Origin: Fodinibius salsisoli
GTDB lineage: Bacteria; Bacteroidota; Rhodothermia; Balneolales; Balneolaceae
Direction of reading: 5' to 3'
Length of the DNA stretch: 64,000 nt
Assembly: GCF_026229185.1 (NCBI RefSeq)
Contig: NZ_JAGGJA010000003.1
Location: 1-64,000, forward strand
The notes below the pieces were generated by a model. The model saw only the letters and a list, made by a program, of their open reading frames with translations. It was not told where the DNA came from and searched no databases. The translations under genes were made by a program, and so were the position numbers. Positions within the stretch are counted from its first letter, which is position 1. Each line of letters begins with the position of its first letter. Shown piece after piece: positions 1 to 64,000 of the stretch.

Positions 1-55
1 TAACATCTAACTTAAACTCTTTGCTGAAGCTACGTCGGGTTTGTTTGTTACTCAT
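1..55 (-). mobile_element. IS3-family transposase OrfA, N-terminal 18 codons (runs off the window)
   Basis: Reading leftward from the ATG at 55-53, the frame encodes MSNKQTRRSFSKEFKLDV, which matches the typical start of IS3-family OrfA (helix-turn-helix transposase subunit, 'RRxFSxEFKLxxV'). The rest lies outside the window. The end of the element should lie between about 56 and 118, directly against the truncated VKOR gene. The short segments TAGA...CGGTTAAG are loosely shared with the IS3 remnant at 4449-4548, but I could not define clear inverted repeats. Confidence 0.7.
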
Positions 56-97
56 GATCTATTAGGTATAAATTAACAGCCACAATCTATGACTTAA

Positions 98-1637
98 CCG
101 GGTGTCTACCAAAATGTAGCAACTCCAAGTATCGCGGATACTTTGGAACGGCTGGGTATCAATTACAAAGCAGCTCGTATAAAAAAAGAAGATCTCGATA
201 GGGTGGAATCCCCCTACCTGTTTTGGTCTGATGAAGACAGCAGGGAGCCTATCATTGTCAGGGGACAGCGAAACTTCCCTGTCAATGGGAGGCAGGACCC
301 GCGTGACAAAGGGGCCGGAGAACAGGCTATCATACTAAAAGCCGAACCGACCGATACCATTGGCGACCCGAAAAATGAAAAGCAACGGGCAAATGAAACG
401 TTTCAGCGGGTCATGACTGGTATTTTGTTGACAGCTCTGATCGGACTTATACTTTTGACTAGCATTCCAGCTATGTCATGGATGTATGGATTCCTCCTTC
501 TTACGGCACTTGGAGGAACGACCACAGGTTACCTGCTTATTGCTAAGGATATTGGGATTACCTACGATCGGGTGGAAGCATTCTGTAATACCGGACGGAA
601 GACCAACTGTGACAGGATTCTAAGTTCTGAGGAGGCAAATATATTCGGTGGGATCACCCTCTCTGATGCAGCGTCAAGTTACTTCCTGTTTCAGACATTG
701 ATGATTGGTCTGTTTATACCATTATCTGGTAGTATAGTCTCTTATTATGGAGTCCTAGCTTTGCTGAGTGTACTCGCTATTCCCGCAGTTATTTACTCAT
801 TTTATTATCAGAAGGTAAAGGCTGAAACTTGGTGTCGTTTGTGTCTTATTGTGGATGGGATCCTAATCATTCAGGCAGCTCTTTTTGGCTATATGTACAG
901 CGAAGGAATGATTTCTTTTGAAATTATTAGTACATCGTCTGTTATCTTGACACTATTCCTGGTTGCGGTCATTGGTACTGGTAAAAAATATCCTTAAGAA
1001 CGCTGAAAAATCCGAACGTAAGGAAATAATGGCCAATCGGATCAAATATAATCCGGATGTATTTACCAGCTTATTATTCCAACAAGATCGCGTGGATACC
1101 ACACCATTCAGGCAGGAAATGATTATCGGAAACCCGCAGGCGCCGGTGCGAATTCTCATGGCGGCCAGTTTGAGTTGTGGACCATGCCGGGACGGATTTA
1201 ATCAAACTTCAGATTTAGTATCTATTTATCCTGAGAAAGTTAGCTTACTCCTTCGTTTCGGAGAAAGTGGGGAAGAAAAGGATGATACTAATATTCTGTC
1301 AAACAGTAATTATATGATTGCTTATTGGCAGAAGCATATTCAAGGTCTACCGGATGAGTCGGACCAAACTGAACAATTGTTATTCAACTGGTATAATAAA
1401 TCTGATATGGATTTAGAGTTATTTAAGCAACAGTATCCAATGGCCCAAGTACAAAAAAAGTTCGGCCTAACTTCAAAACACTCCCAATGGATGAATAAAG
1501 CTGGTATAAAAGCAACTCCGACGTTTTATATTAATGGTTATAAGCTGCCACGAGAGTATCAGATTGAAGATCTAATGGGAATGATACCATCACTTGCTGA
1601 GGAGTTTGTACAAGAAAAAATGCTCAACAAAAAATAG
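98..1637 (+). pseudogene. C39-like / VKOR / DsbA-like disulfide-forming fusion, 5'-truncated and frameshifted
   Basis: The open frame starts right after a TAA at 95-97 with no proper start (TTG at 143 is the first candidate). Its first residues (PSIADTLERLGIN) resemble the end of the C39-like peptidase domain that precedes VKOR in Bacteroidota bacteriocin loci. A VKOR membrane domain follows, with four or five hydrophobic segments, the loop CNTGRKTNCD and the CRLC redox pair. The frame breaks at the A6 run 983-988. Removing one A joins it to a DsbA/thioredoxin-like domain with SCGPC and the cis-Pro motif ATPTF. The intact protein would oxidise exported Cys-rich peptides, fitting the Cys-rich peptide gene just downstream. 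The missing 5' end is most simply explained by the IS3 element at 1-55. Individual fragments might still be made. Confidence 0.75.
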
Positions 1638-1753
1638 TTGCAACGGAGCAAGAAATTGTACCGATCATAGATCAGGAACAATCGGGGATGAGATAATTTC
1701 TCTTCCCTTAAAAATTAATAAGCAAATCAAAATTTCAAGAATAGGAGAATATT

Positions 1754-1987
1754 ATGAAGAAAGGAATCTTTAATTTTACAAATTTGGGTCAAGCGTTAGG
1801 CCGTTCTGAAATGAAGAAGCTGATGGCTGGGAGTGGAGATGGAGAATATAACCATGTAAGATGTTGTAAAGATGGTACATGCAGTTGTTGTCATCAATAT
1901 GTATATGGTTGTGCATACTATAATGGATGCGAATCGGGCTGGACATGTGATGATGCAAGCTTATCTGAGTGTGGTACTATGTGCTGA
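1754..1987 (+). CDS. Cys-rich secreted peptide precursor with GG-type leader (peptide 1)
   Basis: A 77-residue precursor. The leader ends in LGRSEMKKLMAGSG, the Bacteroidota form of a double-glycine leader cleaved by C39-peptidase ABC exporters; cleavage is expected after Gly-Ser. The core that follows has about 48 residues with ten cysteines, several as CC or CxCC pairs, plus many Gly and Tyr. An even Cys number fits disulfide bonding by the VKOR/DsbA gene just upstream. The start at 1754 gives the leader its expected length. A stem-loop and a propeller lipoprotein gene follow. The core matches no family I recognise; it could be a bacteriocin, signal peptide or metal-binding peptide. Confidence 0.75.
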   Translation: MKKGIFNFTNLGQALGRSEMKKLMAGSGDGEYNHVRCCKDGTCSCCHQYVYGCAYYNGCESGWTCDDASLSECGTMC

Positions 1988-2018
1988 GAATCGTGAATTA
2001 ATAAAGCTAGGTAAGTTA

Positions 2019-2070
2019 TATAGCAGGCATTATGTATCTAAAGTTCATATTGCCTGCTATACTCATTTTT
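2019..2070 (+). terminator. Stem-loop after peptide 1 gene
   Basis: An 11-bp perfect stem, TATAGCAGGCA (2019-2029) with TGCCTGCTATA (2051-2061), is followed by CTCATTTTTG. It lies between the peptide gene and the start of the propeller gene at 2124. It looks like a partial terminator or mRNA-stabilising hairpin that would make the peptide more abundant than the downstream lipoprotein. Confidence 0.65.
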
Positions 2071-2123
2071 GTTTACGACGAGTGTTACTATTATTGATAA
2101 TATATTTACATCCTATATTATAT

Positions 2124-3284
2124 ATGAGAGTTAATATGATTTTATATCGTCGACAATTTTATTCAGACTCTTTACTGTTAATTGTTGCCTTTTTTATTGT
2201 ATTTGTAAGTTGCAATAATGAGTCATCAGATAAATCTAGATATAGCGATATAGAGGTTTCTATTATTGAATCATATGAAAAATTTGATTTGAGGAAGAAC
2301 AAGTTAAAGTTACCGGTCAGAATTAAGTATGACGGAGAGAATGATCATCTTTTAGCCTTTGATCTCGCTCAACAAAAAGTACTAGAAATAAATAATAATG
2401 GGGAAGTTGTTGTTAAATACGGTGGAAAAGGGCGTGGACCTGGAGAACTGCAGGCAGTTGAAAATTTTTATATCACGGAGGATCATCTTTATATAGTAGA
2501 TAGGTCTCTTTATTTAATAAATAAGTATGATAGAAAAGGAAACTATATTTCTTCCCTAGACTATGGTGAACTCATTTTAAATGAAGAATATAATAATGGT
2601 AAACTCCCCTCTCCACCCGCACTTCATGACAATTATAATGAACCGTTTATAACACTCAGTGGGAAAGTATTGCTTCCCTCTCATACCCAAGGTCAGTCAC
2701 TCTATCAATTGTTTGACTGGCATGGAAATCATTTGGCAAACATTGGGGAAATACCTGAAAACTTTGAGCCCATAATTGAAGATCAGGAAATTCAATTTGC
2801 TCTTGAAAATAGGAAAATCCCCGCACGAGACTTGCATAGAGTATTTCCTATAAATGATCAAACAAACTCCAATGAATTGTTCCTGATATACAGTTCGATT
2901 TCGAAAATTGCTAAATATGATCTTTCAGGTAAGAAAATATGGGAGCGTGAAATATCGTTAACTCCGGAAGTTGATTCCCTTGTAATTGATTTAGCCCATG
3001 TAATTATGAAAAGATCAGATCATTTGTTACCAGTCCGAAACTATGTGAGTGGGACAAATAGTCCAAATGGTGATCTATACCTAGTTACATATACGAACCA
3101 TTTTGCTCCTGTCCCTAACCGTCCAGTATGGATACATCAATTCAGCCCAAAAGGAAAATTAATTCAAAGGTATAAAATAATATCTGATAATGACCTCTCC
3201 TACTATTTGGATATTGACTTCAACAAGAATCGTATTTATACACCTTTATTCAATGGGACTGGCATTAGGGCGTATAACTTTTAA
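2124..3284 (+). CDS. 6-bladed beta-propeller lipoprotein (propeller 1)
   Basis: About 386 residues. I chose the ATG at 2124 because it places a basic N-terminus (LYRRQF) before a hydrophobic stretch and a lipobox ending FVSC; the frame is open far upstream but overlaps the peptide gene there. The family motif GGKGRGPGELQAV is present near residue 110, followed by blade-like repeats such as LYIVDRSLYLINKYDRKGN. These proteins are surface or periplasmic lipoproteins of unknown role (BF3164/6-bladed beta-propeller group). It follows the peptide 1 gene after a stem-loop, as in the other cassettes here. I infer a function linked to the peptide (immunity, reception or sequestration) from the recurring pairing only. 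Confidence 0.75.
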   Translation: MRVNMILYRRQFYSDSLLLIVAFFIVFVSCNNESSDKSRYSDIEVSIIESYEKFDLRKNKLKLPVRIKYDGENDHLLAFDLAQQKVLEINNNGEVVVKYGGKGRGPGELQAVENFYITEDHLYIVDRSLYLINKYDRKGNYISSLDYGELILNEEYNNGKLPSPPALHDNYNEPFITLSGKVLLPSHTQGQSLYQLFDWHGNHLANIGEIPENFEPIIEDQEIQFALENRKIPARDLHRVFPINDQTNSNELFLIYSSISKIAKYDLSGKKIWEREISLTPEVDSLVIDLAHVIMKRSDHLLPVRNYVSGTNSPNGDLYLVTYTNHFAPVPNRPVWIHQFSPKGKLIQRYKIISDNDLSYYLDIDFNKNRIYTPLFNGTGIRAYNF

Positions 3285-3329
3285 ATATTGAATATAGTAT
3301 TCTTCCTCTAATAATTGTTAATTAAAATC

Positions 3330-4448
3330 ATGGGCAGTTTTAAAATTTACCGTCAGTACGACGCCTTGGACTGCGGTCCTACCTGTCTGCGCATGGTGGC
3401 CAAGCATTACGGGCGAAGCTATACCATGGAGACCCTGCGCAACCGGAGCGGCATCAATCGTGAAGGGGTGTCACTTCTCGGTATCAGTGAGGCGGCCGAG
3501 AGTATTGGTTTCCGAACGGTGGGTGCCAAGATTACCTGGCAGCAGCTGAAGGAACAGGCTCCGCTGCCTTGCATCGGGTACTGGGATCAAGAGCACTTCG
3601 TGGTGGTGTATCGTATTAAGCGCGACAAAGTTTATATCGCTGATCCGGCGAAGGGAAAGGTAAGCTTGCCAAAAAAAGATTTTCTGCAACATTGGTTGAA
3701 TGCAAAGACGAACGGTGAACGTACCGGTATAGCGCTTTTGTTGCATACCACCCCGAAATTTTATGAGCTGGATGATGAAGAGGCGGGACAGATGAATTTC
3801 AGCCTGCTGGTTCAGTATGTCATGCCATACAAAAAATTGTTGTTTCAACTGGCGCTGGGGCTGGCGGCCGGCAGCATACTGCAGCTTATTTTCCCATTCC
3901 TCACCCAGGCGGTGGTGGACATTGGAATTCAGACCCGCGATCTGAATTTTATTTACATTATTCTGGCCGCACAGATCATGCTTTTTGCGGGTCGCACGGG
4001 GGTGGAGTTTATCCGTTCGTGGATACTATTGCATATGAGCACCCGCATTAATATCTCTATTCTATCGGATTTCCTAATTAAGCTGATGAAGTTGCCGATG
4101 GAGTTTTTCGATACGAAGATGACCGGGGATATCATGCAACGGATGGAGGATCACCGACGGATTCAGGATTTTCTGACCAACCAGACGCTTAGCACGCTCT
4201 TTTCATTTATGAACTTGCTGGTGTTTTCCCTGGTACTGGCCTATTATCATATGCTGATCTTTACAGTCTTCTTAATTAGCAGCGTCCTCTATGTGGGTTG
4301 GGTGCTGGTATTTTTGAAAAACGCCGAGAGCTCGACTACCAGCGGTTCGGTATTTCTTCCAACGACCAAAGCAAGGTCATTCAGCTCATCCAGGGAATGC
4401 AGTCCATTAAGCTCAATACCTGTGAGCGGCAAAAACGCTGGGAATGGA
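3330..4448 (+). pseudogene. C39-peptidase ABC exporter (bacteriocin type), frameshifted and C-terminally truncated
   Basis: The start at ATG 3330 gives MGSFKIYRQYDALDCGPTCL, the canonical C39 peptidase N-terminus with its catalytic Cys; the catalytic His and Asp are in HFVVVYRI and IADPAKG. Transmembrane segments of the ABC permease follow (from about residue 165). The frame breaks at the A5 run 4317-4321: one extra A would restore FLKKRRELDYQRFG...SIKLNTCERQKR. The sequence then runs directly into the end of an IS3 transposase (4449 on), so the last permease helices and the whole nucleotide-binding domain are lost (about 375 of some 730 residues remain). An intact copy would cleave GG leaders and export the peptides encoded around it. 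Confidence 0.85.
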
Positions 4449-4548
4449 AATACGATTATAACCACAACCGACCCCACAAATCGCTGGGGTACAAAACACC
4501 GGTAGAACTACTACCTTAACCGAAACCCTCTACTTTTGAGTGGTCCGA
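4449..4548 (+). mobile_element. IS3-family transposase remnant (OrfB C-terminus and end)
   Basis: Codons in frame with the second half of the exporter read YDYNHNRPHKSLGYKTPVEL and stop at 4519. The YNxxRPHxSLGYxTPxE signature is the C-terminus of IS3-family OrfB (DDE integrase). About 30 bases after the stop (CTCTACTTTTGAGTGGTCC) are probably part of the element's right end. The rest of the element is gone, so the insertion was followed by a deletion that fused exporter and transposase. Confidence 0.8.
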
Positions 4549-4600
4549 AATATGGGGAAGCTTACAATTTGCTTGACCTTAATATAGAATATTAGTTGAT

Positions 4601-5839
4601 ATGTTTAAGAAAAACTGTGATAACTTTATATACTGCTTTAATTCATTTTTTGAACAAAAAAGTATCAGTTTTTTATTGTGTCTCAGTATTTTGTTTATGT
4701 TAACTGAGTGTACTAAGGAAAAACAAGAACAGACTGCAGGACCCGACTCCCTGTCCCCACACTTTGAGGAGGAATTGCTTATTGATGATGAGCAAAACTC
4801 AGAAGAACCCTTGCTGGTATCTCCAGCGGGAGTAAGGACCGACAGGGTAGGGAATATCTATATTGCAGATCGTAAACAATCTGCGGTACAGGTATTTGAT
4901 GCGGATGGAAACTTCCTGCGTTCTATTGGAAGAGCGGGAGCTGGACCAGGGGAATTTGGCGTTATCAATGCGATCGAAATAAATAATAAGCAGGAGTTAA
5001 TGACTATTGATGCCAATAACAAACGGGTCACACGCTTTTCGAATACCGGTGAGGTACTATCGAACTATGCACCTGCAGAAGGAGAAATGATATGGTCTCA
5101 ATATTTTCGTCAGCTGGATAAGCAGCACTATTTATTGCTCCATAAAGAGCGCGAAATTCCCGGCACAAAGGAACAGGAAGAGCTCTTTAGACAATCCACA
5201 CTATTTCATCTCTATGATAGTACTTTTACACATACTGCTTCATTTGGACGTATTGATAGCATGATGAATTTGCCGGGCGATTTTACGAAACTATATGCAA
5301 ATACGGTTAACTCAGGTCATTTTTGGCCTGACGAAGAGGGTAATATATGGTATGCTCCTCCTCTTTATGCAGGTCGCCTGTTCAAGTATCGGGCAGGAGT
5401 TAAGGGGTGGACGTTAGCTCAAACCCTTCGGGGCCATCTACTTCCTGGAAAACCGTTAGAGATTGATTCCGACAGGGAAGGAAACATGACAATAGTGGTA
5501 TATACAGATGAAAGAACAAAATCAGTCTCGGCTTATCTTAAAAGTGAAAGTTTGGGCATATTTGAAATGAATGATGGACGATTGATCCATTTGAGTTCGC
5601 AGCTACAGAATGGCAAGAGAAAGACGGTGGTAGAAGTTTTTAATGAGGAAGGAAAGTTAGAAGGTGTCGGACTATTGGAAAAATTTACATTTGCAGGAAC
5701 AGAACAAAAAGCATTGATAACGAATATCTGGAAAGACAAGGATGATAGATTTTATATCATCGATAAGCGAGATGTACCGGTCGTACGAGTCGGCCGTATA
5801 GAGGGGGTAATAGCAAGGAAAACTACAACAAAGAATTAA
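4601..5839 (+). CDS. 6-bladed beta-propeller lipoprotein (propeller 2, NHL-like)
   Basis: 412 residues. A hydrophobic segment (residues about 23-36) ends in a lipobox LTEC, so the N-terminus is probably a lipoprotein signal, although about 20 residues longer than usual; a later start is possible. NHL/6-bladed-propeller features include GVRTDRVGNIYIADR, GAGPGEFGVI near residue 110 and EIDSDREGN. It is the only propeller gene here without its own peptide gene directly upstream: its upstream neighbour is the exporter/IS3 fusion, so a peptide gene may have been lost with the IS3 deletion. Its function is unknown. Confidence 0.7.
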   Translation: MFKKNCDNFIYCFNSFFEQKSISFLLCLSILFMLTECTKEKQEQTAGPDSLSPHFEEELLIDDEQNSEEPLLVSPAGVRTDRVGNIYIADRKQSAVQVFDADGNFLRSIGRAGAGPGEFGVINAIEINNKQELMTIDANNKRVTRFSNTGEVLSNYAPAEGEMIWSQYFRQLDKQHYLLLHKEREIPGTKEQEELFRQSTLFHLYDSTFTHTASFGRIDSMMNLPGDFTKLYANTVNSGHFWPDEEGNIWYAPPLYAGRLFKYRAGVKGWTLAQTLRGHLLPGKPLEIDSDREGNMTIVVYTDERTKSVSAYLKSESLGIFEMNDGRLIHLSSQLQNGKRKTVVEVFNEEGKLEGVGLLEKFTFAGTEQKALITNIWKDKDDRFYIIDKRDVPVVRVGRIEGVIARKTTTKN

Positions 5840-5871
5840 GCAAAAGGATTTTCTCTGAAGACGAAGAGCTT

Positions 5872-5901
5872 GCTTCCTCCCGAATCTTTTCGGGACGAAG
5901 C
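5872..5901. repeat. GC-rich hairpin downstream of propeller 2
   Basis: GCTTCCTCCCGAA (5872-5884) pairs with TTCGGGACGAAGC (5889-5901) with one C-C mismatch and a 4-base loop. No T-run follows, so it may be a REP-like palindrome or an mRNA 3' end structure. Similar CCCGA.../...TCGGG palindromes occur inside the 34533-34684 element. Confidence 0.5.
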
Positions 5902-5998
5902 GATAAGGGTTAACACAACTTGTCCCTTTCCTTTCCCAAATACTGTCGGGATGGGATAAATCAAGTCTAATCAAAAAATAAATAAAACAGTAAATATT

Positions 5999-6172
5999 AT
6001 GGATTCCCTAAATTTTGGACACCCACTCGGACGTTCGGAAATGAAAAAACTGATGGCCGGGAGTGGTAGTGCATCCTGTAATTCATCAGCACCGGATTGT
6101 CCAAATCAAAATCCCTGTGAGAAATGCGATGAATTGGGTCTATGTACATGTAGCCTCTGTTGCCTTGCATAA
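5999..6172 (+). CDS. Cys-rich secreted peptide precursor with GG-type leader (peptide 2)
   Basis: A 57-residue precursor encoded from ATG 5999. The leader MDSLNFGHPLGRSEMKKLMAGSG is almost identical in its last 13 residues to that of peptide 1, including the AGSG processing region. The core (about 35 residues) differs completely in sequence and has eight cysteines, ending CTCSLCCLA. Conserved leader plus variable Cys-rich core is the pattern expected for a family sharing one exporter. It is followed by a hairpin and propeller 3. The start has no clear Shine-Dalgarno sequence, which is normal in this phylum. Confidence 0.75.
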   Translation: MDSLNFGHPLGRSEMKKLMAGSGSASCNSSAPDCPNQNPCEKCDELGLCTCSLCCLA

Positions 6173-6194
6173 ATGTTGATGTCGAAACTCATCT

Positions 6195-6232
6195 CTTTAT
6201 AAAATAGGATTTTTAAGCTCTTATTTATAAAG
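6195..6232 (+). terminator. A/T-rich stem-loop after peptide 2 gene
   Basis: CTTTATAA at 6195 on pairs with TTATAAAG ending at 6232, with further imperfect pairing inside. It occupies the same place as the hairpins after the other peptide genes, between peptide and propeller. It is weaker than the others and lacks a clear T-run. Confidence 0.45.
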
Positions 6233-6267
6233 TTGAAGGTTGTAAACTTGAAAGTTTAAAATGATGA

Positions 6268-7401
6268 ATGGCTGACTTTAAGTGTATGTACTATTTAAAA
6301 ATTCAGCAGTATGGGTATCAAAGCTTTTGCTGGCGTGCAATATCTCAGCTGATGCTGCTTATTATGGTTATAGGGATGTTAACCGCTGGTTGTACTTCTC
6401 AAGAAAATATTGATCTTCTTCCTTTAGAAGAAAAGGAAGTCAGCGGGATGTCGTTACTGGTTCCGGGTGATTCTTTACAGGAAGTTCGAGCCCCCTCTGA
6501 GATAAAGGCCATATCCGATGGATTATTGGTATATGATTACGGACTCGAAAAAATCTTTAAACTTGATTCTGAAGGGAATGAACGGCTTTCCTTTGGCAGC
6601 AGAGGCCGGGGACCGGGAGAATTTCTTGATGTATTTAGCTTTTGGGAGTTCAGTGAGGGATATTGGATCTTTGATTACAGCAGTACTAAATTTATTGAAT
6701 ATGACCGTGAAGGAAATTGGCTGGAAGACCATCCCATAACCTTTGAGGGATTTCCCGATTCACCCACCAGAGTAGAAGTCATAAATCCACAGCAGTTTGT
6801 TATTGGATCCGGTGGAAAAAAGGGATCTTTGTTTACGCTGGTGGACATAAAAACAAAAGACATTCAACATTTTGGCAAATCAGTTAGTAAGTATGCTAAT
6901 TATAATCCCGAGGCAGCACGCAAAGCTATTTCTTCGGGCAGAATTCCGGCGGGCCAGCAAAACGAGGTACTCCTTGGAAGTAATCAGTCAGGCATCTTTT
7001 CCCTGCAGCAGACGACCGCTGTGCTGGAAAAATATTCCCATGACGGAGAGCTAATTTGGCAACAGGGCATTAAAATTCCTGCCATAGAAGATCTGTTTGA
7101 CCGGTTGTTCGAAGAGAACAGGAGGCGCATCAACAGGGATGATTTTCTCTTGGAGTTTATCTACGGCCGCAGGATGTCTGCCAACGAAAAAGGAGTCGCC
7201 ATCCTGCTCAATACCCTCGAAGACCAGCCGGTGACCGTGGCCTGGGTGCCGAATGACGGTCAGCAAGTTACGGCTGTTTCTTTCCCGGAAATGGATAACG
7301 ATTTGTTGGGCCTAACTTTTACCATATCCACAGATGGATCTTATATATATTTTTCCGATGCGCTGGATGGCGAGTTATATAGAGCAGAATGGCCTTTGTG
7401 A
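6268..7401 (+). CDS. 6-bladed beta-propeller lipoprotein (propeller 3)
   Basis: 377 residues as drawn. The N-terminal hydrophobic stretch LMLLIMVIGMLTAGC contains a good lipobox (Cys about residue 42), so the true start is probably internal to the first 25 residues. The family motif GSRGRGPGEFLDV follows near residue 110. It is the partner of peptide 2. The last 23 codons (7334-7401) are duplicated as an orphan fragment at 9304-9371, which marks this gene as one arm of a past recombination. No enzymatic motif is visible and the function is unknown. Confidence 0.75.
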   Translation: MADFKCMYYLKIQQYGYQSFCWRAISQLMLLIMVIGMLTAGCTSQENIDLLPLEEKEVSGMSLLVPGDSLQEVRAPSEIKAISDGLLVYDYGLEKIFKLDSEGNERLSFGSRGRGPGEFLDVFSFWEFSEGYWIFDYSSTKFIEYDREGNWLEDHPITFEGFPDSPTRVEVINPQQFVIGSGGKKGSLFTLVDIKTKDIQHFGKSVSKYANYNPEAARKAISSGRIPAGQQNEVLLGSNQSGIFSLQQTTAVLEKYSHDGELIWQQGIKIPAIEDLFDRLFEENRRRINRDDFLLEFIYGRRMSANEKGVAILLNTLEDQPVTVAWVPNDGQQVTAVSFPEMDNDLLGLTFTISTDGSYIYFSDALDGELYRAEWPL

Positions 7402-7797
7402 AATAACCCAAGGAGGGCAGCTACCGCTTGTAAGAAGCCATAGAATTTATGACAAAGGAGAAGATTGTATCGGGAAGATCTGGTTCCATACGCGTTCCTT
7501 CAGAATCAATGTAGGTTAAAGGTGATACTGTCTATTTTGCTTCTGGATTCACAGAGTACATTTATCGATTCCCTTTTACAATAATATTGCTCAACAGTTA
7601 GAATAAACTCCTAAACAGGTATAGCAGCAAAATGTTAAGATGATTTGTTAAGCGAAGAGCCACCAGGATTATTATTGTAGAAGTAATTGATCTACTATTA
7701 TTTACCATTTCCAATGGAAATGAGGGACATTAGATGACTTAGATTTTCCCTTCACACGCAGATTAAAAATCCAACATCTAATCAAATAGAGGAGATT
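7402..7797. other. Gene-less spacer upstream of peptide 3
   Basis: No credible reading frame was found in these 396 bases. A short palindrome CATTTCC-AAT-GGAAATG lies at 7706-7722, about 75 bases upstream of the peptide 3 start, and could be an operator. A GAGGAGA stretch lies just before the ATG at 7798. The rest is A/T-rich sequence, probably holding the promoter of the third cassette. Confidence 0.4.
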
Positions 7798-8024
7798 ATG
7801 AAAACACTTAACGTAATGGACATCAAAGAAGAGGATGTGCTAAATCGTGATGAAATGAAGAATGTTATAGCTGGGAGTGGGGAGGTAGCAGCGGTTGTCA
7901 GGTGTGTTATGATATAGCACAAGCATGCTATGCTGCTGTATGTTATGGACATTGTGGTAATACTTCTACTTGTGATCGACAACTTGAATGTTGCGTTGCT
8001 CAATGCTCTGGCATTACTTGCTAA
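7798..8024 (+). pseudogene. Cys-rich peptide precursor (peptide 3), leader and core in different frames
   Basis: The frame from ATG 7798 gives a leader ending LNRDEMKNVIAGSG, then runs out of frame and stops at 7917 after 39 residues. In the +2 frame, codons from 7884 to the TAA at 8022-8024 encode GSSGCQVCYDIAQACY... and continue to ...CSGITC, a 46-residue core with ten cysteines. Adding one G to the G4 run 7879-7882 joins leader and core as AGSG-GGSSGC. The core has the same style as peptides 1 and 2, so the break is a recent homopolymer slip, a sequencing error, or a phase-variable switch. A hairpin and propeller 4 follow. Confidence 0.75.
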
Positions 8025-8032
8025 ATATTAAA

Positions 8033-8069
8033 ATACCTGTAAATTTATTTAAAATGGATTTACAGGTAT
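8033..8069 (+). terminator. Stem-loop after peptide 3 gene
   Basis: A perfect 12-bp stem, ATACCTGTAAAT (8033-8044) with ATTTACAGGTAT (8058-8069), lies 8 bases after the peptide stop and 13 bases before the start of propeller 4. There is no T-run, so it may act as an RNA-stability or attenuation element rather than a full terminator. Confidence 0.6.
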
Positions 8070-8082
8070 AAGACATAATGTT

Positions 8083-9210
8083 TTGAAATTTTATTCAATA
8101 AAACGACTTATAGTAGTAATTCTATTATTCCAAATTATATCCTGCAAAAGAGAAACCCCATCTCAAGAAAAAACGACTGATCCCTATATAGAAAACCTTA
8201 AGAATAGATTTGCAGAGATAAGCGTTTCTTCTGAAAATATTCCCATATCATCTTCAATCCAACAACCTCACAGAGTCAAGGTTTTACAAAATAACGGTTA
8301 TTTGGTCGTAGTAGATGATGCAAATAAATCCATTATGCTGCTGAACAAAAAAGGTGAAGTTCTATCTACTGTGGGAAGGGAAGGGCGAGGTCCTGAAGAA
8401 TTTCTAAATATTACTCAACTTCATGTCAGCGACGATGGACGAATCTTTTTGTTAGATATGCTTTTATTCAGAATTACAGTTTATGAATTTTTTAATGACG
8501 AATTAAGGTATGTTGACACTTTTCCATATAAAAATCCCCCTAAACACTCTTTGCATAGCATTTATGTAACAGAAAAAGCTAATTACGGAGTATATAATCA
8601 AACGGAAGGATTCCAGACTCCGGATAATAGTTTTCTTCTTTACCGTCTTGATGAAGATTTTAATACCGAAGAACAACTTTTGGAGATACCTGGTAATAAG
8701 AGGCAAAAAGTTATTTATCCAGAGTTTACGTTGTATTTACCTAATATTTTTTTAAGCAATACTTTGTGGGATGTAGATGGAGATTGGTTTTATTACATGA
8801 TGTCATATCAATCATCTATTAACAAATACAACTTGAGGACTGGCGAGCATAAAGTGCTGAAATATGCCAAATTCCCTAAGCGGTTGAATAAACGCTATTA
8901 TTTAAGCTTCATGAAAGAACGTCTTGATTTAAATCAGGATGAACGACAGTTATCAGTATTAGAGAATAGTGAAAGGCTACCTTTATTTTCAGGACTTTGG
9001 GTACATGAAAATAAAATCATGCTGCGTATTTTTTATCCAGCAGAAGAAAATGGAATGATGATATATATCGATCAAAAGTCAGAAGAGATAAAATACATTA
9101 AAGCACCTCATGAGTTTTACCCCCTTGCCGGACATGATAATCGAATTTATGGCATTAATTTTAGAATTGATGATTACTATCAATTAATGTTTATTGACTT
9201 ACATTATTAG
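8083..9210 (+). CDS. 6-bladed beta-propeller lipoprotein (propeller 4)
   Basis: 375 residues from a TTG start at 8083; a nearby ATG at 8078 is out of frame and stops at once. The signal KFYSIKRLIVVILLFQIISC is a short lipoprotein signal with the lipobox at Cys 21, which supports this start. The motif GREGRGPEEFLNI near residue 105 places it in the same family as propellers 1-3. It is paired with peptide 3 across the hairpin at 8033-8069. No function is known. Sequence between blades differs strongly from the other propellers, so it is not a recent duplicate. Confidence 0.75.
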   Translation: MKFYSIKRLIVVILLFQIISCKRETPSQEKTTDPYIENLKNRFAEISVSSENIPISSSIQQPHRVKVLQNNGYLVVVDDANKSIMLLNKKGEVLSTVGREGRGPEEFLNITQLHVSDDGRIFLLDMLLFRITVYEFFNDELRYVDTFPYKNPPKHSLHSIYVTEKANYGVYNQTEGFQTPDNSFLLYRLDEDFNTEEQLLEIPGNKRQKVIYPEFTLYLPNIFLSNTLWDVDGDWFYYMMSYQSSINKYNLRTGEHKVLKYAKFPKRLNKRYYLSFMKERLDLNQDERQLSVLENSERLPLFSGLWVHENKIMLRIFYPAEENGMMIYIDQKSEEIKYIKAPHEFYPLAGHDNRIYGINFRIDDYYQLMFIDLHY

Positions 9211-9303
9211 TTAGATGAAAATAAAAGGTGTCTTATTGTTAATAATTTAAGGATAGTTTTCCATAAATTTTTAGAATGACAAGTAGATGTAATATATCTA
9301 CCA

Positions 9304-9371
9304 ATGGATCCTGCATATTTTTTTCCGATGCGCTGGATGGCGAGTTATACAGGGCAGAGTGGCCTTTGTGA
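9304..9371 (+). pseudogene. Orphan 3' end of a propeller gene (copy of the end of propeller 3)
   Basis: Bases 9304-9371 closely match 7334-7401, the last 23 codons and stop of propeller 3 (FSDALDGELYRAEWPL versus FPMRWMAS in the shifted reading). The similarity stops abruptly on both sides. It is a scar of duplication or recombination, not a gene. Confidence 0.7.
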
Positions 9372-9395
9372 TAAGGTTACTAACAGCCGGGTACA

Positions 9396-9430
9396 GGTAG
9401 CAAACCCATCCGACGGCTGGGTTTGCCACC
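9396..9430. repeat. Strong hairpin after the propeller remnant
   Basis: GGTAGCAAACCCA pairs with TGGGTTTGCCACC around ATCCGACGGC-type loop sequence. The stem has terminator strength but no T-run. It may be the original 3' end of the lost propeller gene. Confidence 0.5.
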
Positions 9431-9580
9431 GATGGGGAGTTAGGGCAGAATTTGAAATTCGAATGATAAAAGCCACCAAGTTTAGCCGAAGCCGTCGTAC
9501 CGCAAATTCAGCGGCCGGAGGGGAGAATCACCTCAAGTTGCAATTCTTGATATTTCGGTCGAACTAACTATCTTACCCGT

Positions 9581-9759
9581 ATGCTATCAAGACTCTTCCA
9601 CAGACGTTACTTCATCTCGCTCAGCTACTTGCTGGTCGTGGTGATTGGTGTAGTAGCCTGGCAGAACATTGCGCTGGAGATGTCCCCGGACCTGAGCCTG
9701 CCGTCCATAACCGTCAGCTAGGGCTGGGGCAGTACCTCACCGGAAGTGATGGAGCAGGA
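9581..9759 (+). pseudogene. 5' fragment of the RND permease gene with a premature stop
   Basis: Bases 9581-9759 are about 95% identical to 12612-12790, the first 60 codons of the complete RND permease. A C-to-G change turns the Tyr codon into TAG at 9719-9721, and the similarity ends after GGAGCAGGA. The fragment then joins a propeller remnant. It is a direct-repeat scar flanking the AraC/peptide 4 cassette. Confidence 0.85.
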
Positions 9760-10151
9760 TATACCTGAAACGACCGAAATGGATTCCATTTTCACTCACT
9801 TTTTTGATGTATTTGAGCGAATGAGAGGTATAGACAGGATAAGCCTTGATACCTATGTATCGGGGGGCAAGCAATGATGATGGCTACTTATATTTATTAT
9901 TAGGAAAGAAAGTTTTTAAGGATAAATCCAGTAATTTGTGGATACATGAATTTACGGATAAAGGGGAACTCAGCCGAAGGAACCGGTTAGTTTCAGAGGA
10001 GGTAAATCTGGTGCCTATTTTTGATATTGACTTTACCAACCAGCGTATCTTCGGTAACCGAAGAGGCCGAAATAAGAGCATACGGGTTGGGAGAGTAACA
10101 GTTTTATCCATTCCTGTTGTCCCTTTGATTGAACTTCCTGCGCTATCTTAG
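9760..10151 (+). pseudogene. C-terminal fragment of a beta-propeller protein, frameshifted
   Basis: Starting directly at the end of the RND fragment, one frame reads DIPETTEMDSIFTHFFDVF and stops after the G6 run at 9862-9867. The next frame continues ASNDDGYLYLLLGKKVF...LWIHEFTDKGEL, which resembles the last blades of propeller 1 (NGDLYLV...VWIHQFSPKGKL). One base change in the G-run would restore the frame. This is the remains of another propeller gene. Confidence 0.65.
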
Positions 10152-10320
10152 CTTTTTTAGATAGATCTTATAGTCCATATATTTAAAATATAATAACAAA
10201 ATTGTTATTATATACTCTTGCCACATAGAGAGGATAAATAAATATGACTACAAGAGAAAACCTTATTAGCTAAAATTATTCATATATAAGCATAGAAATA
10301 GACATGAGAGGTTGGTAAAA

Positions 10321-10713
10321 ATGAGCAATCAAAATAATATACAGAAGAATTTGGAAGATTATTGTTGTGCTATTGTAAACCCTGATCCTGAATGGCCCCA
10401 CGGGGTACACAGAGCAGTTGAGTGTATACGGGATCATTTGTTTGATCCAAAATTATCGGTTCGCTGGATGAAAAAACAGTGCCACCTGAATGGGAATAAT
10501 TTTTCAGGAAAGTTTAAATACTATGTAGGAATGACCCCTAAACAGTACTGGTTAGATCACCGGATAAAGTTGGCTAAAAAACTGATTAGAGAGGATATTT
10601 CAATTACGATGATTGCACTTGGCTTAGGATTCAACAGTCTTTCCGCATTTACGATGCTTTTTAAAAAATATGAAGGATGCTCTCCAACTGATTATAGGGA
10701 AGAGAAATGTTAA
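10321..10713 (+). CDS. AraC-type DNA-binding regulator (HTH domain only)
   Basis: 130 residues from ATG 10321 (a TTG nine bases earlier is also open). The C-terminal 100 residues form the AraC/XylS double helix-turn-helix: recognition segment VRWMKKQCHLNGNNFSGKFK, then GMTPKQYWLDHRIKLAKKLI, ITMIALGLGFNSLSAFTMLFKKYEGCSPTDYR. There is no sensor domain; a short N-terminal stretch with CC may have a role. It lies just upstream of the peptide 4 cassette and is the only transcription factor in the peptide locus, so it is the likely local regulator (inference). Confidence 0.8.
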   Translation: MSNQNNIQKNLEDYCCAIVNPDPEWPHGVHRAVECIRDHLFDPKLSVRWMKKQCHLNGNNFSGKFKYYVGMTPKQYWLDHRIKLAKKLIREDISITMIALGLGFNSLSAFTMLFKKYEGCSPTDYREEKC

Positions 10714-10815
10714 GAAATAATTTAAGTAAAAGTTTAAGAATTTTTTGAAGCCATAGCCTATAGAATTAATTAGTGTTTTTATAGCTTATTAATTCTAATT
10801 AAACGGAGAAAAGTT

Positions 10816-11067
10816 ATGGTAAAGATAAATGGGTTTAATTTTGATATTAAGTCAATTTTAATAGCAGTTATATGCTCAATATTTAGTTTGGGATTGTTTA
10901 TGCTACCTGAAGCTGAGTTATCAGCTCAAAATTACGAAGTAAATGAAGTTTATAATGTAGAAGAACCATGTGGAGACGATGGAGTTGATGAAATAATCCA
11001 TGGTAAAAGAAAGGGCTTCTTAGGATGCTGGGGTAGTGATTCAACCTGTAAGACAAAGTGTAAATAA
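10816..11067 (+). CDS. Small secreted Cys-containing peptide, NVEALA-like (peptide 4)
   Basis: 83 residues with an N-terminal hydrophobic signal (ILIAVICSIFSLGLFMLP) and a likely signal-peptidase site at LSA-Q near residue 38. The mature part reads NYEVNEVYNVEEPCGDDG and ends CWGSDSTCKTKCK, with four cysteines. It has no GG leader, so it would be exported by Sec rather than by a C39 exporter. The NVE...CG pattern recalls the NVEALA family of Bacteroidales peptides, which also sit next to propeller lipoproteins. A terminator-like hairpin and propeller 5 follow. Confidence 0.65.
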   Translation: MVKINGFNFDIKSILIAVICSIFSLGLFMLPEAELSAQNYEVNEVYNVEEPCGDDGVDEIIHGKRKGFLGCWGSDSTCKTKCK

Positions 11068-11075
11068 TTTTAAAT

Positions 11076-11110
11076 AAAGGTCCTCATGTGATGATGGGGG
11101 CCTTTAAAAT
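11076..11110 (+). terminator. Terminator-like hairpin after peptide 4 gene
   Basis: AAAGGTCC (11076 on) pairs with GGGGCCTTT (ending 11105) with a G-T pair, followed by AAAATAATT. It lies 9 bases after the peptide stop and just before propeller 5 at 11122, as in the other cassettes. Confidence 0.6.
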
Positions 11111-11121
11111 AATTATAAAGG

Positions 11122-12159
11122 ATGAGAATAATTTTATTATTAATCATAGGACTTTCTACTATTCAATCCGGTATCTGTCAAGAACTTGAAGAAGTATATA
11201 GCTATCACGAGAATATCTATACTCCCTCTGCATTTTACGTGCTTGGTGAAGATACTATATTAACGGTCGAACTGGGTAACGGAGACGCGGTTTTAAGTCT
11301 GCATGATATCAAGAATAAGAAAGTGATTGCCACCCGACGTTCAGGCCGGGGACCGGGGGAGCTCTCTCAAAATGGATTGAAATATATTTCTAAGATGGGG
11401 ACAGATTCCATTTGGGTCTGGGATGTAGGACAGCGAAAAGGAATTATTTTTGATAATAAGTTAAACTATGTGGCTGATGTAGTGGCAGAAGATCAGGCAA
11501 TTAGTGCAGCTTTGATACTGACTGATACGACGGTTGTTGCCAAGAAGGCTTTTAATGATGAGTCTGTAGCAGCACTTTATCCTCTTAGAAATAATCGAAT
11601 TGGGAGCAAAGTAATGTCACGGATAAGAATAAATAACTTTGAAAGTCTGAGACCAATTGCGGAGAATCCCTTACTTAATCAGGGACCGATGTTTGCTGAT
11701 CGGGATGCCGTTTATATGGGATTCTATTTTGGTTCTATGGTTCCCATGCTTTCTACAGAGGGAAAAGCAGATACGTTATCCGTTCCTTATGATTTGCCTT
11801 TTCCTGAGGTAGAATACGAGAAGGGATATGCGGCTCCGGATCATGGAAAATACCCGGAAGCTACCTTGGATATAAGTACGGATGACCAACATATTTATAT
11901 TTTATTCTCAGGCAAAAAATTTGATGCAGGACCTTTTCGCCAATTAGCAAATGCAATGACCGGTAAGCTGGCTGAGGAGATTGAAAAATCAGATAATACA
12001 AAAGAAATTTTGGTTATTGATAAGAATTCCAAAAATTTTATAAAAAGTCTTAATCTCCCCGTCATGTCTAAAAGGATATCCGTGCATAATAACAGTTTGT
12101 ATACGTTGTCATACAGGGATAAAAGGTATTCAATCATAAAATATAGGTTGAATATTTAA
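11122..12159 (+). CDS. Secreted 6-bladed beta-propeller protein, BF3164-like (propeller 5)
   Basis: 345 residues. The N-terminus IILLLIIGLSTIQSGICQ is a signal peptide; the GICQ could be a lipobox or a signal-peptidase I site. The family motif RRSGRGPGELSQNGLKYI is near residue 75, followed by WVWDVGQRKGIIFD. It resembles the TolB-like BF3164 group more than propellers 1-4. It follows peptide 4 after a hairpin and is directly adjacent (0 bases) to the MauE-like gene, so the two are probably co-transcribed. Its biochemical role is unknown. Confidence 0.75.
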   Translation: MRIILLLIIGLSTIQSGICQELEEVYSYHENIYTPSAFYVLGEDTILTVELGNGDAVLSLHDIKNKKVIATRRSGRGPGELSQNGLKYISKMGTDSIWVWDVGQRKGIIFDNKLNYVADVVAEDQAISAALILTDTTVVAKKAFNDESVAALYPLRNNRIGSKVMSRIRINNFESLRPIAENPLLNQGPMFADRDAVYMGFYFGSMVPMLSTEGKADTLSVPYDLPFPEVEYEKGYAAPDHGKYPEATLDISTDDQHIYILFSGKKFDAGPFRQLANAMTGKLAEEIEKSDNTKEILVIDKNSKNFIKSLNLPVMSKRISVHNNSLYTLSYRDKRYSIIKYRLNI

Positions 12160-12531
12160 ATGATATATTTAAGAGTAATAGTTGGATGTTATTTTTTGAT
12201 ATCTTCTTTTGCTAATATTTTTACTGAAAATGATCTTATTTTTATACAGAGTTCTTCAGAATCATACCTTCTTTACAAAGTTATACTGACTATTTTAGAA
12301 TTGTTAGTTGTAGGCATGATTTTGATACCTGGTACTAATAAAATTGGAAGTCTTGTAGGCTCTATTTTGACTTTTCCAGGACTAATTATAGCATTGTTAA
12401 ATATTTTAATTTTTACCGAACAGAATTGCCAACTTGGTTATTTATCTGGTAATCCTTTACCTATATTTTTACAAAAGGCAATTTTACTAAGTTTGTTAAT
12501 TTGGCTTTTTAAACTATCAACCAATAAATAA
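12160..12531 (+). CDS. MauE/DoxX-like redox-associated membrane protein
   Basis: 123 residues with four hydrophobic segments: an N-terminal RVIVGCYFLISSFANIF, two central helices, and a C-terminal LLSLLIWLFKL. The pattern, with CQLG in the last loop, fits the MauE/DoxX family linked to disulfide formation in the periplasm. The start codon abuts the stop of propeller 5. MauE-type proteins accompany Cys-rich peptide genes in other Bacteroidota, so it could supply disulfide chemistry for peptide 4 (inference). Confidence 0.65.
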   Translation: MIYLRVIVGCYFLISSFANIFTENDLIFIQSSSESYLLYKVILTILELLVVGMILIPGTNKIGSLVGSILTFPGLIIALLNILIFTEQNCQLGYLSGNPLPIFLQKAILLSLLIWLFKLSTNK

Positions 12532-12611
12532 CAGTATATAATAACTGGTCAACTTAATATTTATCCTTCCTTTATCTTTGACATTTCCCCGTACCCGCCT
12601 ATATTTCCAGT

Positions 12612-15600
12612 ATGTTATCAAGACTTTTCCACAGACGTTACTTCATCTCGCTCAGCTACTTGCTGGTAGTTGTTATTGGTGTAGTAGCCTGGCAGAACAT
12701 TGCACTGGAGATGTCCCCGGACCTGAGCCTGCCGTCCATAACCGTCAGCTACGGCTGGGGTAGTACCTCACCGGAAGTGATGGAGCAGGAAGTGACCCGC
12801 AAGGTGGAGCAGGCCGCCAATCGTCTACGCGATGTGGAACGTATTGAATCAATCTCGCGGGAGGGGCAAGCAACCGTCACCATCACCTTTAACCGTAATG
12901 CCCCGGTGGAATACCGCAAGGTAGAGCTGCAGGAGTATCTTATTTCACTGCAGGAGTCATTGCCCGCCAATGTGCGTCAGCCATCCATCAGCCGCCGGGT
13001 GCCCGAAGAGCTGCAGGATATGCAGACTTTTATCGTCTATTCTGTCAGCGGTGATCGTCCGGTGCGGCAGCTGTTGGAGTATGTCCGCCAAAATATCAAA
13101 CTTCCGTTGTTGGGCCTCGAAGGCGTAGGCGAAGTGGCGATCAACGGTGCACGCGAGCCAGCGCTGACCATAGAGTTTGACACCGACCTGCTGGAGCGCT
13201 ACAATATCAATCCTCGGCAAGTGTTGAGCAGTATCCGGGAGAAGTTGGAGTGGCGCTCCTCGGGCTATGTGGAGTCGTCGGGCCGGCGTATCAGCATGCT
13301 GGTGGAGCCACAATTTTCGGAGATAATAACCATCCGTCAGCTTCGGTTGCCGATACCGGGCAGCCAGCGAACGATCCGTTTGGCCGATGTAGCGGAGGTG
13401 AGCATCCAGGATTTTCCCGCCAAGAGCCTGAAGCGCATCAATGGGAGTCCCGCGCTGAGCGTGGAGTTCGTCAAAGAAAGCGGGGCCGATGCTATTGGAT
13501 TGGCTGAGCGTATTCGCACCGAGATGAATCAGGTATCACAGGTGGTGCCGTCCGATATGACTATCCAGCTGGAGCAGGATGCTACGGAGGAGTTGCGCGA
13601 GCAGTATGGGAACTTGCAGTACCAGGCGGTGCTAAGTTTATTGGCCGTTTTCATTGTACTACTTCTTTTTATCCGGCGGCTGCGTGCGCCCTTTGTTATT
13701 TTGGGCAGTATCCTGTTTTCGTTGCTGATGAGCGTGAGCATCCTCTATTTTGCAGGTTATACCTTGAATATTATAACCCTTGCCGGACTTACGGTCTCGC
13801 TTGGGATGATCATCGACAATGCAGTGGTGGTGTTTGAACAGGTCAATCCGGGCTTGCCGGATGAGCGCGAGGATAGAATCTGCCACGTACAAAAGCAACT
13901 GCCACGTGCACTGGTGCCGGTGCTGGGCAGTACCTTTACCACCGTAGGCATTTTCATTCCGCTGTTCTTTGCCATGGAAGAGTTGCAGCTGTTTTTGGTG
14001 CCGCTTGCCCTGGCGCTTTCTTTTACTTTAATCTCTTCGGTACTCATTGCCCTCAGCTGGATTCCGTATGCTCTCATCTGGCTGGTGCCCGGGAATGAAG
14101 GTCAAGAGTCATCCCAACGGGCACAATTAAAGAATGGCCTTTTCTACAAAACCAGGCGATATCTGTTGTTGCTCTTTAGCTGGAGGCATAAGCTTCGCTG
14201 GCTTTTCTATGTGGGATTAGTTGCTGCTATTGGTCTCCCGCTCTTTGCCATTGAGACGCCTGAATGGGAAGAGGGAACGGCGTGGCCGGAATTTACCCAA
14301 GTCTATTTTGACAATCGCAATGATATCGATCCCTGGGTTGGCGGTATAACCTATCAGTTTTTTAATGAAACCTACTTCGGTAGCCCCTGGGGTGGGGCCG
14401 GAGAGCAACAACGGGTATATGTGACCATTCGAACCCCGCAAGGCACCCCACTGGAAGAGATCGATAAAATGGCCCGGAACTATGAAACCATTGCAAAGCC
14501 CTATGATGAGGCCTTTTCGTTCTATGAAACAACGGTATCAGAATATAGCGGGGCGCGACTAATATTCTATATTAAAAATGAGTATTTAAGCCGATCAGAG
14601 CCCTATATCTTTTATCAGGAAGCGAAGTATCTCGCGTCTAAAATAAATAACTCTGCCATCTCGGTGGGAGGTCTCGGTGACGGTATAAGTACCAGTTTGA
14701 ACAACAGTTCTTCAAGCCATCGTATTTCGCTAACGGGCTACTCGTATGATGAGTTGTTGAGTCTGGCCCGCGATCTGAGGGGTCGTCTCATGCAAAATCG
14801 CCGGGTGCAGGAGGTGGATATCCATGGCACGGGCAACTGGTATAACCGTGAAGATCTGTACCAGTACTACCTGCAGCTGGATGATCAGCAGCTGGCCCTC
14901 AGCGGACTGAATCGGAGGGAGGTCCTTTCGGCCATTTCGCTGGATGTGAACCCCACGAATACATTTGGACAGGTAGAACTGTACGGACAACAGATGTACC
15001 TGATCGGGCGTAATAAAAACCGCCAAAACAGAAGTACAGAGTTGATGCAAGAGAAGCGATTCTCTCCTTTGGATAGCACCTTATTTTCACTGGAGGAGGT
15101 AGCCCGGCTGGGACGCGAGAAAAGTCAGTCGATGATTCGCCGTGAGGATCAATCCTATCAACGTATGGTCAGTGTAGATTTTCTGGGCCCTTACCGGCTG
15201 GGCCGGGAATATGTGGAGAGTGTACTGGAACAGACACCGGTTCCTGTGGGGATGGCTATGGAATTTGGTACCGGCAGTATCTTTGGCTTTGACAGTGATC
15301 AGAATACCCAAAACTTGCTGTTGTTGCTGGGGCTTACAATCCTTAGTGTCTGGATGATCGTATCGGCACTGCTGGAATCCTGGGTTGATCCACTGGTTGT
15401 AATCTTAGCCGTGCCGCTTAGTCTGTTGGGCGTGATGATGGGCACGCTCTACCACGACCTGGCCTTTGACCGGGGCGCCATTGCCGGAACTCTTCTTTGC
15501 GTAGGGGTAGTTGTTAACAATTCGATCTTGTTAATGCATGAAAAAGAATACTGCCGAAAGCTGGCTGTCCATGGGTTGCGAAGCTGGCTGTATGTGTATA

Positions 15601-15791
15601 AACATAAGATGCGAGCGGTCCTCATCACAACGATTACAACTATGGGTGGATTGGCGCCTCTAATCATAATGGATGGGAGTGACTTTTGGCAGACGTTGGC
15701 TACGGTTGTTGTTTGGGGACTTGGGGCCAGTACGCTTCTCATTATCTTGCTGATCGGGAGTTGGGAAGACCGGGGTCTATCAACGGAATAA
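12612..15791 (+). CDS. RND-family efflux permease (AcrB/MmpL type)
   Basis: 1059 residues, full length for the family. TM1 follows the basic start MLSRLFHRRYF; two large periplasmic loops flank a TM2-6 block. The proton-relay Asp region in TM4 reads LGMIIDNAVVVFEQ (about residue 400) and keeps only one of the usual two adjacent Asp. Substrate type cannot be told from sequence. No membrane-fusion or TolC partner gene lies nearby, so it is an orphan permease or uses partners encoded elsewhere. A 179-bp copy of its 5' end lies 3 kb upstream at 9581. Its base composition is closer to the downstream chromosome than to the A/T-rich peptide cassettes. Confidence 0.85.
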   Translation: MLSRLFHRRYFISLSYLLVVVIGVVAWQNIALEMSPDLSLPSITVSYGWGSTSPEVMEQEVTRKVEQAANRLRDVERIESISREGQATVTITFNRNAPVEYRKVELQEYLISLQESLPANVRQPSISRRVPEELQDMQTFIVYSVSGDRPVRQLLEYVRQNIKLPLLGLEGVGEVAINGAREPALTIEFDTDLLERYNINPRQVLSSIREKLEWRSSGYVESSGRRISMLVEPQFSEIITIRQLRLPIPGSQRTIRLADVAEVSIQDFPAKSLKRINGSPALSVEFVKESGADAIGLAERIRTEMNQVSQVVPSDMTIQLEQDATEELREQYGNLQYQAVLSLLAVFIVLLLFIRRLRAPFVILGSILFSLLMSVSILYFAGYTLNIITLAGLTVSLGMIIDNAVVVFEQVNPGLPDEREDRICHVQKQLPRALVPVLGSTFTTVGIFIPLFFAMEELQLFLVPLALALSFTLISSVLIALSWIPYALIWLVPGNEGQESSQRAQLKNGLFYKTRRYLLLLFSWRHKLRWLFYVGLVAAIGLPLFAIETPEWEEGTAWPEFTQVYFDNRNDIDPWVGGITYQFFNETYFGSPWGGAGEQQRVYVTIRTPQGTPLEEIDKMARNYETIAKPYDEAFSFYETTVSEYSGARLIFYIKNEYLSRSEPYIFYQEAKYLASKINNSAISVGGLGDGISTSLNNSSSSHRISLTGYSYDELLSLARDLRGRLMQNRRVQEVDIHGTGNWYNREDLYQYYLQLDDQQLALSGLNRREVLSAISLDVNPTNTFGQVELYGQQMYLIGRNKNRQNRSTELMQEKRFSPLDSTLFSLEEVARLGREKSQSMIRREDQSYQRMVSVDFLGPYRLGREYVESVLEQTPVPVGMAMEFGTGSIFGFDSDQNTQNLLLLLGLTILSVWMIVSALLESWVDPLVVILAVPLSLLGVMMGTLYHDLAFDRGAIAGTLLCVGVVVNNSILLMHEKEYCRKLAVHGLRSWLYVYKHKMRAVLITTITTMGGLAPLIIMDGSDFWQTLATVVVWGLGASTLLIILLIGSWEDRGLSTE

Positions 15792-16245
15792 TAAATTATA
15801 ATCCTAAACCTAGTCCAAGTTGGAAACTTGAACCAGGGGTGCTGTATAACAGTCTTACTATTTAAGAAATTAAGATTGCAACATTATGTTAAAGGGCTTA
15901 CATCCTCCTGGCCTCCTTCAAAGGAGGAAATTCGTGCTGTTTTGAGAGGCAGAAGCTTGCTTTTTAGATATGCAGCTGGAATAATTGGAATTATAAAATA
16001 GTATAACCGGCACCAGTTCCCCCTTACAAAGGGGGTTAGGGGGATTTAGCCAAGTTTTGAGGTTGGCAAGCTTTCATGAAGCATAGGCAAACATCCCCCT
16101 GTTTCTTCAGGCTGTCGCCGGAATTCATTTGCCCCTTCGAAGGGGGAATTTTTCTTCAAAGAGAGAAACGTCTTTATATGATCGCCATACATAAACAGCA
16201 CAACACCATCATTTCCTATCAACATTACGTACAAATACTTTACAT
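15792..16245. repeat. Gene-less stretch with three short GC-rich palindromes
   Basis: Three related hairpins occur: CCTCCTT/AAGGAGG (15912-15927), CCCCCTT/AAGGGGG (16019-16035) and CCCCTT/AAGGGG (16132-16145). Each has a 2-3 base loop. They resemble dispersed REP-type palindromes that are common between Bacteroidota genes. No coding frame here is convincing. Confidence 0.5.
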
Positions 16246-16289
16246 AAAAAAAGCATGGCAAGCTATCATCAGCTGCCATGCTTTTTGTT
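16246..16289 (-). terminator. Rho-independent terminator (fits both strands)
   Basis: AAAAAAAGCATGGCA (16246-16260) pairs with TGCCATGCTTTTTG (from 16274), giving a GC-containing stem flanked by A and T runs. It lies 30 bases beyond the stop of the FKBP gene at 16320 and should end that leftward transcript. Confidence 0.85.
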
Positions 16290-16319
16290 GTAATAGTAAA
16301 ATATATAAGCCTAGCTTAA

Positions 16320-17075
16320 TTACTCGGAAGCAGAGTCAGCAGGATTTACTTCCAGAAGCTCAACCTCAAAGATCAGTAATTCATTAGGACCAATGGGGCC
16401 GCCAGGACGAGGGTTCGGGCCATATCCAAGCTCACCGGGTACCCAGAACTTATATGTAGCTCCTTCTTCCATCAGCTGTACACCTTCGGTCCAGCCGGGA
16501 ATAACCTGGTTGAGTGGAAATTGAGCCGGCTCATCGCGTTCGTAAGAACTATCGAATTCGGTACCATCCAGCAGCGTACCTTTGTAATGAACGCGAACCT
16601 CATCAGTAGAATCAGGAGAAACGCCGGATCCTTCTTCCAGTACTTTATACTGCAGACCTGAATCGGTAACCTGTACGCCTTCATTATTTTTATTTTCAGC
16701 TAAAAACTCTTCGCCTTCTTTTTTGTTGGCTTGTCCTTCTTGTTGTTGTTTCTGCTGGGCCTGTTGACGAGCCTGCATTTGATACGCCTGTACTACCTGC
16801 TGCATTTCAGCATTGGAGAGTTGTGCAGAATCACTTTCACTGAGAGCCGTTTTAAGTCCGCTCGCAAACTTTTCAGCGTTGATATCGGTCATTCCCTGTC
16901 GTTTGAGCGACATAGCGGCAATTTGATAGCCCAGGCTATAGCTTACACTGTCAATATTTGTCTCCAGAGAGACATCCGTTGATACCGAGCCTGAATTAGA
17001 ATTACATGCGGTAAACATGAGTGCCGTTGCGACACAAAATACTGAGAATAGTGTTGTGAACTTGTTTGAAGTCAT
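16320..17075 (-). CDS. FKBP-type peptidyl-prolyl isomerase lipoprotein (FkpA/Mip-like)
   Basis: 251 residues. The N-terminus FSVFCVATALMFTAC is a lipoprotein signal. Residues about 35-130 form the helical dimerisation domain of FkpA/Mip proteins (SYSLGYQIAAMSLKRQG; then a Gln-rich linker). The FKBP domain follows with VHYKGTLLDGTEFDSSYERDEP, FPLNQVIPGWTEGVQLM and YGPNPRPGGPIGPNELLIFEVELLEV cores, so the isomerase should be active. It would assist folding of periplasmic or outer-membrane proteins. It is divergent from the helicase gene and ends at the 16246-16289 terminator. Confidence 0.9.
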   Translation of the reverse strand: MTSNKFTTLFSVFCVATALMFTACNSNSGSVSTDVSLETNIDSVSYSLGYQIAAMSLKRQGMTDINAEKFASGLKTALSESDSAQLSNAEMQQVVQAYQMQARQQAQQKQQQEGQANKKEGEEFLAENKNNEGVQVTDSGLQYKVLEEGSGVSPDSTDEVRVHYKGTLLDGTEFDSSYERDEPAQFPLNQVIPGWTEGVQLMEEGATYKFWVPGELGYGPNPRPGGPIGPNELLIFEVELLEVNPADSASE

Positions 17076-17179
17076 TGTAATGTTTGTATTTAATATTCGT
17101 GATTAAGCCCGGAATTTATCCAAATTTTAGGGCTATAAAAAATTTCTGCCCAAAGTTAAGTGAATTGAATATAAAATCG

Positions 17180-17187
17180 TATCTTTG
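17180..17187 (+). promoter_or_regulatory. Putative Bacteroidota-type -7 box (TATCTTTG)
   Basis: TATCTTTG matches the TAnnTTTG -7 element of Bacteroidota primary sigma promoters. Transcription would begin about 17190-17195, some 50 bases before the TTG start of the helicase gene at 17243. No clean -33 TTG at the ideal distance was found. Confidence 0.45.
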
Positions 17188-17242
17188 GTGTCAAATAAAT
17201 GCTACAGAGTACGTAATTTATAATAAAGCAATAAGGTACCTT

Positions 17243-18784
17243 TTGAGTTTCAAACAGTTTGATTTAGACCAACAGCTTCAGATGGGTTTGCAGGATCTTC
17301 GCTACGAGGAGCCGACCCCTATCCAGCAGGAATGTATTCCCTTAATTTTAGAAGGTCGTGATGTTATCGGTGCGGCCCAAACGGGTACAGGAAAGACGGG
17401 AGCCTTTGTAATTCCTTTATTAGAACGTATCATCAAGGAGCCCGCTGAGCACACCCAAGCATTAATTTTGTCTCCCACCCGGGAACTGGCCCAGCAAATT
17501 GAAGAACAGATTTTTGCATTGGGATATCATACGGGTATTAGCTCCGCAACCGTAACGGGCGGAAGCGATTATGGCACTCAGGTCAAAGCTATTCGAGCAG
17601 GGGTTGATATTATTGTCGCCACCCCCGGACGGTTAATCGATCAGATGAAAGTGCTGAATATCGATTTCAGCCATCTGAATTACCTGGTGCTTGATGAAGC
17701 CGACCGCATGCTGGATATGGGCTTTCTTCCTGATGTGATGAAGATAGTGAAGCAGCTGCCCACCGACCGTCAGACCATGCTCTTTTCCGCCACGATGGTG
17801 GAAGAAGTTCAAAAGGTGGTGGATGAGGTAATGAAAGATCCGGCGGAAGTGGAGTTTGAAGTTTCAAAGCCGGCTGAAAGTGTGGATCAACAGATTTATT
17901 TTATTGATCCTAAAAAGAAGTTGAAGTTGTTTGAACAGCTGTTCGATGCCGATAAATATGAGACGGCTATTGTCTTTTGTGCGACCAAACGGGGCACGGA
18001 CAAACTTGAACGGATGCTTAAGAAGCGAAACGTTAGTGCGGTAAGTATGCATGGCGATCGTGACCAGAATGAACGAAATGAGGCCCTCAGGCTTTTTAAA
18101 AACAAGACCCACCCGGTGATGGTGGCTACTGATGTACTTTCCCGTGGAATCGATATTGATGATGTATCGCTGATTGTCAATTTTGACGTTCCAAATAACC
18201 CGGAAGACTATATCCACCGCATAGGTCGAACAGGACGCTATGACAAGTCTGGGACGGCTATTACTTTTGTCAGCAATAAAGATAAAAAATACTATCATGC
18301 TATTAAGAATGTGGTAGGAGACCAACTTTCGATTCGGGACCTGCCTAAAGAGCTGGATGAAAACCAACGGGACCGCAGTCAAAAGAAGCGCTCAAAAAGG
18401 AAAGAACGTCCGGGCCAAAAGTCTTCATCCAGGCAAAAGGCTAATGCCTCGAAGTCCCAAAGTGGATCTGCTGAGACACCCCCGAAGGAATCCAAGGAGC
18501 AGAAGCAAAAAGAACAAACACAAGATCGTTCCTCAGCCTCCAATAATGATAACCGTAGATCGAAAGAGGCTCAGCCTAAAAAGAAGCAGTCAGTCTCCAA
18601 TAACGGGACACCCGATGAGAAGCAGAAGGAAGAAATAGAGTGGCATTCCGTTGAGGTTGACGTTGAGACCAAAAATATTTTTCAACCCGAAGTTATTGAT
18701 AAAGCCGTTGTTCGCAACAGACGAGCCTTAAAGCCTGCTAAAGGATGGTGGGGTGTGGTGAAAAGTTTATTTCCAAAGTTTTAG
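17243..18784 (+). CDS. DEAD-box RNA helicase (RhlE-like)
   Basis: 513 residues from TTG 17243, which gives MSFKQFDLDQQLQ, the usual RhlE-type start; the open frame extends further upstream but over the promoter. Motifs in order: Q motif EPTPIQQ, Walker A AQTGTGKT (about residue 44), PTRELA, DEAD (about 150), SAT, and HRIGRTGR (about 325). After the two RecA domains there is a Lys/Arg/Ser/Gln-rich low-complexity tail of about 120 residues, typical for RNA-binding tails in this phylum. It acts in RNA remodelling or ribosome assembly. Confidence 0.9.
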   Translation: MSFKQFDLDQQLQMGLQDLRYEEPTPIQQECIPLILEGRDVIGAAQTGTGKTGAFVIPLLERIIKEPAEHTQALILSPTRELAQQIEEQIFALGYHTGISSATVTGGSDYGTQVKAIRAGVDIIVATPGRLIDQMKVLNIDFSHLNYLVLDEADRMLDMGFLPDVMKIVKQLPTDRQTMLFSATMVEEVQKVVDEVMKDPAEVEFEVSKPAESVDQQIYFIDPKKKLKLFEQLFDADKYETAIVFCATKRGTDKLERMLKKRNVSAVSMHGDRDQNERNEALRLFKNKTHPVMVATDVLSRGIDIDDVSLIVNFDVPNNPEDYIHRIGRTGRYDKSGTAITFVSNKDKKYYHAIKNVVGDQLSIRDLPKELDENQRDRSQKKRSKRKERPGQKSSSRQKANASKSQSGSAETPPKESKEQKQKEQTQDRSSASNNDNRRSKEAQPKKKQSVSNNGTPDEKQKEEIEWHSVEVDVETKNIFQPEVIDKAVVRNRRALKPAKGWWGVVKSLFPKF

Positions 18785-18801
18785 CAAACTGAACGTATAA
18801 G

Positions 18802-19242
18802 ATGTTTCGGCATTTATTTTTCGTACTGGCCACGTTGCTATTCATTAGCTGTTCCAATCCTGGTGAAAAACCGCAAAAGACTCTTACACTTTCGTTGGTT
18901 AGTCAGCCGGGTGCTTTTCAGCTAATAGGTTATACTATTTTGGACAAGCCTTTTGAAAAATCTCAGCAACAGGGGCTGTACCAGGCTCAGCTATTGGATA
19001 AGGAAGGGTGTGTTCTGCGAAAAATCAGTTTTGAGAAGATGGAAGTCCCCACTTCACAATCTGAAAGCGATGAACGCAGGTTTTTTGTATCGGTACCTCT
19101 TGCCCCCGGTCTTGAACGGATCGATTTCTACAGATTAGATGGCAGTTCCGGTCATTATACCTTGAAGGATGATGATCCACTACTAAGCTGGACGCTACCG
19201 GAAGAGGTTTGGGAAGACCTTCAAAAGACAGATATCAAATAG
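18802..19242 (+). CDS. Small hypothetical lipoprotein
   Basis: 146 residues. HLFFVLATLLFISC is a clear lipoprotein signal. The rest (TLTLSLVSQPGAFQLIGYTI...) looks like a single beta-rich domain; I do not recognise the family. It starts 17 bases after the helicase stop and may be co-transcribed. Confidence 0.65.
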   Translation: MFRHLFFVLATLLFISCSNPGEKPQKTLTLSLVSQPGAFQLIGYTILDKPFEKSQQQGLYQAQLLDKEGCVLRKISFEKMEVPTSQSESDERRFFVSVPLAPGLERIDFYRLDGSSGHYTLKDDDPLLSWTLPEEVWEDLQKTDIK

Positions 19243-19296
19243 AAGTAATAAGCCTTATTTTTAGCTTATCCCTAACGATAATGGTATGATTTTACT

Positions 19297-20058
19297 ATGA
19301 TTTCGACGATTAAGTCACTGATAATTTGGGTGGGAGTTCTGGTTCTGATTCTCATCTGGCTGCCCATGCTGGCTCTATGTCGCCTTTTGGATCCGGATCC
19401 TGCTCATTACTATACCGGTAAGCTATTTAGAAAGTTGGGCAAGGCTATTTCTAAAATAAATCCGAATTGGAATATCACCATAAGCGGAAGTGTAGACGTT
19501 AATGACCGCGAGCCATACATTATGGTTTGTAATCATTTGTCCCAGGCTGATATTCCGTTGATTTCCAACCTTCCGTGGGAGATGAAATGGGTTGCCAAAA
19601 AAGAACTTTTTGACGTTCCGTTTGTGGGCTGGATGATGAAGCTGGCAGGTGACATTTCGGTGGACCGGCGAGCAAGTAACCGGAGAATAGCAACATTTAA
19701 GCAGGCCCGCTTTTACCTGGAACGGGATTGCTCAATCATATTCTTCCCCGAAGGAACCCGATCACGGAACGGAAAGCTTAATCGCTTTGCAGTAGGAGCC
19801 TTTGACCTGGCCATCAGTGAAGGTGTTCCCATTTTGCCCATGGTTATTGATGGAACTCAAAATACGCTTCCTAAAAAAAGTTGGAAATTTGGGATGGCTA
19901 AGCACATCAAACTTAAGATCCTGGACCCCATTGATACCACCTCATATTCGCGGGAGGATATCAAGAATGTCTCCAAGTTAGCACGCTCACGCATTGCTGA
20001 ACAGTTATCGGAATGGCGAGAGCTACCGGTTGAAAAAGTTGATAACCTATCAAAGTAA
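19297..20058 (+). CDS. plsC: 1-acyl-sn-glycerol-3-phosphate acyltransferase
   Basis: 253 residues. An N-terminal membrane helix (IIWVGVLVLILIWLPMLAL) precedes the PlsC domain. The catalytic HX4D is in CNHLSQAD (about residue 72), and the glycerol-phosphate binding motif is FFPEGTRSRNGKL (about 148). It transfers an acyl chain to lysophosphatidate in phospholipid synthesis at the inner membrane. Other PlsC-family acyltransferases share these motifs, so the exact acceptor is inferred. Confidence 0.85.
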   Translation: MISTIKSLIIWVGVLVLILIWLPMLALCRLLDPDPAHYYTGKLFRKLGKAISKINPNWNITISGSVDVNDREPYIMVCNHLSQADIPLISNLPWEMKWVAKKELFDVPFVGWMMKLAGDISVDRRASNRRIATFKQARFYLERDCSIIFFPEGTRSRNGKLNRFAVGAFDLAISEGVPILPMVIDGTQNTLPKKSWKFGMAKHIKLKILDPIDTTSYSREDIKNVSKLARSRIAEQLSEWRELPVEKVDNLSK

Positions 20059-20059
20059 A

Positions 20060-21289
20060 TTAATCCGGTAATAGGGGCAGCCTTTTTCTTATCATTTTGA
20101 TTGAGCTTGTGGAATCAGTAATGTCCGTCCAGCCCAAAATTATGTTATCATTTAATATTTCCAACTGGGGGAAGCCCGATTTTCGGGAGGCATTGATACT
20201 ATCAGCGGTAAAAATGATTGAAGGCTTAAGGTTTTTGTCAATAGTTCGAAGGTTCAGGGCACCTAAGTGATCTCCTTCTGCCAACCATGATACATAGGCC
20301 CGATCACCATCGAGGGCAATATCCACACGGCCAGCCGATTTTTCATTATTAATGCTGACTGGCTGGCTAAATGAGGAACCTCCGTCTGTTGAGAGGGCGG
20401 CTTTGACCTTTGGCTGCTTGTTGGCGGACGTAGGCCAGGCGATAGCCACCAGGGAGTCTCTTGCGGCCAGGACAGGGCCATTAACCGGGCAGGCTCCAAT
20501 CTTCCATCCGTCATTATGTACTGCAACTCCCTTGGACCAGCTTTCGCCATTAAAACGGCTGAAATAAATATCTCTGATTTCATCCCCGGTGCGGTTACGA
20601 TACGCAACGAGGGCTCCACCTGCTGTTTTGACCAGTGCTGTCTGGCAGCAATCACAAACAGAGTCATCAATTAAAAATCGCTTCTCAACACTCCCTGAGG
20701 TTGAAATTAATGCCCCGCGGAGGGTCATAGCTTTGGACAAGTCATAATATTCATCTTCATCACGCTGGGCCGATCGGCGCCCATCCAGCCAAACAGCAAG
20801 AATGCTATCATAGTCCCAGGGTATCATTGACACAAAACCGTGCTCCGTTGCGGTACTGTCAGCATGGGGCGTTAGTGAAGAACTCCACTTTGGGCTCTGT
20901 GGATTACGGAAAGCAATGCTGACATCATACGCATAGGTCCCACCGGTTTTTTTATTTAACCAATGGGCAGCCACTGGGCCATGGGTATCCACAATGACGG
21001 AGGGATAATCTGCCCAATTAACAAACCAGCTGCTACTCTGCGCTATAGTCTCAGCCGGTGACCACTGGCCATTCGTATATGAAGCATAAAGCAGGTAGGT
21101 ATGATTAGAGTCAGTATTGGTTTCCATCCAGCTCATGTATAACGTATCACCGGAGGAAGCCAAATGTGGGTATTTACTGCCTGGTCCCGCTGGATTGTCT
21201 GTGTGAGAAAATTTATGCTCCGTCTTTTGACAGCCTGCAAAAATTAGAAAGAATAATCCAAAGAAAAGGTATATCGTTGGTTTTGACAT
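20060..21289 (-). CDS. Sialidase-like (BNR-repeat) lipoprotein
   Basis: 409 residues, starting SKPTIYLFFGLFFLIFAGC, a lipoprotein signal. The body has repeats of the Asp-box type such as STDGGSSFSQPV and the DDSVCDCCQTAL segment, which is common in exo-alpha-sialidase-like Bacteroidota proteins of unknown substrate. The usual Arg triad of true sialidases cannot be assigned with certainty. It converges on the plsC gene with only one base between the stops. Confidence 0.7.
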   Translation of the reverse strand: MSKPTIYLFFGLFFLIFAGCQKTEHKFSHTDNPAGPGSKYPHLASSGDTLYMSWMETNTDSNHTYLLYASYTNGQWSPAETIAQSSSWFVNWADYPSVIVDTHGPVAAHWLNKKTGGTYAYDVSIAFRNPQSPKWSSSLTPHADSTATEHGFVSMIPWDYDSILAVWLDGRRSAQRDEDEYYDLSKAMTLRGALISTSGSVEKRFLIDDSVCDCCQTALVKTAGGALVAYRNRTGDEIRDIYFSRFNGESWSKGVAVHNDGWKIGACPVNGPVLAARDSLVAIAWPTSANKQPKVKAALSTDGGSSFSQPVSINNEKSAGRVDIALDGDRAYVSWLAEGDHLGALNLRTIDKNLKPSIIFTADSINASRKSGFPQLEILNDNIILGWTDITDSTSSIKMIRKRLPLLPD

Positions 21290-21487
21290 CCTGAAATTTT
21301 TAAATATCTAAATAATGGATAAAAGGCCTAAAATGGAAATGAACAGACCGGAAATTATCCGGCATTGCCTTCCTTAAATAAGCCAAAAATTATTGTATTA
21401 TAGGGAGTCATTTTAATAGAATCCGAATGATTGCGGATGGACTCGTGTACATAAAGTAATCAAAATCTTAACGCTTAAACGAATTTT

Positions 21488-22312
21488 ATGCCAGAAGGAC
21501 CAGAAATTTGGCGAACAGCAGACGCTCTTAATGATGCATTACAAGGTAAAACCATTAGCGAACTCTATTTTGCTTTTGAAGAACTAAAGCAGCACGAACC
21601 GGAGCTAAAAGGAATGGAAATTCAGAAGATTGAAGCCCGGGGAAAAGCCATTCTTACTTTTTTTGAGGATGATCGGGTAATGTATAGCCATAATCAGCTG
21701 TATGGGAAATGGATGGTCAGAGCTAACGGGGCAAAGCCCAACACAAACCGGAAGCTTCGTGTCGCAATCCATAATACGGATCAATCGGCCTACCTATACT
21801 CAGCGACTGATATTGAGATGCTTAGCCAAGAAGAAGTACCTGCTCATTCTTATATAAAAAAACTGGGTCCCGACGTGCTCCATCCCGATACCACCTATGA
21901 GGATGTTATAGCACAATACAGAAGTGATTCCTTCCAGAACAGAAAACTTACTACTTTGCTGTTAGACCAGGGATTTGTGAGCGGTATCGGCAATTATCTA
22001 CGTAGTGAGATTATGTTTTATGCCAAGGTCGATCCTCATAAAAAATTGCGAGAATATTCGGACGAGGAGAAAGAGGCCCTTGCAAAAGCTACTGTTAAAC
22101 TCACGAAACGCTCCTACGAAACGGGCGGTATTACCAACGACCCCTCAATTGTAGAAGCTTTAAAGCGAGAAAAGGCAAAGCGATCGGAGTATCGGCATTT
22201 TGTGTATAACCGAACGGATGATCGCTGCCACAAATGTGGACAAATTATTGAAGAAGAAAAGACCGGCGGCCGTAAAATTTACTTTTGTCCCAACTGCCAA
22301 CAGGTTGATTAA
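21488..22312 (+). CDS. nei: Fpg/Nei-family DNA glycosylase (endonuclease VIII-like)
   Basis: 274 residues starting MPEGPEI, where Pro2 and Glu3 are the catalytic residues of the family. The central helix-two-turn-helix region contains QGFVSGIGNYLRSEI, and the C-terminus has a four-Cys zinc finger, CHKCG and CPNCQ. It removes oxidised pyrimidines and nicks the strand. Assignment to Nei rather than Fpg rests on overall look (Tyr- and Glu-rich N-domain) and is tentative. Confidence 0.85.
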   Translation: MPEGPEIWRTADALNDALQGKTISELYFAFEELKQHEPELKGMEIQKIEARGKAILTFFEDDRVMYSHNQLYGKWMVRANGAKPNTNRKLRVAIHNTDQSAYLYSATDIEMLSQEEVPAHSYIKKLGPDVLHPDTTYEDVIAQYRSDSFQNRKLTTLLLDQGFVSGIGNYLRSEIMFYAKVDPHKKLREYSDEEKEALAKATVKLTKRSYETGGITNDPSIVEALKREKAKRSEYRHFVYNRTDDRCHKCGQIIEEEKTGGRKIYFCPNCQQVD

Positions 22313-22360
22313 CATGTTTATAGTAACAATCTTCATATCTAACTCTAACAACATTTATCC

Positions 22361-22807
22361 ATGGATGCTTTACAGCAAGATTTAAAAACGCTTTTTGATC
22401 GTGATTTGAATCGGCTCATCAAGGAAGTCCGGGATACACCGGATGAGCTGCTCTGGACTACGCCGAAGGGCATATCCAACAGCTGTGGGATATTGGTTCA
22501 ACATTTGGTCGGCAACCTGAATCACTATATCGGGAAGGGAATAGGAGAGACCGGCTATTTGCGAGATCGGGAAAGGGAATTTACCTCAACCGGGATTTCC
22601 AAAGAAAAGCTCATTGAGCAGGTTGAAGAACTACAGCAAACACTCGAACCAGTATTCCAAACTATTACGGAAGATCGTTTGGATGAGCCCTTTGCGCTCG
22701 ACTTTCCTTTTAAAGTCTCCAACAGAGGAGCCCTGATGCACCTTTATGGACATTTAAACTACCATTTGGGACAGTATAATTATCTACGGCGCATGCAGTC
22801 ATCCTGA
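22361..22807 (+). CDS. DinB-family (DUF1572-like) protein
   Basis: 148 residues forming a four-helix bundle pattern. Candidate metal-binding histidines are in LVQHLVGNLNHYI and HLYGHLNYHLGQ, as expected for DinB/YfiT-like proteins. These are metal-dependent thiol-transferase-like enzymes or stress proteins of mostly unknown substrate. It follows nei by 48 bases. Confidence 0.8.
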   Translation: MDALQQDLKTLFDRDLNRLIKEVRDTPDELLWTTPKGISNSCGILVQHLVGNLNHYIGKGIGETGYLRDREREFTSTGISKEKLIEQVEELQQTLEPVFQTITEDRLDEPFALDFPFKVSNRGALMHLYGHLNYHLGQYNYLRRMQSS

Positions 22808-22932
22808 TCTAAGGTGGGAAATACGGAAGGATAAGGTGCAATAATTATTTTCATTTGATGGATGAAAAGGTCTCCGGAGAACTTTACCTTAAGGCCCCTC
22901 AGAAATTTGAATAATAAATTGTATGCACGTTC

Positions 22933-23424
22933 ATGGAAGAAAAGGAAGCTTTAAAACCAGGAGATACCATTGCAAGCAACAAACAGCTAATGGAATCTCC
23001 TGAAGTACAAAAAATTGCAGAAACCGTTATTGAGCGAGAAAACTTGGATTTTGGTCCTGCTTCAATCGGTTACTTTTTGGTGTATCCTAATTTGTCGAAA
23101 TATAAAGCTGCAAAATGTAAGAAAGCCTCACGCGAGGTGCAGTACTACTCGGGCAACAATTATCTGATCGAGATATCCGGTGAAATGTGGGATATGCTTG
23201 ATCAAAAGACACGTGAGATGGTACTCTTTCACCAGCTATTGCACGTAGATCCTGTATATAAAGCCAAAAATCAGGAGTGGAAGATGAAGGTACGAAAACC
23301 GGATTTTTCTGATTTCTATGAAATCAATGACAAATACGGTAACGATTGGTATAAAACGGTTCAGGCAACGGTATCATCGCTGTACGATCTGGATCCCAAG
23401 CGCGAAAGTAAGGTTTCATTGTAA
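22933..23424 (+). CDS. Putative phage-type metallopeptidase-domain protein, active-site variant
   Basis: 163 residues. The segment REMVLFHQLLHVDPVYKAKN resembles the zinc motif region of the 'putative phage metallopeptidase' family, where HExxH is expected. Here the second residue is Gln (HQLLH), removing the catalytic Glu. GYFLVYPNLSKYKAAKCKKAS upstream and HDFSDFYEI-like PDFSDFYEINDKYG downstream also suit that family. It may be a non-catalytic zinc-binding relative. A terminator follows at 23453. Confidence 0.55.
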   Translation: MEEKEALKPGDTIASNKQLMESPEVQKIAETVIERENLDFGPASIGYFLVYPNLSKYKAAKCKKASREVQYYSGNNYLIEISGEMWDMLDQKTREMVLFHQLLHVDPVYKAKNQEWKMKVRKPDFSDFYEINDKYGNDWYKTVQATVSSLYDLDPKRESKVSL

Positions 23425-23452
23425 AAGTTAGGTCTCGTTTTTTATCTATACG

Positions 23453-23487
23453 AAGGGGATACAGTTGAAATCTGTATCCCTTTTTGA
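23453..23487 (+). terminator. Rho-independent terminator
   Basis: AAGGGGATACAG (23453-23464) pairs with CTGTATCCCTTTTT (from 23472), giving a stable stem with a T5 run. It ends the transcript of the metallopeptidase-like gene. Confidence 0.85.
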
Positions 23488-23618
23488 CGGTACTGCCACC
23501 CGTCTGATAGTTTGTGTTATCGGTTAAAAGCCATTTTATTCAAATTCAGCTTGGCAAATAGCTGATGTTGCAGCTATAGTACTTCAAAAAGGTTAATGAT
23601 AATCTAATAAGAGGTGCT

Positions 23619-25247
23619 TTGACAGAATTAAAAGAAGAGAGCAGAAAACAAGCTTCTCCCTCGGGAATAAAAAAGTACTTTGATATTCATGCGCCGGTCT
23701 TTTGGCCCTCGGTTATCCTTATCCTGACGATGATTATTACTACGCTGTCGATGGGGCAAGATGCCGAGGAAATGTTTACCGCCGTTCAGAGTTTTATCTC
23801 TGATAATGGAGGCTGGCTGTTTATAATTTCTGTGAGCACCTTTCTGGTTTTTTCTATCGTCATCGCTTTTAGCAGACTGGGGAATATCCGCCTGGGTGGC
23901 GCTGATGCCAGACCGGAGTTTAGCACCATAGCATGGTTTGCTATGCTTTTCAGTGCCGGTATGGGCATTGGCATTATGTTCTGGAGTGTAGCCGAACCGA
24001 TGACCCATTTTTTAGAACCTCCTGTTGAAGTGGGGGGAGCCGAAGAGGCAGCCCAGCAGGCAATGAGCATAACCTATCTGCATTGGGGATTTCACGCCTG
24101 GGGTATTTATGCCATCGTTGGACTTTCTCTTGCTTTCTTTGCCTTCAACCGGGGACTTCCGCTGTCATTTCGTTCTGTTTTCCAGCCGGTGCTGGGAGAT
24201 CACATCGAAGGGTGGATTGGAGATGTGATTGATATCCTGGCCGTGCTGGCGACGCTATTTGGTCTTGCAACCTCGCTTGGACTTGGGGTTAAGCAAGTAA
24301 GCGCTGGGCTTCATCACCTTTTCACTACCCCGGATACCCTGTGGTTGCAAGTCGGACTGATTATCGGTATCACCATGGTTGCTACTGTCTCGGTCTTCCT
24401 GGGAATCGATAAGGGAGTACGTGTGCTGAGTGAGGCGAATATCCGTATTGCAGTCGTCTTTTTACTCTTCATGATTATCGTGGGGCCTACTATCTACATC
24501 TTTGATTCATTCGTGCAAAATATCGGCGACTATCTTGGTAACCTCGCACGCTATAGTTTTTGGACAGAAGCCTACCAGGGATCAACATGGCAGAATTCAT
24601 GGACGGTCTTTTATTGGGCTTGGTGGGTATCCTGGTCGCCTTATGTGGGCATGTTTATAGCTCGCATATCCAAAGGACGAACGGTACGTGAATTTGTGCT
24701 CGGGGTGTTGATAGCGCCCAGTCTCATTACTTTTTTATGGCTCTCGGCGTTCGGTGGGTCCGCCATTAGCCTGGAAATGGCAAATGTTGGTAATATCGGC
24801 GCTACAGCGTTGGATAATGAAGCAATGTCACTCTTTGTTCTGCTCGAGCAATTTCCATGGTCGTTCGTCACTTCGATTATTGCTATTATTCTGGTAATGA
24901 GCTTTTTTGTAACCTCCTCAGACTCAGGCTCCCTCGTTATCGATGGACTTACCAGCGGAGGAAAGCTTGAAGCTCCTGTGGGACAGCGTATCTTTTGGGC
25001 CCAGACCGAAGGTGCCGTAGCGGCTGTACTATTGATAGGAGGCGGATTAAACGCCCTGCGAACGGCCTCGGTTATTACTGGACTCCCATTTCTATTTATC
25101 CTGCTGCTGATGTGCTATAGCCTGTACAAAGGACTCAGTGAAGAACAGCAAAAGAAGATTTCACAACGCAAAACAAAAGAGCAAAATTCTTATAAAGAAC
25201 TCGTTTCCGATCTTCTCCAAAAAGAGGACGAACATTCTGCTGAATAA
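23619..25247 (+). CDS. BCCT-family betaine/choline/carnitine transporter
   Basis: 542 residues from TTG 23619; there is no in-frame ATG nearby that keeps the first helix. About twelve membrane segments are present. The family's TM4-TM8 signatures appear as MGIGIMFWSVAEPMTHF and, in TM8, WTVFYWAWWVSWSPYVGMF, which carries the Trp box that binds quaternary ammonium groups. It imports osmolytes such as glycine betaine with Na+ or H+. The universal stress gene starts 8 bases later, forming a likely osmotic-stress operon. Confidence 0.9.
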   Translation: MTELKEESRKQASPSGIKKYFDIHAPVFWPSVILILTMIITTLSMGQDAEEMFTAVQSFISDNGGWLFIISVSTFLVFSIVIAFSRLGNIRLGGADARPEFSTIAWFAMLFSAGMGIGIMFWSVAEPMTHFLEPPVEVGGAEEAAQQAMSITYLHWGFHAWGIYAIVGLSLAFFAFNRGLPLSFRSVFQPVLGDHIEGWIGDVIDILAVLATLFGLATSLGLGVKQVSAGLHHLFTTPDTLWLQVGLIIGITMVATVSVFLGIDKGVRVLSEANIRIAVVFLLFMIIVGPTIYIFDSFVQNIGDYLGNLARYSFWTEAYQGSTWQNSWTVFYWAWWVSWSPYVGMFIARISKGRTVREFVLGVLIAPSLITFLWLSAFGGSAISLEMANVGNIGATALDNEAMSLFVLLEQFPWSFVTSIIAIILVMSFFVTSSDSGSLVIDGLTSGGKLEAPVGQRIFWAQTEGAVAAVLLIGGGLNALRTASVITGLPFLFILLLMCYSLYKGLSEEQQKKISQRKTKEQNSYKELVSDLLQKEDEHSAE

Positions 25248-25255
25248 CTAAAAGC

Positions 25256-26185
25256 ATGTGTGCTATGATGAAGTCATTTAAACACTGGATGATCGGCCTC
25301 GATCTTACTAACATGGATAAGATCATCACTGGCTATGCCTCGTTTTTATCTGATATGAATGCTCCCGATCGGATTACGTTTTTTCATATCGTAGAACACA
25401 CAGGGATAGATTCCGAGCTACAGGATCTCTTTCCAGAGGTTAAGGATAAGGAGCCTCTTAAGACAATGATAGGCAAGGAGTTAAGAAAAAAATATGGATC
25501 GTTATTGAAAGGGTTTACTCCTGATGTTGATATCGTTATAAAAGAGGGAAAGCCTACAAAAGCGATTCTTTCGCTGCTGGAAGAGGAAGATCCCGATTTA
25601 TTGATATTGGGCAAGAAAAGTGGCTACGAAGGAGAGGGTATTTTACCTCGACAGATCGTAAAATACGCCCACTGTTCTACACTCTTTGTCTCTGAGAATA
25701 CTCATTACAACCTGGACAATGTGTTGGTGCCGGTAACCTTTTCCAAAGCGTCGGCACGGGCAGTAAAACAGGGTAAGGTGTTGACCGTACAGTACGATGC
25801 CGAGCTTCACCTGCAGCATGTGTATGAGTATCCCAAGCAGTTTTTTCCATACATTCCTTCCGAAAAATATGCGGAGCGTATGAATGAGTATCTGCAGAAA
25901 AAACTGGATAAGTTCAGAGAAAAGTACAAGCTGGGCAAGCTTCCCGAATGCCGGTTTTCAGTTAATGAGGATGGGAGAGAGATTAATCAGATTTACGATT
26001 ACGCTTTACACACGCAAACAGACATGATTGTTGTTGGCTCAAAACGCAAATCTTCGACGGCGGCTTTACTGACCGACAGTCTGGCGGATCACATGGCGGA
26101 ATACCACTTCGGATGCCCGGCGTTCATCTACAAAGAGAAAAGAGAACACTCAGGACTGCTAAAAAGCCTGCTTGATCAGGATTGA
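25256..26185 (+). CDS. Universal stress protein, two UspA domains
   Basis: 309 residues with two tandem UspA-like folds. The first reads WMIGLDLTNMDK... and DLLILGKKSGYEGEG; the second reads NVLVPVTFSKASARAV and DMIVVGSKRKSS. The second domain's GSKRKSS loop resembles the ATP-binding G-x2-G-x9-G(S/T) region but is not perfect. Start could be 25256 or one of two ATGs 9-12 bases downstream. The close spacing to the BCCT gene suggests regulation of, or co-expression with, that transporter. Confidence 0.85.
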   Translation: MCAMMKSFKHWMIGLDLTNMDKIITGYASFLSDMNAPDRITFFHIVEHTGIDSELQDLFPEVKDKEPLKTMIGKELRKKYGSLLKGFTPDVDIVIKEGKPTKAILSLLEEEDPDLLILGKKSGYEGEGILPRQIVKYAHCSTLFVSENTHYNLDNVLVPVTFSKASARAVKQGKVLTVQYDAELHLQHVYEYPKQFFPYIPSEKYAERMNEYLQKKLDKFREKYKLGKLPECRFSVNEDGREINQIYDYALHTQTDMIVVGSKRKSSTAALLTDSLADHMAEYHFGCPAFIYKEKREHSGLLKSLLDQD

Positions 26186-26361
26186 CGGTCTGAATCCTTC
26201 GAAAACGCTTCTTCCAATGCTTCGAGGCGCTTCTCAATATCCAGAAGCTTTTGGAGAATGAGAACGTGGGTTTTGCCCGCATCAATGCCCACAGGACTGT
26301 CATCACTTTTAATCTGTTTTAGTATTTTTTGATACTGTTCTTCAGGCATGTCTAAATCCAT
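26176..26361 (-). CDS. Small hypothetical protein
   Basis: 61 residues, acidic/basic mixed: MPEEQYQKILKQI, then a Leu-rich amphipathic helix LQKLLDIEKRLEALEEAF that could form a coiled coil. It overlaps the end of the stress-protein gene by 10 bases in convergent orientation. It is an independent frame with protein-like composition, but I recognise no family. Confidence 0.5.
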   Translation of the reverse strand: MDLDMPEEQYQKILKQIKSDDSPVGIDAGKTHVLILQKLLDIEKRLEALEEAFSKDSDRQS

Positions 26362-26452
26362 AGCAAATATTATTTTAGAACGTTAGGATTGGAAATGATA
26401 ATGTAAACACATTGCGCGGTTGAATAAACATATAAAACAGGATATGATCTCT

Positions 26453-26481
26453 CATCGGGCGACTGGGGTTGTCGTCCGATG
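26453..26481. repeat. Hairpin between SUI1 operon and small gene
   Basis: CATCGGGCGAC (26453-26463) pairs with GTCGTCCGATG (26471-26481) with one G-T pair. It lies about 120 bases beyond the stop of the leftward SUI1 gene and may be its 3' end structure; a T-run is missing. Confidence 0.45.
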
Positions 26482-26603
26482 AATAGATCAAGTGTCCCTT
26501 ACACTCATCTGACTTCAACCCCAGAATTCGGATGAGAAGACCGCTTTTAGGATCATAGTATGCCATGAACCTTGTTTAAAAAACGCATAACACGTTATGC
26601 TAA

Positions 26604-26828
26604 TCAGTTAACATTGTAACCTTCTTTCTGAAGAAACTTCCGCACTTTTTCTACATGGTCACCCTGTATTTCGATAGTCTTGGCATAGCTCGTTCCTCCG
26701 GCCCCACAGTGCTTCTTCAACTTTTTTTCAAGATCTTCGATAACCTGTGGATTGTGCTGAATATTGCTGATCATTGTGACCGTTTTGCCGCGACGTCCAC
26801 CTGTTTCTTTTCGAATCTTAATAGCCAT
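26604..26828 (-). CDS. SUI1/YciH-family translation factor
   Basis: 74 residues with the compact eIF1/SUI1 fold: IRKETGGRRGKTVTMISNI, then LEKKLKKHCGAGGTSYAKTI and IQGDHVEKVRKFLQKEGY. The GAGGT and QGD motifs are diagnostic. Bacterial YciH binds the 30S subunit and affects initiation accuracy under stress. The oxidoreductase-like small gene lies five bases upstream in the same direction, so the two form an operon. Confidence 0.9.
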   Translation of the reverse strand: MAIKIRKETGGRRGKTVTMISNIQHNPQVIEDLEKKLKKHCGAGGTSYAKTIEIQGDHVEKVRKFLQKEGYNVN

Positions 26829-26833
26829 AATCG

Positions 26834-26992
26834 TTATTTTTCAACCGTTTTTATTTCTTTATTCTTCTTTTCTTCCTGTTCTTTCTTCCACTCCTTATAT
26901 ATTGCTAAATGATCTTTATACATATCATAGACGCAACGTGTGCATCCGCTGCCGCAACAGTCTGTAGGTAGTGGGGGTTCCGGTTTTTTCAT
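26834..26992 (-). CDS. Oxidoreductase-like small Cys protein
   Basis: 52 residues starting MKKPEPPLPTDCCGSGC, followed by TRCVYDMYKDHL and a Lys/Glu-rich tail. PxPP...DCCGSGCxxCVYDxY is the signature of the 'oxidoreductase-like, N-terminal' domain (PF09791), found in small bacterial proteins and in mitochondrial homologues. Four clustered cysteines suggest metal or iron-sulfur binding. It is upstream of and probably co-transcribed with the SUI1 gene. Confidence 0.8.
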   Translation of the reverse strand: MKKPEPPLPTDCCGSGCTRCVYDMYKDHLAIYKEWKKEQEEKKNKEIKTVEK

Positions 26993-27085
26993 AATTATCG
27001 AAGATAGGCTACTTGCAGCTGTTTATCAAAGGGCATTTTGTGGGCAATAATTGTAAAGGAGAGGATGCAGGTTGGTGCGTCCTTT

Positions 27086-28537
27086 TTAGACTTCCTGTAA
27101 TTTCCACTTACCTTTTTTAAAGAGATAGATACCTAAAATGCCAAGCATCGACTCGGCGACAACGATCGACCAGAAAACCCCGCTTTCTTCCATCTCTAAG
27201 CTGAGCGCTAATCCCCAGGCCAGGGGAATCTCAATAATCCAGAAACAGATAAAGTTCAAATAGGTAGGGGTCATAGTGTCTCCGGCACCGTTAAAAGCTT
27301 GCGTCATGATCATTCCCCAGGAATAGAAGAAATAGCCTGCACTTATGATGCGCAAACATTGGGCGCCAATAGCTATCACTTGCTCTTCATCGGTAAAAAG
27401 CATGACCAACTCAGGGGCAAAGATATAAAAGGAAAGGCCTATACATACCAGGAAAGCCATGTTTATGAATGCTGTGATCCATACGGACTTTTCCGCTCGC
27501 TGAGGCTGATTGGCCCCTAAGTTCTGCCCCACAAGTGTTGCAGCTGCATTACTCATGCCCCAGGAGGGAAGTAAGGAAAAGATGATAATACGGATGGCGA
27601 TGGTATATCCAGCCAGAGCCTCGCTGCCAAATTCGGCCATGATACGCATCAGGCCAATCCAACTAGAAGTAGCAATAAGGTATTGCCCGATGCCTCCCAG
27701 TGACAGCCTCACCAGCCGTTTGATGATAGGCCAATTGACAATCCAATGCCGAAGTTCCAGCTGAATACGGCTTCCTTTAATATGCAGTCGATACATTTGG
27801 TAAAGGACCCCCAATCCGCGTCCGATGGTTGTAGCAACAGCCGCACCGGCTACGCCGAGTTCAGGGAAGGGACCAATCCCAAAAATAAATAATGGATCCA
27901 GAACAATATTCAATAGGTTTGCTATCCAGAGCACACGCATCGAGATTGCAGCATCTCCGGCTCCCCTGAAGACCGCGTTAATGATGAAAAGGAGCATTAC
28001 TACAGCGTTCGCTGTAAAGATAATGGTTGTATAACCCGACAGTTCATTGATGATGACAGGAGAGGCGCCCATTAAGCTGAGCAGCATGTCGGAGTAAAAC
28101 AGGCCCAACAGCGCAATCGGTAAGGAAACCGTAAAACCAACAATAATGGCTTGGACTGCAGCTTTGGCCGCTTTATAAATTTTCTTTTCACCTGTTCGAC
28201 GGGCGATAAGGGCGGTCGTTGCCATACTGAGACCAATAGCAATGGCATAGACTAAGGTAAGCATTGATTCTGTAAGGCCCACTGCCGCTACCGCTTCCGG
28301 ACCCAGCTTGGCCACAAAGAAGATGTCAACTACGGCAAAGACTGATTCCATCGCCATTTCCAAGACCATGGGGATAGAAAGCAACAGAATAGCCTTGCCG
28401 ATGCTGCCTTGCGTAAAATCATATTCAACCCCTTTGATGGAATTCTTAATGTCTGTCCAAAGAGTAGAATGCTCATTGGATTCAGCATCCTCATTGGGCG
28501 GCTCTTTGTCTTGATATATGTTGCCTTCTTGCTTCAT
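27086..28537 (-). CDS. MATE-family multidrug efflux transporter
   Basis: 483 residues with about twelve membrane segments in two similar halves, after a hydrophilic N-terminus of about 45 residues. Typical MATE features: GKAILLLSIPMVLEMAMES at the start of TM1, VGLTESMLTLVYAIAIGLSMATTALIAR, and FRGAGDAAISM with the matching FNGAGDTMTP in the second half. It exports cationic compounds with Na+ or H+. Confidence 0.9.
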   Translation of the reverse strand: MKQEGNIYQDKEPPNEDAESNEHSTLWTDIKNSIKGVEYDFTQGSIGKAILLLSIPMVLEMAMESVFAVVDIFFVAKLGPEAVAAVGLTESMLTLVYAIAIGLSMATTALIARRTGEKKIYKAAKAAVQAIIVGFTVSLPIALLGLFYSDMLLSLMGASPVIINELSGYTTIIFTANAVVMLLFIINAVFRGAGDAAISMRVLWIANLLNIVLDPLFIFGIGPFPELGVAGAAVATTIGRGLGVLYQMYRLHIKGSRIQLELRHWIVNWPIIKRLVRLSLGGIGQYLIATSSWIGLMRIMAEFGSEALAGYTIAIRIIIFSLLPSWGMSNAAATLVGQNLGANQPQRAEKSVWITAFINMAFLVCIGLSFYIFAPELVMLFTDEEQVIAIGAQCLRIISAGYFFYSWGMIMTQAFNGAGDTMTPTYLNFICFWIIEIPLAWGLALSLEMEESGVFWSIVVAESMLGILGIYLFKKGKWKLQEV

Positions 28538-28688
28538 GAATCAAAGGAGTATAAATAGAAGGCAGTATAATTAATATTTAGGAAGGGGGAGAACTATTTT
28601 TATGAATATCTGGATATTACAAGAGCTCAACCTGCATTAAATGTTAATACTGCAGACTGAGCTCCTATAGTTTTAAAAGAGAGGGGGA

Positions 28689-29291
28689 TCAGCTTATCTC
28701 GCCGACATAGGCGTCCGGACGTTTGGTCTTGAGATCATACCCATGGAAGGAATAGTTTTTAAGGTGCCACATAAACCGCTGTATTTTAGAGTCGGGCAGT
28801 GTAAAAGAAACAATGGATTGTGCTGCCCGCCGGAGCGTTTTATCAGCATCGGTATATTCATCAATATCTACAACGACAAGGCCATTAAACTCTTGGACTT
28901 TTTTAATGAAATAGCGCTCCTGGGGCGTTGCATACTTTACCCGGGAATGCGAGTTGCCTGTATAAGCACCACAAAGCTTATCGCCATTTTTAAAGTATAG
29001 AATTACGTTGGATTGATCGATTTGATTAAAAAGGGCATCCAGCCGTTCAAAAGTAGCCGACTCAATTTTGGATACGAATTCTTTTGTATTGATGATCTTT
29101 ACTTGCCGATCCAGTTTTTGAGCAATTTCATCGAGCGCCTTTTGTTTGTTGGGTTTATAAAATCCCAAAAAAAGCGATAGGTGATGTTCTTTTTTATCGG
29201 CTGTTCGGCTAAGTTCATCTTTCAGGTCTTTAAACCCTTGGTCACCGAAAGTGACATTCTGGAAGGTTGAATCAGGAGTTTGAATATCCAT
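28689..29291 (-). CDS. Catalytically degenerate AAA+ ATPase-like domain
   Basis: 200 residues. The pattern lines up with VCP/CDC48-like AAA+ domains: FLGFYKPNKQKALDEIAQKL stands where Walker A (GPPGTGKT) should be; VILYFKNGDKLCG replaces Walker B (ILFFDEADALFG); ATPQERYFIKKVQEFNGLVV matches the sensor-1 region (ANQEVSYLLQRIEDYNGLVI); RRAAQSIVSFTLPD matches RRFQSIVHFPMP. Lys of Walker A and the DE of Walker B are missing, so ATP hydrolysis is very unlikely. It could be a regulatory or scaffolding subunit. This is my own alignment by eye. Confidence 0.6.
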   Translation of the reverse strand: MDIQTPDSTFQNVTFGDQGFKDLKDELSRTADKKEHHLSLFLGFYKPNKQKALDEIAQKLDRQVKIINTKEFVSKIESATFERLDALFNQIDQSNVILYFKNGDKLCGAYTGNSHSRVKYATPQERYFIKKVQEFNGLVVVDIDEYTDADKTLRRAAQSIVSFTLPDSKIQRFMWHLKNYSFHGYDLKTKRPDAYVGEIS

Positions 29292-29440
29292 AACTAAAAC
29301 TTAAAAATGCTGCAGGCAAAAATTAAATTTCTAATTACGGTGTGATAGGCCACGCAGGAAAGGCTAACCTAAATATTTTCAACACCATGTAAAATATAAG
29401 CTAAATATAAAAAATACTTCCCGGCAGAACAGATATAAAT

Positions 29441-30472
29441 TTATTCCATTATAAGTTCGTCAAAGCCCGGAGACTTTCTAATATCAATATCCTCATTCTT
29501 TTTATATTCTATGCGTAACATTATGGCGGACTTACCATTAACAAATTCCATTCCCTTATCCACACCTAACACACTAATTGCAGAGGCATAGCTATCGGCC
29601 GTTATGCCATCAGGGGCTACAACAGTCACCATACTTTGGTCGGTCAGGCCAAGTCCGGTGTGTGGATTAATAATATGAGAGTATCGTTTTCCATTGATCA
29701 TGACATGTTGGAACAGATCTCCGGACGTAGCTATCGCACAGTTTGACAGTTCGAGTGTTAGCCATTTGCGGCTACCATCCCGCTTGTGGGCGGGGATGGT
29801 CACTGTCCATGCTTTTTTCCCGGGAGGAGGGTCGCCCAGCCGAATGTCGCCTCCGGCATCAACGAGAACAGAATGGAGCCCCACTTCTTTTAACATCCGG
29901 AGCATTTCATCGGCAGCAAATCCTTTGGCAATGCCTCCAAGATCAAGTTGCATGCCAGGTTGAGTTAGTGCTACGGAATGGGAAGGCCTATCAATACTGA
30001 GATGCTGGTGTCCCACACGATCCTTTACCTGCTTAAGTTCTTGCGAGGAAGGTAGTTCTGGATTATCAGCTCCCCTGATCTTTCGCCATAAAGACACGGC
30101 CGGCCCAATGGTTACATCAAAAGCACCATCTGTCGCTTTGGCCAATTTCTGGGCTTTATTAAGTACTAAAAAGAGGGTAGAATCTACAGCAAAGAATTGA
30201 TGGGTCCCTGATTTAGAAGAAAGCTGGTTCAGGTTGCTTTTGGGATCATAATCACTGAGAATACTATTTAAGGTATCTGCCCGATTGAATGCACTTTCTT
30301 GAGCTACATTAGCTATAGAATCATTGGGCGCATAGAATATGAGCTTGAATGTGGTTCCCATTTGGCGGCTCTCAAACTCATACCGTTGAAGCGACTGAGC
30401 GTGAGCCTTTGGATGTGGTATAATGATCAGCAGAGAAAGTATTACAAATAAGCAGTTAAACCGTAGGTTCAT
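29441..30472 (-). CDS. apbE: FAD:protein FMN transferase
   Basis: 343 residues from the ATG at 30472, which gives MNLRFNCLFVILSLLIIIP...AHA-Q, a normal signal peptide; the frame is open to 30565 but this would overlap tadA. ApbE features: RQMGTTFKLIFYAP, DPKSNLNQLS, GAFDVTIGPAVSLWRK, LDLGGIAKGFAADEM, DAGGDIRLG, ATSGDLFQ, HIINPHTG. It attaches FMN to Thr residues of partner flavoproteins such as NqrB/RnfG outside the membrane. Confidence 0.9.
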   Translation of the reverse strand: MNLRFNCLFVILSLLIIIPHPKAHAQSLQRYEFESRQMGTTFKLIFYAPNDSIANVAQESAFNRADTLNSILSDYDPKSNLNQLSSKSGTHQFFAVDSTLFLVLNKAQKLAKATDGAFDVTIGPAVSLWRKIRGADNPELPSSQELKQVKDRVGHQHLSIDRPSHSVALTQPGMQLDLGGIAKGFAADEMLRMLKEVGLHSVLVDAGGDIRLGDPPPGKKAWTVTIPAHKRDGSRKWLTLELSNCAIATSGDLFQHVMINGKRYSHIINPHTGLGLTDQSMVTVVAPDGITADSYASAISVLGVDKGMEFVNGKSAIMLRIEYKKNEDIDIRKSPGFDELIME

Positions 30473-30507
30473 TAATTCGTTTTGTAAATAGGAATTGGGA
30501 GTTGAGA

Positions 30508-30999
30508 TCAAGCATGACCATTCTGTGACGAGCGCCGCTCTTGGAAAAATTTCTTTAGAATCCATTCACAATCTTGTTCCATAAATCCATGTAAAACTTC
30601 TGGTTGATGATTAAGCTGGCTGGAGCCTGCAATGTTGAATACGCTGCCACAGCTGCCGGCCCGGGCATCCAGTGCACCAATGACAATGGTATCAACTTTC
30701 GACCAGACCAACGCTCCCGCACACATAGGGCAGGGCTCAAGCGTGACATACAGTGTGCAGTCGGTTAGGTATTTTTGTCCCAATGTAGAGCAGGCCGCTG
30801 AAATCGCCAGCATCTCTGCATGGGCGGTCGGATCATTTAACCGCTCTGTTTGATTGTATCCCTTACCGATGATGGCATCATCATGGACCACCAGTGCACC
30901 CACCGGCACTTCTTTTTCTTCATAGGCCTGCTCCGCTAAAAAGAAGGCCTGTTGCATATAGCGGAGATGTTTCTGTGCTCCTGAAATATCAGACTTCAT
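30508..30999 (-). CDS. tadA: tRNA adenosine(34) deaminase
   Basis: 163 residues of the cytidine/deoxycytidylate deaminase fold. The zinc and catalytic motifs are HAEM (about residue 61) and PCPMCAGAL (about residue 92). ARAGSCGSVFNI also matches TadA. It converts A34 to inosine in tRNA-Arg. It lies upstream of apbE in the same direction. Confidence 0.9.
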   Translation of the reverse strand: MKSDISGAQKHLRYMQQAFFLAEQAYEEKEVPVGALVVHDDAIIGKGYNQTERLNDPTAHAEMLAISAACSTLGQKYLTDCTLYVTLEPCPMCAGALVWSKVDTIVIGALDARAGSCGSVFNIAGSSQLNHQPEVLHGFMEQDCEWILKKFFQERRSSQNGHA

Positions 31000-31155
31000 A
31001 TTAATTTGCTTCCTTGGGTTTCAAATAGGTATTATCAATATCAAAATTTCAATATAAACGGCTTTTACAAAATAGGCCGGCCACCATGGGCCAAGTACTG
31101 AATGACACGTCGTCGTTTTGCAAAAAGTCTCAATAAAATAACGAAGATAATGGGA

Positions 31156-31698
31156 ATGGACGAAGTTAGACAACAAATTATTGCATTATTGCATGACAAT
31201 ATTCGGAATATAGCAGATTTCCCCCAAGAGGGCATTCAGTTTAAAGATATTACTCCTTTGTTGAATAATCCCGATACGCTGGAACTGACCTCACAGGTTT
31301 TAGCCCGACCATTTCGGCATATGGATATTGATTATGTAGTCGGATTGGAGTCGCGGGGATTTCTTTTCGGAACCAACCTTGCACAGGACCTTCACGCCGG
31401 CTTTATCCCCATTCGGAAGCCCGGTAAGTTGCCTGCTGAGACACTTTCTGCTACCTATGATCTCGAATATGGTACGGATACACTGGAAATCCACAGAGAT
31501 GCTTTTTCGGAGGGTGATCGCATATTGATTCATGATGATTTAATTGCAACCGGAGGGTCGGCCACAGCGGCTGCAGAGCTGGTAGAAGGTTTGGGGGGAA
31601 AAGTTGCCGGCTATTCCTTTATTGCTGCTATTGAGGCCTTAGAAGGCAAAAAGAAGTTGCCGGGTGGCGCTCCAGTTGAAATACTTCTTCAACTTTAA
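31156..31698 (+). CDS. apt: Adenine phosphoribosyltransferase
   Basis: 180 residues from ATG 31156 (ATG 31150 and 31102 also in frame; 31156 matches the family length best). Signatures: DFPQEGIQFKDITPLL, VVGLESRGFLFG, FIPIRKPGKLP, and the PRPP loop RILIHDDLIATGGSA. It salvages adenine to AMP. Confidence 0.95.
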   Translation: MDEVRQQIIALLHDNIRNIADFPQEGIQFKDITPLLNNPDTLELTSQVLARPFRHMDIDYVVGLESRGFLFGTNLAQDLHAGFIPIRKPGKLPAETLSATYDLEYGTDTLEIHRDAFSEGDRILIHDDLIATGGSATAAAELVEGLGGKVAGYSFIAAIEALEGKKKLPGGAPVEILLQL

Positions 31699-31854
31699 GA
31701 TATAGCCGTAAACAGAAATCGGATGCATGTGACACAGATAAAGCCTTAAATATCCTTAAGATCAATGCTGGAACAAATTTACCTCTAATTACTATAAGGT
31801 ATTGTATCCGCTCGTTGGTGCGGAAAATTACAATTAAAATAGAGATATGTTCAC

Positions 31855-32352
31855 ATGAAATATTATACGAAGGCTTGCGCCGGCATTCTTATATTTGCCG
31901 TTGTTTCAGTTATTGGCTGTAAGCAGTCAATGGTTATCAGTAAGGTAGATTATTCGCAGCCCATCGAATCGGTTATAACACCGGATGAAGATGGTACGGT
32001 TGAAGATATTAAACATGGACTGAAGTTCAATATTCTTCCAATACAGTACAAAGAGACACAAGACACATCCTCTGTAACGACTTCGGAAATACGGTACATC
32101 AGGGGCTCAAAGGGGTACTATTATCTCACTGCACCTACTTACAAAAACGTGTATATGATGTCATCCGAAGAAGCAGAGCTTAAGCTTCTGGAGACCTTCC
32201 CAATTAAGGAACCCGGCATTGACAAACCGGCTTTTAATCAACGCGAAGGCTATATTCAGCTGGTTAACCGCACAACCGGGGAGCAATATCGACTTACGCC
32301 CGAAGGGATGGTTCAAGAGCAAACCGGAACCGAAATGATAGAGGGACAATAG
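31855..32352 (+). CDS. Hypothetical lipoprotein
   Basis: 165 residues. ACAGILIFAVVSVIGC is a lipoprotein signal. The mature part is about 145 residues, beta-rich and without known motifs. It is two bases from the next gene, so both probably belong to one envelope-related operon. Confidence 0.7.
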   Translation: MKYYTKACAGILIFAVVSVIGCKQSMVISKVDYSQPIESVITPDEDGTVEDIKHGLKFNILPIQYKETQDTSSVTTSEIRYIRGSKGYYYLTAPTYKNVYMMSSEEAELKLLETFPIKEPGIDKPAFNQREGYIQLVNRTTGEQYRLTPEGMVQEQTGTEMIEGQ

Positions 32353-32354
32353 TT

Positions 32355-33602
32355 ATGAAAAATGTTATAAGCTTATTATTCAGCGTTTTTCTGTTGATCT
32401 CGACGACACAAAGTTTTGCTCAGCAGCAAGAGCTATCGGATTATGAGATACAGAAAAACTTTAAAACCGAGTTTGCCAAGTATAAAAATCAAATTGACAC
32501 CGTTGCTGTTGCAGACAGTGCTGAAGCAATTTTACAGCGTGTTCAGGCTTTAGACAGCACCTACCAGGATCATGAAGAGCTGCTCAATAAATCATTGTAT
32601 CCGGATACTTATGAGCAACAGATCCAGGAACTCAGGCAGGCTGCCATGATGGCTTCAAACCGGCTCCAAAAAATGCAGCAGCAGGACGAACAGCTCACAA
32701 ACCTTCATCTCCGCCTGTTGGCCTACCAGGAACATGTGATAGAGCTGACCAAAGACGCTGATTCGCTCCGCCTGGCTATGCAAGAGTCCATTGAGAGTGA
32801 AAAGCAGCTTTCGGGCATGGTTCGCAATTACCGTCAAAACCTGGAAGAACGAGACGAGCTTATTTTAGCTTTCATTGATTCTACCGTTGTCGCCTACCAG
32901 CAGATGGATTTGGAAGCTCTCCAGGATCTTGAGAACCTGGATGGCCGAAACCGGATCAACTCAGATGGGGATGCTCTGAAGATGATTCAGGACATTTCTG
33001 CTGAGAATTTGGGCATTCTTAAAGAGAATAGCAGTAAGCTCCGCCTCGCAGATTATATGCGTATGCATACGGTACAACAGCGGTTTGAGCAGATGTGGAG
33101 CCGAATGGGGACCAAAATTACAGAAGTATATGGCGGAAATGATGCCGAAGAAATTGCCCAGAATATTGACCAAAACCTGGCCGAATGGGATAAGTTGCTG
33201 GAAGATAAAACATATACCACGCTACAGGATTCTCTGCAGGCCAAAGGACTCGAAATAAGCAGCTTCCAGAACTCTGAAGGTTTTTATAACTCCCTGAACA
33301 GCTATCTCGATCAAAAAATTGAGAAGAGCAGGAGTGATGCTTCGCAGGCTGATTACGAGCGCTTTCAGGCTTTTCAGGATTTTTGGAGTACCGTAGAGCG
33401 GCAGTGGAGCAGTCACTTCCAGGAAGCTAACATCATGTCATCTCCACAGATGGCCACCATCTCAGAGAAAACCGACACGTGGGCACAAAATGCCAAGCCC
33501 GAATCAAATATGATGTTGTACCTCCTGATTGGTGCCGTGTTGCTGGTTCTTATTTTTGGAGGACTTTTTATCCGGGAAAAACAAAGCACGAAGTCATCCT
33601 GA
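32355..33602 (+). CDS. Exported coiled-coil protein with C-terminal membrane anchor
   Basis: 415 residues. It begins with a signal peptide (NVISLLFSVFLLISTTQSFAQ), has long Gln/Glu/Leu-rich helices in between that suggest coiled coil, and ends with one transmembrane helix (MMLYLLIGAVLLVLIFGGLFI) and a short basic tail. Both ends thus anchor or target it to the inner membrane with a periplasmic helical body. The family is not recognised. Confidence 0.7.
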   Translation: MKNVISLLFSVFLLISTTQSFAQQQELSDYEIQKNFKTEFAKYKNQIDTVAVADSAEAILQRVQALDSTYQDHEELLNKSLYPDTYEQQIQELRQAAMMASNRLQKMQQQDEQLTNLHLRLLAYQEHVIELTKDADSLRLAMQESIESEKQLSGMVRNYRQNLEERDELILAFIDSTVVAYQQMDLEALQDLENLDGRNRINSDGDALKMIQDISAENLGILKENSSKLRLADYMRMHTVQQRFEQMWSRMGTKITEVYGGNDAEEIAQNIDQNLAEWDKLLEDKTYTTLQDSLQAKGLEISSFQNSEGFYNSLNSYLDQKIEKSRSDASQADYERFQAFQDFWSTVERQWSSHFQEANIMSSPQMATISEKTDTWAQNAKPESNMMLYLLIGAVLLVLIFGGLFIREKQSTKSS

Positions 33603-33621
33603 TAAAAAGACTTTGAATTCT

Positions 33622-33656
33622 AAAAGGGCACTTCTTACACAAGGAGTGTCTTTTTA
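33622..33656. terminator. Bidirectional terminator
   Basis: AAAAGGGCACTTCTT pairs with AAGGAGTGTCTTTTT with one mismatch and a 4-base loop, followed by AATTTTT. It lies between two convergent genes ending at 33602 and 33654. Confidence 0.7.
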
Positions 33657-34499
33657 ATTTTTGGTCTCCAACTGCTGGATTTTTCGTTCCTTTTCTTCAC
33701 GATTGGTCAAGTTATCATCAAAATTGAATAGTGCATCCTCCCATGAGCCATAGGTGGGATTAGGTAAAACAAACCACTTTTGCCCCCAATATTCGGAGTA
33801 TTCATCTATCAGTTGTTCCCGCTTTTGTTGAGGAATATCTTTGGCCGATAAAAAATCATTCAGATCATCACCAACCAGCATCAAAATTCTGTAGTTCGCC
33901 GCGACCTTAGCTCGTCTGTTTACTTTTGAGGAGGTCCAATCAGGCTGTTCATTTTTGCTCAAAATTCGATCTTTATCGGGTGATAAGGGGAACCCCAGTT
34001 TCTCTAAATTTCTCTGTGTTCCTTCTTCTACTGCAGCTTCTCTGTTTGTTATATAGAATATGGCAATGCCGTGTTGGTCGGCTTTTTTAAGGAAGGAGAG
34101 TGCCCCGGGAACCGGATCGGCCTGTGCTTCTATCACCCAATCATTCCAGGCTTCAGGATCAAAAGCGCTTTGCTGCTTAATCATCCGTGCTTGAAAGGGC
34201 GCATTGTTAAGCACCGTTTCATCCACATCTACGATAATAGCTGGCTCCATGGTAGCTACAGAGTCCACTGGCTGTTGCGTCTCTGCGGTCCATGCCGAAT
34301 CATTCAACGCTTTTTCCAGATGGTTTGAGGCCATTTTATAGATAGTGGTAGTCAATGCCTTGTACTCCGCTGCATTCTGTACCCAAAGTGTAGCAGAGGT
34401 GGTCGGGTGCTGTAAGACATTTGACGAATGACAAGATATCTGGGTTAAAATGATCACTAAGAACAGGAGAAGTTTTCGACGAATAAAAGTATTCCACAT
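33654..34499 (-). CDS. HAD-type acid phosphatase lipoprotein (class C / e(P4) family)
   Basis: 281 residues. A signal with lipobox TQISC is followed by the HAD domain: motif I VDVDETVLNN (about residue 94), then ITNREA (motif II region), and LVGDDLNDF (motif IV). This is the outer-membrane e(P4)/class C acid phosphatase pattern, a broad nucleotide phosphatase that releases phosphate or nucleosides outside the cell. Confidence 0.85.
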   Translation of the reverse strand: MWNTFIRRKLLLFLVIILTQISCHSSNVLQHPTTSATLWVQNAAEYKALTTTIYKMASNHLEKALNDSAWTAETQQPVDSVATMEPAIIVDVDETVLNNAPFQARMIKQQSAFDPEAWNDWVIEAQADPVPGALSFLKKADQHGIAIFYITNREAAVEEGTQRNLEKLGFPLSPDKDRILSKNEQPDWTSSKVNRRAKVAANYRILMLVGDDLNDFLSAKDIPQQKREQLIDEYSEYWGQKWFVLPNPTYGSWEDALFNFDDNLTNREEKERKIQQLETKN

Positions 34500-34532
34500 A
34501 GAAAAAATGTATTTGAATGAAACTTATGAGAA

Positions 34533-34684
34533 GGCTTTGTAAAAACTAACTTGTCATCTCCCGAGAATTCGGGATTCAGGATCTCTTTTTAAAGGCTACC
34601 AAAGCTATCTGAGGTTCTGTAACGAGTTCAGAATGACAAAGCCTGCCCCGACCACTGTCGGGGATGTGATAGTTTTACAAAGCC
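34533..34684. mobile_element. MITE-like element with terminal inverted repeats
   Basis: GGCTTTGTAAAAACTA (34533-34548) and TAGTTTTACAAAGCC (34670-34684) are near-perfect inverted repeats bounding a 152-bp non-coding segment. Inside are TGTCAT/ATGACA-type and CCCGAG...TCGGG palindromes. No coding frame. A non-autonomous element or a large REP-type structure fits. Confidence 0.6.
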
Positions 34685-34791
34685 ACTGATGAATCAATAT
34701 AACATAGCGAATTAAGACTACATTTTTTTAGCCAGAAAATTAATTCAGGAGATGATACAGTGCAGAATAACTTGTATACTTAAGGCCATTT

Positions 34792-35256
34792 ATGATGGAT
34801 CAAGTGACACTTATGAACAGCGAGTACGAACAGTTGAAAATTATAGGCCGGCTTGAACCTATCGACTTTCCGGAATGGGATATTTTCGATATCGATGCCA
34901 AGATAGATACCGGGGCCTATACTTCCAGCTTACATTGTCACCATATTGAGGCTTTTGAACGGGAGGGCAAACCCTATGTTAAGTTTAACCTGCTCGACCC
35001 ATCCCATGAGACCTATAATGATAAGTTGTTTAAGCTCCCGATTCATGCTACAAAATCAATCAAAAGCTCAAACGGCTCCATTGAAGAACGATATATTATT
35101 AAAACTATCATTCGGATAGCAGGTGAGGAGCTGGATATCGAATTATCTCTCGCAGACCGTTCAGAAATGCGCTACCCGGTCCTCATTGGACGTAAGCTTT
35201 TAAGCGGACACTTTTTGGTAGATGCTTCAAAGAATAATTTATCAACGAATGATTAA
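34792..35256 (+). CDS. RimB-like retropepsin-fold / 'ATP-dependent zinc protease' family protein
   Basis: 154 residues. Family motifs: [28 protein letters not shown] with the DTGA of retropepsin-like proteins, [15 protein letters not shown] and [17 protein letters not shown]. In Pseudomonas the related RimB removes glutamates added to ribosomal protein S6 by RimK. Its position directly upstream of a rimK-like gene supports that pairing. Start could also be 34813. Confidence 0.8.
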
Positions 35257-35273
35257 ACATAGATTTTTATTGC

Positions 35274-36188
35274 ATGCACATAGTTGTTTTATCACGAAAC
35301 TCTAACCTTTATTCAACTTCAAGGCTCGTAGAAGCGATTGAGGATGCTGGTCATACCGCTACGGTATTAGACCACTTGAAATGTGATATTGTCAGTGAAG
35401 AAGACAATCCATGTATCTTTTATCGTGGCACGAAAGTAACAGGAATCGATGCCGTTATACCACGCATTGGCGCTTCGGTGACTTTTTATGGCTCCGCGGT
35501 AGTGCGTCAGTTTGAGATGATGAAGGTTTTTACCGCCGTAGAGTCACAGGCTTTGGTACGTTCCCGGGATAAACTCCGAAGCCTTCAAATTATGGCACGA
35601 TCCGGAGTAGGAATGCCCAAAACGGTTTTTACTAACTACTCAACGGAAGTTAAAAAAATTATTGAATCGGTCGGTGGCCCTCCGCTTATTGTCAAATTAT
35701 TAGAAGGAACACAGGGTGTGGGTGTCGTACTTGCTCCGACATTCCAAGCCGCAGAATCTATCATTCAGGCTTTCCACAGTATGAAAGCGCGAGTAATTGT
35801 ACAGGAATATATCGCCGAGGCCAAGGGGGAAGATATTCGCGCCTTTGTGGTCGATGGTAAAGTTGTTGGTGCTATGAAAAGAACAGGCGAGGAGGGAGAG
35901 TTCCGATCGAACCTCCATCGTGGCGGTACAGGTGCGCTTATTAAACTGAGTGACAGAGAGCGTAAAACAGCCTTGATAGCCGCCGAGGCTATGGGGGTTT
36001 CCGTGGCCGGAGTCGACCTTTTGCAATCGGACCGGGGCCCTTTAGCCCTGGAAGTTAATTCATCGCCCGGACTTCGGGGAATTGAAGCTGCTACCGGAAA
36101 AGACATTGCCGGGAAAATTGTCAGCTTTATTGAACGGAAGGTGAACGCAAGAGCCTCAAATCCAAATTACCTTTCCCCAAATGCCTGA
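35274..36188 (+). CDS. rimK: RimK-type alpha-L-glutamate ligase
   Basis: 304 residues with an ATP-grasp fold. Visible motifs: [23 protein letters not shown]-type N-domain, [35 protein letters not shown], and the metal-binding [11 protein letters not shown]. It adds glutamates to the C-terminus of S6 or a similar substrate. It overlaps the next gene by 8 bases, so the three genes are translationally linked. Confidence 0.85.
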
Positions 36189-37137
36189 GACAATTACTAT
36201 TAATGGACACAGTATTGAGCCGGGAGAACAAAAACAGATTGAGCTTAATATTGCCAGGCTTCCGACCCATACAAATATAGATCTTCCCATTCATATTTGC
36301 CGATCGACGGAGGATGGCCCCGTTTTGCTTTTAACAGGTGGATTGCATGGCGATGAGATTAATGGCGTAGAAATACTTCGCCGGATGATTCACAGTGACC
36401 TTCTGATGCCTGACATTGGCACTATCATAGCCATTCCTTTGGTCAATACCTATGGTTTCATTCAGAACATACGGGGGTTACCTGATGGTAAAGATATTAA
36501 TCGCAGCTTTCCAGGTAACGAATCGGGTTCGCTGGCCAGCCTCATGGCCTATACCTTGGTGAACCAGATTCTTCCACACGTCGATTACGGAGTGGATTTC
36601 CATACCGGGGGAGATGCCCGGGCTAATTATCCTCAGATACGCTGCGAATGGAAAGTGGAAGAAAACCGGGAAATTGCCAAAGCCTTTTCGCCTCCCATCA
36701 TTGTTGATTCTTCGGTCATTGACAATACTTTTCGCAAGTCGGCCCAGGATGAAGGTACTCCGATATTAGTTTATGAAGGAGGAGAGACCCTTCGATTTGA
36801 TGAATTTGCCATCCAGGAGGGTATCGATGGAACGTTGCGTCTCATGAAGTATCTGGACATGCTTGACGAAGCCCCGGGCACACAAGAAACCGAGATTTAT
36901 GATACTTCTCCATGGATTCGGGCTCATTACGGAGGGCTATTCCAGCATGAAGCTAAATTGGGAGACCATGTTTCCGAAGGTCAGTTACTGGGCTATATAA
37001 GCGACCCTTATGGAGAACTTTGGGCTGAAGTAAAAAGTCCTGAAAAAGGGCGAATTATTGGATTAAACAACGCTCCGGTTGTGTACAAAGGAGATGCCTT
37101 GGTACATATAGGATGCGATCTACTCAAAACAATTTAA
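36181..37137 (+). CDS. Succinylglutamate desuccinylase/aspartoacylase-family hydrolase
   Basis: 318 residues of the M14-like AstE/AspA fold. The zinc site is [14 protein letters not shown] (HxxE) with a later DFHTGG His; NRSFPG is also conserved. It ends with a beta-barrel-type C-terminal segment. Together with RimK and the RimB-like protein it forms a known conserved trio, probably acting on glutamate-type amide tails, though its exact substrate is unknown. Confidence 0.85.
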
Positions 37138-37153
37138 GGTTATAATAAAATAA

Positions 37154-37507
37154 ATGCGCGAAGACATAATATTCCATATCACCACTAAAGCATATTTCAA
37201 TAGTCATAAAAAGAGCCATGAATATGTTCCCGAATCCCTTGATACAGAAGGATTTATACACTCTTCTAAAGGCGACCAGGTAGAGGCAACCGCCAACAGG
37301 ATTTTTGCAGAAGAAACTCAGCTTTTATTACTTGTCATCGATGTTTCGACGCTTACTTCTGAAGTTAAATACGAACAGGATGAAAGCAGTGGAGAGACAT
37401 ATCCACATATTTATGGCCCCATTAATATTGATGCCATCATGGATAAACTGGATATTCATGCTGAGAAAAGTGGAGAATTCAAGATTGCCTTTAGTTCGAA
37501 TACCTGA
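37154..37507 (+). CDS. DUF952-family protein
   Basis: 117 residues. IIFHITTKAYFNSHKK, EGFIHSS, and YPHIYGPINIDAI are the DUF952 signatures. Structurally characterised members belong to a fold related to ADP-ribosyl-type enzymes, but no activity is proven. It continues the rimK operon direction. Confidence 0.8.
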   Translation: MREDIIFHITTKAYFNSHKKSHEYVPESLDTEGFIHSSKGDQVEATANRIFAEETQLLLLVIDVSTLTSEVKYEQDESSGETYPHIYGPINIDAIMDKLDIHAEKSGEFKIAFSSNT

Positions 37508-37515
37508 ATGATTGA

Positions 37516-38373
37516 ATGAGCCCCAAATCACTTATTACGCATATCAAAGAAGTGGCAAAGTGTCCTTCGTTTAGTACTTACGAAGAGCGGTTGCATCCAT
37601 ACATCTGCGAAATTTTCCAGGATATCACCACTTCAGAAGAAGTAAGTGTAGCTGGCAATAATCTCATCTTTCAAATAGGTAACGACCCCGAGCAACCGAC
37701 CGTAGCCATTGCTGCCCATCTTGATAAAATCAATCATTATGGCGAATCCCATCCAGATACATTGCCAGTATCTGTGACGGATCGGTATATTGAGGGTGCT
37801 ATGGATGACAGTGCTGGCGTTGGCCTGTTATTAGCGCTCGCAGAGGCTTTCGATAATGAAAGCCATGGCGGACCGAACCTTCTCTTTTTTCTTTCAGAAA
37901 TGGAAGAAAGTAAAGGGCTTAGAGAGCATCCCGAACGCTTAAAAAATGAAGGAGAAGGGTATAAGCACGGAATGGGCGCCAGAAGAATCGCCCAAGCCTG
38001 CTTGACTACAGAACATATTCCTGATGTAGTGATCACCCTGGATACAACTCCACTTTTTAAGGGTAAAAGAGGGCTTGCTTTATACGCCAAGCATTGGGAG
38101 CTAAATGATCTTAAAGCATCCGAATCATTAAAATCGGCTACATCTAACGTGGTTAAAGCTTTTCAGGCCATTGATGAAGAAATCGAGCTCCACAACAATA
38201 CCAATGACTACCTGCATTACGGATATGAGTTTAATGAAAAAGGAAGCCATGATGTTGTTTCAGTAGCCCTTGAGCCTTCCATTTATCCGTATCATCAACA
38301 GGGAGAGAAAGTTTTTGTGGCAGACATTCGCCAGGTTTATCAAAATGTACTCAGATTCCTAAAAACATATTAG
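37516..38373 (+). CDS. M28/M42-type zinc aminopeptidase-like protein
   Basis: 285 residues. Metal-site motifs: AAHLDK, GAMDDSAGVGLLLALAE, LSEMEES and TLDTTP, typical of M20/M28/M42 co-catalytic zinc peptidases. There is no signal peptide, so it acts in the cytoplasm. It starts 8 bases after the DUF952 gene and is probably the last gene of this operon. Confidence 0.8.
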   Translation: MSPKSLITHIKEVAKCPSFSTYEERLHPYICEIFQDITTSEEVSVAGNNLIFQIGNDPEQPTVAIAAHLDKINHYGESHPDTLPVSVTDRYIEGAMDDSAGVGLLLALAEAFDNESHGGPNLLFFLSEMEESKGLREHPERLKNEGEGYKHGMGARRIAQACLTTEHIPDVVITLDTTPLFKGKRGLALYAKHWELNDLKASESLKSATSNVVKAFQAIDEEIELHNNTNDYLHYGYEFNEKGSHDVVSVALEPSIYPYHQQGEKVFVADIRQVYQNVLRFLKTY

Positions 38374-38384
38374 GAATACCCAAT

Positions 38385-38840
38385 TTATTGGATTACGCCA
38401 CCAATGATATGAATGATACCATTATCAGCTCTGATATTACTGCTTATCAATGGGTAATTTTGTACTGATAAGGAGTTGTTATTCATTTCTACGACCTCGA
38501 TAGTAATACCGCTAAGGCAGGTCATATTAGAAATATGCTTCAAGCTTCGCTTAGTGGCTTTACCTGTAATTATATGATTTAACAACAGACTGGAGTTATT
38601 CTGCTCATCCACTGAAAGTTTGTTAAAAGCTTTATTTGCAGGTACAAAAAGCGTGTAAGGACCATCTTGAGAAAGCCTATCCGTTAAGCCTGTTTTTTCA
38701 ATGGCCTCGGCAAATGCTGATGTTTGGTCATTAGTCTTTAGAACTTCCAATACCGTCTGTGCCTGTAAATTAGTAGTGATGCTCAATAAAGACAGGCTAA
38801 AAATGATAGCTCCTAATACTTTTTTGTAACGAAGTTCCAT
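38385..38840 (-). CDS. Fasciclin (FAS1)-domain secreted protein
   Basis: 151 residues with a signal peptide ending LQA-Q. One FAS1 domain: TSAFAEAIEKTGLTDRL, GPYTLFVPANKAFNKL, LLLNHIITGKA, and DNGIIHIIGGVI at the end. Such proteins mediate adhesion or cell-surface contacts. It faces the peptidase gene tail to tail. Confidence 0.85.
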   Translation of the reverse strand: MELRYKKVLGAIIFSLSLLSITTNLQAQTVLEVLKTNDQTSAFAEAIEKTGLTDRLSQDGPYTLFVPANKAFNKLSVDEQNNSSLLLNHIITGKATKRSLKHISNMTCLSGITIEVVEMNNNSLSVQNYPLISSNIRADNGIIHIIGGVIQ

Positions 38841-39973
38841 AATATAATGGTTTAATTAATTTTCTTGCTTAAATAACGTCTCAGTATTTACATCTATTGT
38901 AATGTTCTGCGGTCAGTATACTGAGGTTTAACATTCTATTCAATGAAGGTTGTAATAAGAATATTTCCACTATTGTTCCCGAAATATCCCCAAAAAGTAA
39001 AAACAGAGAGATTTAAGCATGGTATACCATTCCGAATCTATTTAATCCTCTTAGAATCAAAATTTGATTATAATCGCCGTTAGGATGCTATATAGGCCAT
39101 TATTTGGACTATTAAAGCTTATTTAGACCAGGATTATTAGTTTTTAGAGGAAAACTTCATATAAAATTTCACCATTGTACTAATTTTTTGAAAGCCAAGA
39201 AAGTTGTATATGAATAATCCGTTGAAGCTGAATTATCCGCATTCAATTCTATTAATAGATAAAATTATGGATTGGATTCTGATACGGTGACATGAGGAGG
39301 CAATAAATAATCCCAAATAAATATCCGGAATTGGTATAGAGATATAGAAGGCTCATGTCATAGAGAGGCCGTAAATACATTATATAAATGTATATGTGTT
39401 AAGGAAGAACGGAAGTTTACCTAACAGAACTATAAACCAAGGCTTAGTTAATAATACAGAGCTCATATTTTACGAATACTATCTATAGCGGCAGCATATA
39501 CATTTGTCGTATAATTTATATTATGTAAAGTAGATATACTTCATATCTCTCACTCATGGGGAAATCATTGTCTACATGTATCGATGGACAGGCAGAATAA
39601 AATAAATGGACAACCAAAATAAAATAATTCTGGAGTTCCCTAGCAGACCATAAAGTACAAGAAAATAACCGTCTAAGTGCTTTAAACGGCATTTATATCT
39701 AATTTATGCAGTCATTAACGCGCTATTGACTTCATTTTTTGTTCCTATTGGCAAATATCCAAATATAGGGATAACCCTTTGCTATACATATTTTTATACG
39801 AATCACTTTTGTTCCTTATTATGTTCCTATTAAAATATTTCTAATAGGAACAATAATTATTTGCATTGATGCCGAGAGACAATTGTTCTTATCATAAAAT
39901 AATTGGGAGGTCCTCTCCCCTATTAGCTATTAGTCTGTTGTACAGTAGGAAATGGATGGGCGTAATGCGAAGA
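38841..39973. other. A/T-rich gene-less stretch (about 1.1 kb)
   Basis: I found no credible coding frame, tRNA or transposase remnant. The sequence is A/T-rich with many stops in all frames. The only clear structure is the set of TGTTCCTATT repeats at its right end (39739-39852). It separates the housekeeping region from the broken FRG gene and may be one edge of the island ending with the serine recombinase. Confidence 0.5.
39739..39852. repeat. Four copies of TTGTTCCTATT, two forming a palindrome
   Basis: TTGTTCCTATT at 39739, TTGTTCCTTATT at 39809, TGTTCCTATTA at 39822-39832, and the inverse TAATAGGAACA at 39842-39852. The last two face each other across nine bases. Such clustered direct and inverted sites suit a repressor, a recombinase or integrase, or an origin-type iteron. 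Confidence 0.6.
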
Positions 39974-40646
39974 TTAATTCTCTCGATTTCTTACCATTAC
40001 CAAATGTTCCAATGACTTAGCAAACCCCTCTATACCAGGAAATAGGAGTTCCGCTGTTATATTTATGTTTTTTAACTTTTCCAGAATTTCATTTCTGGCT
40101 TCTTTTTTTATCATAATTCTAATAACTACATCCTTGACCCTCTTGTAGGATTGTGTACTATGAGTGTGGAGAAATTGATTTACTAAATTTTCTTTGAAAG
40201 GCTTCCGTATATCTAAGGGCATTAAAAAGACACCTTGTTGTTTGGCAAGCCTTTCAATTTGTTTATTTGGTTCAACCATCAATAGACCATTTAAACAGGA
40301 TCCATCAGTACCTACTTGACCAGGTTTATGATCCTGATGAATCTGTTTACCGTGTTGGAGCTCCAAAGTGCTGCATTTGGGCAAACCAACTAATTAAATC
40401 ACCGTGATTAGGTTCGTGATCAAGATAAAGATGAGCTCTTCTTTTAAATTCATGGAGCATCCAATGTTCGTGATTAATAAAAATTGCTCTATCTACGGAA
40501 TTTCTTTGGAATGCTCTCTCAATCGTGGTTTCTAAATTCCAATTCAATTGTGATTGGCCACGAAAAATATATAATTCCTGATCGATTTTGAGATTATCTA
40601 AATCTGACCAGCTTCCTATTGTTTTATTTGAAAAATCCCATTTCAT
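39974..40646 (-). pseudogene. FRG-domain protein, internally deleted and frameshifted
   Basis: The first part (start 40646) reads IFRGQSQLNWNLETTIERAF... and then WFAQMQHFGAPTR, the FRG-domain signature, and stops where LLDW is expected. A second frame to 39974 picks up at NKQIERLAKQQGVFLMP, which is the family's C-terminal part. About 100 residues in between are missing. FRG proteins occur in phage-defence and toxin contexts. The gene is inactive as it stands. Confidence 0.75.
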
Positions 40647-40804
40647 AGTGGAAGAATAGTTTTCAAAAAATCAATTAACCTAGCGCATAAGCGGCAGGCA
40701 CCAATGTTTATTTTGAATGATTATAATACTTGTTATCCATTGTACAGCAATATGTTATAAAATATTCATAATATGCTATACTTCATAAGACCCTTCTCGT
40801 ATCA

Positions 40805-40939
40805 TCAATCATTTTCACCGGGGGCTTTATTGGTTCTTCGGGGTGGTTTGGTCTTCCCGCTTTGATATTCCCTTTTCTTGGGAGGTTTCGTCTTGCCCTT
40901 TCGTGTAGGTCTTTTATTACCCTTTTTATCTTTACTCAT
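40805..40939 (-). CDS. Small very basic hypothetical protein
   Basis: 44 residues from ATG 40939: MSKDKKGNKRPTRKGKTKPP, then a second TKPPRR repeat. Lys/Arg/Pro content is extreme, suggesting nucleic acid binding or disorder. It starts five bases after the stop of the membrane protein gene upstream. Function is unknown. Confidence 0.5.
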   Translation of the reverse strand: MSKDKKGNKRPTRKGKTKPPKKREYQSGKTKPPRRTNKAPGEND

Positions 40940-40944
40940 AGCAA

Positions 40945-41316
40945 TTAAATATTGATTAAAATGAACATTAAAAATGTTATAACTCCCAGCATAAAAGCTA
41001 TCATCCCGGACCAGTTTAACCAATCAGTATAGGTATCCCAAGAATCGCTTTCGGGAATTCTATTGTTGAGCTCTAAGTCTATTGATTTTAACGAGGTCCG
41101 GTGGGATAACAATACCGTTATTAGGGAAATAGTGAACGCGATCCAGGTTGTAATTAACAGTTCGCTGTAAGAGCTTGATGAAACATGCACGATATCTCTG
41201 ACAAACCCCACAGATAACACTAACCCACCGCTGGATAAGTATATAATTAACTTATCAAATTCCTCTTCGGCATAATTCCGTATATCAAGTAGTTGTTTTC
41301 GCCGCTCGTTATCCAT
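40945..41316 (-). CDS. Hypothetical membrane protein (three TM segments)
   Basis: 123 residues. A charged N-terminal helix (NERRKQLLDIRNYAEEEFDKLI) leads into hydrophobic segments IYLSSGGLVLSVGFV, LLITTWIAFTISLITVLL, and a C-terminal MIAFMLGVITFLMFILI. Similar small membrane proteins with an EEEFDK-type helix are frequent in mobile and defence islands. I cannot assign a function. Confidence 0.65.
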   Translation of the reverse strand: MDNERRKQLLDIRNYAEEEFDKLIIYLSSGGLVLSVGFVRDIVHVSSSSYSELLITTWIAFTISLITVLLSHRTSLKSIDLELNNRIPESDSWDTYTDWLNWSGMIAFMLGVITFLMFILINI

Positions 41317-41389
41317 TGCAGTTAATAGCTAAAATTAAGAGCCCAAAACCTATTTCAGCAGAGGCTTTGGGCAGTTATAGGAATTGATA

Positions 41390-41650
41390 TCAACAGTTAG
41401 GGAGCTCATCTAAATTATTACGCAAGGTATTATCCGGGTCAGTCCGTAAATATTTATTAAGCCCTTCTCTTACAACCTTGACATCAACAATATTACCATT
41501 GTAGTTAACATAGTAGGAATGCAAATTCCGTTCTATGTGCCTGATTGCCTGGTCTTTAGATACCGGAGACCATAATTTAGACTGGTTACCAATGGCGGTA
41601 ATATCACCATCACGATCTTGCCGAACACATTTAACTTCTCGTCTAGACAT
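41390..41650 (-). CDS. DUF3892-family protein
   Basis: 86 residues. VKCVRQDRDGDITAIGN, WSPVSKDQAIRHIE, YYVNYNGNIVDVKVV and KYLRTDPDNTLRNNLDELP are the DUF3892 pattern. Small, probably soluble; no known activity. It forms a leftward cluster with the DUF2188 gene. Confidence 0.8.
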   Translation of the reverse strand: MSRREVKCVRQDRDGDITAIGNQSKLWSPVSKDQAIRHIERNLHSYYVNYNGNIVDVKVVREGLNKYLRTDPDNTLRNNLDELPNC

Positions 41651-41676
41651 AGGTTGTTTAGTTTTTAGATTAAAGA

Positions 41677-41925
41677 TTAGTTTTCAGTATCCTTCGGCGG
41701 ATAAGGGTCATTGCCAGGGGCTATAGTATCTTTACTTCTTATCCGGCCATTGCGCCCCATAGTTTTCAGTTCGCCCCCTCCCTGGTTTTGCAGGTTCTGC
41801 CTTGCTGCTTGCTGGGCTTCCTCCTGGGTGGTATGCAAAGAGCTTGCTTTGGAGGATTTATCCTTTTTATTCGCCCATTTTCCGTCTTTTCTGCGGTATA
41901 CTGATCGGTTGTTTTTGTTACTCAT
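41677..41925 (-). CDS. DUF2188-family protein
   Basis: 82 residues from the ATG at 41925 (MSNKNNRSVYRRKDGKWANK). The repeat-like HTTQEEAQQAARQ and NGRIRSKDTIAPGNDPYPPKD are typical DUF2188 features. Often found next to DUF3892 or in mobile regions. Function unknown. Confidence 0.8.
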   Translation of the reverse strand: MSNKNNRSVYRRKDGKWANKKDKSSKASSLHTTQEEAQQAARQNLQNQGGGELKTMGRNGRIRSKDTIAPGNDPYPPKDTEN

Positions 41926-41966
41926 AATTCTCGTCAAATTTTGGTTTTTGTTTACCTTCTATTATA

Positions 41967-42030
41967 TATAGCTGAGAAGTACGTGGCTTTTTCCATCGAT
42001 ATGGAAAATTTGTTAAAAATATCAGCTATA
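41967..42030. promoter_or_regulatory. Nested dyad-symmetry element between divergent gene blocks
   Basis: Inner arms TTTTCCAT (41989-41996) and ATGGAAAA (42001-42008), and outer arms TATAGCTGA (41967-41975) and TCAGCTATA (42022-42030), are both centred on 41998.5. The element lies between the DUF2188 gene (leftward) and the sigma-like gene (rightward, start 42053). It is likely a regulatory site for both directions. Confidence 0.6.
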
Positions 42031-42052
42031 GAATATAGAGGGCCTAAACAAG

Positions 42053-42640
42053 ATGACGAACAATGCACAAGATCGGTTTGAGGAATTAACGGAGGATGAA
42101 TTACAGGAGCTATATGAGAAGCTACTCAGTTTTGCCAACTTTCGCTTAGATTTTAACGACACAACGCAAGGATTGAGCGCTGAGGATTTTGTTCATAGAG
42201 TTATACGAAAGGTTATTGATACTGATAGCCAAGACCATCGAAGATGGAATACGGAAACAACTCCAAACTTTGAAAATTTTCTTAAAAGTTGTTTGTCAAG
42301 TGAAATAAGCAATCATTTTAACCGGAAGAACACAAAAACAACCAGTACCATTGAGACTCCGGACCAAGACGATAGCTTCTTTGATCTACAGGACAGTGGG
42401 ACAGCGTTGATGTCTGAAATTGAAGGCAATGAGCTTCGAGAACATTTATTTGATGAGCTAATAGAATATGATGAAGAACTTACCGAGTTGCTATTTTTAC
42501 AGGAGAAAGAATATACTACTGATGAAATTGTGGAAGAATTGAACTATGAATCTCGCCAAAAAGTTTATAATGCCCGAAAACGACTCCGGCGAGCCTGCGA
42601 AACATTTTTAGACCAATTAAGTGGATCATATCATGAATAA
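42053..42640 (+). CDS. Sigma-70-like RNA polymerase factor
   Basis: 195 residues. A region 2-like part (SAEDFVHRVIRKVIDTDSQD, then FENFLKSCLSSEISNHFN) is followed by an acidic linker and a region 4-like helix-turn-helix (YTTDEIVEELNYESRQKVYN, ARKRLRRACE). The layout fits small ECF-like sigma factors, but similarity is weak. The stop overlaps the start of the next gene (ATGAATAA), so the two are translationally coupled. Confidence 0.65.
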   Translation: MTNNAQDRFEELTEDELQELYEKLLSFANFRLDFNDTTQGLSAEDFVHRVIRKVIDTDSQDHRRWNTETTPNFENFLKSCLSSEISNHFNRKNTKTTSTIETPDQDDSFFDLQDSGTALMSEIEGNELREHLFDELIEYDEELTELLFLQEKEYTTDEIVEELNYESRQKVYNARKRLRRACETFLDQLSGSYHE

Positions 42641-43007
42641 TTTATCCAAAATATTACAATGGCTAAGTGATTTTGAAGACAAAGAAGCCCGAGATGAGTA
42701 TTTAGAAAGCAAGGGTTATGATGTCAACCAGGTCGGCAAGGACGGTGCTAATTTTATAAAGCAACAACTTGCCGAACGTAAGCTGAAACAAGCCCAAAAA
42801 AAGAAACAGCTGTTAGCCCGGGCCCAAAAACTGGTAGATGAAAGCGATATTGATACCAAGGACCTCATTAGCAACACCGGCCAAGGGTCAAATTTTGCGT
42901 ATCAATTTTCGAAACATGAAGATATTAGTGAGGAAGACGCCCTTGAAATGTTAACTGATGAACAGTTGCTACGCATTATAGAAGAGCTTGAGAAAGATGA
43001 TGAATAG
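42633..43007 (+). CDS. Hypothetical acidic helical protein
   Basis: 124 residues from ATG 42633. It is rich in charged residues and mostly helical (LAERKLKQAQKKKQLLARAQ), with a C-terminal acidic EEDALEMLTDEQLLRIIEEL. It lies between the sigma-like factor and an ImmA/IrrE-type protease and overlaps both, which suggests a three-gene regulatory unit; it could be the protease's target or an anti-sigma partner (inference). Confidence 0.6.
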   Translation: MNNLSKILQWLSDFEDKEARDEYLESKGYDVNQVGKDGANFIKQQLAERKLKQAQKKKQLLARAQKLVDESDIDTKDLISNTGQGSNFAYQFSKHEDISEEDALEMLTDEQLLRIIEELEKDDE

Positions 43008-43781
43008 AGGAGCAAGAATAGCTGACCAGCTGCGAGAGGAGTTCTTTCTGGAGGACAAATTAGCCTTTTCGGTCCTTGAAAATATTTGTTTAGCCCACAA
43101 TGCCTATGTTAAATTGGCCACTATTGGTGGGGCGCAAGGCCGCATCCTCTTTTCAAATAAATCAGACCGTTCGGTTATCACTATAAACGATAGGATTACC
43201 TATGAGCCCAAAAGAAAATTTGTACTGGCACATGAGCTGGGTCACCGGCTGATGCATTTCCAGTTAATGAATTTCATCTGTAACGAAAATGATCTAAAAA
43301 ACTGGACCAACGCCAATGGAAATTTTCGGTATGAAAAAGAAGCCAATGAATTTGCTGCTGCTTTGCTCATGCCCAGGAAAGCTTTTCATGCGGAGTTCAT
43401 TCGTCGCCTTTAAGTACAGAGCTTATTAAGGAAATAGCAGATAAATTTGGCACGAGTCTTACATCTGCATGCATTCATTACACCAAATATGGCAATCAGC
43501 CGTGCTATTTAATTTATTCCCAAAATGGTACCATTCAATGGGTCTGCAAGAGTGAGGATGTCTCTTGGGGCTATATTGATAAAGGGGATCGGCCGCCACC
43601 AGGATCAAGTCCCCAGCGTTTTTTTGCGGATGGCGATAAAACCGGGCGAGACATTTGTAGCGTTTATGATTGGTTTACGGATTACCAAGACGCGGAGTTT
43701 TCTCTCTATGAAGAATCCATGTATTCCGAAACGTACTGTTCGGTTTTAACCTTTCTTTGGCCGTGTGATGAATATAATTAG
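43000..43781 (+). pseudogene. ImmA/IrrE-type metallopeptidase, frameshifted
   Basis: The N-terminal part (start near 43000) has the zinc motif AHELGHRLMHF and the later EKEANEFAAALLMPRKAF typical of ImmA/IrrE proteases; it stops at 43413. In the +2 frame, codons from 43404 (SPLSTELIKEIADKFGTSLT) run to a TAG at 43779-43781 and give the usual C-terminal domain. One base has been lost around 43400. Normally such enzymes cleave a repressor under stress. As drawn, only a shortened protease could be made. Confidence 0.75.
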
Positions 43782-43890
43782 CTAATTTTTAATAATGTTC
43801 CCCTAATTCAGGATTTATATCCGAGAATTATTGATACGGTTTTGAAATTTCGTTTCTAAGCGGTGATCGTTGCCCATTCCTATCCATTAG

Positions 43891-44493
43891 TTATTGTTTT
43901 AGACGTTCTAAGGCCTTCTTCACCCGCTGGACGGTATTCGTACTTCGTTCCGTTAGCTTAGCCGTTCGGCGAATGGTCTCTCCTTTTTGTAGTTCGCCCA
44001 CGATATCTGAATGCTTTTCCACCAGCTCCCTGTCTGACAGGCCGGTCCCATTAGCGCGGCCGTTATACTTCCCCTCTGCTTTCGCTCTTTCTATCCCTTC
44101 CCGCTGGGCCTCCCTCCTATTATTATAGTCAATCTCGGCCAAGGTGGACAGGACCGATACCAACAGTTTGGCCACCGGGTTTTGGTCGCCATTATCGAGC
44201 AGGGTATTCAACCCTTCCTTCTGGGATTTTACGTTCACCCCCAGCTCGGTAAATCGTTTAATGGTCTGCAGCACGTTGATGGCGTCCCGTCCCAGGCGAT
44301 CGATCGAATGCACCTGGACTTCGTCTATTTTTCCCGCCTCGGCATCACCCACCAGCCGGGCCGCGTCCTCGCGATCTTCAAAGGCGACCATGCCGGAGAC
44401 TTTATCCCAGTACACCTCCCCTTCCTTCCCTTCGAGTTGCCGGGAAATATTTTGCTCAAACGTAGAGACGCGGACGTAGGTGGCTTTCATCAT
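43891..44493 (-). CDS. Serine recombinase (resolvase/invertase family)
   Basis: 200 residues from the ATG at 44493 (MMKATYVRVSTFEQNISRQL). The N-terminal resolvase domain has the catalytic Ser in RVSTFEQN, VHSIDRLGRD with the conserved Arg, and a C-terminal HTH (GETIRRTAKLTERSTNTVQR). It would resolve, invert or move DNA and is the natural mobility gene of the 39.9-44.5 kb island. Confidence 0.85.
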   Translation of the reverse strand: MMKATYVRVSTFEQNISRQLEGKEGEVYWDKVSGMVAFEDREDAARLVGDAEAGKIDEVQVHSIDRLGRDAINVLQTIKRFTELGVNVKSQKEGLNTLLDNGDQNPVAKLLVSVLSTLAEIDYNNRREAQREGIERAKAEGKYNGRANGTGLSDRELVEKHSDIVGELQKGETIRRTAKLTERSTNTVQRVKKALERLKQ

Positions 44494-44817
44494 TTTGGGA
44501 GATTTGTTGGTCTTTACCGTAGCGAAATTAGGGTATTGTATCGAAATAGGCAAATAGAGCTCACTAACGCCGATTCAGAACCCCGGAAAGTGTAGCGATT
44601 TAGGGTATACCCTATTTTGAATACACAATAGTTGTTGTTCAGCAGCTGGCTCGGATGCTGTTTTTCTGATAGCACAAAATTTTATAAGATTTATCGATAA
44701 TGTTGTAACAAATAATGTGAGACAGATACCTACCTTATTGCTGATTTCATGGTTTTGAACAAGCCTCCTAAAAAGGAAGAGAAACAATATTTAAATATTA
44801 CAGAACTTTTGTATGTT
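44494..44817. other. Gene-less spacer before the copper island
   Basis: No convincing coding frame is present in these 324 bases; frames on both strands are short and overlap the recombinase promoter region. It marks the boundary between the recombinase island and the copper genes. Confidence 0.4.
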
Positions 44818-44825
44818 TAGCTTTG
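44818..44825 (+). promoter_or_regulatory. Putative -7 box (TAGCTTTG)
   Basis: TAGCTTTG fits TAnnTTTG and lies 22 bases before the start at 44848. No matching -33 TTG was found at the ideal spacing, so this is weak. Confidence 0.3.
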
Positions 44826-44847
44826 ATTGTAAGTTGATACCCAAACA

Positions 44848-45270
44848 ATGAACCTATTTAAAAAGACATATCACGGTTTATCAGCACTAACGCTGATTCT
44901 TTTTTTAAGTAGTATCGTACTGCCAGCAAGCCTGTCGGCAGCGACTCTTTTCTGTGATATGCCGGTGGAGGCTATCGCCAGTAATACAACCGACTGTTGC
45001 CAGAGCCACTACGGGACTTTGGCCAGTGAGGACGGCAACTCCTTGCAAACTTGTAGCTATCAACACCTTTGTTCGGAAGCGATAGCAAGTGATCAGGGCG
45101 ATACGCCTGCGCTCACCCAAAGTACGAAAAGCATCGTAGTGGCGGTTGTTTTCAGCTACATTGTGCTGGATGATGCCTCGTCCCGCCACCATCCATTACC
45201 ACCGGTAGCATCGGTTCATCCTCCGCACAATACTCCTCTCTTTTTGCTTAACAGCACCTTTCTGAATTAG
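44848..45270 (+). CDS. Small secreted Cys/His protein with LLNSxFLN tail (copy 1)
   Basis: 140 residues. Signal peptide up to about ASLSA-A, then a region with cysteines (FCDM, DCCQSH, TCSYQHLCS), then HHPLPPVASVHPPHNTPLFL and the C-terminal LLNSTFLN. The protein at 49933 has a different middle but a matching tail (LLNSVFLN). It lies just upstream of a broken cusA gene. It may bind metal in the periplasm or act as an envelope sensor (inference). Confidence 0.65.
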   Translation: MNLFKKTYHGLSALTLILFLSSIVLPASLSAATLFCDMPVEAIASNTTDCCQSHYGTLASEDGNSLQTCSYQHLCSEAIASDQGDTPALTQSTKSIVVAVVFSYIVLDDASSRHHPLPPVASVHPPHNTPLFLLNSTFLN

Positions 45271-45419
45271 CACCCCTCCTTCCCTCTGGGCTCACAAGGA
45301 ATCCAACCTACATGGTGGTCCCTGCCCGTTGCCTTTATTCTCACCAATCATTGGAATATTCCATTGGGGTTGCTTAAAAGACGCATACCCTCATCGGACT
45401 ATGTTTATTCAGAAATATT

Positions 45420-46091
45420 ATGCTTGACAAACCCATACGCTTTTTCCTTGAAAACAAACTCATCGCCGTACTGATGCTGGTTGCGCTCGTCGCCTGGGGC
45501 ATTGCTGTGGCGCCCTTTTCGTGGGACACCTTCCTGCCGCAAGATCCTGTGCAGATAGATGTCATTCCAAACCTGGGCCAAAACCAGCAGATTGTCTATA
45601 CCCGCTGGGCCGGGCGTTCCCCGCAGGATACTGAAGATCAAATCACCTACCCACTTACAACACAGCTGCTGAGCGTACCCGGCGTCAAAACGGTACGCGG
45701 TACTTCGATCATTGGAATGTCCAGCATTTACGTGATTTTTGAGGAAGATGTGGATTTCTACTGGAGCCGCTCACGTATCCTCGAAAAGCTGAATTCCCTG
45801 CCGGCCGGCACGCTGCCGCAGGCCGTGCAGCCCGCGCTCGGCCCGGATGCCACGGGGCTCGGACAAATTTACTGGTACACCCTCGAAGGACGCGACAAGC
45901 AGGGAAATCCCACAGGCGGTTGGGACTTGCAGGAGTTGCGCAGCATCCAGGATTTCTATGCGGGCTATGGGTTGTCCGCTGCCGAAGGGGCCTACTGGGT
46001 AAGCAGTCAGAAAAAAATCTCCAATCCTTATATGGGCCCAAAAATGCCCGGTTGTGGAGAGACGAAAATACAGATTAATACAGATATGTAG
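45420..46091 (+). pseudogene. CusA/CusB deletion chimera
   Basis: Residues 1 to about 190 are the N-terminus of a CusA-type heavy-metal RND pump: IVYTRWAGRSPQDTEDQITY, PGVKTVRGTSIIGMSSIYV, and PALGPDATGLGQIYWY. After YGLSAAEG the frame jumps to AYWVSSQKKISNPYMGPKMPGCGE, which matches the DUF3347-type C-terminus of CusB adaptors (NPYxGxKMxxCGE). More than 800 residues of CusA and nearly all of CusB are missing. The frame stayed open, so a short hybrid protein could still be made, but it cannot pump copper. Confidence 0.8.
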
Positions 46092-46196
46092 TTTATGAAG
46101 CAATACTTTGCAAAATAGTACAAAAGGCACCAAGAATTCTATAACGCAATGGAATACATAAATCTGTAGCTTAACCTGAACATAAAACAGAAACTT

Positions 46197-46535
46197 ATGA
46201 AACTCATTAAAGCATACATTCGGCAGGACATGTTTGAAACCGTACACCGGGCCCTCAACAAAGAGGGCTATACCAGCATGACCGTGATGGAAGCCGAAGG
46301 AATGGGCAGTTACAGCGATCCGGAAAAACGCCACGGATCGCTCAAATTTCCGACGCTTCATTCCAAAGTGGTGAAACTGGAGATGGTTTCTGAAGCTGAG
46401 CACGTAGATGCTATTGTCGATATTATTCAGGAACATGCCAGCACCGGCCATGAAGGCGACGGGCTTATGGTGGTGCTCCCGGTGGAGCGCAGTATCCGCG
46501 TCCGGGATGGCGAACAACGAACCTACAGCGTATAA
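46197..46535 (+). CDS. P-II family regulator-like protein
   Basis: 112 residues with the P-II fold pattern: KLIKAYIRQDMFETVHRALN, HSKVVKLEMV and the C-terminal ERSIRVRDGEQ. The usual T-loop tyrosine region is altered (EGMGSYSDPEKRHG), so it is not a classical nitrogen regulator. P-II-like proteins are linked to heavy-metal efflux loci in several lineages; here it stands between the CusA remnant and a Met-rich protein. Confidence 0.8.
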   Translation: MKLIKAYIRQDMFETVHRALNKEGYTSMTVMEAEGMGSYSDPEKRHGSLKFPTLHSKVVKLEMVSEAEHVDAIVDIIQEHASTGHEGDGLMVVLPVERSIRVRDGEQRTYSV

Positions 46536-46576
46536 CAATTACCAATAATTAAATAAACCAACCAGAGGTGAACATT

Positions 46577-46906
46577 ATGACACGACTACTAACACTAACC
46601 GTACTTGCTGTTACCCTATCTCTGGCCCAACCGGCCCAGGCTCAGCAGCAGGACACCCAAAAAGAAAACATGGAGATGATGCAGGATTCCACCATGATGA
46701 AAACCATGATGGAAAAGATGATGAACAACCCCGAAATGCGTAAGAAAATGATGCGCATGATGATGCAGAACATGAAGGACGACAGTACCATGTCCGGCAT
46801 GGGAGGCATGATGGACGGTAAAATGAGTGGCATGTGTATGAAGATGTGTATGAACATGATGAATAAGAACAAAGACGGCATGGAAATGAACAAGAGCGAG
46901 GGCTGA
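46577..46906 (+). CDS. Met-rich secreted protein, probably copper-binding
   Basis: 109 residues from ATG 46577. Signal peptide ends PAQA-Q. The mature part is mostly Met, Asp, Lys and Asn with motifs such as MMEKMM, MGGMMDGKMSGMCMKMCMNM. Methionine and Met-Cys clusters bind Cu(I) in periplasmic chaperones. Its composition is unlike any ordinary fold. Position in the copper island supports the role. Confidence 0.75.
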   Translation: MTRLLTLTVLAVTLSLAQPAQAQQQDTQKENMEMMQDSTMMKTMMEKMMNNPEMRKKMMRMMMQNMKDDSTMSGMGGMMDGKMSGMCMKMCMNMMNKNKDGMEMNKSEG

Positions 46907-47058
46907 ATTGATTACTCCTCCCTTGCACGATATCCCTCGCGGCCGGCACGGGTGAGGCCTGCCTGCCGTTTATAGCTGTACAGTCGCCCCGAAGCGTCTG
47001 TTAGACTTAACTAAACCTAAAACCTATGATGGACGGATCAACTTAATGCGGAGGTGGT

Positions 47059-47247
47059 ATGCTCATGATGATTGCGTGGTTAATACTGATTGTTCTGGGC
47101 ATCGTAGCCTTGGCCAAATGGATTTCGGGAACAAAAAATGAGGGACCAAAACCCGATTCAGCGCTTGAAATTTTACGCAACCGCTATGCCGGCGGAGAAA
47201 TCACCAAGGAAGAATTTGAAGAGCGCAAACAGAACCTTAACCAATAA
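47059..47247 (+). CDS. SHOCT-domain small membrane protein
   Basis: 62 residues. One N-terminal membrane helix (MMIAWLILIVLGIVALAKWI) and a C-terminal SHOCT motif, ALEILRNRYAGGEITKEEFEERK. Such proteins are common beside copper genes in this phylum. Likely an accessory membrane factor. Confidence 0.85.
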   Translation: MLMMIAWLILIVLGIVALAKWISGTKNEGPKPDSALEILRNRYAGGEITKEEFEERKQNLNQ

Positions 47248-47264
47248 CAAAACAAGGAAGAGTT

Positions 47265-47447
47265 ATGGATAACAAAATGATGATGCTTATGATGCTCGGC
47301 TGTATGGCAATGGCTCTGCTGTTTTCTACCGTACCCTCCGGCTGGTTTAGCGGCGGTATAGGTATCCTGCTGCTTATCATGCTCCTGTTCGCCTGCTGCA
47401 TTCCGATGGTTAAAATGATGATGGGTACAGAAGAAGAAAAACCTTAA
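47265..47447 (+). CDS. Small Met-rich membrane protein
   Basis: 60 residues, starting MDNKMMMLMMLGCMAMALLF, with two hydrophobic segments and Cys/Met-rich ends (LLFACCIPMVKMMMG). It is 17 bases after the SHOCT gene and probably co-transcribed. Function unknown; metal binding is plausible. Confidence 0.65.
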   Translation: MDNKMMMLMMLGCMAMALLFSTVPSGWFSGGIGILLLIMLLFACCIPMVKMMMGTEEEKP

Positions 47448-47487
47448 GGATATAAAGAGTTACTATAACCCTAAAAAGCCAGAAAAT

Positions 47488-48999
47488 ATGAAGCGAAAAG
47501 ACTTCCTTAGACTTGCAAGCATTGGAACCGGAATAGCAACGTTGTCTCCTAGCCTGCTGGCTTGCCGGTCGGACGGAAATACCGATCTGGTACTGCCTGA
47601 TAACGCTTTTTCTCGTCCCCTGGCCTTCCCGGAGAAGATTCGCGCCACCGATTTTGAGCTGGCCGCCGAAACCGCCCGGCGAAAACTGGCCGGAGATGCA
47701 GCCTCCGATGTCTATACCCTCAACGGCTCACTGCCCAGCCCCACCATCCGGGTTAAGCGAGGGGAAAGCCTGGCGATCGACTACCAAAATCGCATCGACC
47801 AGGAGAGTATCATTCACTGGCACGGGCTGATCGTCCCGCCTGACATGGACGGACACCCCAAAGATGCCGTCCAGCCCAGCCAGACCTACAACTACCGCTT
47901 CGATATTGACCAGCGGGCCGGCACCTACTGGTACCATCCGCATCCCGACAAGCTGACCGGCCCGCAGGTGTATCGCGGGCTGGGCGGTCTTTTCATCATT
48001 GAAGACGAGGAGGAACAGGCGTTGAACCTACCGTCCGGAGACTACGAGTTGCCGCTGATCGTCCAGGAAAAAAGATTTAGCGACAGTGGAGAGATGACCT
48101 ACAGTCTGAACAGGATGGCCCGCATGATGGGATTCTTTGGTAATACCCTGCTCGTGAACGGCATGCAGGCGCCCTACCACGAGGTAAGCAATCGCTTTTA
48201 CCGGCTGCGCCTGCTGAACGGTTCGAATGCCCGCATTCTGGATTTTTCCTTCAGCGACAACAGCTCGTTTTATGTTATCGGAAGCGACGGCGGGCTGCAC
48301 GATCGACCGTGTGAAATCTCATCCATTACCTTAACGCCGGGCGAACGAGCCGACCTACTGGTGGACTTCAGTAGCTATAGCGTGGGACAGGAAATCCGCA
48401 TGACGGCCGAGGCTCGCAATGGCATGGGCGGGATGATGGATGGCATGATGGTCGGTGGAGGGATGATGAATGATGAAAATAATAACGAAGAAGGAATGAT
48501 GGGGGACGGAATGGGTTCCCGGAACAGCGGCGGAGCCTTCCTGGAATTTCGCGTCACCAATGAGGAACAAGACCCTTTTCGCCTGCCACAAGCCCTTACG
48601 GAACTGTCGTTCCCAAACGAAGCCGACACCGACCGCACCCGCCGCATCGATCTGACCATGGAGATGATGCAGGGACCAGCCATCAATGGAAAGTTTTTCG
48701 AAATGCTGCGGACGGATCAAAAAGTGCAGCAAGGCGCTCTGGAAATCTGGGAATTCAACAACGGCACCATGATGCCGCATCCCATGCACCTGCACGCCAC
48801 CCAATTTAAGATGCTGGACCGTAGCGGGGGTCCCCTGGCCCCGCACGAGCGCGGCTGGAAAGACACGGTCCGCATCGATTCCGGAGAAACCGTGCGGGTG
48901 CTTACTAAATTTGATGCCGAAAAAGGGCTCTACGTTTTTCACTGCCACAACCTTGAGCACGAAGACAATGGCATGATGGCGAATTTTGAGATTGTATAA
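47488..48999 (+). CDS. Multicopper oxidase (CueO/laccase-like) lipoprotein
   Basis: 503 residues. The N-terminus is KRKDFLRLASIGTGIATLSP then LLACRS, possibly a Tat-like or lipoprotein signal. Copper sites: HWHG (about residue 110), WYHPHPD, HPMHLHATQF, and HCHNLEHEDNGMM with the T1 Cys-His pattern. Residues about 311-345 are a Met/Gly/Asn-rich insertion (GMGGMMDGMMVGGGMM), as in CueO-type cuprous oxidases. It probably oxidises Cu(I) in the periplasm. It starts the second part of the copper block. Confidence 0.85.
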   Translation: MKRKDFLRLASIGTGIATLSPSLLACRSDGNTDLVLPDNAFSRPLAFPEKIRATDFELAAETARRKLAGDAASDVYTLNGSLPSPTIRVKRGESLAIDYQNRIDQESIIHWHGLIVPPDMDGHPKDAVQPSQTYNYRFDIDQRAGTYWYHPHPDKLTGPQVYRGLGGLFIIEDEEEQALNLPSGDYELPLIVQEKRFSDSGEMTYSLNRMARMMGFFGNTLLVNGMQAPYHEVSNRFYRLRLLNGSNARILDFSFSDNSSFYVIGSDGGLHDRPCEISSITLTPGERADLLVDFSSYSVGQEIRMTAEARNGMGGMMDGMMVGGGMMNDENNNEEGMMGDGMGSRNSGGAFLEFRVTNEEQDPFRLPQALTELSFPNEADTDRTRRIDLTMEMMQGPAINGKFFEMLRTDQKVQQGALEIWEFNNGTMMPHPMHLHATQFKMLDRSGGPLAPHERGWKDTVRIDSGETVRVLTKFDAEKGLYVFHCHNLEHEDNGMMANFEIV

Positions 49000-49003
49000 C
49001 CGC

Positions 49004-49432
49004 ATGAAGCTGTTTAAAACCAGGCTTTCCAGAATTATTCTTTGGGCTTTTGCTCTAAACACAGTGTGGGAGTTCGGGCAATGCGTGTTCTTTTACAATA
49101 TGTGGAGCTGGCCGTTCTGGAAGTCAACCATCTGGATGTGGGCAGCCATTTTCGGTGACGTGTTGATTGTCTTAGGTCTCTGGAAAGGAGCTTCCTTCCT
49201 GAGGGGTTTAGGACCATTCCATAAACCCTCTACCTCAGGGTATCTGGTATTGATTCTGTTGAGTTTTGGTGCAAGCATTGTGTTAGAGTGGCTGGCTATT
49301 TACCTAAATCTTTGGTCCTATGACCCCTTTATGCCAACACTCACCTTTTATGACCGGGAAATAGGTGTTCTACCTATTTTACAAATTACATCACTTCCCG
49401 TGCTATCTGTATATATGGGTTCCAAAAAATAG
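49004..49432 (+). CDS. Hypothetical four-helix membrane protein
   Basis: 142 residues from ATG 49004, four bases after the oxidase stop. Four hydrophobic segments with many Trp (TVWEFGQCVFFYNMWSWPFW) and a later VLEWLAIYLNLWSY. Similar proteins sit next to multicopper oxidases in other genomes as far as I recall, but the family is not one I can name. Confidence 0.6.
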   Translation: MKLFKTRLSRIILWAFALNTVWEFGQCVFFYNMWSWPFWKSTIWMWAAIFGDVLIVLGLWKGASFLRGLGPFHKPSTSGYLVLILLSFGASIVLEWLAIYLNLWSYDPFMPTLTFYDREIGVLPILQITSLPVLSVYMGSKK

Positions 49433-49520
49433 TGTAATAACTAACAAAAATTCTGTAACGTTCTCTTTGGTAAAGTCTTGTAACTTTAAGATGTAATCCA
49501 TTTAAAGTGTTAAACTTATT

Positions 49521-49764
49521 ATGATAATGAACAAGCAAATAGAATCAACCCAAAATGTAATACTAAAAATCAACGGAATGTCTTGTAGCGGGTGTGCCAA
49601 TACTGTTCAGCAGGCGCTGAATAATATAGATGGCGTTACCAATGCAAAAGGTCAATCTTGGGAATGGGTCTGCATCGGTTACGTATGAAACAGATGCGGC
49701 TTCGATGGACAACTTCAAACGAGTTGTTGAAGATGCTGGGTATGAATTTAGGGGAGAAAAATAG
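49521..49764 (+). pseudogene. HMA-domain copper chaperone, frameshifted
   Basis: From ATG 49521: KINGMSCSGCANTVQQAL is the MxCxxC metal-binding motif of the heavy-metal-associated domain. The frame breaks at the A4G2 run 49646-49651. Removing one base continues VNLGNGSASVTYETDA and FKRVVEDAGYEFRGEK, the rest of the domain, ending at TAG 49762-49764. CopZ-like chaperones pass copper to transporters. One base restores a normal 80-residue protein. Confidence 0.75.
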
Positions 49765-49932
49765 ACTTGTACCGGCCGCGACGCTTCGTTTAAGCTCGTC
49801 TTTGAGGCTTCGCTTCCCGAGGTATTTTTTATCAAACGTTGTGTAAAAGCTCCAACAGCTGTAAATTTGAGAAAAATATGTTAAACCCAATGCAACTAAT
49901 TTATTACATTACGCTGAACTGATTAGAAAGGT

Positions 49933-50301
49933 ATGAATATCCGCGGCACATATTGGATTGCTTCATTGAGCCTGCTCTTATCGCTTAGCTTGGCATTGCC
50001 ATACTGTTGTCATGCGGATATACCTGAATTGTTTTTTCATCATCAGCCATCGCATGCTTCGCACAGCCATCAGTCGGATGCTCGGCAGTGTAATTGTGGT
50101 CACGAACTTGTCAAAGACTTTCAGAAAACGAAGAAAGTTGTTAGCAGTCCGACCTTATTACTTTCTTCGGATGTTACATTACAAGATCGGATCATATTTG
50201 CGGTCAGTATCGATTTTCTTTCGATACCCCAAATACAACCGGGCATACTAAGTGACTCTGGTCCTCCCCTCCATCTTTTGAATAGTGTCTTTCTGAATTA
50301 G
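49933..50301 (+). CDS. Small secreted His/Cys protein with LLNSxFLN tail (copy 2)
   Basis: 122 residues. Signal peptide, then CCHADIPELFFHHQPSHASH and CNCGHELVKDF, clear candidate metal ligands. The C-terminus PPLHLLNSVFLN matches the tail of the protein at 44848. A conserved tail with variable metal-rich middle suggests a shared docking or export signal. It precedes the CopA-type oxidase gene. Confidence 0.65.
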   Translation: MNIRGTYWIASLSLLLSLSLALPYCCHADIPELFFHHQPSHASHSHQSDARQCNCGHELVKDFQKTKKVVSSPTLLLSSDVTLQDRIIFAVSIDFLSIPQIQPGILSDSGPPLHLLNSVFLN

Positions 50302-50511
50302 CGTTTCCTTCCCTCCCCGGCCTGTCCGCTCAGACCTCCTGCCTGATCTATAGATAATTAATTATCTGCCGAAACCAGATAGATGGGAGCCGTTGGTCAA
50401 TCTTGGCGTACTCTTATAGAACTCTTTCGCTGCATTTGACCAAAGGACAGCACCGATCATCGAGTCCTCATTATATCTCTTTTACAAAAACTAATTGAAG
50501 AACAGATACCC

Positions 50512-52335
50512 ATGAAAGATTCAACGAACACTATAACGCGACGGAATTTCTTACGGTACACTGCTTCCATGGCCGCCTTTGCCGGAGCCAGTGCTTTCCT
50601 ACCAACCTACGCCCTCGCGGGATTTGGCCAGGAAAAACGAGACGTTTTAATCCCGAAGGGCCCCGATAACATCATTGATCTTACTATCGGTCGCATGCCC
50701 AAGGATATAGACGGCCGTCAAGGCAAGGCTATAGGCATCAATGGCACGGTACCGGGACCCTTAATTCGCCTCAGGGAGGGACAAGACGTGATGCTTCGCG
50801 TAAAAAACGAATTGCAAGAAGATACCTCCATTCACTGGCACGGTATTCTGCCGCCGTTTCAGATGGATGGGGTACCGGGCGTCAGCTTCGACGGTATCAA
50901 ACCCGGGGAGACCTTTGAATATCGTTATACGCTGGAGCAAAATGGGACCTACTGGTACCACAGCCACAGCAAGCTGCAGGAACAGCTGGGGCACTACGGC
51001 CCGCTGATTGTCGATCCGGCCGGGTCGGATCCCGTCCAATATGATCGTGAATACCCGGTGGTCCTCTCCGATTGGACCTTCGAGAGCCCCTACGCGGTGC
51101 TCGAAAACCTGAAGAAGTCCGAAGGCTATTACAATTATCAACGCCGGGATGTGGGCGAATTTGTCCGGGATGTGAAAACGAACGGTTTTGGAAAAACAGT
51201 GAAAGATTATGTCTCCTTTGGGCGCATGCGGATGAGTGCCACGGATATCTCCGATATTACGGGAGCTACCTATACATACCTGATGAATGGACGAGGACCG
51301 GCCGCCAACTGGAACGCCCTGTTCAAACCCGGAGAAAAGGTACGTTTGCGATTCATTAACGCCTCGGCGGGCTCGTTTTACGACGTACGCATTCCCGGAT
51401 TGAAGATGACCGTCGTGCATGTTGACGGGCAGGATGTGGAGCCGGTACCCATTGATGAATTTCGGATCGGTATCGCCGAGACCTACGATGTGATTGTAGA
51501 GCCCAAAGAGGAGAAGCCCTACACCATTTTTGCCGAATCCGCCGACCGCAGTGGCTATGCCCGCGGGACGTTGGCTCCGCGCGAGGGCGTGTCAGCTCCA
51601 GTCCCCGCCGAGCGGCCCCGCCCCAAACGGAGCATGAAGGACATGGGCATGAATATGGCCGCTATGGATATGGGCGATATGAATATGAAAGAAGGGGGCA
51701 TGAAAGGAATGGACCACGCAGGCCATGATAGCATGGAGAAGAATAAAGGAGGAATGACTATGAAATCTAATCCTGTCAGACACGGCCCCGACCACCACGG
51801 GCCAGCAGCGGCGGCCGTGGCCAATTACCAGTATGACCGCCTGGATGAGCCCGGCATCGGTCTGGGTAACGATGGACGGAAGGTGTTGGTCTATCGCGAT
51901 TTGAAAAAACTCACCCCGAATATTGATACCCGAGATCCCGAGCGTGAGGTGGAATTGCATCTGACGGGCAATATGGAACGCTACATGTGGTCCTTCGACG
52001 GCAAGCAGTTCCATGAGGTGGACGGGCCCATTGAGTTCCGCCATAACGAGCGGCTGCGACTGGTCCTGGTCAATGATACCATGATGGAGCACCCCATTCA
52101 CCTGCACGGCATGTGGATGGAGCTGGAGAACGGCAACGGGGAGTATAACCCCCGCAAGCATACGTTGCTGATACAACCGGCCCAGCGCATATCGGCGCTT
52201 ATTACCCCGCGCGATAAAGGCCGGTGGGCCTTCCACTGCCACATTCTCTACCATATGGAGATGGGCATGTTCCGCGTAGTCCAGGTGGCTGATGAAAGTG
52301 GAAGTATTTATGATGCCGGCGAAAATTACGGCTGA
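50512..52335 (+). CDS. copA: Copper-resistance multicopper oxidase, CopA type
   Basis: 607 residues. A Tat signal TRRNFLRYTASMAAFAG is at the N-terminus. Copper motifs: HWHG, WYHSHSK, HPIHLHGMWM and HCHILYHMEMGMF. Residues about 374-421 are a Met/Asp/His-rich insertion (MNMAAMDMGDMNM, MDHAGHD), the usual CopA copper-binding segment. It acts in the periplasm with CopB, whose gene follows 71 bases later. 'copA' here means the PcoA/CopA oxidase, not the ATPase. Confidence 0.9.
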   Translation: MKDSTNTITRRNFLRYTASMAAFAGASAFLPTYALAGFGQEKRDVLIPKGPDNIIDLTIGRMPKDIDGRQGKAIGINGTVPGPLIRLREGQDVMLRVKNELQEDTSIHWHGILPPFQMDGVPGVSFDGIKPGETFEYRYTLEQNGTYWYHSHSKLQEQLGHYGPLIVDPAGSDPVQYDREYPVVLSDWTFESPYAVLENLKKSEGYYNYQRRDVGEFVRDVKTNGFGKTVKDYVSFGRMRMSATDISDITGATYTYLMNGRGPAANWNALFKPGEKVRLRFINASAGSFYDVRIPGLKMTVVHVDGQDVEPVPIDEFRIGIAETYDVIVEPKEEKPYTIFAESADRSGYARGTLAPREGVSAPVPAERPRPKRSMKDMGMNMAAMDMGDMNMKEGGMKGMDHAGHDSMEKNKGGMTMKSNPVRHGPDHHGPAAAAVANYQYDRLDEPGIGLGNDGRKVLVYRDLKKLTPNIDTRDPEREVELHLTGNMERYMWSFDGKQFHEVDGPIEFRHNERLRLVLVNDTMMEHPIHLHGMWMELENGNGEYNPRKHTLLIQPAQRISALITPRDKGRWAFHCHILYHMEMGMFRVVQVADESGSIYDAGENYG

Positions 52336-52406
52336 TGTGCAGCACCACCGGGTAGTATTTACCGTAACATATTCACATGAATCTAAACACCTTAACTTAA
52401 CACAAG

Positions 52407-53183
52407 ATGAATAGTAAACAAATAAGAATAATCAAATCGCTAAGCGCAGGAGCTTTACTGCTAATGTTGATCGTTGCGATCACAAGTAGCCCTGCTAAAG
52501 GACAGAAAGCTCCCGAATTTAGCAGTGATCTTCTGATGGATAACCAGACCTACGTCTTCTTCATGACTGACCGATTTGAGTATTATCATATTGGCGGTGG
52601 GCCCATTGTGTTGGATGCTCAGGGGTACATCGGCAAGGACCTCCAAAAGATTTGGGTTGAGGTCGAAGGCGAAGCCCTGACGGCTGAAACCGAGGGAGAA
52701 ACAGAACTTGAAGCCCTGTATGGCCGGGCTATTTCGGCCTATTTTGATCTCCGAGCTGGTATTCGATACGATATTGCTTATACAGCCGACCGAACCCAAA
52801 GCCGAGGCTTAGCTGTGGTCGGCATTCAAGGGCTGGCCCCATACCTATTTGAAGTGGACGGGAATCTGTTTGTCAGTCAAACCGGCGATGTATCGGCGGA
52901 ACTGGAGGGCGAATATGATTTCCCCATCACTCAGCGCCTGTGGGGGCAACCACGGGTGGCCACTAGTCTGGCTGTCCAGGACGTGCCCCGGTGGGGCCTC
53001 GGATCAGGATTTAATGACGTGCAGCTGGGGCTCCGACTTCGCTATGAGATTAAACGCGAACTTGCCCCCTATCTGGGAATCTCCTGGTCCCGAAAACTGG
53101 GTGAAACGGCTGATTTTGTTCGGGAAGAAGGCGGTGATCCCAGTACGATAGGACTGGTCGGCGGCCTGCGCATGTGGTTTTGA
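52407..53183 (+). CDS. copB: Copper-resistance protein B (outer membrane beta-barrel)
   Basis: 258 residues with a signal peptide. MTDRFEYYH, VEGEALTAETEGETELEALY, YFDLRAGIRYD and the final VGGLRMWF match CopB/PcoB, an outer-membrane barrel that is the usual partner of CopA. The C-terminal Phe is typical for outer-membrane insertion. It is shorter than many CopB proteins, lacking the Met-rich N-terminal extension. Confidence 0.85.
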   Translation: MNSKQIRIIKSLSAGALLLMLIVAITSSPAKGQKAPEFSSDLLMDNQTYVFFMTDRFEYYHIGGGPIVLDAQGYIGKDLQKIWVEVEGEALTAETEGETELEALYGRAISAYFDLRAGIRYDIAYTADRTQSRGLAVVGIQGLAPYLFEVDGNLFVSQTGDVSAELEGEYDFPITQRLWGQPRVATSLAVQDVPRWGLGSGFNDVQLGLRLRYEIKRELAPYLGISWSRKLGETADFVREEGGDPSTIGLVGGLRMWF

Positions 53184-53342
53184 CCAGGATTATTTAAATA
53201 CTTCTCTGAGGCAAATAATAACACATTGTGGGCAACAATAAGAAAAAATAAAGCCGGACTTACAAAAGACTGAAATTAAATAAAACATAAACAGGTTAAT
53301 GTCTGGTACATCGTTTAGAATTAAATAAAGGCATAAGATCAC

Positions 53343-54701
53343 ATGAAGTCCTTTGATATCTTTGAGAGGCAAATTGATATAAAAAGCCTGATCAATGAAG
53401 CCAAAAGAATCCTCGATCAAAACTGGATGAATGGTTTTACCAGACCCGCCCGGAAAATGTATCCTCATCAATGGTCCTGGGATTCAGCTTTTATGGCCAT
53501 TGGTTATGCCACCTACCGACAAGAACGGGCTGAAGAAGAATTGCAACGTCTTTTCAGTGGTCAATGGAGTAATGGGATGGTCCCACATATAATATTTAAC
53601 GACAATGATAAAGAGTCTGACTATTTTCCAGGCTCGGATTTTTGGCAAACAGAACATCTTTCACAAAGTCCCAATACCGTTTCCACTTCAGGCATTTGTC
53701 AACCCCCCATCCATGCTACCGCCATTCGGCATTTACTAGAAACGGCCCATGATCGCAGGCAGGCCCAGTCGTTTGCGAAAGACGTATTTCCTAGCCTGAA
53801 GGCCTGGCATTCCTTTCTCTACCGCGAGCGCGATCCTAATGATGAAGGATTAGTCTATATCCGTCATCCCTGGAGCTCTGGCCAAGACAATTCGCCGAAT
53901 TGGGATCATATCTTACAACAGATAAATCTTAGCCAAGAACAAATTCCCTCGTATGAGCGTACCGACAATAAACATAACGATTCATCTGAACGCCCCTCCA
54001 ATCGATCCTACGATCGCTATATTTATCTGGTCGATTTTTTCCGAAAACGAGGCTACAACGAAGATAAGATACGTCGTGATGGCTGCCCTTTTTTAGTTCA
54101 GGATGTATTATTCAATACCCTTTTATGCAGAGCGGGGCGAGATCTGGCACAAATAGCGGAGTGGCTGGGCAAGGATCCTTCTCCATTCTATAAACAAGCT
54201 AAAAAAACAGCAAAGAGTATAAACAAGAATATGTGGGATAAGAACCATAACATTTATGTTGATCTTGATTGGAGAAACGGTGAAAAAATAGATGTCTACA
54301 TGTTGTCTGGGTTTCTCCCCCTCTTTGCTAATGTTCCCTCCCCTGCTCGTTCCGAGCAAATGTTTTCATATCTAAATACACAGAGTTTTTGTCAGCTAAA
54401 AAAGAACTGTTTGGCCGTGCCCAGTTATGATCGGCAACAACCCAAATATTCTGACCAGAAATACTGGCGGGGGCCAATATGGATCAATTTAAATTGGTTA
54501 CTTTATAAAGGACTGGCCCAGTACGGGCATAGGGAATACGACAAATTAATTAAGCAAACGATCATTTATTTAGTGCAAAAGAGTGGGTTTCATGAATTTT
54601 ATAATCCCAAAACCGGAGAAGGTTACGGGGCAGAAAAATTTTCATGGACGGCTGCTCTATTTTTGGATATCCTCAACTCAGAAAGAACGGTTACCTTTTA
54701 A
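53343..54701 (+). CDS. GH63-like mannosylglycerate/glucosylglycerate hydrolase
   Basis: 452 residues, no signal peptide. YPHQWSWDSAFMAIGYA near residue 40, RHPWSSGQDNSPNWD and KYWRGPIWINLNWLLYKGL, and the final EGYGAEKFSWTAALFLDIL are typical of the (alpha/alpha)6 barrel of GH63-type mannosylglycerate hydrolases of about 450 residues. The enzyme would recover sugar and glycerate from an osmolyte. The exact substrate needs a test. Its place in a copper block is unexpected. Confidence 0.75.
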   Translation: MKSFDIFERQIDIKSLINEAKRILDQNWMNGFTRPARKMYPHQWSWDSAFMAIGYATYRQERAEEELQRLFSGQWSNGMVPHIIFNDNDKESDYFPGSDFWQTEHLSQSPNTVSTSGICQPPIHATAIRHLLETAHDRRQAQSFAKDVFPSLKAWHSFLYRERDPNDEGLVYIRHPWSSGQDNSPNWDHILQQINLSQEQIPSYERTDNKHNDSSERPSNRSYDRYIYLVDFFRKRGYNEDKIRRDGCPFLVQDVLFNTLLCRAGRDLAQIAEWLGKDPSPFYKQAKKTAKSINKNMWDKNHNIYVDLDWRNGEKIDVYMLSGFLPLFANVPSPARSEQMFSYLNTQSFCQLKKNCLAVPSYDRQQPKYSDQKYWRGPIWINLNWLLYKGLAQYGHREYDKLIKQTIIYLVQKSGFHEFYNPKTGEGYGAEKFSWTAALFLDILNSERTVTF

Positions 54702-54838
54702 TAGAAACTTCACACATCATTGTAGCAAGTATTAGTACAGGATGTTAACAGATTGACCCATTGTCAATGCACATGGTACATGTTATATAAGATTAGCTAA
54801 AACATTACCAACTAATCTTAAACTAAATTTTGATTATT

Positions 54839-55162
54839 ATGGCTCACCAAGAACATCAAAACCTGATCAATAAACTTTCCAGCTGTCTTGCTGCTTGTGA
54901 ACACTGCGCAGACGCTTGTCTGTCGGAAGATAATATTGATGCAATGGTTGAGTGTATCCGGATCGATCGTGACTGTGCAGAGGTATGTGCGCTGGCAATA
55001 AAATTCGTATCCAGGGACTCGGACTATGCTTCTGCTATTCTGGATCGCTGTGCCGATCTTTGCAGTGCCTGCGCCGAAGAGTGTGGCAAACACGATCATG
55101 ATCATTGCCAAGAATGCGCGAAAGCGTGCCGAGAGTGTGCTGATGCATGCCGGAACTATTAA
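54839..55162 (+). CDS. Four-helix-bundle Cys-rich copper-binding protein (Csp/DUF326-like)
   Basis: 107 residues from ATG 54839. Cysteines recur at CxxC / CxxxC spacing (SCLAACEHCADACLS, DLCSACAEECG, HCQECAKACRECADACR), all pointing into a helical bundle, as in cytosolic copper-storage proteins that hold many Cu(I). No signal peptide, so it is cytoplasmic. A strong terminator follows. Confidence 0.9.
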   Translation: MAHQEHQNLINKLSSCLAACEHCADACLSEDNIDAMVECIRIDRDCAEVCALAIKFVSRDSDYASAILDRCADLCSACAEECGKHDHDHCQECAKACRECADACRNY

Positions 55163-55176
55163 CCGGGTATCGTTTT

Positions 55177-55231
55177 AGAAACAGGGTAGCCTCGCTTACG
55201 GCGATCCCTGTTTCTATTTTTTATTTTTTAG
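55177..55231 (+). terminator. Rho-independent terminator
   Basis: AGAAACAGGG (55177-55186) pairs with CCCTGTTTCT (55206-55215), followed by ATTTTTTATTTTTTA. It ends the copper block before the complex-I-like operon. Confidence 0.9.
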
Positions 55232-55343
55232 TTTGTAAATAACCATCAGGTAATCGATTATCTATTAGAGAAAGGGAAAATGGTTTTATCAGTCTGAAAG
55301 CTTCTTAATTAGTTTCAGATAAGGTGAATATCACGGAAAGAGA

Positions 55344-55706
55344 ATGGAGCCATTATATCAATACATCATTCTGTTTGGGATGCTCATTGCCACGGCCGGA
55401 TTGGCATGGATGCTCTACCTGATTAAACATTCGCTCGGCGATACGATAGATGAGCCTGGCAAAGATATGCCGACACAAAGTGGCCATCCGTCGCCCGAGC
55501 CTGCCTGGAATCGTTACCACGTGCATTACTATGGTTTTGCCCTGCTCTTTCTGGCCTTTGATATGGAGATGGCCTATATGTATCCCTGGGCAGTGGTGTA
55601 CAAAGAGCTGGGCCTCGTGGCATTGCTAGATATGGGCGTATTTTTGGCTATACTATTTCTTGGGTTGATTTATACCTGGACGCAAAGCGGACTCAAACGT
55701 CAATAA
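55344..55706 (+). CDS. nuoA: Complex I-like subunit A
   Basis: 120 residues with three membrane helices. YHVHYYGFALLFLAFDMEMAY is the NuoA signature (F-L-x-F-D-x-E), including the Asp/Glu of the quinone loop region. It starts the operon; the next gene begins three bases after its stop. Confidence 0.85.
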   Translation: MEPLYQYIILFGMLIATAGLAWMLYLIKHSLGDTIDEPGKDMPTQSGHPSPEPAWNRYHVHYYGFALLFLAFDMEMAYMYPWAVVYKELGLVALLDMGVFLAILFLGLIYTWTQSGLKRQ

Positions 55707-55709
55707 GCT

Positions 55710-57392
55710 ATGACGGAATCAGTAATGAAATACGGCGCTCGCAAGGGCCGGATGAGTTGGTTAAGACGCTGGATCGCCAGGGCATCTGCAAAAAATATTT
55801 GCATTTTTCCCGTGCCTGGTGCAGATATACTGCGATACTATCAAAAAAATATGCAGCTAAACTGTACGATCGCAGCCAACCCGCGCGAAGCCAATGTGCT
55901 TCTGGTCATGGGTGAAATGACCGAAGCCCTGGCCCTGAACGCTGGTGTAGCCTATCAGCAGATCCCACGTCCCCGCGTGTTGGTGTTTGCAGGTCCGGTT
56001 CAATTGCCCTACCTGCCTGAACCGGATGTTCAGATCTCTCTGAGTAATGGTTTTATTGATGAAGCCTTGCCACAAATCCGCCAACGATTAAAGAATCAGG
56101 CCTGGAGCGAAAACGCTGAACCATGGGTGCCAGACTTTCTGTCCGAAATGCTTGAAGATTCTGGAAACGGAGGACATGACCATCATAATCATGACCATGA
56201 CAATGGAGGCCAGAAGGATGATCCACACAATCATAATGGACATAACCATAGTGAACATAATCATGAGGGTCATGAAGATCATAACAGTGAAACCGGGCAT
56301 AATCATGACCATGAACACAATCATGAGGGAGACCATGAGGGTGGCGGCCACGATCACGGCGATATGGATTTCATGTCGATGGTAGCAATGACCAAGGACC
56401 TCCCGCGGCCCAAAGACGGGCTGCCAATGAATCGCAGCGATGTACACTTTGGACCCTTTCACCCCGGTCTGCCCGGTGGACTGTCGGTATTTATGGAGCT
56501 GGACGGCGATACCGTCATTGAGGCAAATATTGAAAATGACTTAACTGCCCGATCGCTTGATGACCTGATGCTGCTGGAGGCCAAACAGTTACCCGACACT
56601 CTGGCTCGATTCAACCCGCTGATGCCGGAGTCGTACCGGCTCCTGGCACGAAAAGCACTTCTAAATGCCTCAGACGACAAATCAACGACTACCTTTTCTT
56701 CTGCTGAACTCATTCAGTTGGAAAGTGAACGCATCGGCAGTCATTTGAACTGGCTGGCAACCTTTGCTAAAACCCTTGGCAACGAGTGGCTGCATCAAGA
56801 GTCCGCCCGATGGCATGCGGCGCACCGCAGCGAAGATATGGCACCTGAAAAACTGCTTGCGTTTCTGGAGCAAATTCGGACTATGCCGTATTTAAAAACG
56901 AAACTGAGCGTTGGAGGGCTCATTCCTGATAAGCTGCTGCATCATCTGTCGGGCCCAGCAGCCAAAGCGACTGGAAAACTGGAGGATGCAAGATCAAGTA
57001 ACGAGCAGTATCTGTCCTTGGATTGGGCACCGATCACCAATACCGAAAATAATGCGTGGGGACGGTTGCTGATGCGTCTGGAGGAGATAGAGCAGAGTCT
57101 TGAATTGATTAACAAGGCCAGAAGGCAGGAATCTAAAACAAATGACTTAAGTTTCTCAGGCTCAGGTGAACGGACGGCGAAGCTGGAAAGCCCGCGGGGC
57201 ACCTTGAGCCTTCATATAACTGTAGAGAATGGAAAGGTGACCCGAGTACAAATAGAAACCCCCTCGAAGCCGCTGGCCGCCTTGGTCCCTACACTAACGG
57301 AAGAAGAGGAACTGTCAGACGCGCTGGTACAGATAGCCTCGCTGGATATTTCGCCTTGGGAAATTGAACTTAAAGGAGCGGGGGGAGAATGA
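55710..57392 (+). CDS. NuoB/NuoD-like fusion with His-rich linker, no Fe-S cysteines
   Basis: 560 residues. Residues about 20-140 resemble NuoB (ANPREANVLLVMGEMTEAL; PRPRVLVFAGPVQ) but lack its CC and GCPP cysteines, so the N2 iron-sulfur cluster cannot form. Residues about 150-225 are almost pure His/Asn/Asp/Glu/Gly (for example HDHHNHDHDNGG). Residues about 245-560 resemble NuoD: FGPFHPGLPGGLSVFMELDG, ESERIGSHLNWLATFAKTLG, GRLLMRLEEIEQSLELI, ESPRGTLSLHI. In GPFHP the first His is kept, but the second (quinone-site) His is replaced. No NuoC part is seen. It overlaps the next gene by 4 bases. It likely docks on NuoA/H without passing electrons by the usual route. Confidence 0.7.
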   Translation: MTESVMKYGARKGRMSWLRRWIARASAKNICIFPVPGADILRYYQKNMQLNCTIAANPREANVLLVMGEMTEALALNAGVAYQQIPRPRVLVFAGPVQLPYLPEPDVQISLSNGFIDEALPQIRQRLKNQAWSENAEPWVPDFLSEMLEDSGNGGHDHHNHDHDNGGQKDDPHNHNGHNHSEHNHEGHEDHNSETGHNHDHEHNHEGDHEGGGHDHGDMDFMSMVAMTKDLPRPKDGLPMNRSDVHFGPFHPGLPGGLSVFMELDGDTVIEANIENDLTARSLDDLMLLEAKQLPDTLARFNPLMPESYRLLARKALLNASDDKSTTTFSSAELIQLESERIGSHLNWLATFAKTLGNEWLHQESARWHAAHRSEDMAPEKLLAFLEQIRTMPYLKTKLSVGGLIPDKLLHHLSGPAAKATGKLEDARSSNEQYLSLDWAPITNTENNAWGRLLMRLEEIEQSLELINKARRQESKTNDLSFSGSGERTAKLESPRGTLSLHITVENGKVTRVQIETPSKPLAALVPTLTEEEELSDALVQIASLDISPWEIELKGAGGE

Positions 57393-58291
57393 GTACCATA
57401 TTGACCTGGATTGCAATTGGACTATTATTTGCTGCCGGCGTCTATTTTGTAGCACTGCTGGAACAATGGTCATTGCAAGGATATTTTGACTGGGCGGCTC
57501 CGTTTAACGCCTTTCTTCGATCTTTCGGCCAGGAAGAAATTCGTACCCGCCGCTACGATACTGTGTTTTACGAGGCTACACCGGTGATCTTCATCGCTGT
57601 GGTACTGCTGGCCGTTGCCATTCTGCCTTTTGCCCGGGAAACAGTTATTCTCGATCTGGGCACCGCCGCGCTCTTCATCAATGCTGCGCTGGTTTATATC
57701 ATGGTTAGTCTCATCATGGCAGGTTGGTCGGCCAACGGCGTGTACGGAATGATCGGCGGTTGGAGAGCTATGGCTCAGCTTATCGCCTACTCCATGGCGG
57801 TAGTGATGGCCATAACGGCAGCTGTAATGCGCGCCGAGTCGATGGCAATGACCCCCATTATACAATCACAGGCTTCGCTTTGGAATATTTTTTATCAGCC
57901 GGTAGGTTTTTTGCTCTTTTACGGAGCCGTAATGGCAATAGCATTTCTTCCCCCTTTTGATCTGCCCACCGCCGAAGGAGAGCTGGCGGGCGGAGCCTGG
58001 GCAGAATTTACCGGTGCCCGCAAAACCCTGTTTCGCTTAGGCCGACTGCTGCTTATACTCACACTTTCCCTGGCGGTTACAATTTTCTTTCTGGGGGGCT
58101 GGCTCGGCCCCTGGCTGCCCGGTTTTGTATGGACGTTCATTAAAACTACACTGGTCGCCGCCTCTTTCTTCTGGGTCGGGCGATATTTTCCCCGCATCCG
58201 CCACGATCACCTGCTGGAGTGGGGCTGGAAGTATGCTGTACCGGCCGCGCTTTTTAACATCCTGCAAGTTGGGATAGTATTACTGTTATGA
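57389..58291 (+). CDS. nuoH: Complex I-like subunit H
   Basis: 300 residues with about eight membrane helices. The quinone-channel motif PFDLPTAEGELAGGAWAEFTG (about residue 190) is the NuoH signature. The usual N-terminal ERKxxGxxQxRxGPNxxGPxG motif is very degenerate (LEQWSLQGYFDWAAPFNAFL). It overlaps both neighbours by 4 bases, a sign of tight translational coupling. Confidence 0.85.
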   Translation: MSTILTWIAIGLLFAAGVYFVALLEQWSLQGYFDWAAPFNAFLRSFGQEEIRTRRYDTVFYEATPVIFIAVVLLAVAILPFARETVILDLGTAALFINAALVYIMVSLIMAGWSANGVYGMIGGWRAMAQLIAYSMAVVMAITAAVMRAESMAMTPIIQSQASLWNIFYQPVGFLLFYGAVMAIAFLPPFDLPTAEGELAGGAWAEFTGARKTLFRLGRLLLILTLSLAVTIFFLGGWLGPWLPGFVWTFIKTTLVAASFFWVGRYFPRIRHDHLLEWGWKYAVPAALFNILQVGIVLLL

Positions 58292-58812
58292 TGGAACTGC
58301 GAATCATATTATTAATTGTCATCGGGCTTATAGCCATCTGGTTTGGTTGGCGTGTGTTTCGTACTGATTCGATGGTGCGTTCGGCCTTTTCTCTGCTGGC
58401 ATCAATGGTGGCAGTAGGTGCAATGTTCTTAGTGATGGAAGCCGAATTCCTGGGTGTGCTTCAGATCATGATGATGGGCACCGAAATGAGCATCATGGCT
58501 ATCTTCATGATGATGTATATGATGGATCCCGGTGGCTTGGGCGAAATGGATATGACCCACCAGGAGAAGCCTTCTATAATAGTTGCAGTCATTTTTGGAG
58601 GTATCTCGCTGGCCGTCATCCTGCTTACAAAATGGGGCGATATTATTGCAGAGGCTCCGACGCCCGCCCAACAAAATCATGATCTGGGGATTGAAGTGAT
58701 GAAACGCTCAATGATGATTTTTGAATCCGCCGGCTTCTCAATTTTAACGGCCATGGTAGCTGCCCTGGCTACCGCTCTTATCATCCACAATAATCAAATA
58801 GAAAAGAACTAG
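58288..58812 (+). CDS. nuoJ: Complex I-like subunit J
   Basis: 174 residues, five helices. AMFLVMEAEFLGVLQIMMMG corresponds to the NuoJ TM3 region, but the usual VYxGA with its Tyr is replaced by MMMGTE. Met-rich helices are striking (MMMYMMDPGG). It follows nuoH with a 4-base overlap. Confidence 0.8.
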   Translation: MMELRIILLIVIGLIAIWFGWRVFRTDSMVRSAFSLLASMVAVGAMFLVMEAEFLGVLQIMMMGTEMSIMAIFMMMYMMDPGGLGEMDMTHQEKPSIIVAVIFGGISLAVILLTKWGDIIAEAPTPAQQNHDLGIEVMKRSMMIFESAGFSILTAMVAALATALIIHNNQIEKN

Positions 58813-58813
58813 C

Positions 58814-59119
58814 ATGGTATTAACGGTAGCATTAATTATAGGTACGATCCTGTTTGGCATCGGGCTCTATGGTGCCCTTAGCCAGACCAACCTGGTAATG
58901 ATCATGATGGGTGTTGAACTCATGCTGGGTGCATCGATGTTGAATCTCGTCGCCTTCTGGCGCTACTTGCATCCGGAAGTTTATTCTATACAGATGTTTG
59001 TGTTGGTTGTAATGACAGTGATGGCGCTCGAAGCCGCTGTGGGGTTTGCCATCGGCACTCAACGCTTCCGCTCCAAAGGTTCGGTCGAATCTGAAGAAGC
59101 CGCTGACTTAAAAGGATAA
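58814..59119 (+). CDS. nuoK: Complex I-like subunit K
   Basis: 101 residues, three helices. Both proton-path glutamates are present: GVELMLGASMLNLVAF in TM2 and MALEAAVGFAI in TM3. This suggests that the proton route through K is kept. Confidence 0.9.
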   Translation: MVLTVALIIGTILFGIGLYGALSQTNLVMIMMGVELMLGASMLNLVAFWRYLHPEVYSIQMFVLVVMTVMALEAAVGFAIGTQRFRSKGSVESEEAADLKG

Positions 59120-59120
59120 T

Positions 59121-61007
59121 ATGGTATACCTGCTTCTTATATTATTATCGCCGGCCGTCGCAAGCCTCTGGGCACTGTATAGTTCCAAAAAAGCGGGATA
59201 CGTTTCTTTATTCGGAGGCACGCTTTCCCTGCTGGCCTCCTCCCTCCTGTTTTTCAAAGTCTCCAACGGTTATTCAGCTGCATGGGAATTTAGCGGACTT
59301 CCGGGGCTTCCCTTTCGGCTTGATATCACTTATCTAAACACTTCACTTTCACTGGTAGTGGCGATAGTCGGTGGATTGATATTGTTGTACGCGGTCGGCT
59401 ATATGGCAGAAGAAAAAGGCAAGGCGCGATTCTGGAGCAGTATATCCCTCTTCCTGGCCTCCATGCAGCTACTGTTGTTTGCCGGTGACTGGATTCTTTT
59501 TGTCATCGCCTGGGAAATATTGGGCTTCTGCTCGTACCTGCTGATCAGCACCAAGTACTGGCAAACCGAAGCCGGGGAAGCCGCCAACAAGGCGTTTATC
59601 CTTAACAGGTTTGCCGACCTTGGTCTCTACATCGGCGTGTTTGTAATTATTCTTTCCAGCGGTTCCAGCGCCATTGTAGAATCGGCTCCTGCAACGATTT
59701 CTCAGTTCGGGGCACTAAGCCTCCTGTTTGGAGTCATGGGCAAGTCGGCCCAGGTACCGTTCCAAAGCTGGCTCACCGCAGCAATGAAAGGCCCTACCCC
59801 GGTGTCGGCACTGCTCCACTCAGCAACGATGGTCGCCGCCGGTATTGTACTACTCATCAAAGCCTTTCCACTGTTTTCCCCTGATATGCCGTTCTGGGTC
59901 GGTGCGATCGGCGGCATTACCGTTCTGATGACAGGGCTGACGGCTATTTTCTCCAATGACATCAAAAAGATGCTGGCTGCCTCAACCTCAAGCCAGCTTG
60001 GGTTCATGATACTGGCCATCGGAGCTGGTTCGACCGGGGCCGCATTGGCGCACCTTCTGGCACATGCCTTCATGAAAAGCAGCTTGTTCCTGGGTGCGGG
60101 AATCTGGCAGCACGGGGCCGGATCAACCCGTTTTGAGAAACTGGCAGGAGCAGGCAGAAAACTAAAAATCACCTTCACCGGTTTTGCTATTTCAGCGGTA
60201 GCTTTGGCAGGTATTCCTCCCTTCATAGGCTATTTTTCAAAAGACGGGATTCTGGCGGCCGGACTGGAATCTTCTCTGCCTGAATGGTATTTCGTTGTTG
60301 CCTTGCTGGGATCTTTACTAACAGCTATATATATGAGCCGAACGTTAGGGATTCTCTGGAAAGGTGATGTAACAGATGGTATCGAAAAACCCAGAGGTCT
60401 GCGATGGATGCAATCCGGGTTGATTCTAATGGTTCTTTTAGTAGTCGGCGGCGGATTATTTTTACACAGCATGATTGAGACCGCCGGTTTTCATCTGCCA
60501 AAAGCTAAAATTGCACAAATCAGCGGACTAGTCGCAGCCCTGGCGGGTCTCACTGTGGGATGGCTGGCCTCTTTTCAAAAGATTGGACACCCCATCACTG
60601 CTTACCTGCGAAACAACTACCCCATCGGAGGCGGCTATCATGCGCTGGTCGTCACACCTGTTATCAAGCTGGCAGCCCTTTGCCGAAGGTTGGATGAACG
60701 CCTTCATCAATTCGTGCTCAAAATTGGACAAAGTGTCCTGAAACTATCATCGGTTGTTGACACGACCGATGAGCGTGTTCATGAGAGCGTGCATGGGGTT
60801 GGACGTATAGGTTTAACTTTGGGAGATTGGTCGGAGCGGTCTGATGAGCAAGGCATCAACGGCTTAATTTTCAAGATTGTGGAGAGCGTCAAAAAAATGG
60901 GGCGACAGGGACAACAAACACAGTCCGGGTTGGTACACCGTGAACTCATGTGGTCGGTCTGGGGAATGGTAGCCTTTTTAATGCTAATGATATTAACGCT
61001 AATGTAA
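59121..61007 (+). CDS. nuoL: Complex I-like subunit L
   Basis: 628 residues with about sixteen helices. Pump residues: IAWEILGFCSYLL (Glu of TM5), KSAQVPFQSWLTAAMKGPTP (Lys of TM7) and SALLHSATMVAAG. The C-terminal third, including an amphipathic region and the final helix ELMWSVWGMVAFLMLMILTL, is present, so it can make the lateral helix. It looks like an active antiporter-type subunit. Confidence 0.9.
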   Translation: MVYLLLILLSPAVASLWALYSSKKAGYVSLFGGTLSLLASSLLFFKVSNGYSAAWEFSGLPGLPFRLDITYLNTSLSLVVAIVGGLILLYAVGYMAEEKGKARFWSSISLFLASMQLLLFAGDWILFVIAWEILGFCSYLLISTKYWQTEAGEAANKAFILNRFADLGLYIGVFVIILSSGSSAIVESAPATISQFGALSLLFGVMGKSAQVPFQSWLTAAMKGPTPVSALLHSATMVAAGIVLLIKAFPLFSPDMPFWVGAIGGITVLMTGLTAIFSNDIKKMLAASTSSQLGFMILAIGAGSTGAALAHLLAHAFMKSSLFLGAGIWQHGAGSTRFEKLAGAGRKLKITFTGFAISAVALAGIPPFIGYFSKDGILAAGLESSLPEWYFVVALLGSLLTAIYMSRTLGILWKGDVTDGIEKPRGLRWMQSGLILMVLLVVGGGLFLHSMIETAGFHLPKAKIAQISGLVAALAGLTVGWLASFQKIGHPITAYLRNNYPIGGGYHALVVTPVIKLAALCRRLDERLHQFVLKIGQSVLKLSSVVDTTDERVHESVHGVGRIGLTLGDWSERSDEQGINGLIFKIVESVKKMGRQGQQTQSGLVHRELMWSVWGMVAFLMLMILTLM

Positions 61008-61010
61008 GTT

Positions 61011-62489
61011 ATGGAGAGTATCACCTTGCCACTATTATCGATTACCACTTTTCTGCCGTTATTAGGCACGCTGGTCATATTACTGGTAAAACCCGATAAG
61101 CCGCGTACCACTTACCGTATTGGCATCGGGGCATCGACCCTGGCCGTAGTTACTTCCCTCGGTATTTGGCTGCGGGGCGTGGGCAGCAGTTTTAACCAGA
61201 TTGAGCAGCTTGAATGGATCCCATCACTTGGTATCGCCTACCGGATGGGCATTGATGGTATTAGCTTTCCTCTTGTTTTGCTCACAACAGTGCTCTTCCT
61301 GACAGCGTTAATCTATTCAGCAAAGATTGAAAAAAGAGCCAACAGTTATGTAATGCTGTTTCTGTTGCTCGAAACAGCATGCCTGGGAGTCTTTATGGCA
61401 CTGGACCTGTTTTTATTCTATGTTTTTTTTGAAGTAACCCTGGTCGGCATGTATTTCATTATCGCCGAGTGGGGACATGAAAATAGCAAGCAAGCCGCCC
61501 TGACTTTTTTCCTTTATACGCTGCTGGGCAGCCTGTTTCTGCTGTTGGCATTTCTGTCGCTCTACCTTCATTCGGATCCGCTTACCTTTGACATGCGAGC
61601 GCTCATCGCCAACCCGCCGCTGACGGGGTTGGCCGCTGCACTGACGTTCTGGGGATTGTTTGTAGCCTTTGCTATTAAAACCCCGCTCGTGCCGGTCCAT
61701 ACCTGGCTGCCCGCCGCTCATACCGAGGCACCGGCCGCTGGCAGTGCTATCCTGGCGGGTGTTCTGTTAAAACTGGGAGCATACGGATTCATTCGTTTTT
61801 CGCTTCAGATGACCCCGGACGCCTTCCAACAGTTTGCTCCATATGTAATAGTAATCTCCGTCATTACCGCCCTCTACGGGGCACTCGTAGCACTGGCACA
61901 GACCGATATCAAGCGGATGGTCGCCTACACCAGTGTCAACCATATGGGCTATATGGTATTTGGCGTTGCCGCCGCGGCTGCCCTGGGAAAAGGTGCTGAA
62001 ACCTCTGCGCTGGACGGTGCCACGCTGCAGATGATCAGTCACGGAGTGGTAACCGGGCTCCTGTTCCTGCTGGTAGGTGCACTGCAAGATCGCACGCAGA
62101 CACGGGAAATGACAGAGATAAGTGGTCTTTTGAAAACATACCCGGTATTAAGCGGGCTGTTCATTGTAGCAGCTTTTGCCTCGCTGGGTCTACCCGGGCT
62201 GGCCCACTTTCCCGCCGAATTTCAGATTTTTCTGGGTGGTTTTAGTGCATATCCGGTTGCCACGGGATTTATTATCCTGGGTCTCCTTATTACCACCGGG
62301 CTGTACCTCCGGGCCATTCAGAGCGTATTCATGGGTAATCCGGAGAAAGAAATTGACAGTAAAGGTGACCTTGACGCCCGTGAGCTGTGGGCTACGGTAC
62401 CACTGATTGCGGCCATTTTTATCATCGGTATCTACCCCGACTTACTGCTTTCAATTATTCACGCAACGACCGAATTGATAGGGTTTTGA
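61011..62489 (+). CDS. nuoM: Complex I-like subunit M
   Basis: 492 residues. FFEVTLVGMYFIIAEWG has the TM5 Glu, AIKTPLVPVHTWLPAAHTEA the TM7 Lys, and AILAGVLLKLGAYGFIRF follows. Full length and conserved, so proton translocation is expected. The gene starts 3 bases after nuoL. Confidence 0.9.
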   Translation: MESITLPLLSITTFLPLLGTLVILLVKPDKPRTTYRIGIGASTLAVVTSLGIWLRGVGSSFNQIEQLEWIPSLGIAYRMGIDGISFPLVLLTTVLFLTALIYSAKIEKRANSYVMLFLLLETACLGVFMALDLFLFYVFFEVTLVGMYFIIAEWGHENSKQAALTFFLYTLLGSLFLLLAFLSLYLHSDPLTFDMRALIANPPLTGLAAALTFWGLFVAFAIKTPLVPVHTWLPAAHTEAPAAGSAILAGVLLKLGAYGFIRFSLQMTPDAFQQFAPYVIVISVITALYGALVALAQTDIKRMVAYTSVNHMGYMVFGVAAAAALGKGAETSALDGATLQMISHGVVTGLLFLLVGALQDRTQTREMTEISGLLKTYPVLSGLFIVAAFASLGLPGLAHFPAEFQIFLGGFSAYPVATGFIILGLLITTGLYLRAIQSVFMGNPEKEIDSKGDLDARELWATVPLIAAIFIIGIYPDLLLSIIHATTELIGF

Positions 62490-62492
62490 CCT

Positions 62493-63854
62493 ATGACTAA
62501 AGACCTGCTGCTCATAATGCCTCAAATTGCAGTATTGCTTACGGCTATAGGCTCGCTCATAGCCGAAATGATGGGCAAGCCCCGTGGAAGTCTGTGGACG
62601 CTTATTATTGGCATGCTTGCCGCTACTGGGGTAGCTATCTCAAAAATTGGAACTATAACCACCGCTTTTTCGAATACCTTTCGGGTTGATTACCTGAGCT
62701 TGTGGGCTGTTATTATTCTTAGTATCACAAACATATTCATTGCCGTACTGGCCCGCAGTGAGCTGAAAAATACGTACCGGGAAGGTACCGTTTATAGCCT
62801 GCTGGTCTTTTCGTTGCTCGGTGCATTAATCATGACCGGGGCTGGCGACATCATGTTTGTGGTGTTAGGCATTCTCATCAGTACCCTTGCGGGCACAGCC
62901 TTAATCGCCTACAACAAAACCGACCCCGCCACAGAGGGTGCTTTCAAATACTATATTTACGGTTCGGTGACGGGGGCAGTCATGCTCTTTGGACTGACCT
63001 TTTGGGTGGGCATTATCGGAAGCACCTATCTTTCGGCACTGAATAATCCGGAGTTGAGTTCGCTGGCCGTTATTTTTGGCTTCATAACTCTACTGATTGG
63101 CATTGGCTACGCGGGATCGCTGGTACCGTTTCATTTTTGGACCCCCGATGCCTTTGAGGCTTCACCCGTTTCTATTGCGGCTTATCTGTCGGTGGTGCCC
63201 AAGGTCGGGGCCATCTTTGCGCTTGCACAGGTGGCAAGGGAGTTGCCGGTGGAGATGCTCAATTGGCCGCTGCTTTTGGGAGTGATCGCCGTGCTCTCGA
63301 TGACCTTTGGGAACGTAGTCGCTCTCTGGCAGGATAATATAGTGCGCTTGCTGGCATATTCCACTATTGCGCAGGCCGGCTATTTTTTACTGGGTGTGGT
63401 AGCCATTCAACAGAATCAACTGGCTGTCAACGCCCTGGTTGTATTCGGGATTGCCTATGCGGTAATGAATGTTGGGGCCTTTGCCATCGTACAGAGCTGT
63501 GGTACCCAATTAAAAGACTTTAACGGGTGGGCCAAACAGAAGCCCTGGCAGGCAGTTGGCATGACGATTTTCCTTTTGTCGTTGGTGGGAGTTCCGCCGC
63601 TGGCCGGATTTGCCGGAAAATTTCTACTGTTCGGGGCAGCGCTCGACGGAGGATACACCTGGCTGGCAGTGGCGGCTATTATCAACAGCGTAATTTCACT
63701 GGCGGTATACCTGCGCATCATTGTACCGACCTACTTTAATGAACCGAAACCGGAACCCATACAATCAACCAAGCCCGGTATACGTCTGGTGTGGATTAGT
63801 ACTTTTGTGTTGACGATTGCGGTCGGGCTCGGACTTCAGTGGTTCCTCGTATAG
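62493..63854 (+). CDS. nuoN: Complex I-like subunit N
   Basis: 453 residues with about fourteen helices. SLVPFHFWTPDAFEASPVSI and AYLSVVPKVGAIFAL are NuoN signatures. It is the last recognisable subunit gene; no NuoE, F, G or I follows before the window ends. Confidence 0.9.
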   Translation: MTKDLLLIMPQIAVLLTAIGSLIAEMMGKPRGSLWTLIIGMLAATGVAISKIGTITTAFSNTFRVDYLSLWAVIILSITNIFIAVLARSELKNTYREGTVYSLLVFSLLGALIMTGAGDIMFVVLGILISTLAGTALIAYNKTDPATEGAFKYYIYGSVTGAVMLFGLTFWVGIIGSTYLSALNNPELSSLAVIFGFITLLIGIGYAGSLVPFHFWTPDAFEASPVSIAAYLSVVPKVGAIFALAQVARELPVEMLNWPLLLGVIAVLSMTFGNVVALWQDNIVRLLAYSTIAQAGYFLLGVVAIQQNQLAVNALVVFGIAYAVMNVGAFAIVQSCGTQLKDFNGWAKQKPWQAVGMTIFLLSLVGVPPLAGFAGKFLLFGAALDGGYTWLAVAAIINSVISLAVYLRIIVPTYFNEPKPEPIQSTKPGIRLVWISTFVLTIAVGLGLQWFLV

Positions 63855-63923
63855 TTCATTTAAACTTTAATCTGATCATGCAGTCTCTTTACTTTCATCC
63901 TAATCAATTAATGGTCATTTATT

Positions 63924-64000
63924 ATGGAAAATAACAGCAATAGCTCAGCAAACTACTTAAAATTCTTCGCAATGATAGTTACCGCGATGGTTGCGATGTT
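63924..64000 (+). CDS. DUF305-type membrane protein, N-terminal fragment (runs off the window)
   Basis: From ATG 63924: SANYLKFFAMIVTAMVAM. A hydrophilic start leading into a Met-containing helix is typical of the four-helix Met-rich proteins (DUF305 and relatives) near copper genes, but only 25 residues are visible. If right, the complex-I-like operon is flanked by copper genes on both sides. Confidence 0.45.
   Translation, partial: MENNSNSSANYLKFFAMIVTAMVAM

Follow-up and report, generated by a model that had tools for sequence, protein, structure and literature searches.

What would a histidine-dominated stretch of about 70 residues do inside a protein that resembles part of respiratory complex I, the textbook redox-driven proton pump? 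The question is raised by a locus of Fodinibius salsisoli, which we examined within a stretch of 64,000 nucleotides (referred to here as the window). An initial annotation of this DNA had read the tract as a metal-binding linker within a respiratory-type subunit. The answer depends on what flanks the tract, on whether relatives keep it, and on what has become of the redox and proton-conducting parts of the complex to which it belongs.

A putative metal-binding linker in a fused NuoB/NuoD-like protein

The tract lies in a single open reading frame on the forward strand, with the following parts:

55710 to 57392, + strand: fused NuoB-like / putative metal-binding linker / NuoD-like protein, open reading frame of 560 aa
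55710 to 56138, + strand: NuoB-like domain, residues 1-143, without cluster-N2 cysteine motifs (assigned by hhalign, AlphaFold and Foldseek/VIA)
56139 to 56369, + strand: linker slot, flanked by the B-like domain and by FMSM, residues 144-220, 77 aa
56160 to 56363, + strand: His-rich tract, residues 151-218, 21 His in 68 residues
56370 to 56381, + strand: FMSM motif that opens the D-like domain, unchanged throughout a 12-sequence alignment
56370 to 57389, + strand: NuoD-like domain, residues 221-560, cysteine-free

The description of the tract as His-dominated with Asn, Asp, Glu and Gly was confirmed: its 68 residues comprise 21 His, 13 Gly, 10 Asn, 10 Asp and 7 Glu among others, and the remaining 492 residues of the protein contain nine His. 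Tandem Repeats Finder detected only 2.2 copies of a 15 bp unit and 2.6 copies of a 9 bp unit in the DNA of the tract, and the codons for each of His, Asn, Gly, Asp and Glu are mixed. The lack of a tandem DNA array, the mixed codons and the retention of the slot across loci (see below) together led us to reject a simple-repeat artefact.

The flanks had been guessed to be of NuoB/D type, and this held for both, for the D-like part by Pfam and for the B-like part by profile and model. The NuoD-like part matches Pfam PF00346 above its cut-off (E 6.7e-16), with NCBIfam scores far under theirs, and residues 237-553 of the AlphaFold model align with the NuoD chain of complex I (8e9h_D) with a Z of 31.0 over 313 residues. 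The NuoB part left only a trace in Pfam (E 0.061, under the cut-off); a five-sequence profile of the domain compared with E. coli NuoB using hhalign gave an E of 3.2e-5 and a probability of 72.5. Since the B part was of low confidence in the full-length model, the domain was folded alone (mean pLDDT 70.6). This separate model retrieved complex I, NDH and group-4 hydrogenase entries with Foldseek (E from 2e-5) and NuoB-type chains with VIA-align (Z up to 11.8), the matched chains being taken as the NuoB subunit from their chain letters and titles. No Pfam or NCBIfam model spans the window's fused protein as one unit. The tract and linker have pLDDT values below 50, that is, low confidence, in the full-length model, which suggests that the linker is probably disordered.

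To be measured in a relative, the linker had to be followed by FMSM and preceded by a measurable B domain, a rule that omits L034, L045 and L083 for their B domains and keeps among the rows both L117, a duplicate of L036, and the fragment L088. The linker was present in 46/46 measurable loci, the window included, with lengths of 66-378 aa (median 170) and with at least six His and at least nine His plus Cys in every case. This is the pattern that the initial annotation had proposed as a check, namely a tract kept in homologues at varying length, and it contradicts the alternative named there, a local simple-repeat expansion. In the linkers of 37 of the 44 tree rows, His is accompanied by one to seven repeats of the heavy-metal-binding (HMBD) type (CPMHPE...CPKCGM and near variants), a likeness to HMBD proteins that the window copy does not share. 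Pfam PF19335 (HMBD) accordingly matched all four non-Balneolota relatives scanned (L032-L035), with five copies in L035, whose linker also matches the CusB model through HMBD; in the same kind of scan it was absent from the window protein, L031 and L003, and the window linker has His runs only. All five Balneolota members lack HMBD and form one clade (support 100/100), and HMBD is likewise missing from L124 and from L087, a second copy in a Thiogranum genome. With His-rich linkers in Balneolota and mostly HMBD elsewhere, the metal-ligand character has been retained and the type of ligand exchanged. Judged by sequence, then, the tract is one filling of a conserved slot rich in candidate metal ligands. 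Both these ligands and the HMBD family suggest that the linkers bind metal, and putative metal binding by the tract, most likely of copper, is well supported by homology and by the gene context described below.

Two further features of the linkers were noted. The L087 linker (G098:C5) is His-only and built of GSH/ENH/EGH triplets, and another contig of the same Thiogranum genome carries an HMBD-type copy. Three Balneolota members (L053, L054 and L055) have a second long His-rich insertion within the NuoD-like domain.

Cassette composition, distribution and copper neighbours

The fused gene belongs to an eight-gene cassette, NuoA-(B/D)-H-J-K-L-M-N, which spans 55344-63854 on the forward strand. 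Its other members are:

55344 to 55706, + strand: NuoA-like subunit (Pfam PF00507, E 1.9e-25)
57389 to 58291, + strand: NuoH-like subunit (Pfam PF00146, E 3e-59)
58288 to 58812, + strand: NuoJ-like subunit, Met-rich (Pfam PF00499)
58465 to 58527, + strand: residues 60-80 of NuoJ, helix 3 by homology, with Met63 in place of the canonical Tyr59
58814 to 59119, + strand: NuoK-like subunit, rich in Met, with Glu36 retained and Glu or Asp at position 72
59121 to 61007, + strand: NuoL-like antiporter subunit, channel residues Glu144/Lys229/His254/Lys399 kept
61011 to 62489, + strand: NuoM-like antiporter subunit (TIGR01972, 506 bits, above the cut-off)
62493 to 63854, + strand: NuoN-like antiporter subunit (TIGR01770, E 6.2e-84, under its cut-off)

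A promoter and terminator scan 5' of NuoA yielded nothing above chance. The membrane genes of such cassettes are currently annotated as NADH dehydrogenase subunits. A canonical cluster of NuoA, B, C, D, E, F, G and H lies elsewhere in the source genome, and a NuoK copy scoring well above that of the cassette was found in 30/30 host genomes searched, copies that we take as belonging to ordinary complex I.

The cassette ranges over Balneolota, Actinomycetota, Alphaproteobacteria and Gammaproteobacteria, and is plasmid-borne in two of these four groups. Among 72,556 plasmid records it was found on 12 plasmids; on all 12 the fused gene, or its larger piece, is annotated as 'heavy metal-binding domain-containing protein' and is adjoined by A, H, J, K, L, M and N in conserved order. 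The annotation of L045 splits the fused gene in two. In six alphaproteobacterial plasmids (L037, L040, L042, L044, L045 and L046) a DUF6629 family gene was observed near the cassette. A search with a profile of the D domain (E 1e-20 or better, seed genomes counted in the totals) gave matches in 16/369 genomes of Gammaproteobacteria and 19/346 of Actinomycetota, two and three of these, respectively, being from the sister branch described below, in 1/385 of Alphaproteobacteria, which is the seed genome itself, and in 3/345 of the source's own phylum, the window's included. Within a set of 97 close relatives, 47 had some match at E 0.001 and five, again including the window's genome, a strong one; the weaker matches are presumably ordinary NuoD.

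The window also contains several copper-related genes upstream of the cassette:

47488 to 48999, + strand: CueO-like multicopper oxidase (NF008205, E 6.8e-114, under the cut-off)
50512 to 52335, + strand: multicopper oxidase (Pfam Cu-oxidase domains)
52407 to 53183, + strand: CopB copper resistance protein (Pfam PF05275, E 7.4e-72)
54830 to 55162, + strand: Csp1-like, Cys-rich DUF326 copper storage protein (Pfam PF03860, E 9.5e-17; Csp1 family TIGR04401, E 2.1e-8, under the cut-off)

The last of these is directly upstream of the cassette and has an apparent TTG start in the list of open reading frames. We also noted two small open reading frames with His-rich stretches, one at 49933-50301 of the window (HHQPSHASHSHQSD) and one at 3606-4001 of L052 (HEHPAKKAAHSHSHDHS), which lie on either side of the cassette.

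Copper context was defined as the presence within 10 kb of at least one of multicopper oxidase, CopB, copper P-type ATPase, CsoR, DUF326, CusA and CopD. By this measure, 28/48 family loci have copper genes nearby, compared with 1/40 control stretches from host genomes and 0/20 ordinary nuo loci, and two or more such genes were present at 21 family loci and at none of the control stretches. The seeds for this search came partly from family loci, and the count without the 11 donor loci is 18/37; the 48 loci also include near copies (L038/L044/L045, L040/L046, L043/L047 and L127-L129), and dropping six of these gives 23/42. The duplicate L117, which is counted for channel residues and linkers, is left out of the copper, tree and Met-content counts. 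The copper link is strong in Actinomycetota (15/17), fair in Balneolota (4/5) and Alphaproteobacteria (7/11) and weak in Gammaproteobacteria (2/15), where some loci lie on short contigs; flanks are shorter than 10 kb at contig ends. Multicopper oxidases are neighbours of 10 of the 48 loci, and at the plasmid loci L037 and L038 no copper gene was found within the stretch examined.

A sister branch separates the copper neighbours from the tract. Its ten loci (L089, L090, L133, L134 and L205-L210) encode a more distant fused BD protein that lacks the metal tract and whose linker is a short G(Q/H)GGxGM(M/T/S)GGxP stretch; in four aligned members GM(M/T)GG stands at about the place of FMSM. A and H to N were seen in 7/10 of these loci, with L133 and L210 on short contigs, and on another short contig, that of L089, the gene after BD encodes a copper ATPase and NuoH was not detected. 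Copper genes occur at 6/10 sister loci, and directly upstream of NuoA stands CopB in L208 and L209 and CsoR in L134 and L210. Tract-free relatives near copper genes imply that the tract cannot be the sole link to metal and that the copper link is older or wider than the tract, which on this comparison is an add-on and not essential to the core.

Redox sites, proton channels and methionine content

An alignment of nine family members with two canonical NuoB sequences revealed that the CC, GAC and PGCPP regions, which form the site of cluster N2, are deleted or replaced in all nine; the four cluster-N2 cysteine ligands that would mark a respiratory complex I were not found. The second His of HPxxHG in NuoD, the YLHRG region and the NuoH loop contribute to the quinone site. 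In the NuoD-like domains of the same nine members (9/9) the second His is gone, leaving HPGLPGG, FPGLPGG or close variants, and the YLHRG region is not kept, with about 30 residues missing. The D-like domain of the window has no cysteines, and some relatives have a few there. In a three-way alignment the quinone-channel loop of the window's NuoH is shortened, and across the family the position of E. coli NuoH Glu157 is replaced in 48/48 (Ser in 31, Ala in 17). NuoH E36 falls in a gap of the family-wide alignment and is aligned in the three-way alignment, and is therefore not claimed as lost.

A search of about 10 kb around each of the 48 family loci gave no match (E 1e-8) to NuoB, C, E, F, G or I; this scope takes in the cassette neighbourhood, and such subunits may be encoded far away in trans. 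The same queries matched 17/20 ordinary nuo loci; the three controls without a match (L243, L245 and L247) are regions surrounding NuoK in Balneolota, where the redox genes may be located elsewhere. An ordinary second complex I was rejected, given the lost redox motifs and the failure to find NuoB/C/E/F/G/I near the 48 loci. The label of respiratory-type subunit does not stand either, as Fe-S ligands and quinone-site motifs are gone and no NADH module was found near the cassettes.

The residues of the proton channels have fared otherwise. They were counted over 49 loci, including the duplicate L117; of these, the fragment L088 has none of the genes concerned except A, L034 and L083 lack A, and L120 lacks N. 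E144, K229, H254 and K399 of NuoL are kept in 48/48, as are E144, K234 and K265 of NuoM, where H322 is kept in 47 and E407 in 45. NuoK E36 is invariant (48/48), and the position of E72 is Glu in 44 and Asp in four. NuoA D79 and E81 are both kept in 47/47. For NuoN, K395 is kept in 47/47, K247 in 45 and K217 in 42; E133 is not kept, with Leu or Val in 45/47. Taken at the level of sequence, these patterns indicate a complex that has lost its redox chemistry and kept its proton channels.

A second departure from complex I concerns methionine. NuoJ has a Met content of 11.2% in the family (n=47; range 9.8-13.8%) and 9.3% in the sister branch (n=7; 8.5-11.0%), compared with 3.2% in canonical NuoJ (n=21, 20 from host genomes and one from E. 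coli; 1.7-6.5%), the canonical range overlapping neither of the others. NuoK is similarly rich (8.8% family, 8.4% sister, 3.9% canonical), with ranges that just touch. Enrichment was not seen in NuoH (3.6% vs 4.0% canonical) or in NuoL, M and N, which are somewhat Met-poorer than their canonical counterparts. NuoA, close to canonical in overall Met (4.6 vs 4.1%), gains the motif FDMEMAYMYPW (Met74, Met76 and Met79; pattern DMEMxxM) together with His59, gains present in at least 85% of 45 family members, in 7/7 of the sister branch and in at most 20% of 18 canonical NuoA.

The clearest single change is at the position of E. coli NuoJ Tyr59, which is Met in 54/54 cassettes (47 family, seven sister) and Tyr in 21/21 canonical sequences. 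Helix 3 of NuoJ carries family Met positions at 61, 62, 63, 67, 70, 74, 76, 78 and 79; a test for a single Met face on this helix was not significant (P 0.69 for family positions, 0.14 for shared ones), and we therefore claim no geometric Met ladder. A study of mammalian complex I describes helix 3 of NuoJ as rotating, and places the E-channel between the quinone cavity and NuoN (PMC8357420). The Met changes thus fall within the coupling region, outside the antiporter subunits.

Candidate functions and relation to known systems

The cassette resembles several known systems in part. Like respiratory complex I (NDH-1, NuoA-N), it has homologues of A, B, D, H, J, K, L, M and N with channel residues kept, and it shares the fold of the D-like domain (Z 31.0) and probably of the B-like domain (Z up to 11.8); unlike complex I, its B and D are fused around a metal-ligand linker, C, E, F, G and I were not found nearby, the Fe-S and quinone-site residues are missing, and J and K are Met-rich. 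Mrp cation/proton antiporters, which consist of an MrpA-G set without NuoB/D/H homologues, are likewise redox-free and have channel subunits related to NuoL/M/N/K, whereas the cassette keeps NuoA, H and J and a B/D peripheral arm, with the order and subunits of complex I. A likeness to group 4 [NiFe] hydrogenases and MBS (6cfw, 6u8y) is seen in the D-like profile, whose best PDB-sequence match is the MBH alpha subunit (98.8 bits); in contrast to these enzymes, no NuoB-, C- or I-type subunit was found near the cassette, and the window's D-like domain, being cysteine-free, lacks the two cysteine pairs that ligate NiFe in the large subunit and so has no NiFe site.

The closest systems found in print are partial NDH-1 operons. 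Seven-gene nuoAHJKLMN operons are described as partial NDH-1 and as marine adaptation genes in Salinispora (PMC3314556), Kocuria flava (PMC6002675) and Streptomyces (PMC4018334), and for Nitrosococcus oceani a membrane arm NuoAHJKLLMN, with two L, is listed at Noc0474-0481 (PMC3772326). As described, these operons have the cassette's seven membrane genes A, H, J, K, L, M and N and no redox module; neither a B/D fusion nor a metal linker is mentioned in the passages on them, nor any tie to copper. A literature search, with most subscription journals and bioRxiv outside its range, returned no metal-binding complex-I-like cassette, these operons being the nearest match.

With the redox parts lost, the channels kept and copper neighbours common, a proton machine may have been re-purposed for copper. 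Copper handling, probably through proton-coupled export, is overall the explanation that fits best, and one that we put forward tentatively, at somewhat less than an even chance. The flexible tract, composed of His runs here and of HMBD repeats in most relatives, would capture copper or another soft metal on the cytosolic face and deliver it to the core, at what was once the quinone/E-channel region. There, FMSM, the DMEMxxM motif of NuoA and helices of NuoJ and NuoK that are rich in Met could form a soft-metal site or path. Passage or binding of metal in that region would be coupled to the flow of protons through K, L, M and N. The likeliest form of such coupling is proton-driven export of metal to the periplasm, the compartment in which the neighbouring multicopper oxidase and CopB act. 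The identity of the metal, its direction and transport as such are what we infer, export out of the cytosol being the option that fits the neighbouring genes best. The fully specified version, a complex-I-derived, proton-driven transporter of copper (or soft metal) that has exchanged the redox arm for a metal-capture arm and has a Met-lined path at the quinone/E-channel, Met having replaced the conserved NuoJ Tyr, we regard as possible, with less confidence than the broader statement.

The main rival to copper export is a metal-gated, Mrp-like ion exchanger or proton channel, in which metal on the tract would switch the complex on or off under metal stress, as the initial annotation had suggested, here with respiration taken out. 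Intact proton channels and a tract that is an add-on of one branch are both consistent with such gating, and partial nuoAHJKLMN operons have been read as ion pumps in print (PMC3314556); by itself, however, gating does not account for the Met-rich J and K of family and sister branch alike or for the copper neighbours of the tract-free relatives, and we consider it possible, with less confidence than copper export. A passive metal buffer, with the linker only storing or sequestering metal on a marine sodium/proton pump otherwise unrelated to metal, would account for His-rich and HMBD linkers that vary widely in length and type, and similar partial operons are tied to marine strains in print; the slot kept in 46/46 measurable loci, the association with copper genes and the Tyr to Met change in 54/54 NuoJ argue against it and make it improbable. 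The subunit that holds the metal slot is the one in contact with the membrane arm, and multicopper oxidases are neighbours of 10/48 loci, as might be expected if copper on the tract replaced the Fe-S clusters and Cu(I) oxidation reduced quinone and pumped protons. Such a copper-driven redox pump is very doubtful, as the NuoD quinone motifs are lost, the window's NuoH loop is shortened and NuoH Glu157 is replaced in 48/48, and a linker modelled with very low confidence, as disordered stretches usually are, would be a poor electron conduit. Finally, a complex I in decay, in which a His repeat has expanded locally, would explain the lost Fe-S and quinone features and the repeat-like stretches seen in several linkers, and is scarcely credible given channel residues kept across four bacterial groups, gene order kept on 12/12 plasmids and a linker in 46/46 measurable loci.

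Under copper export or metal gating alike, a complex that moves copper or is gated by it would be a copper machine of a kind undescribed in the literature found. It is still debated how the peripheral arm of complex I drives proton channels far away from it. A natural relative with the channels in place and metal binding instead of electron transfer would uncouple these two parts and provide a redox-free test system for coupling.

Away from the cassette, the open reading frame at 3315-4505 of the window resembles, by eye, a peptide exporter of the C39-peptidase type, and further downstream, at 10816-11067, a small peptide with Cys is encoded; together these could form a secreted-peptide system.
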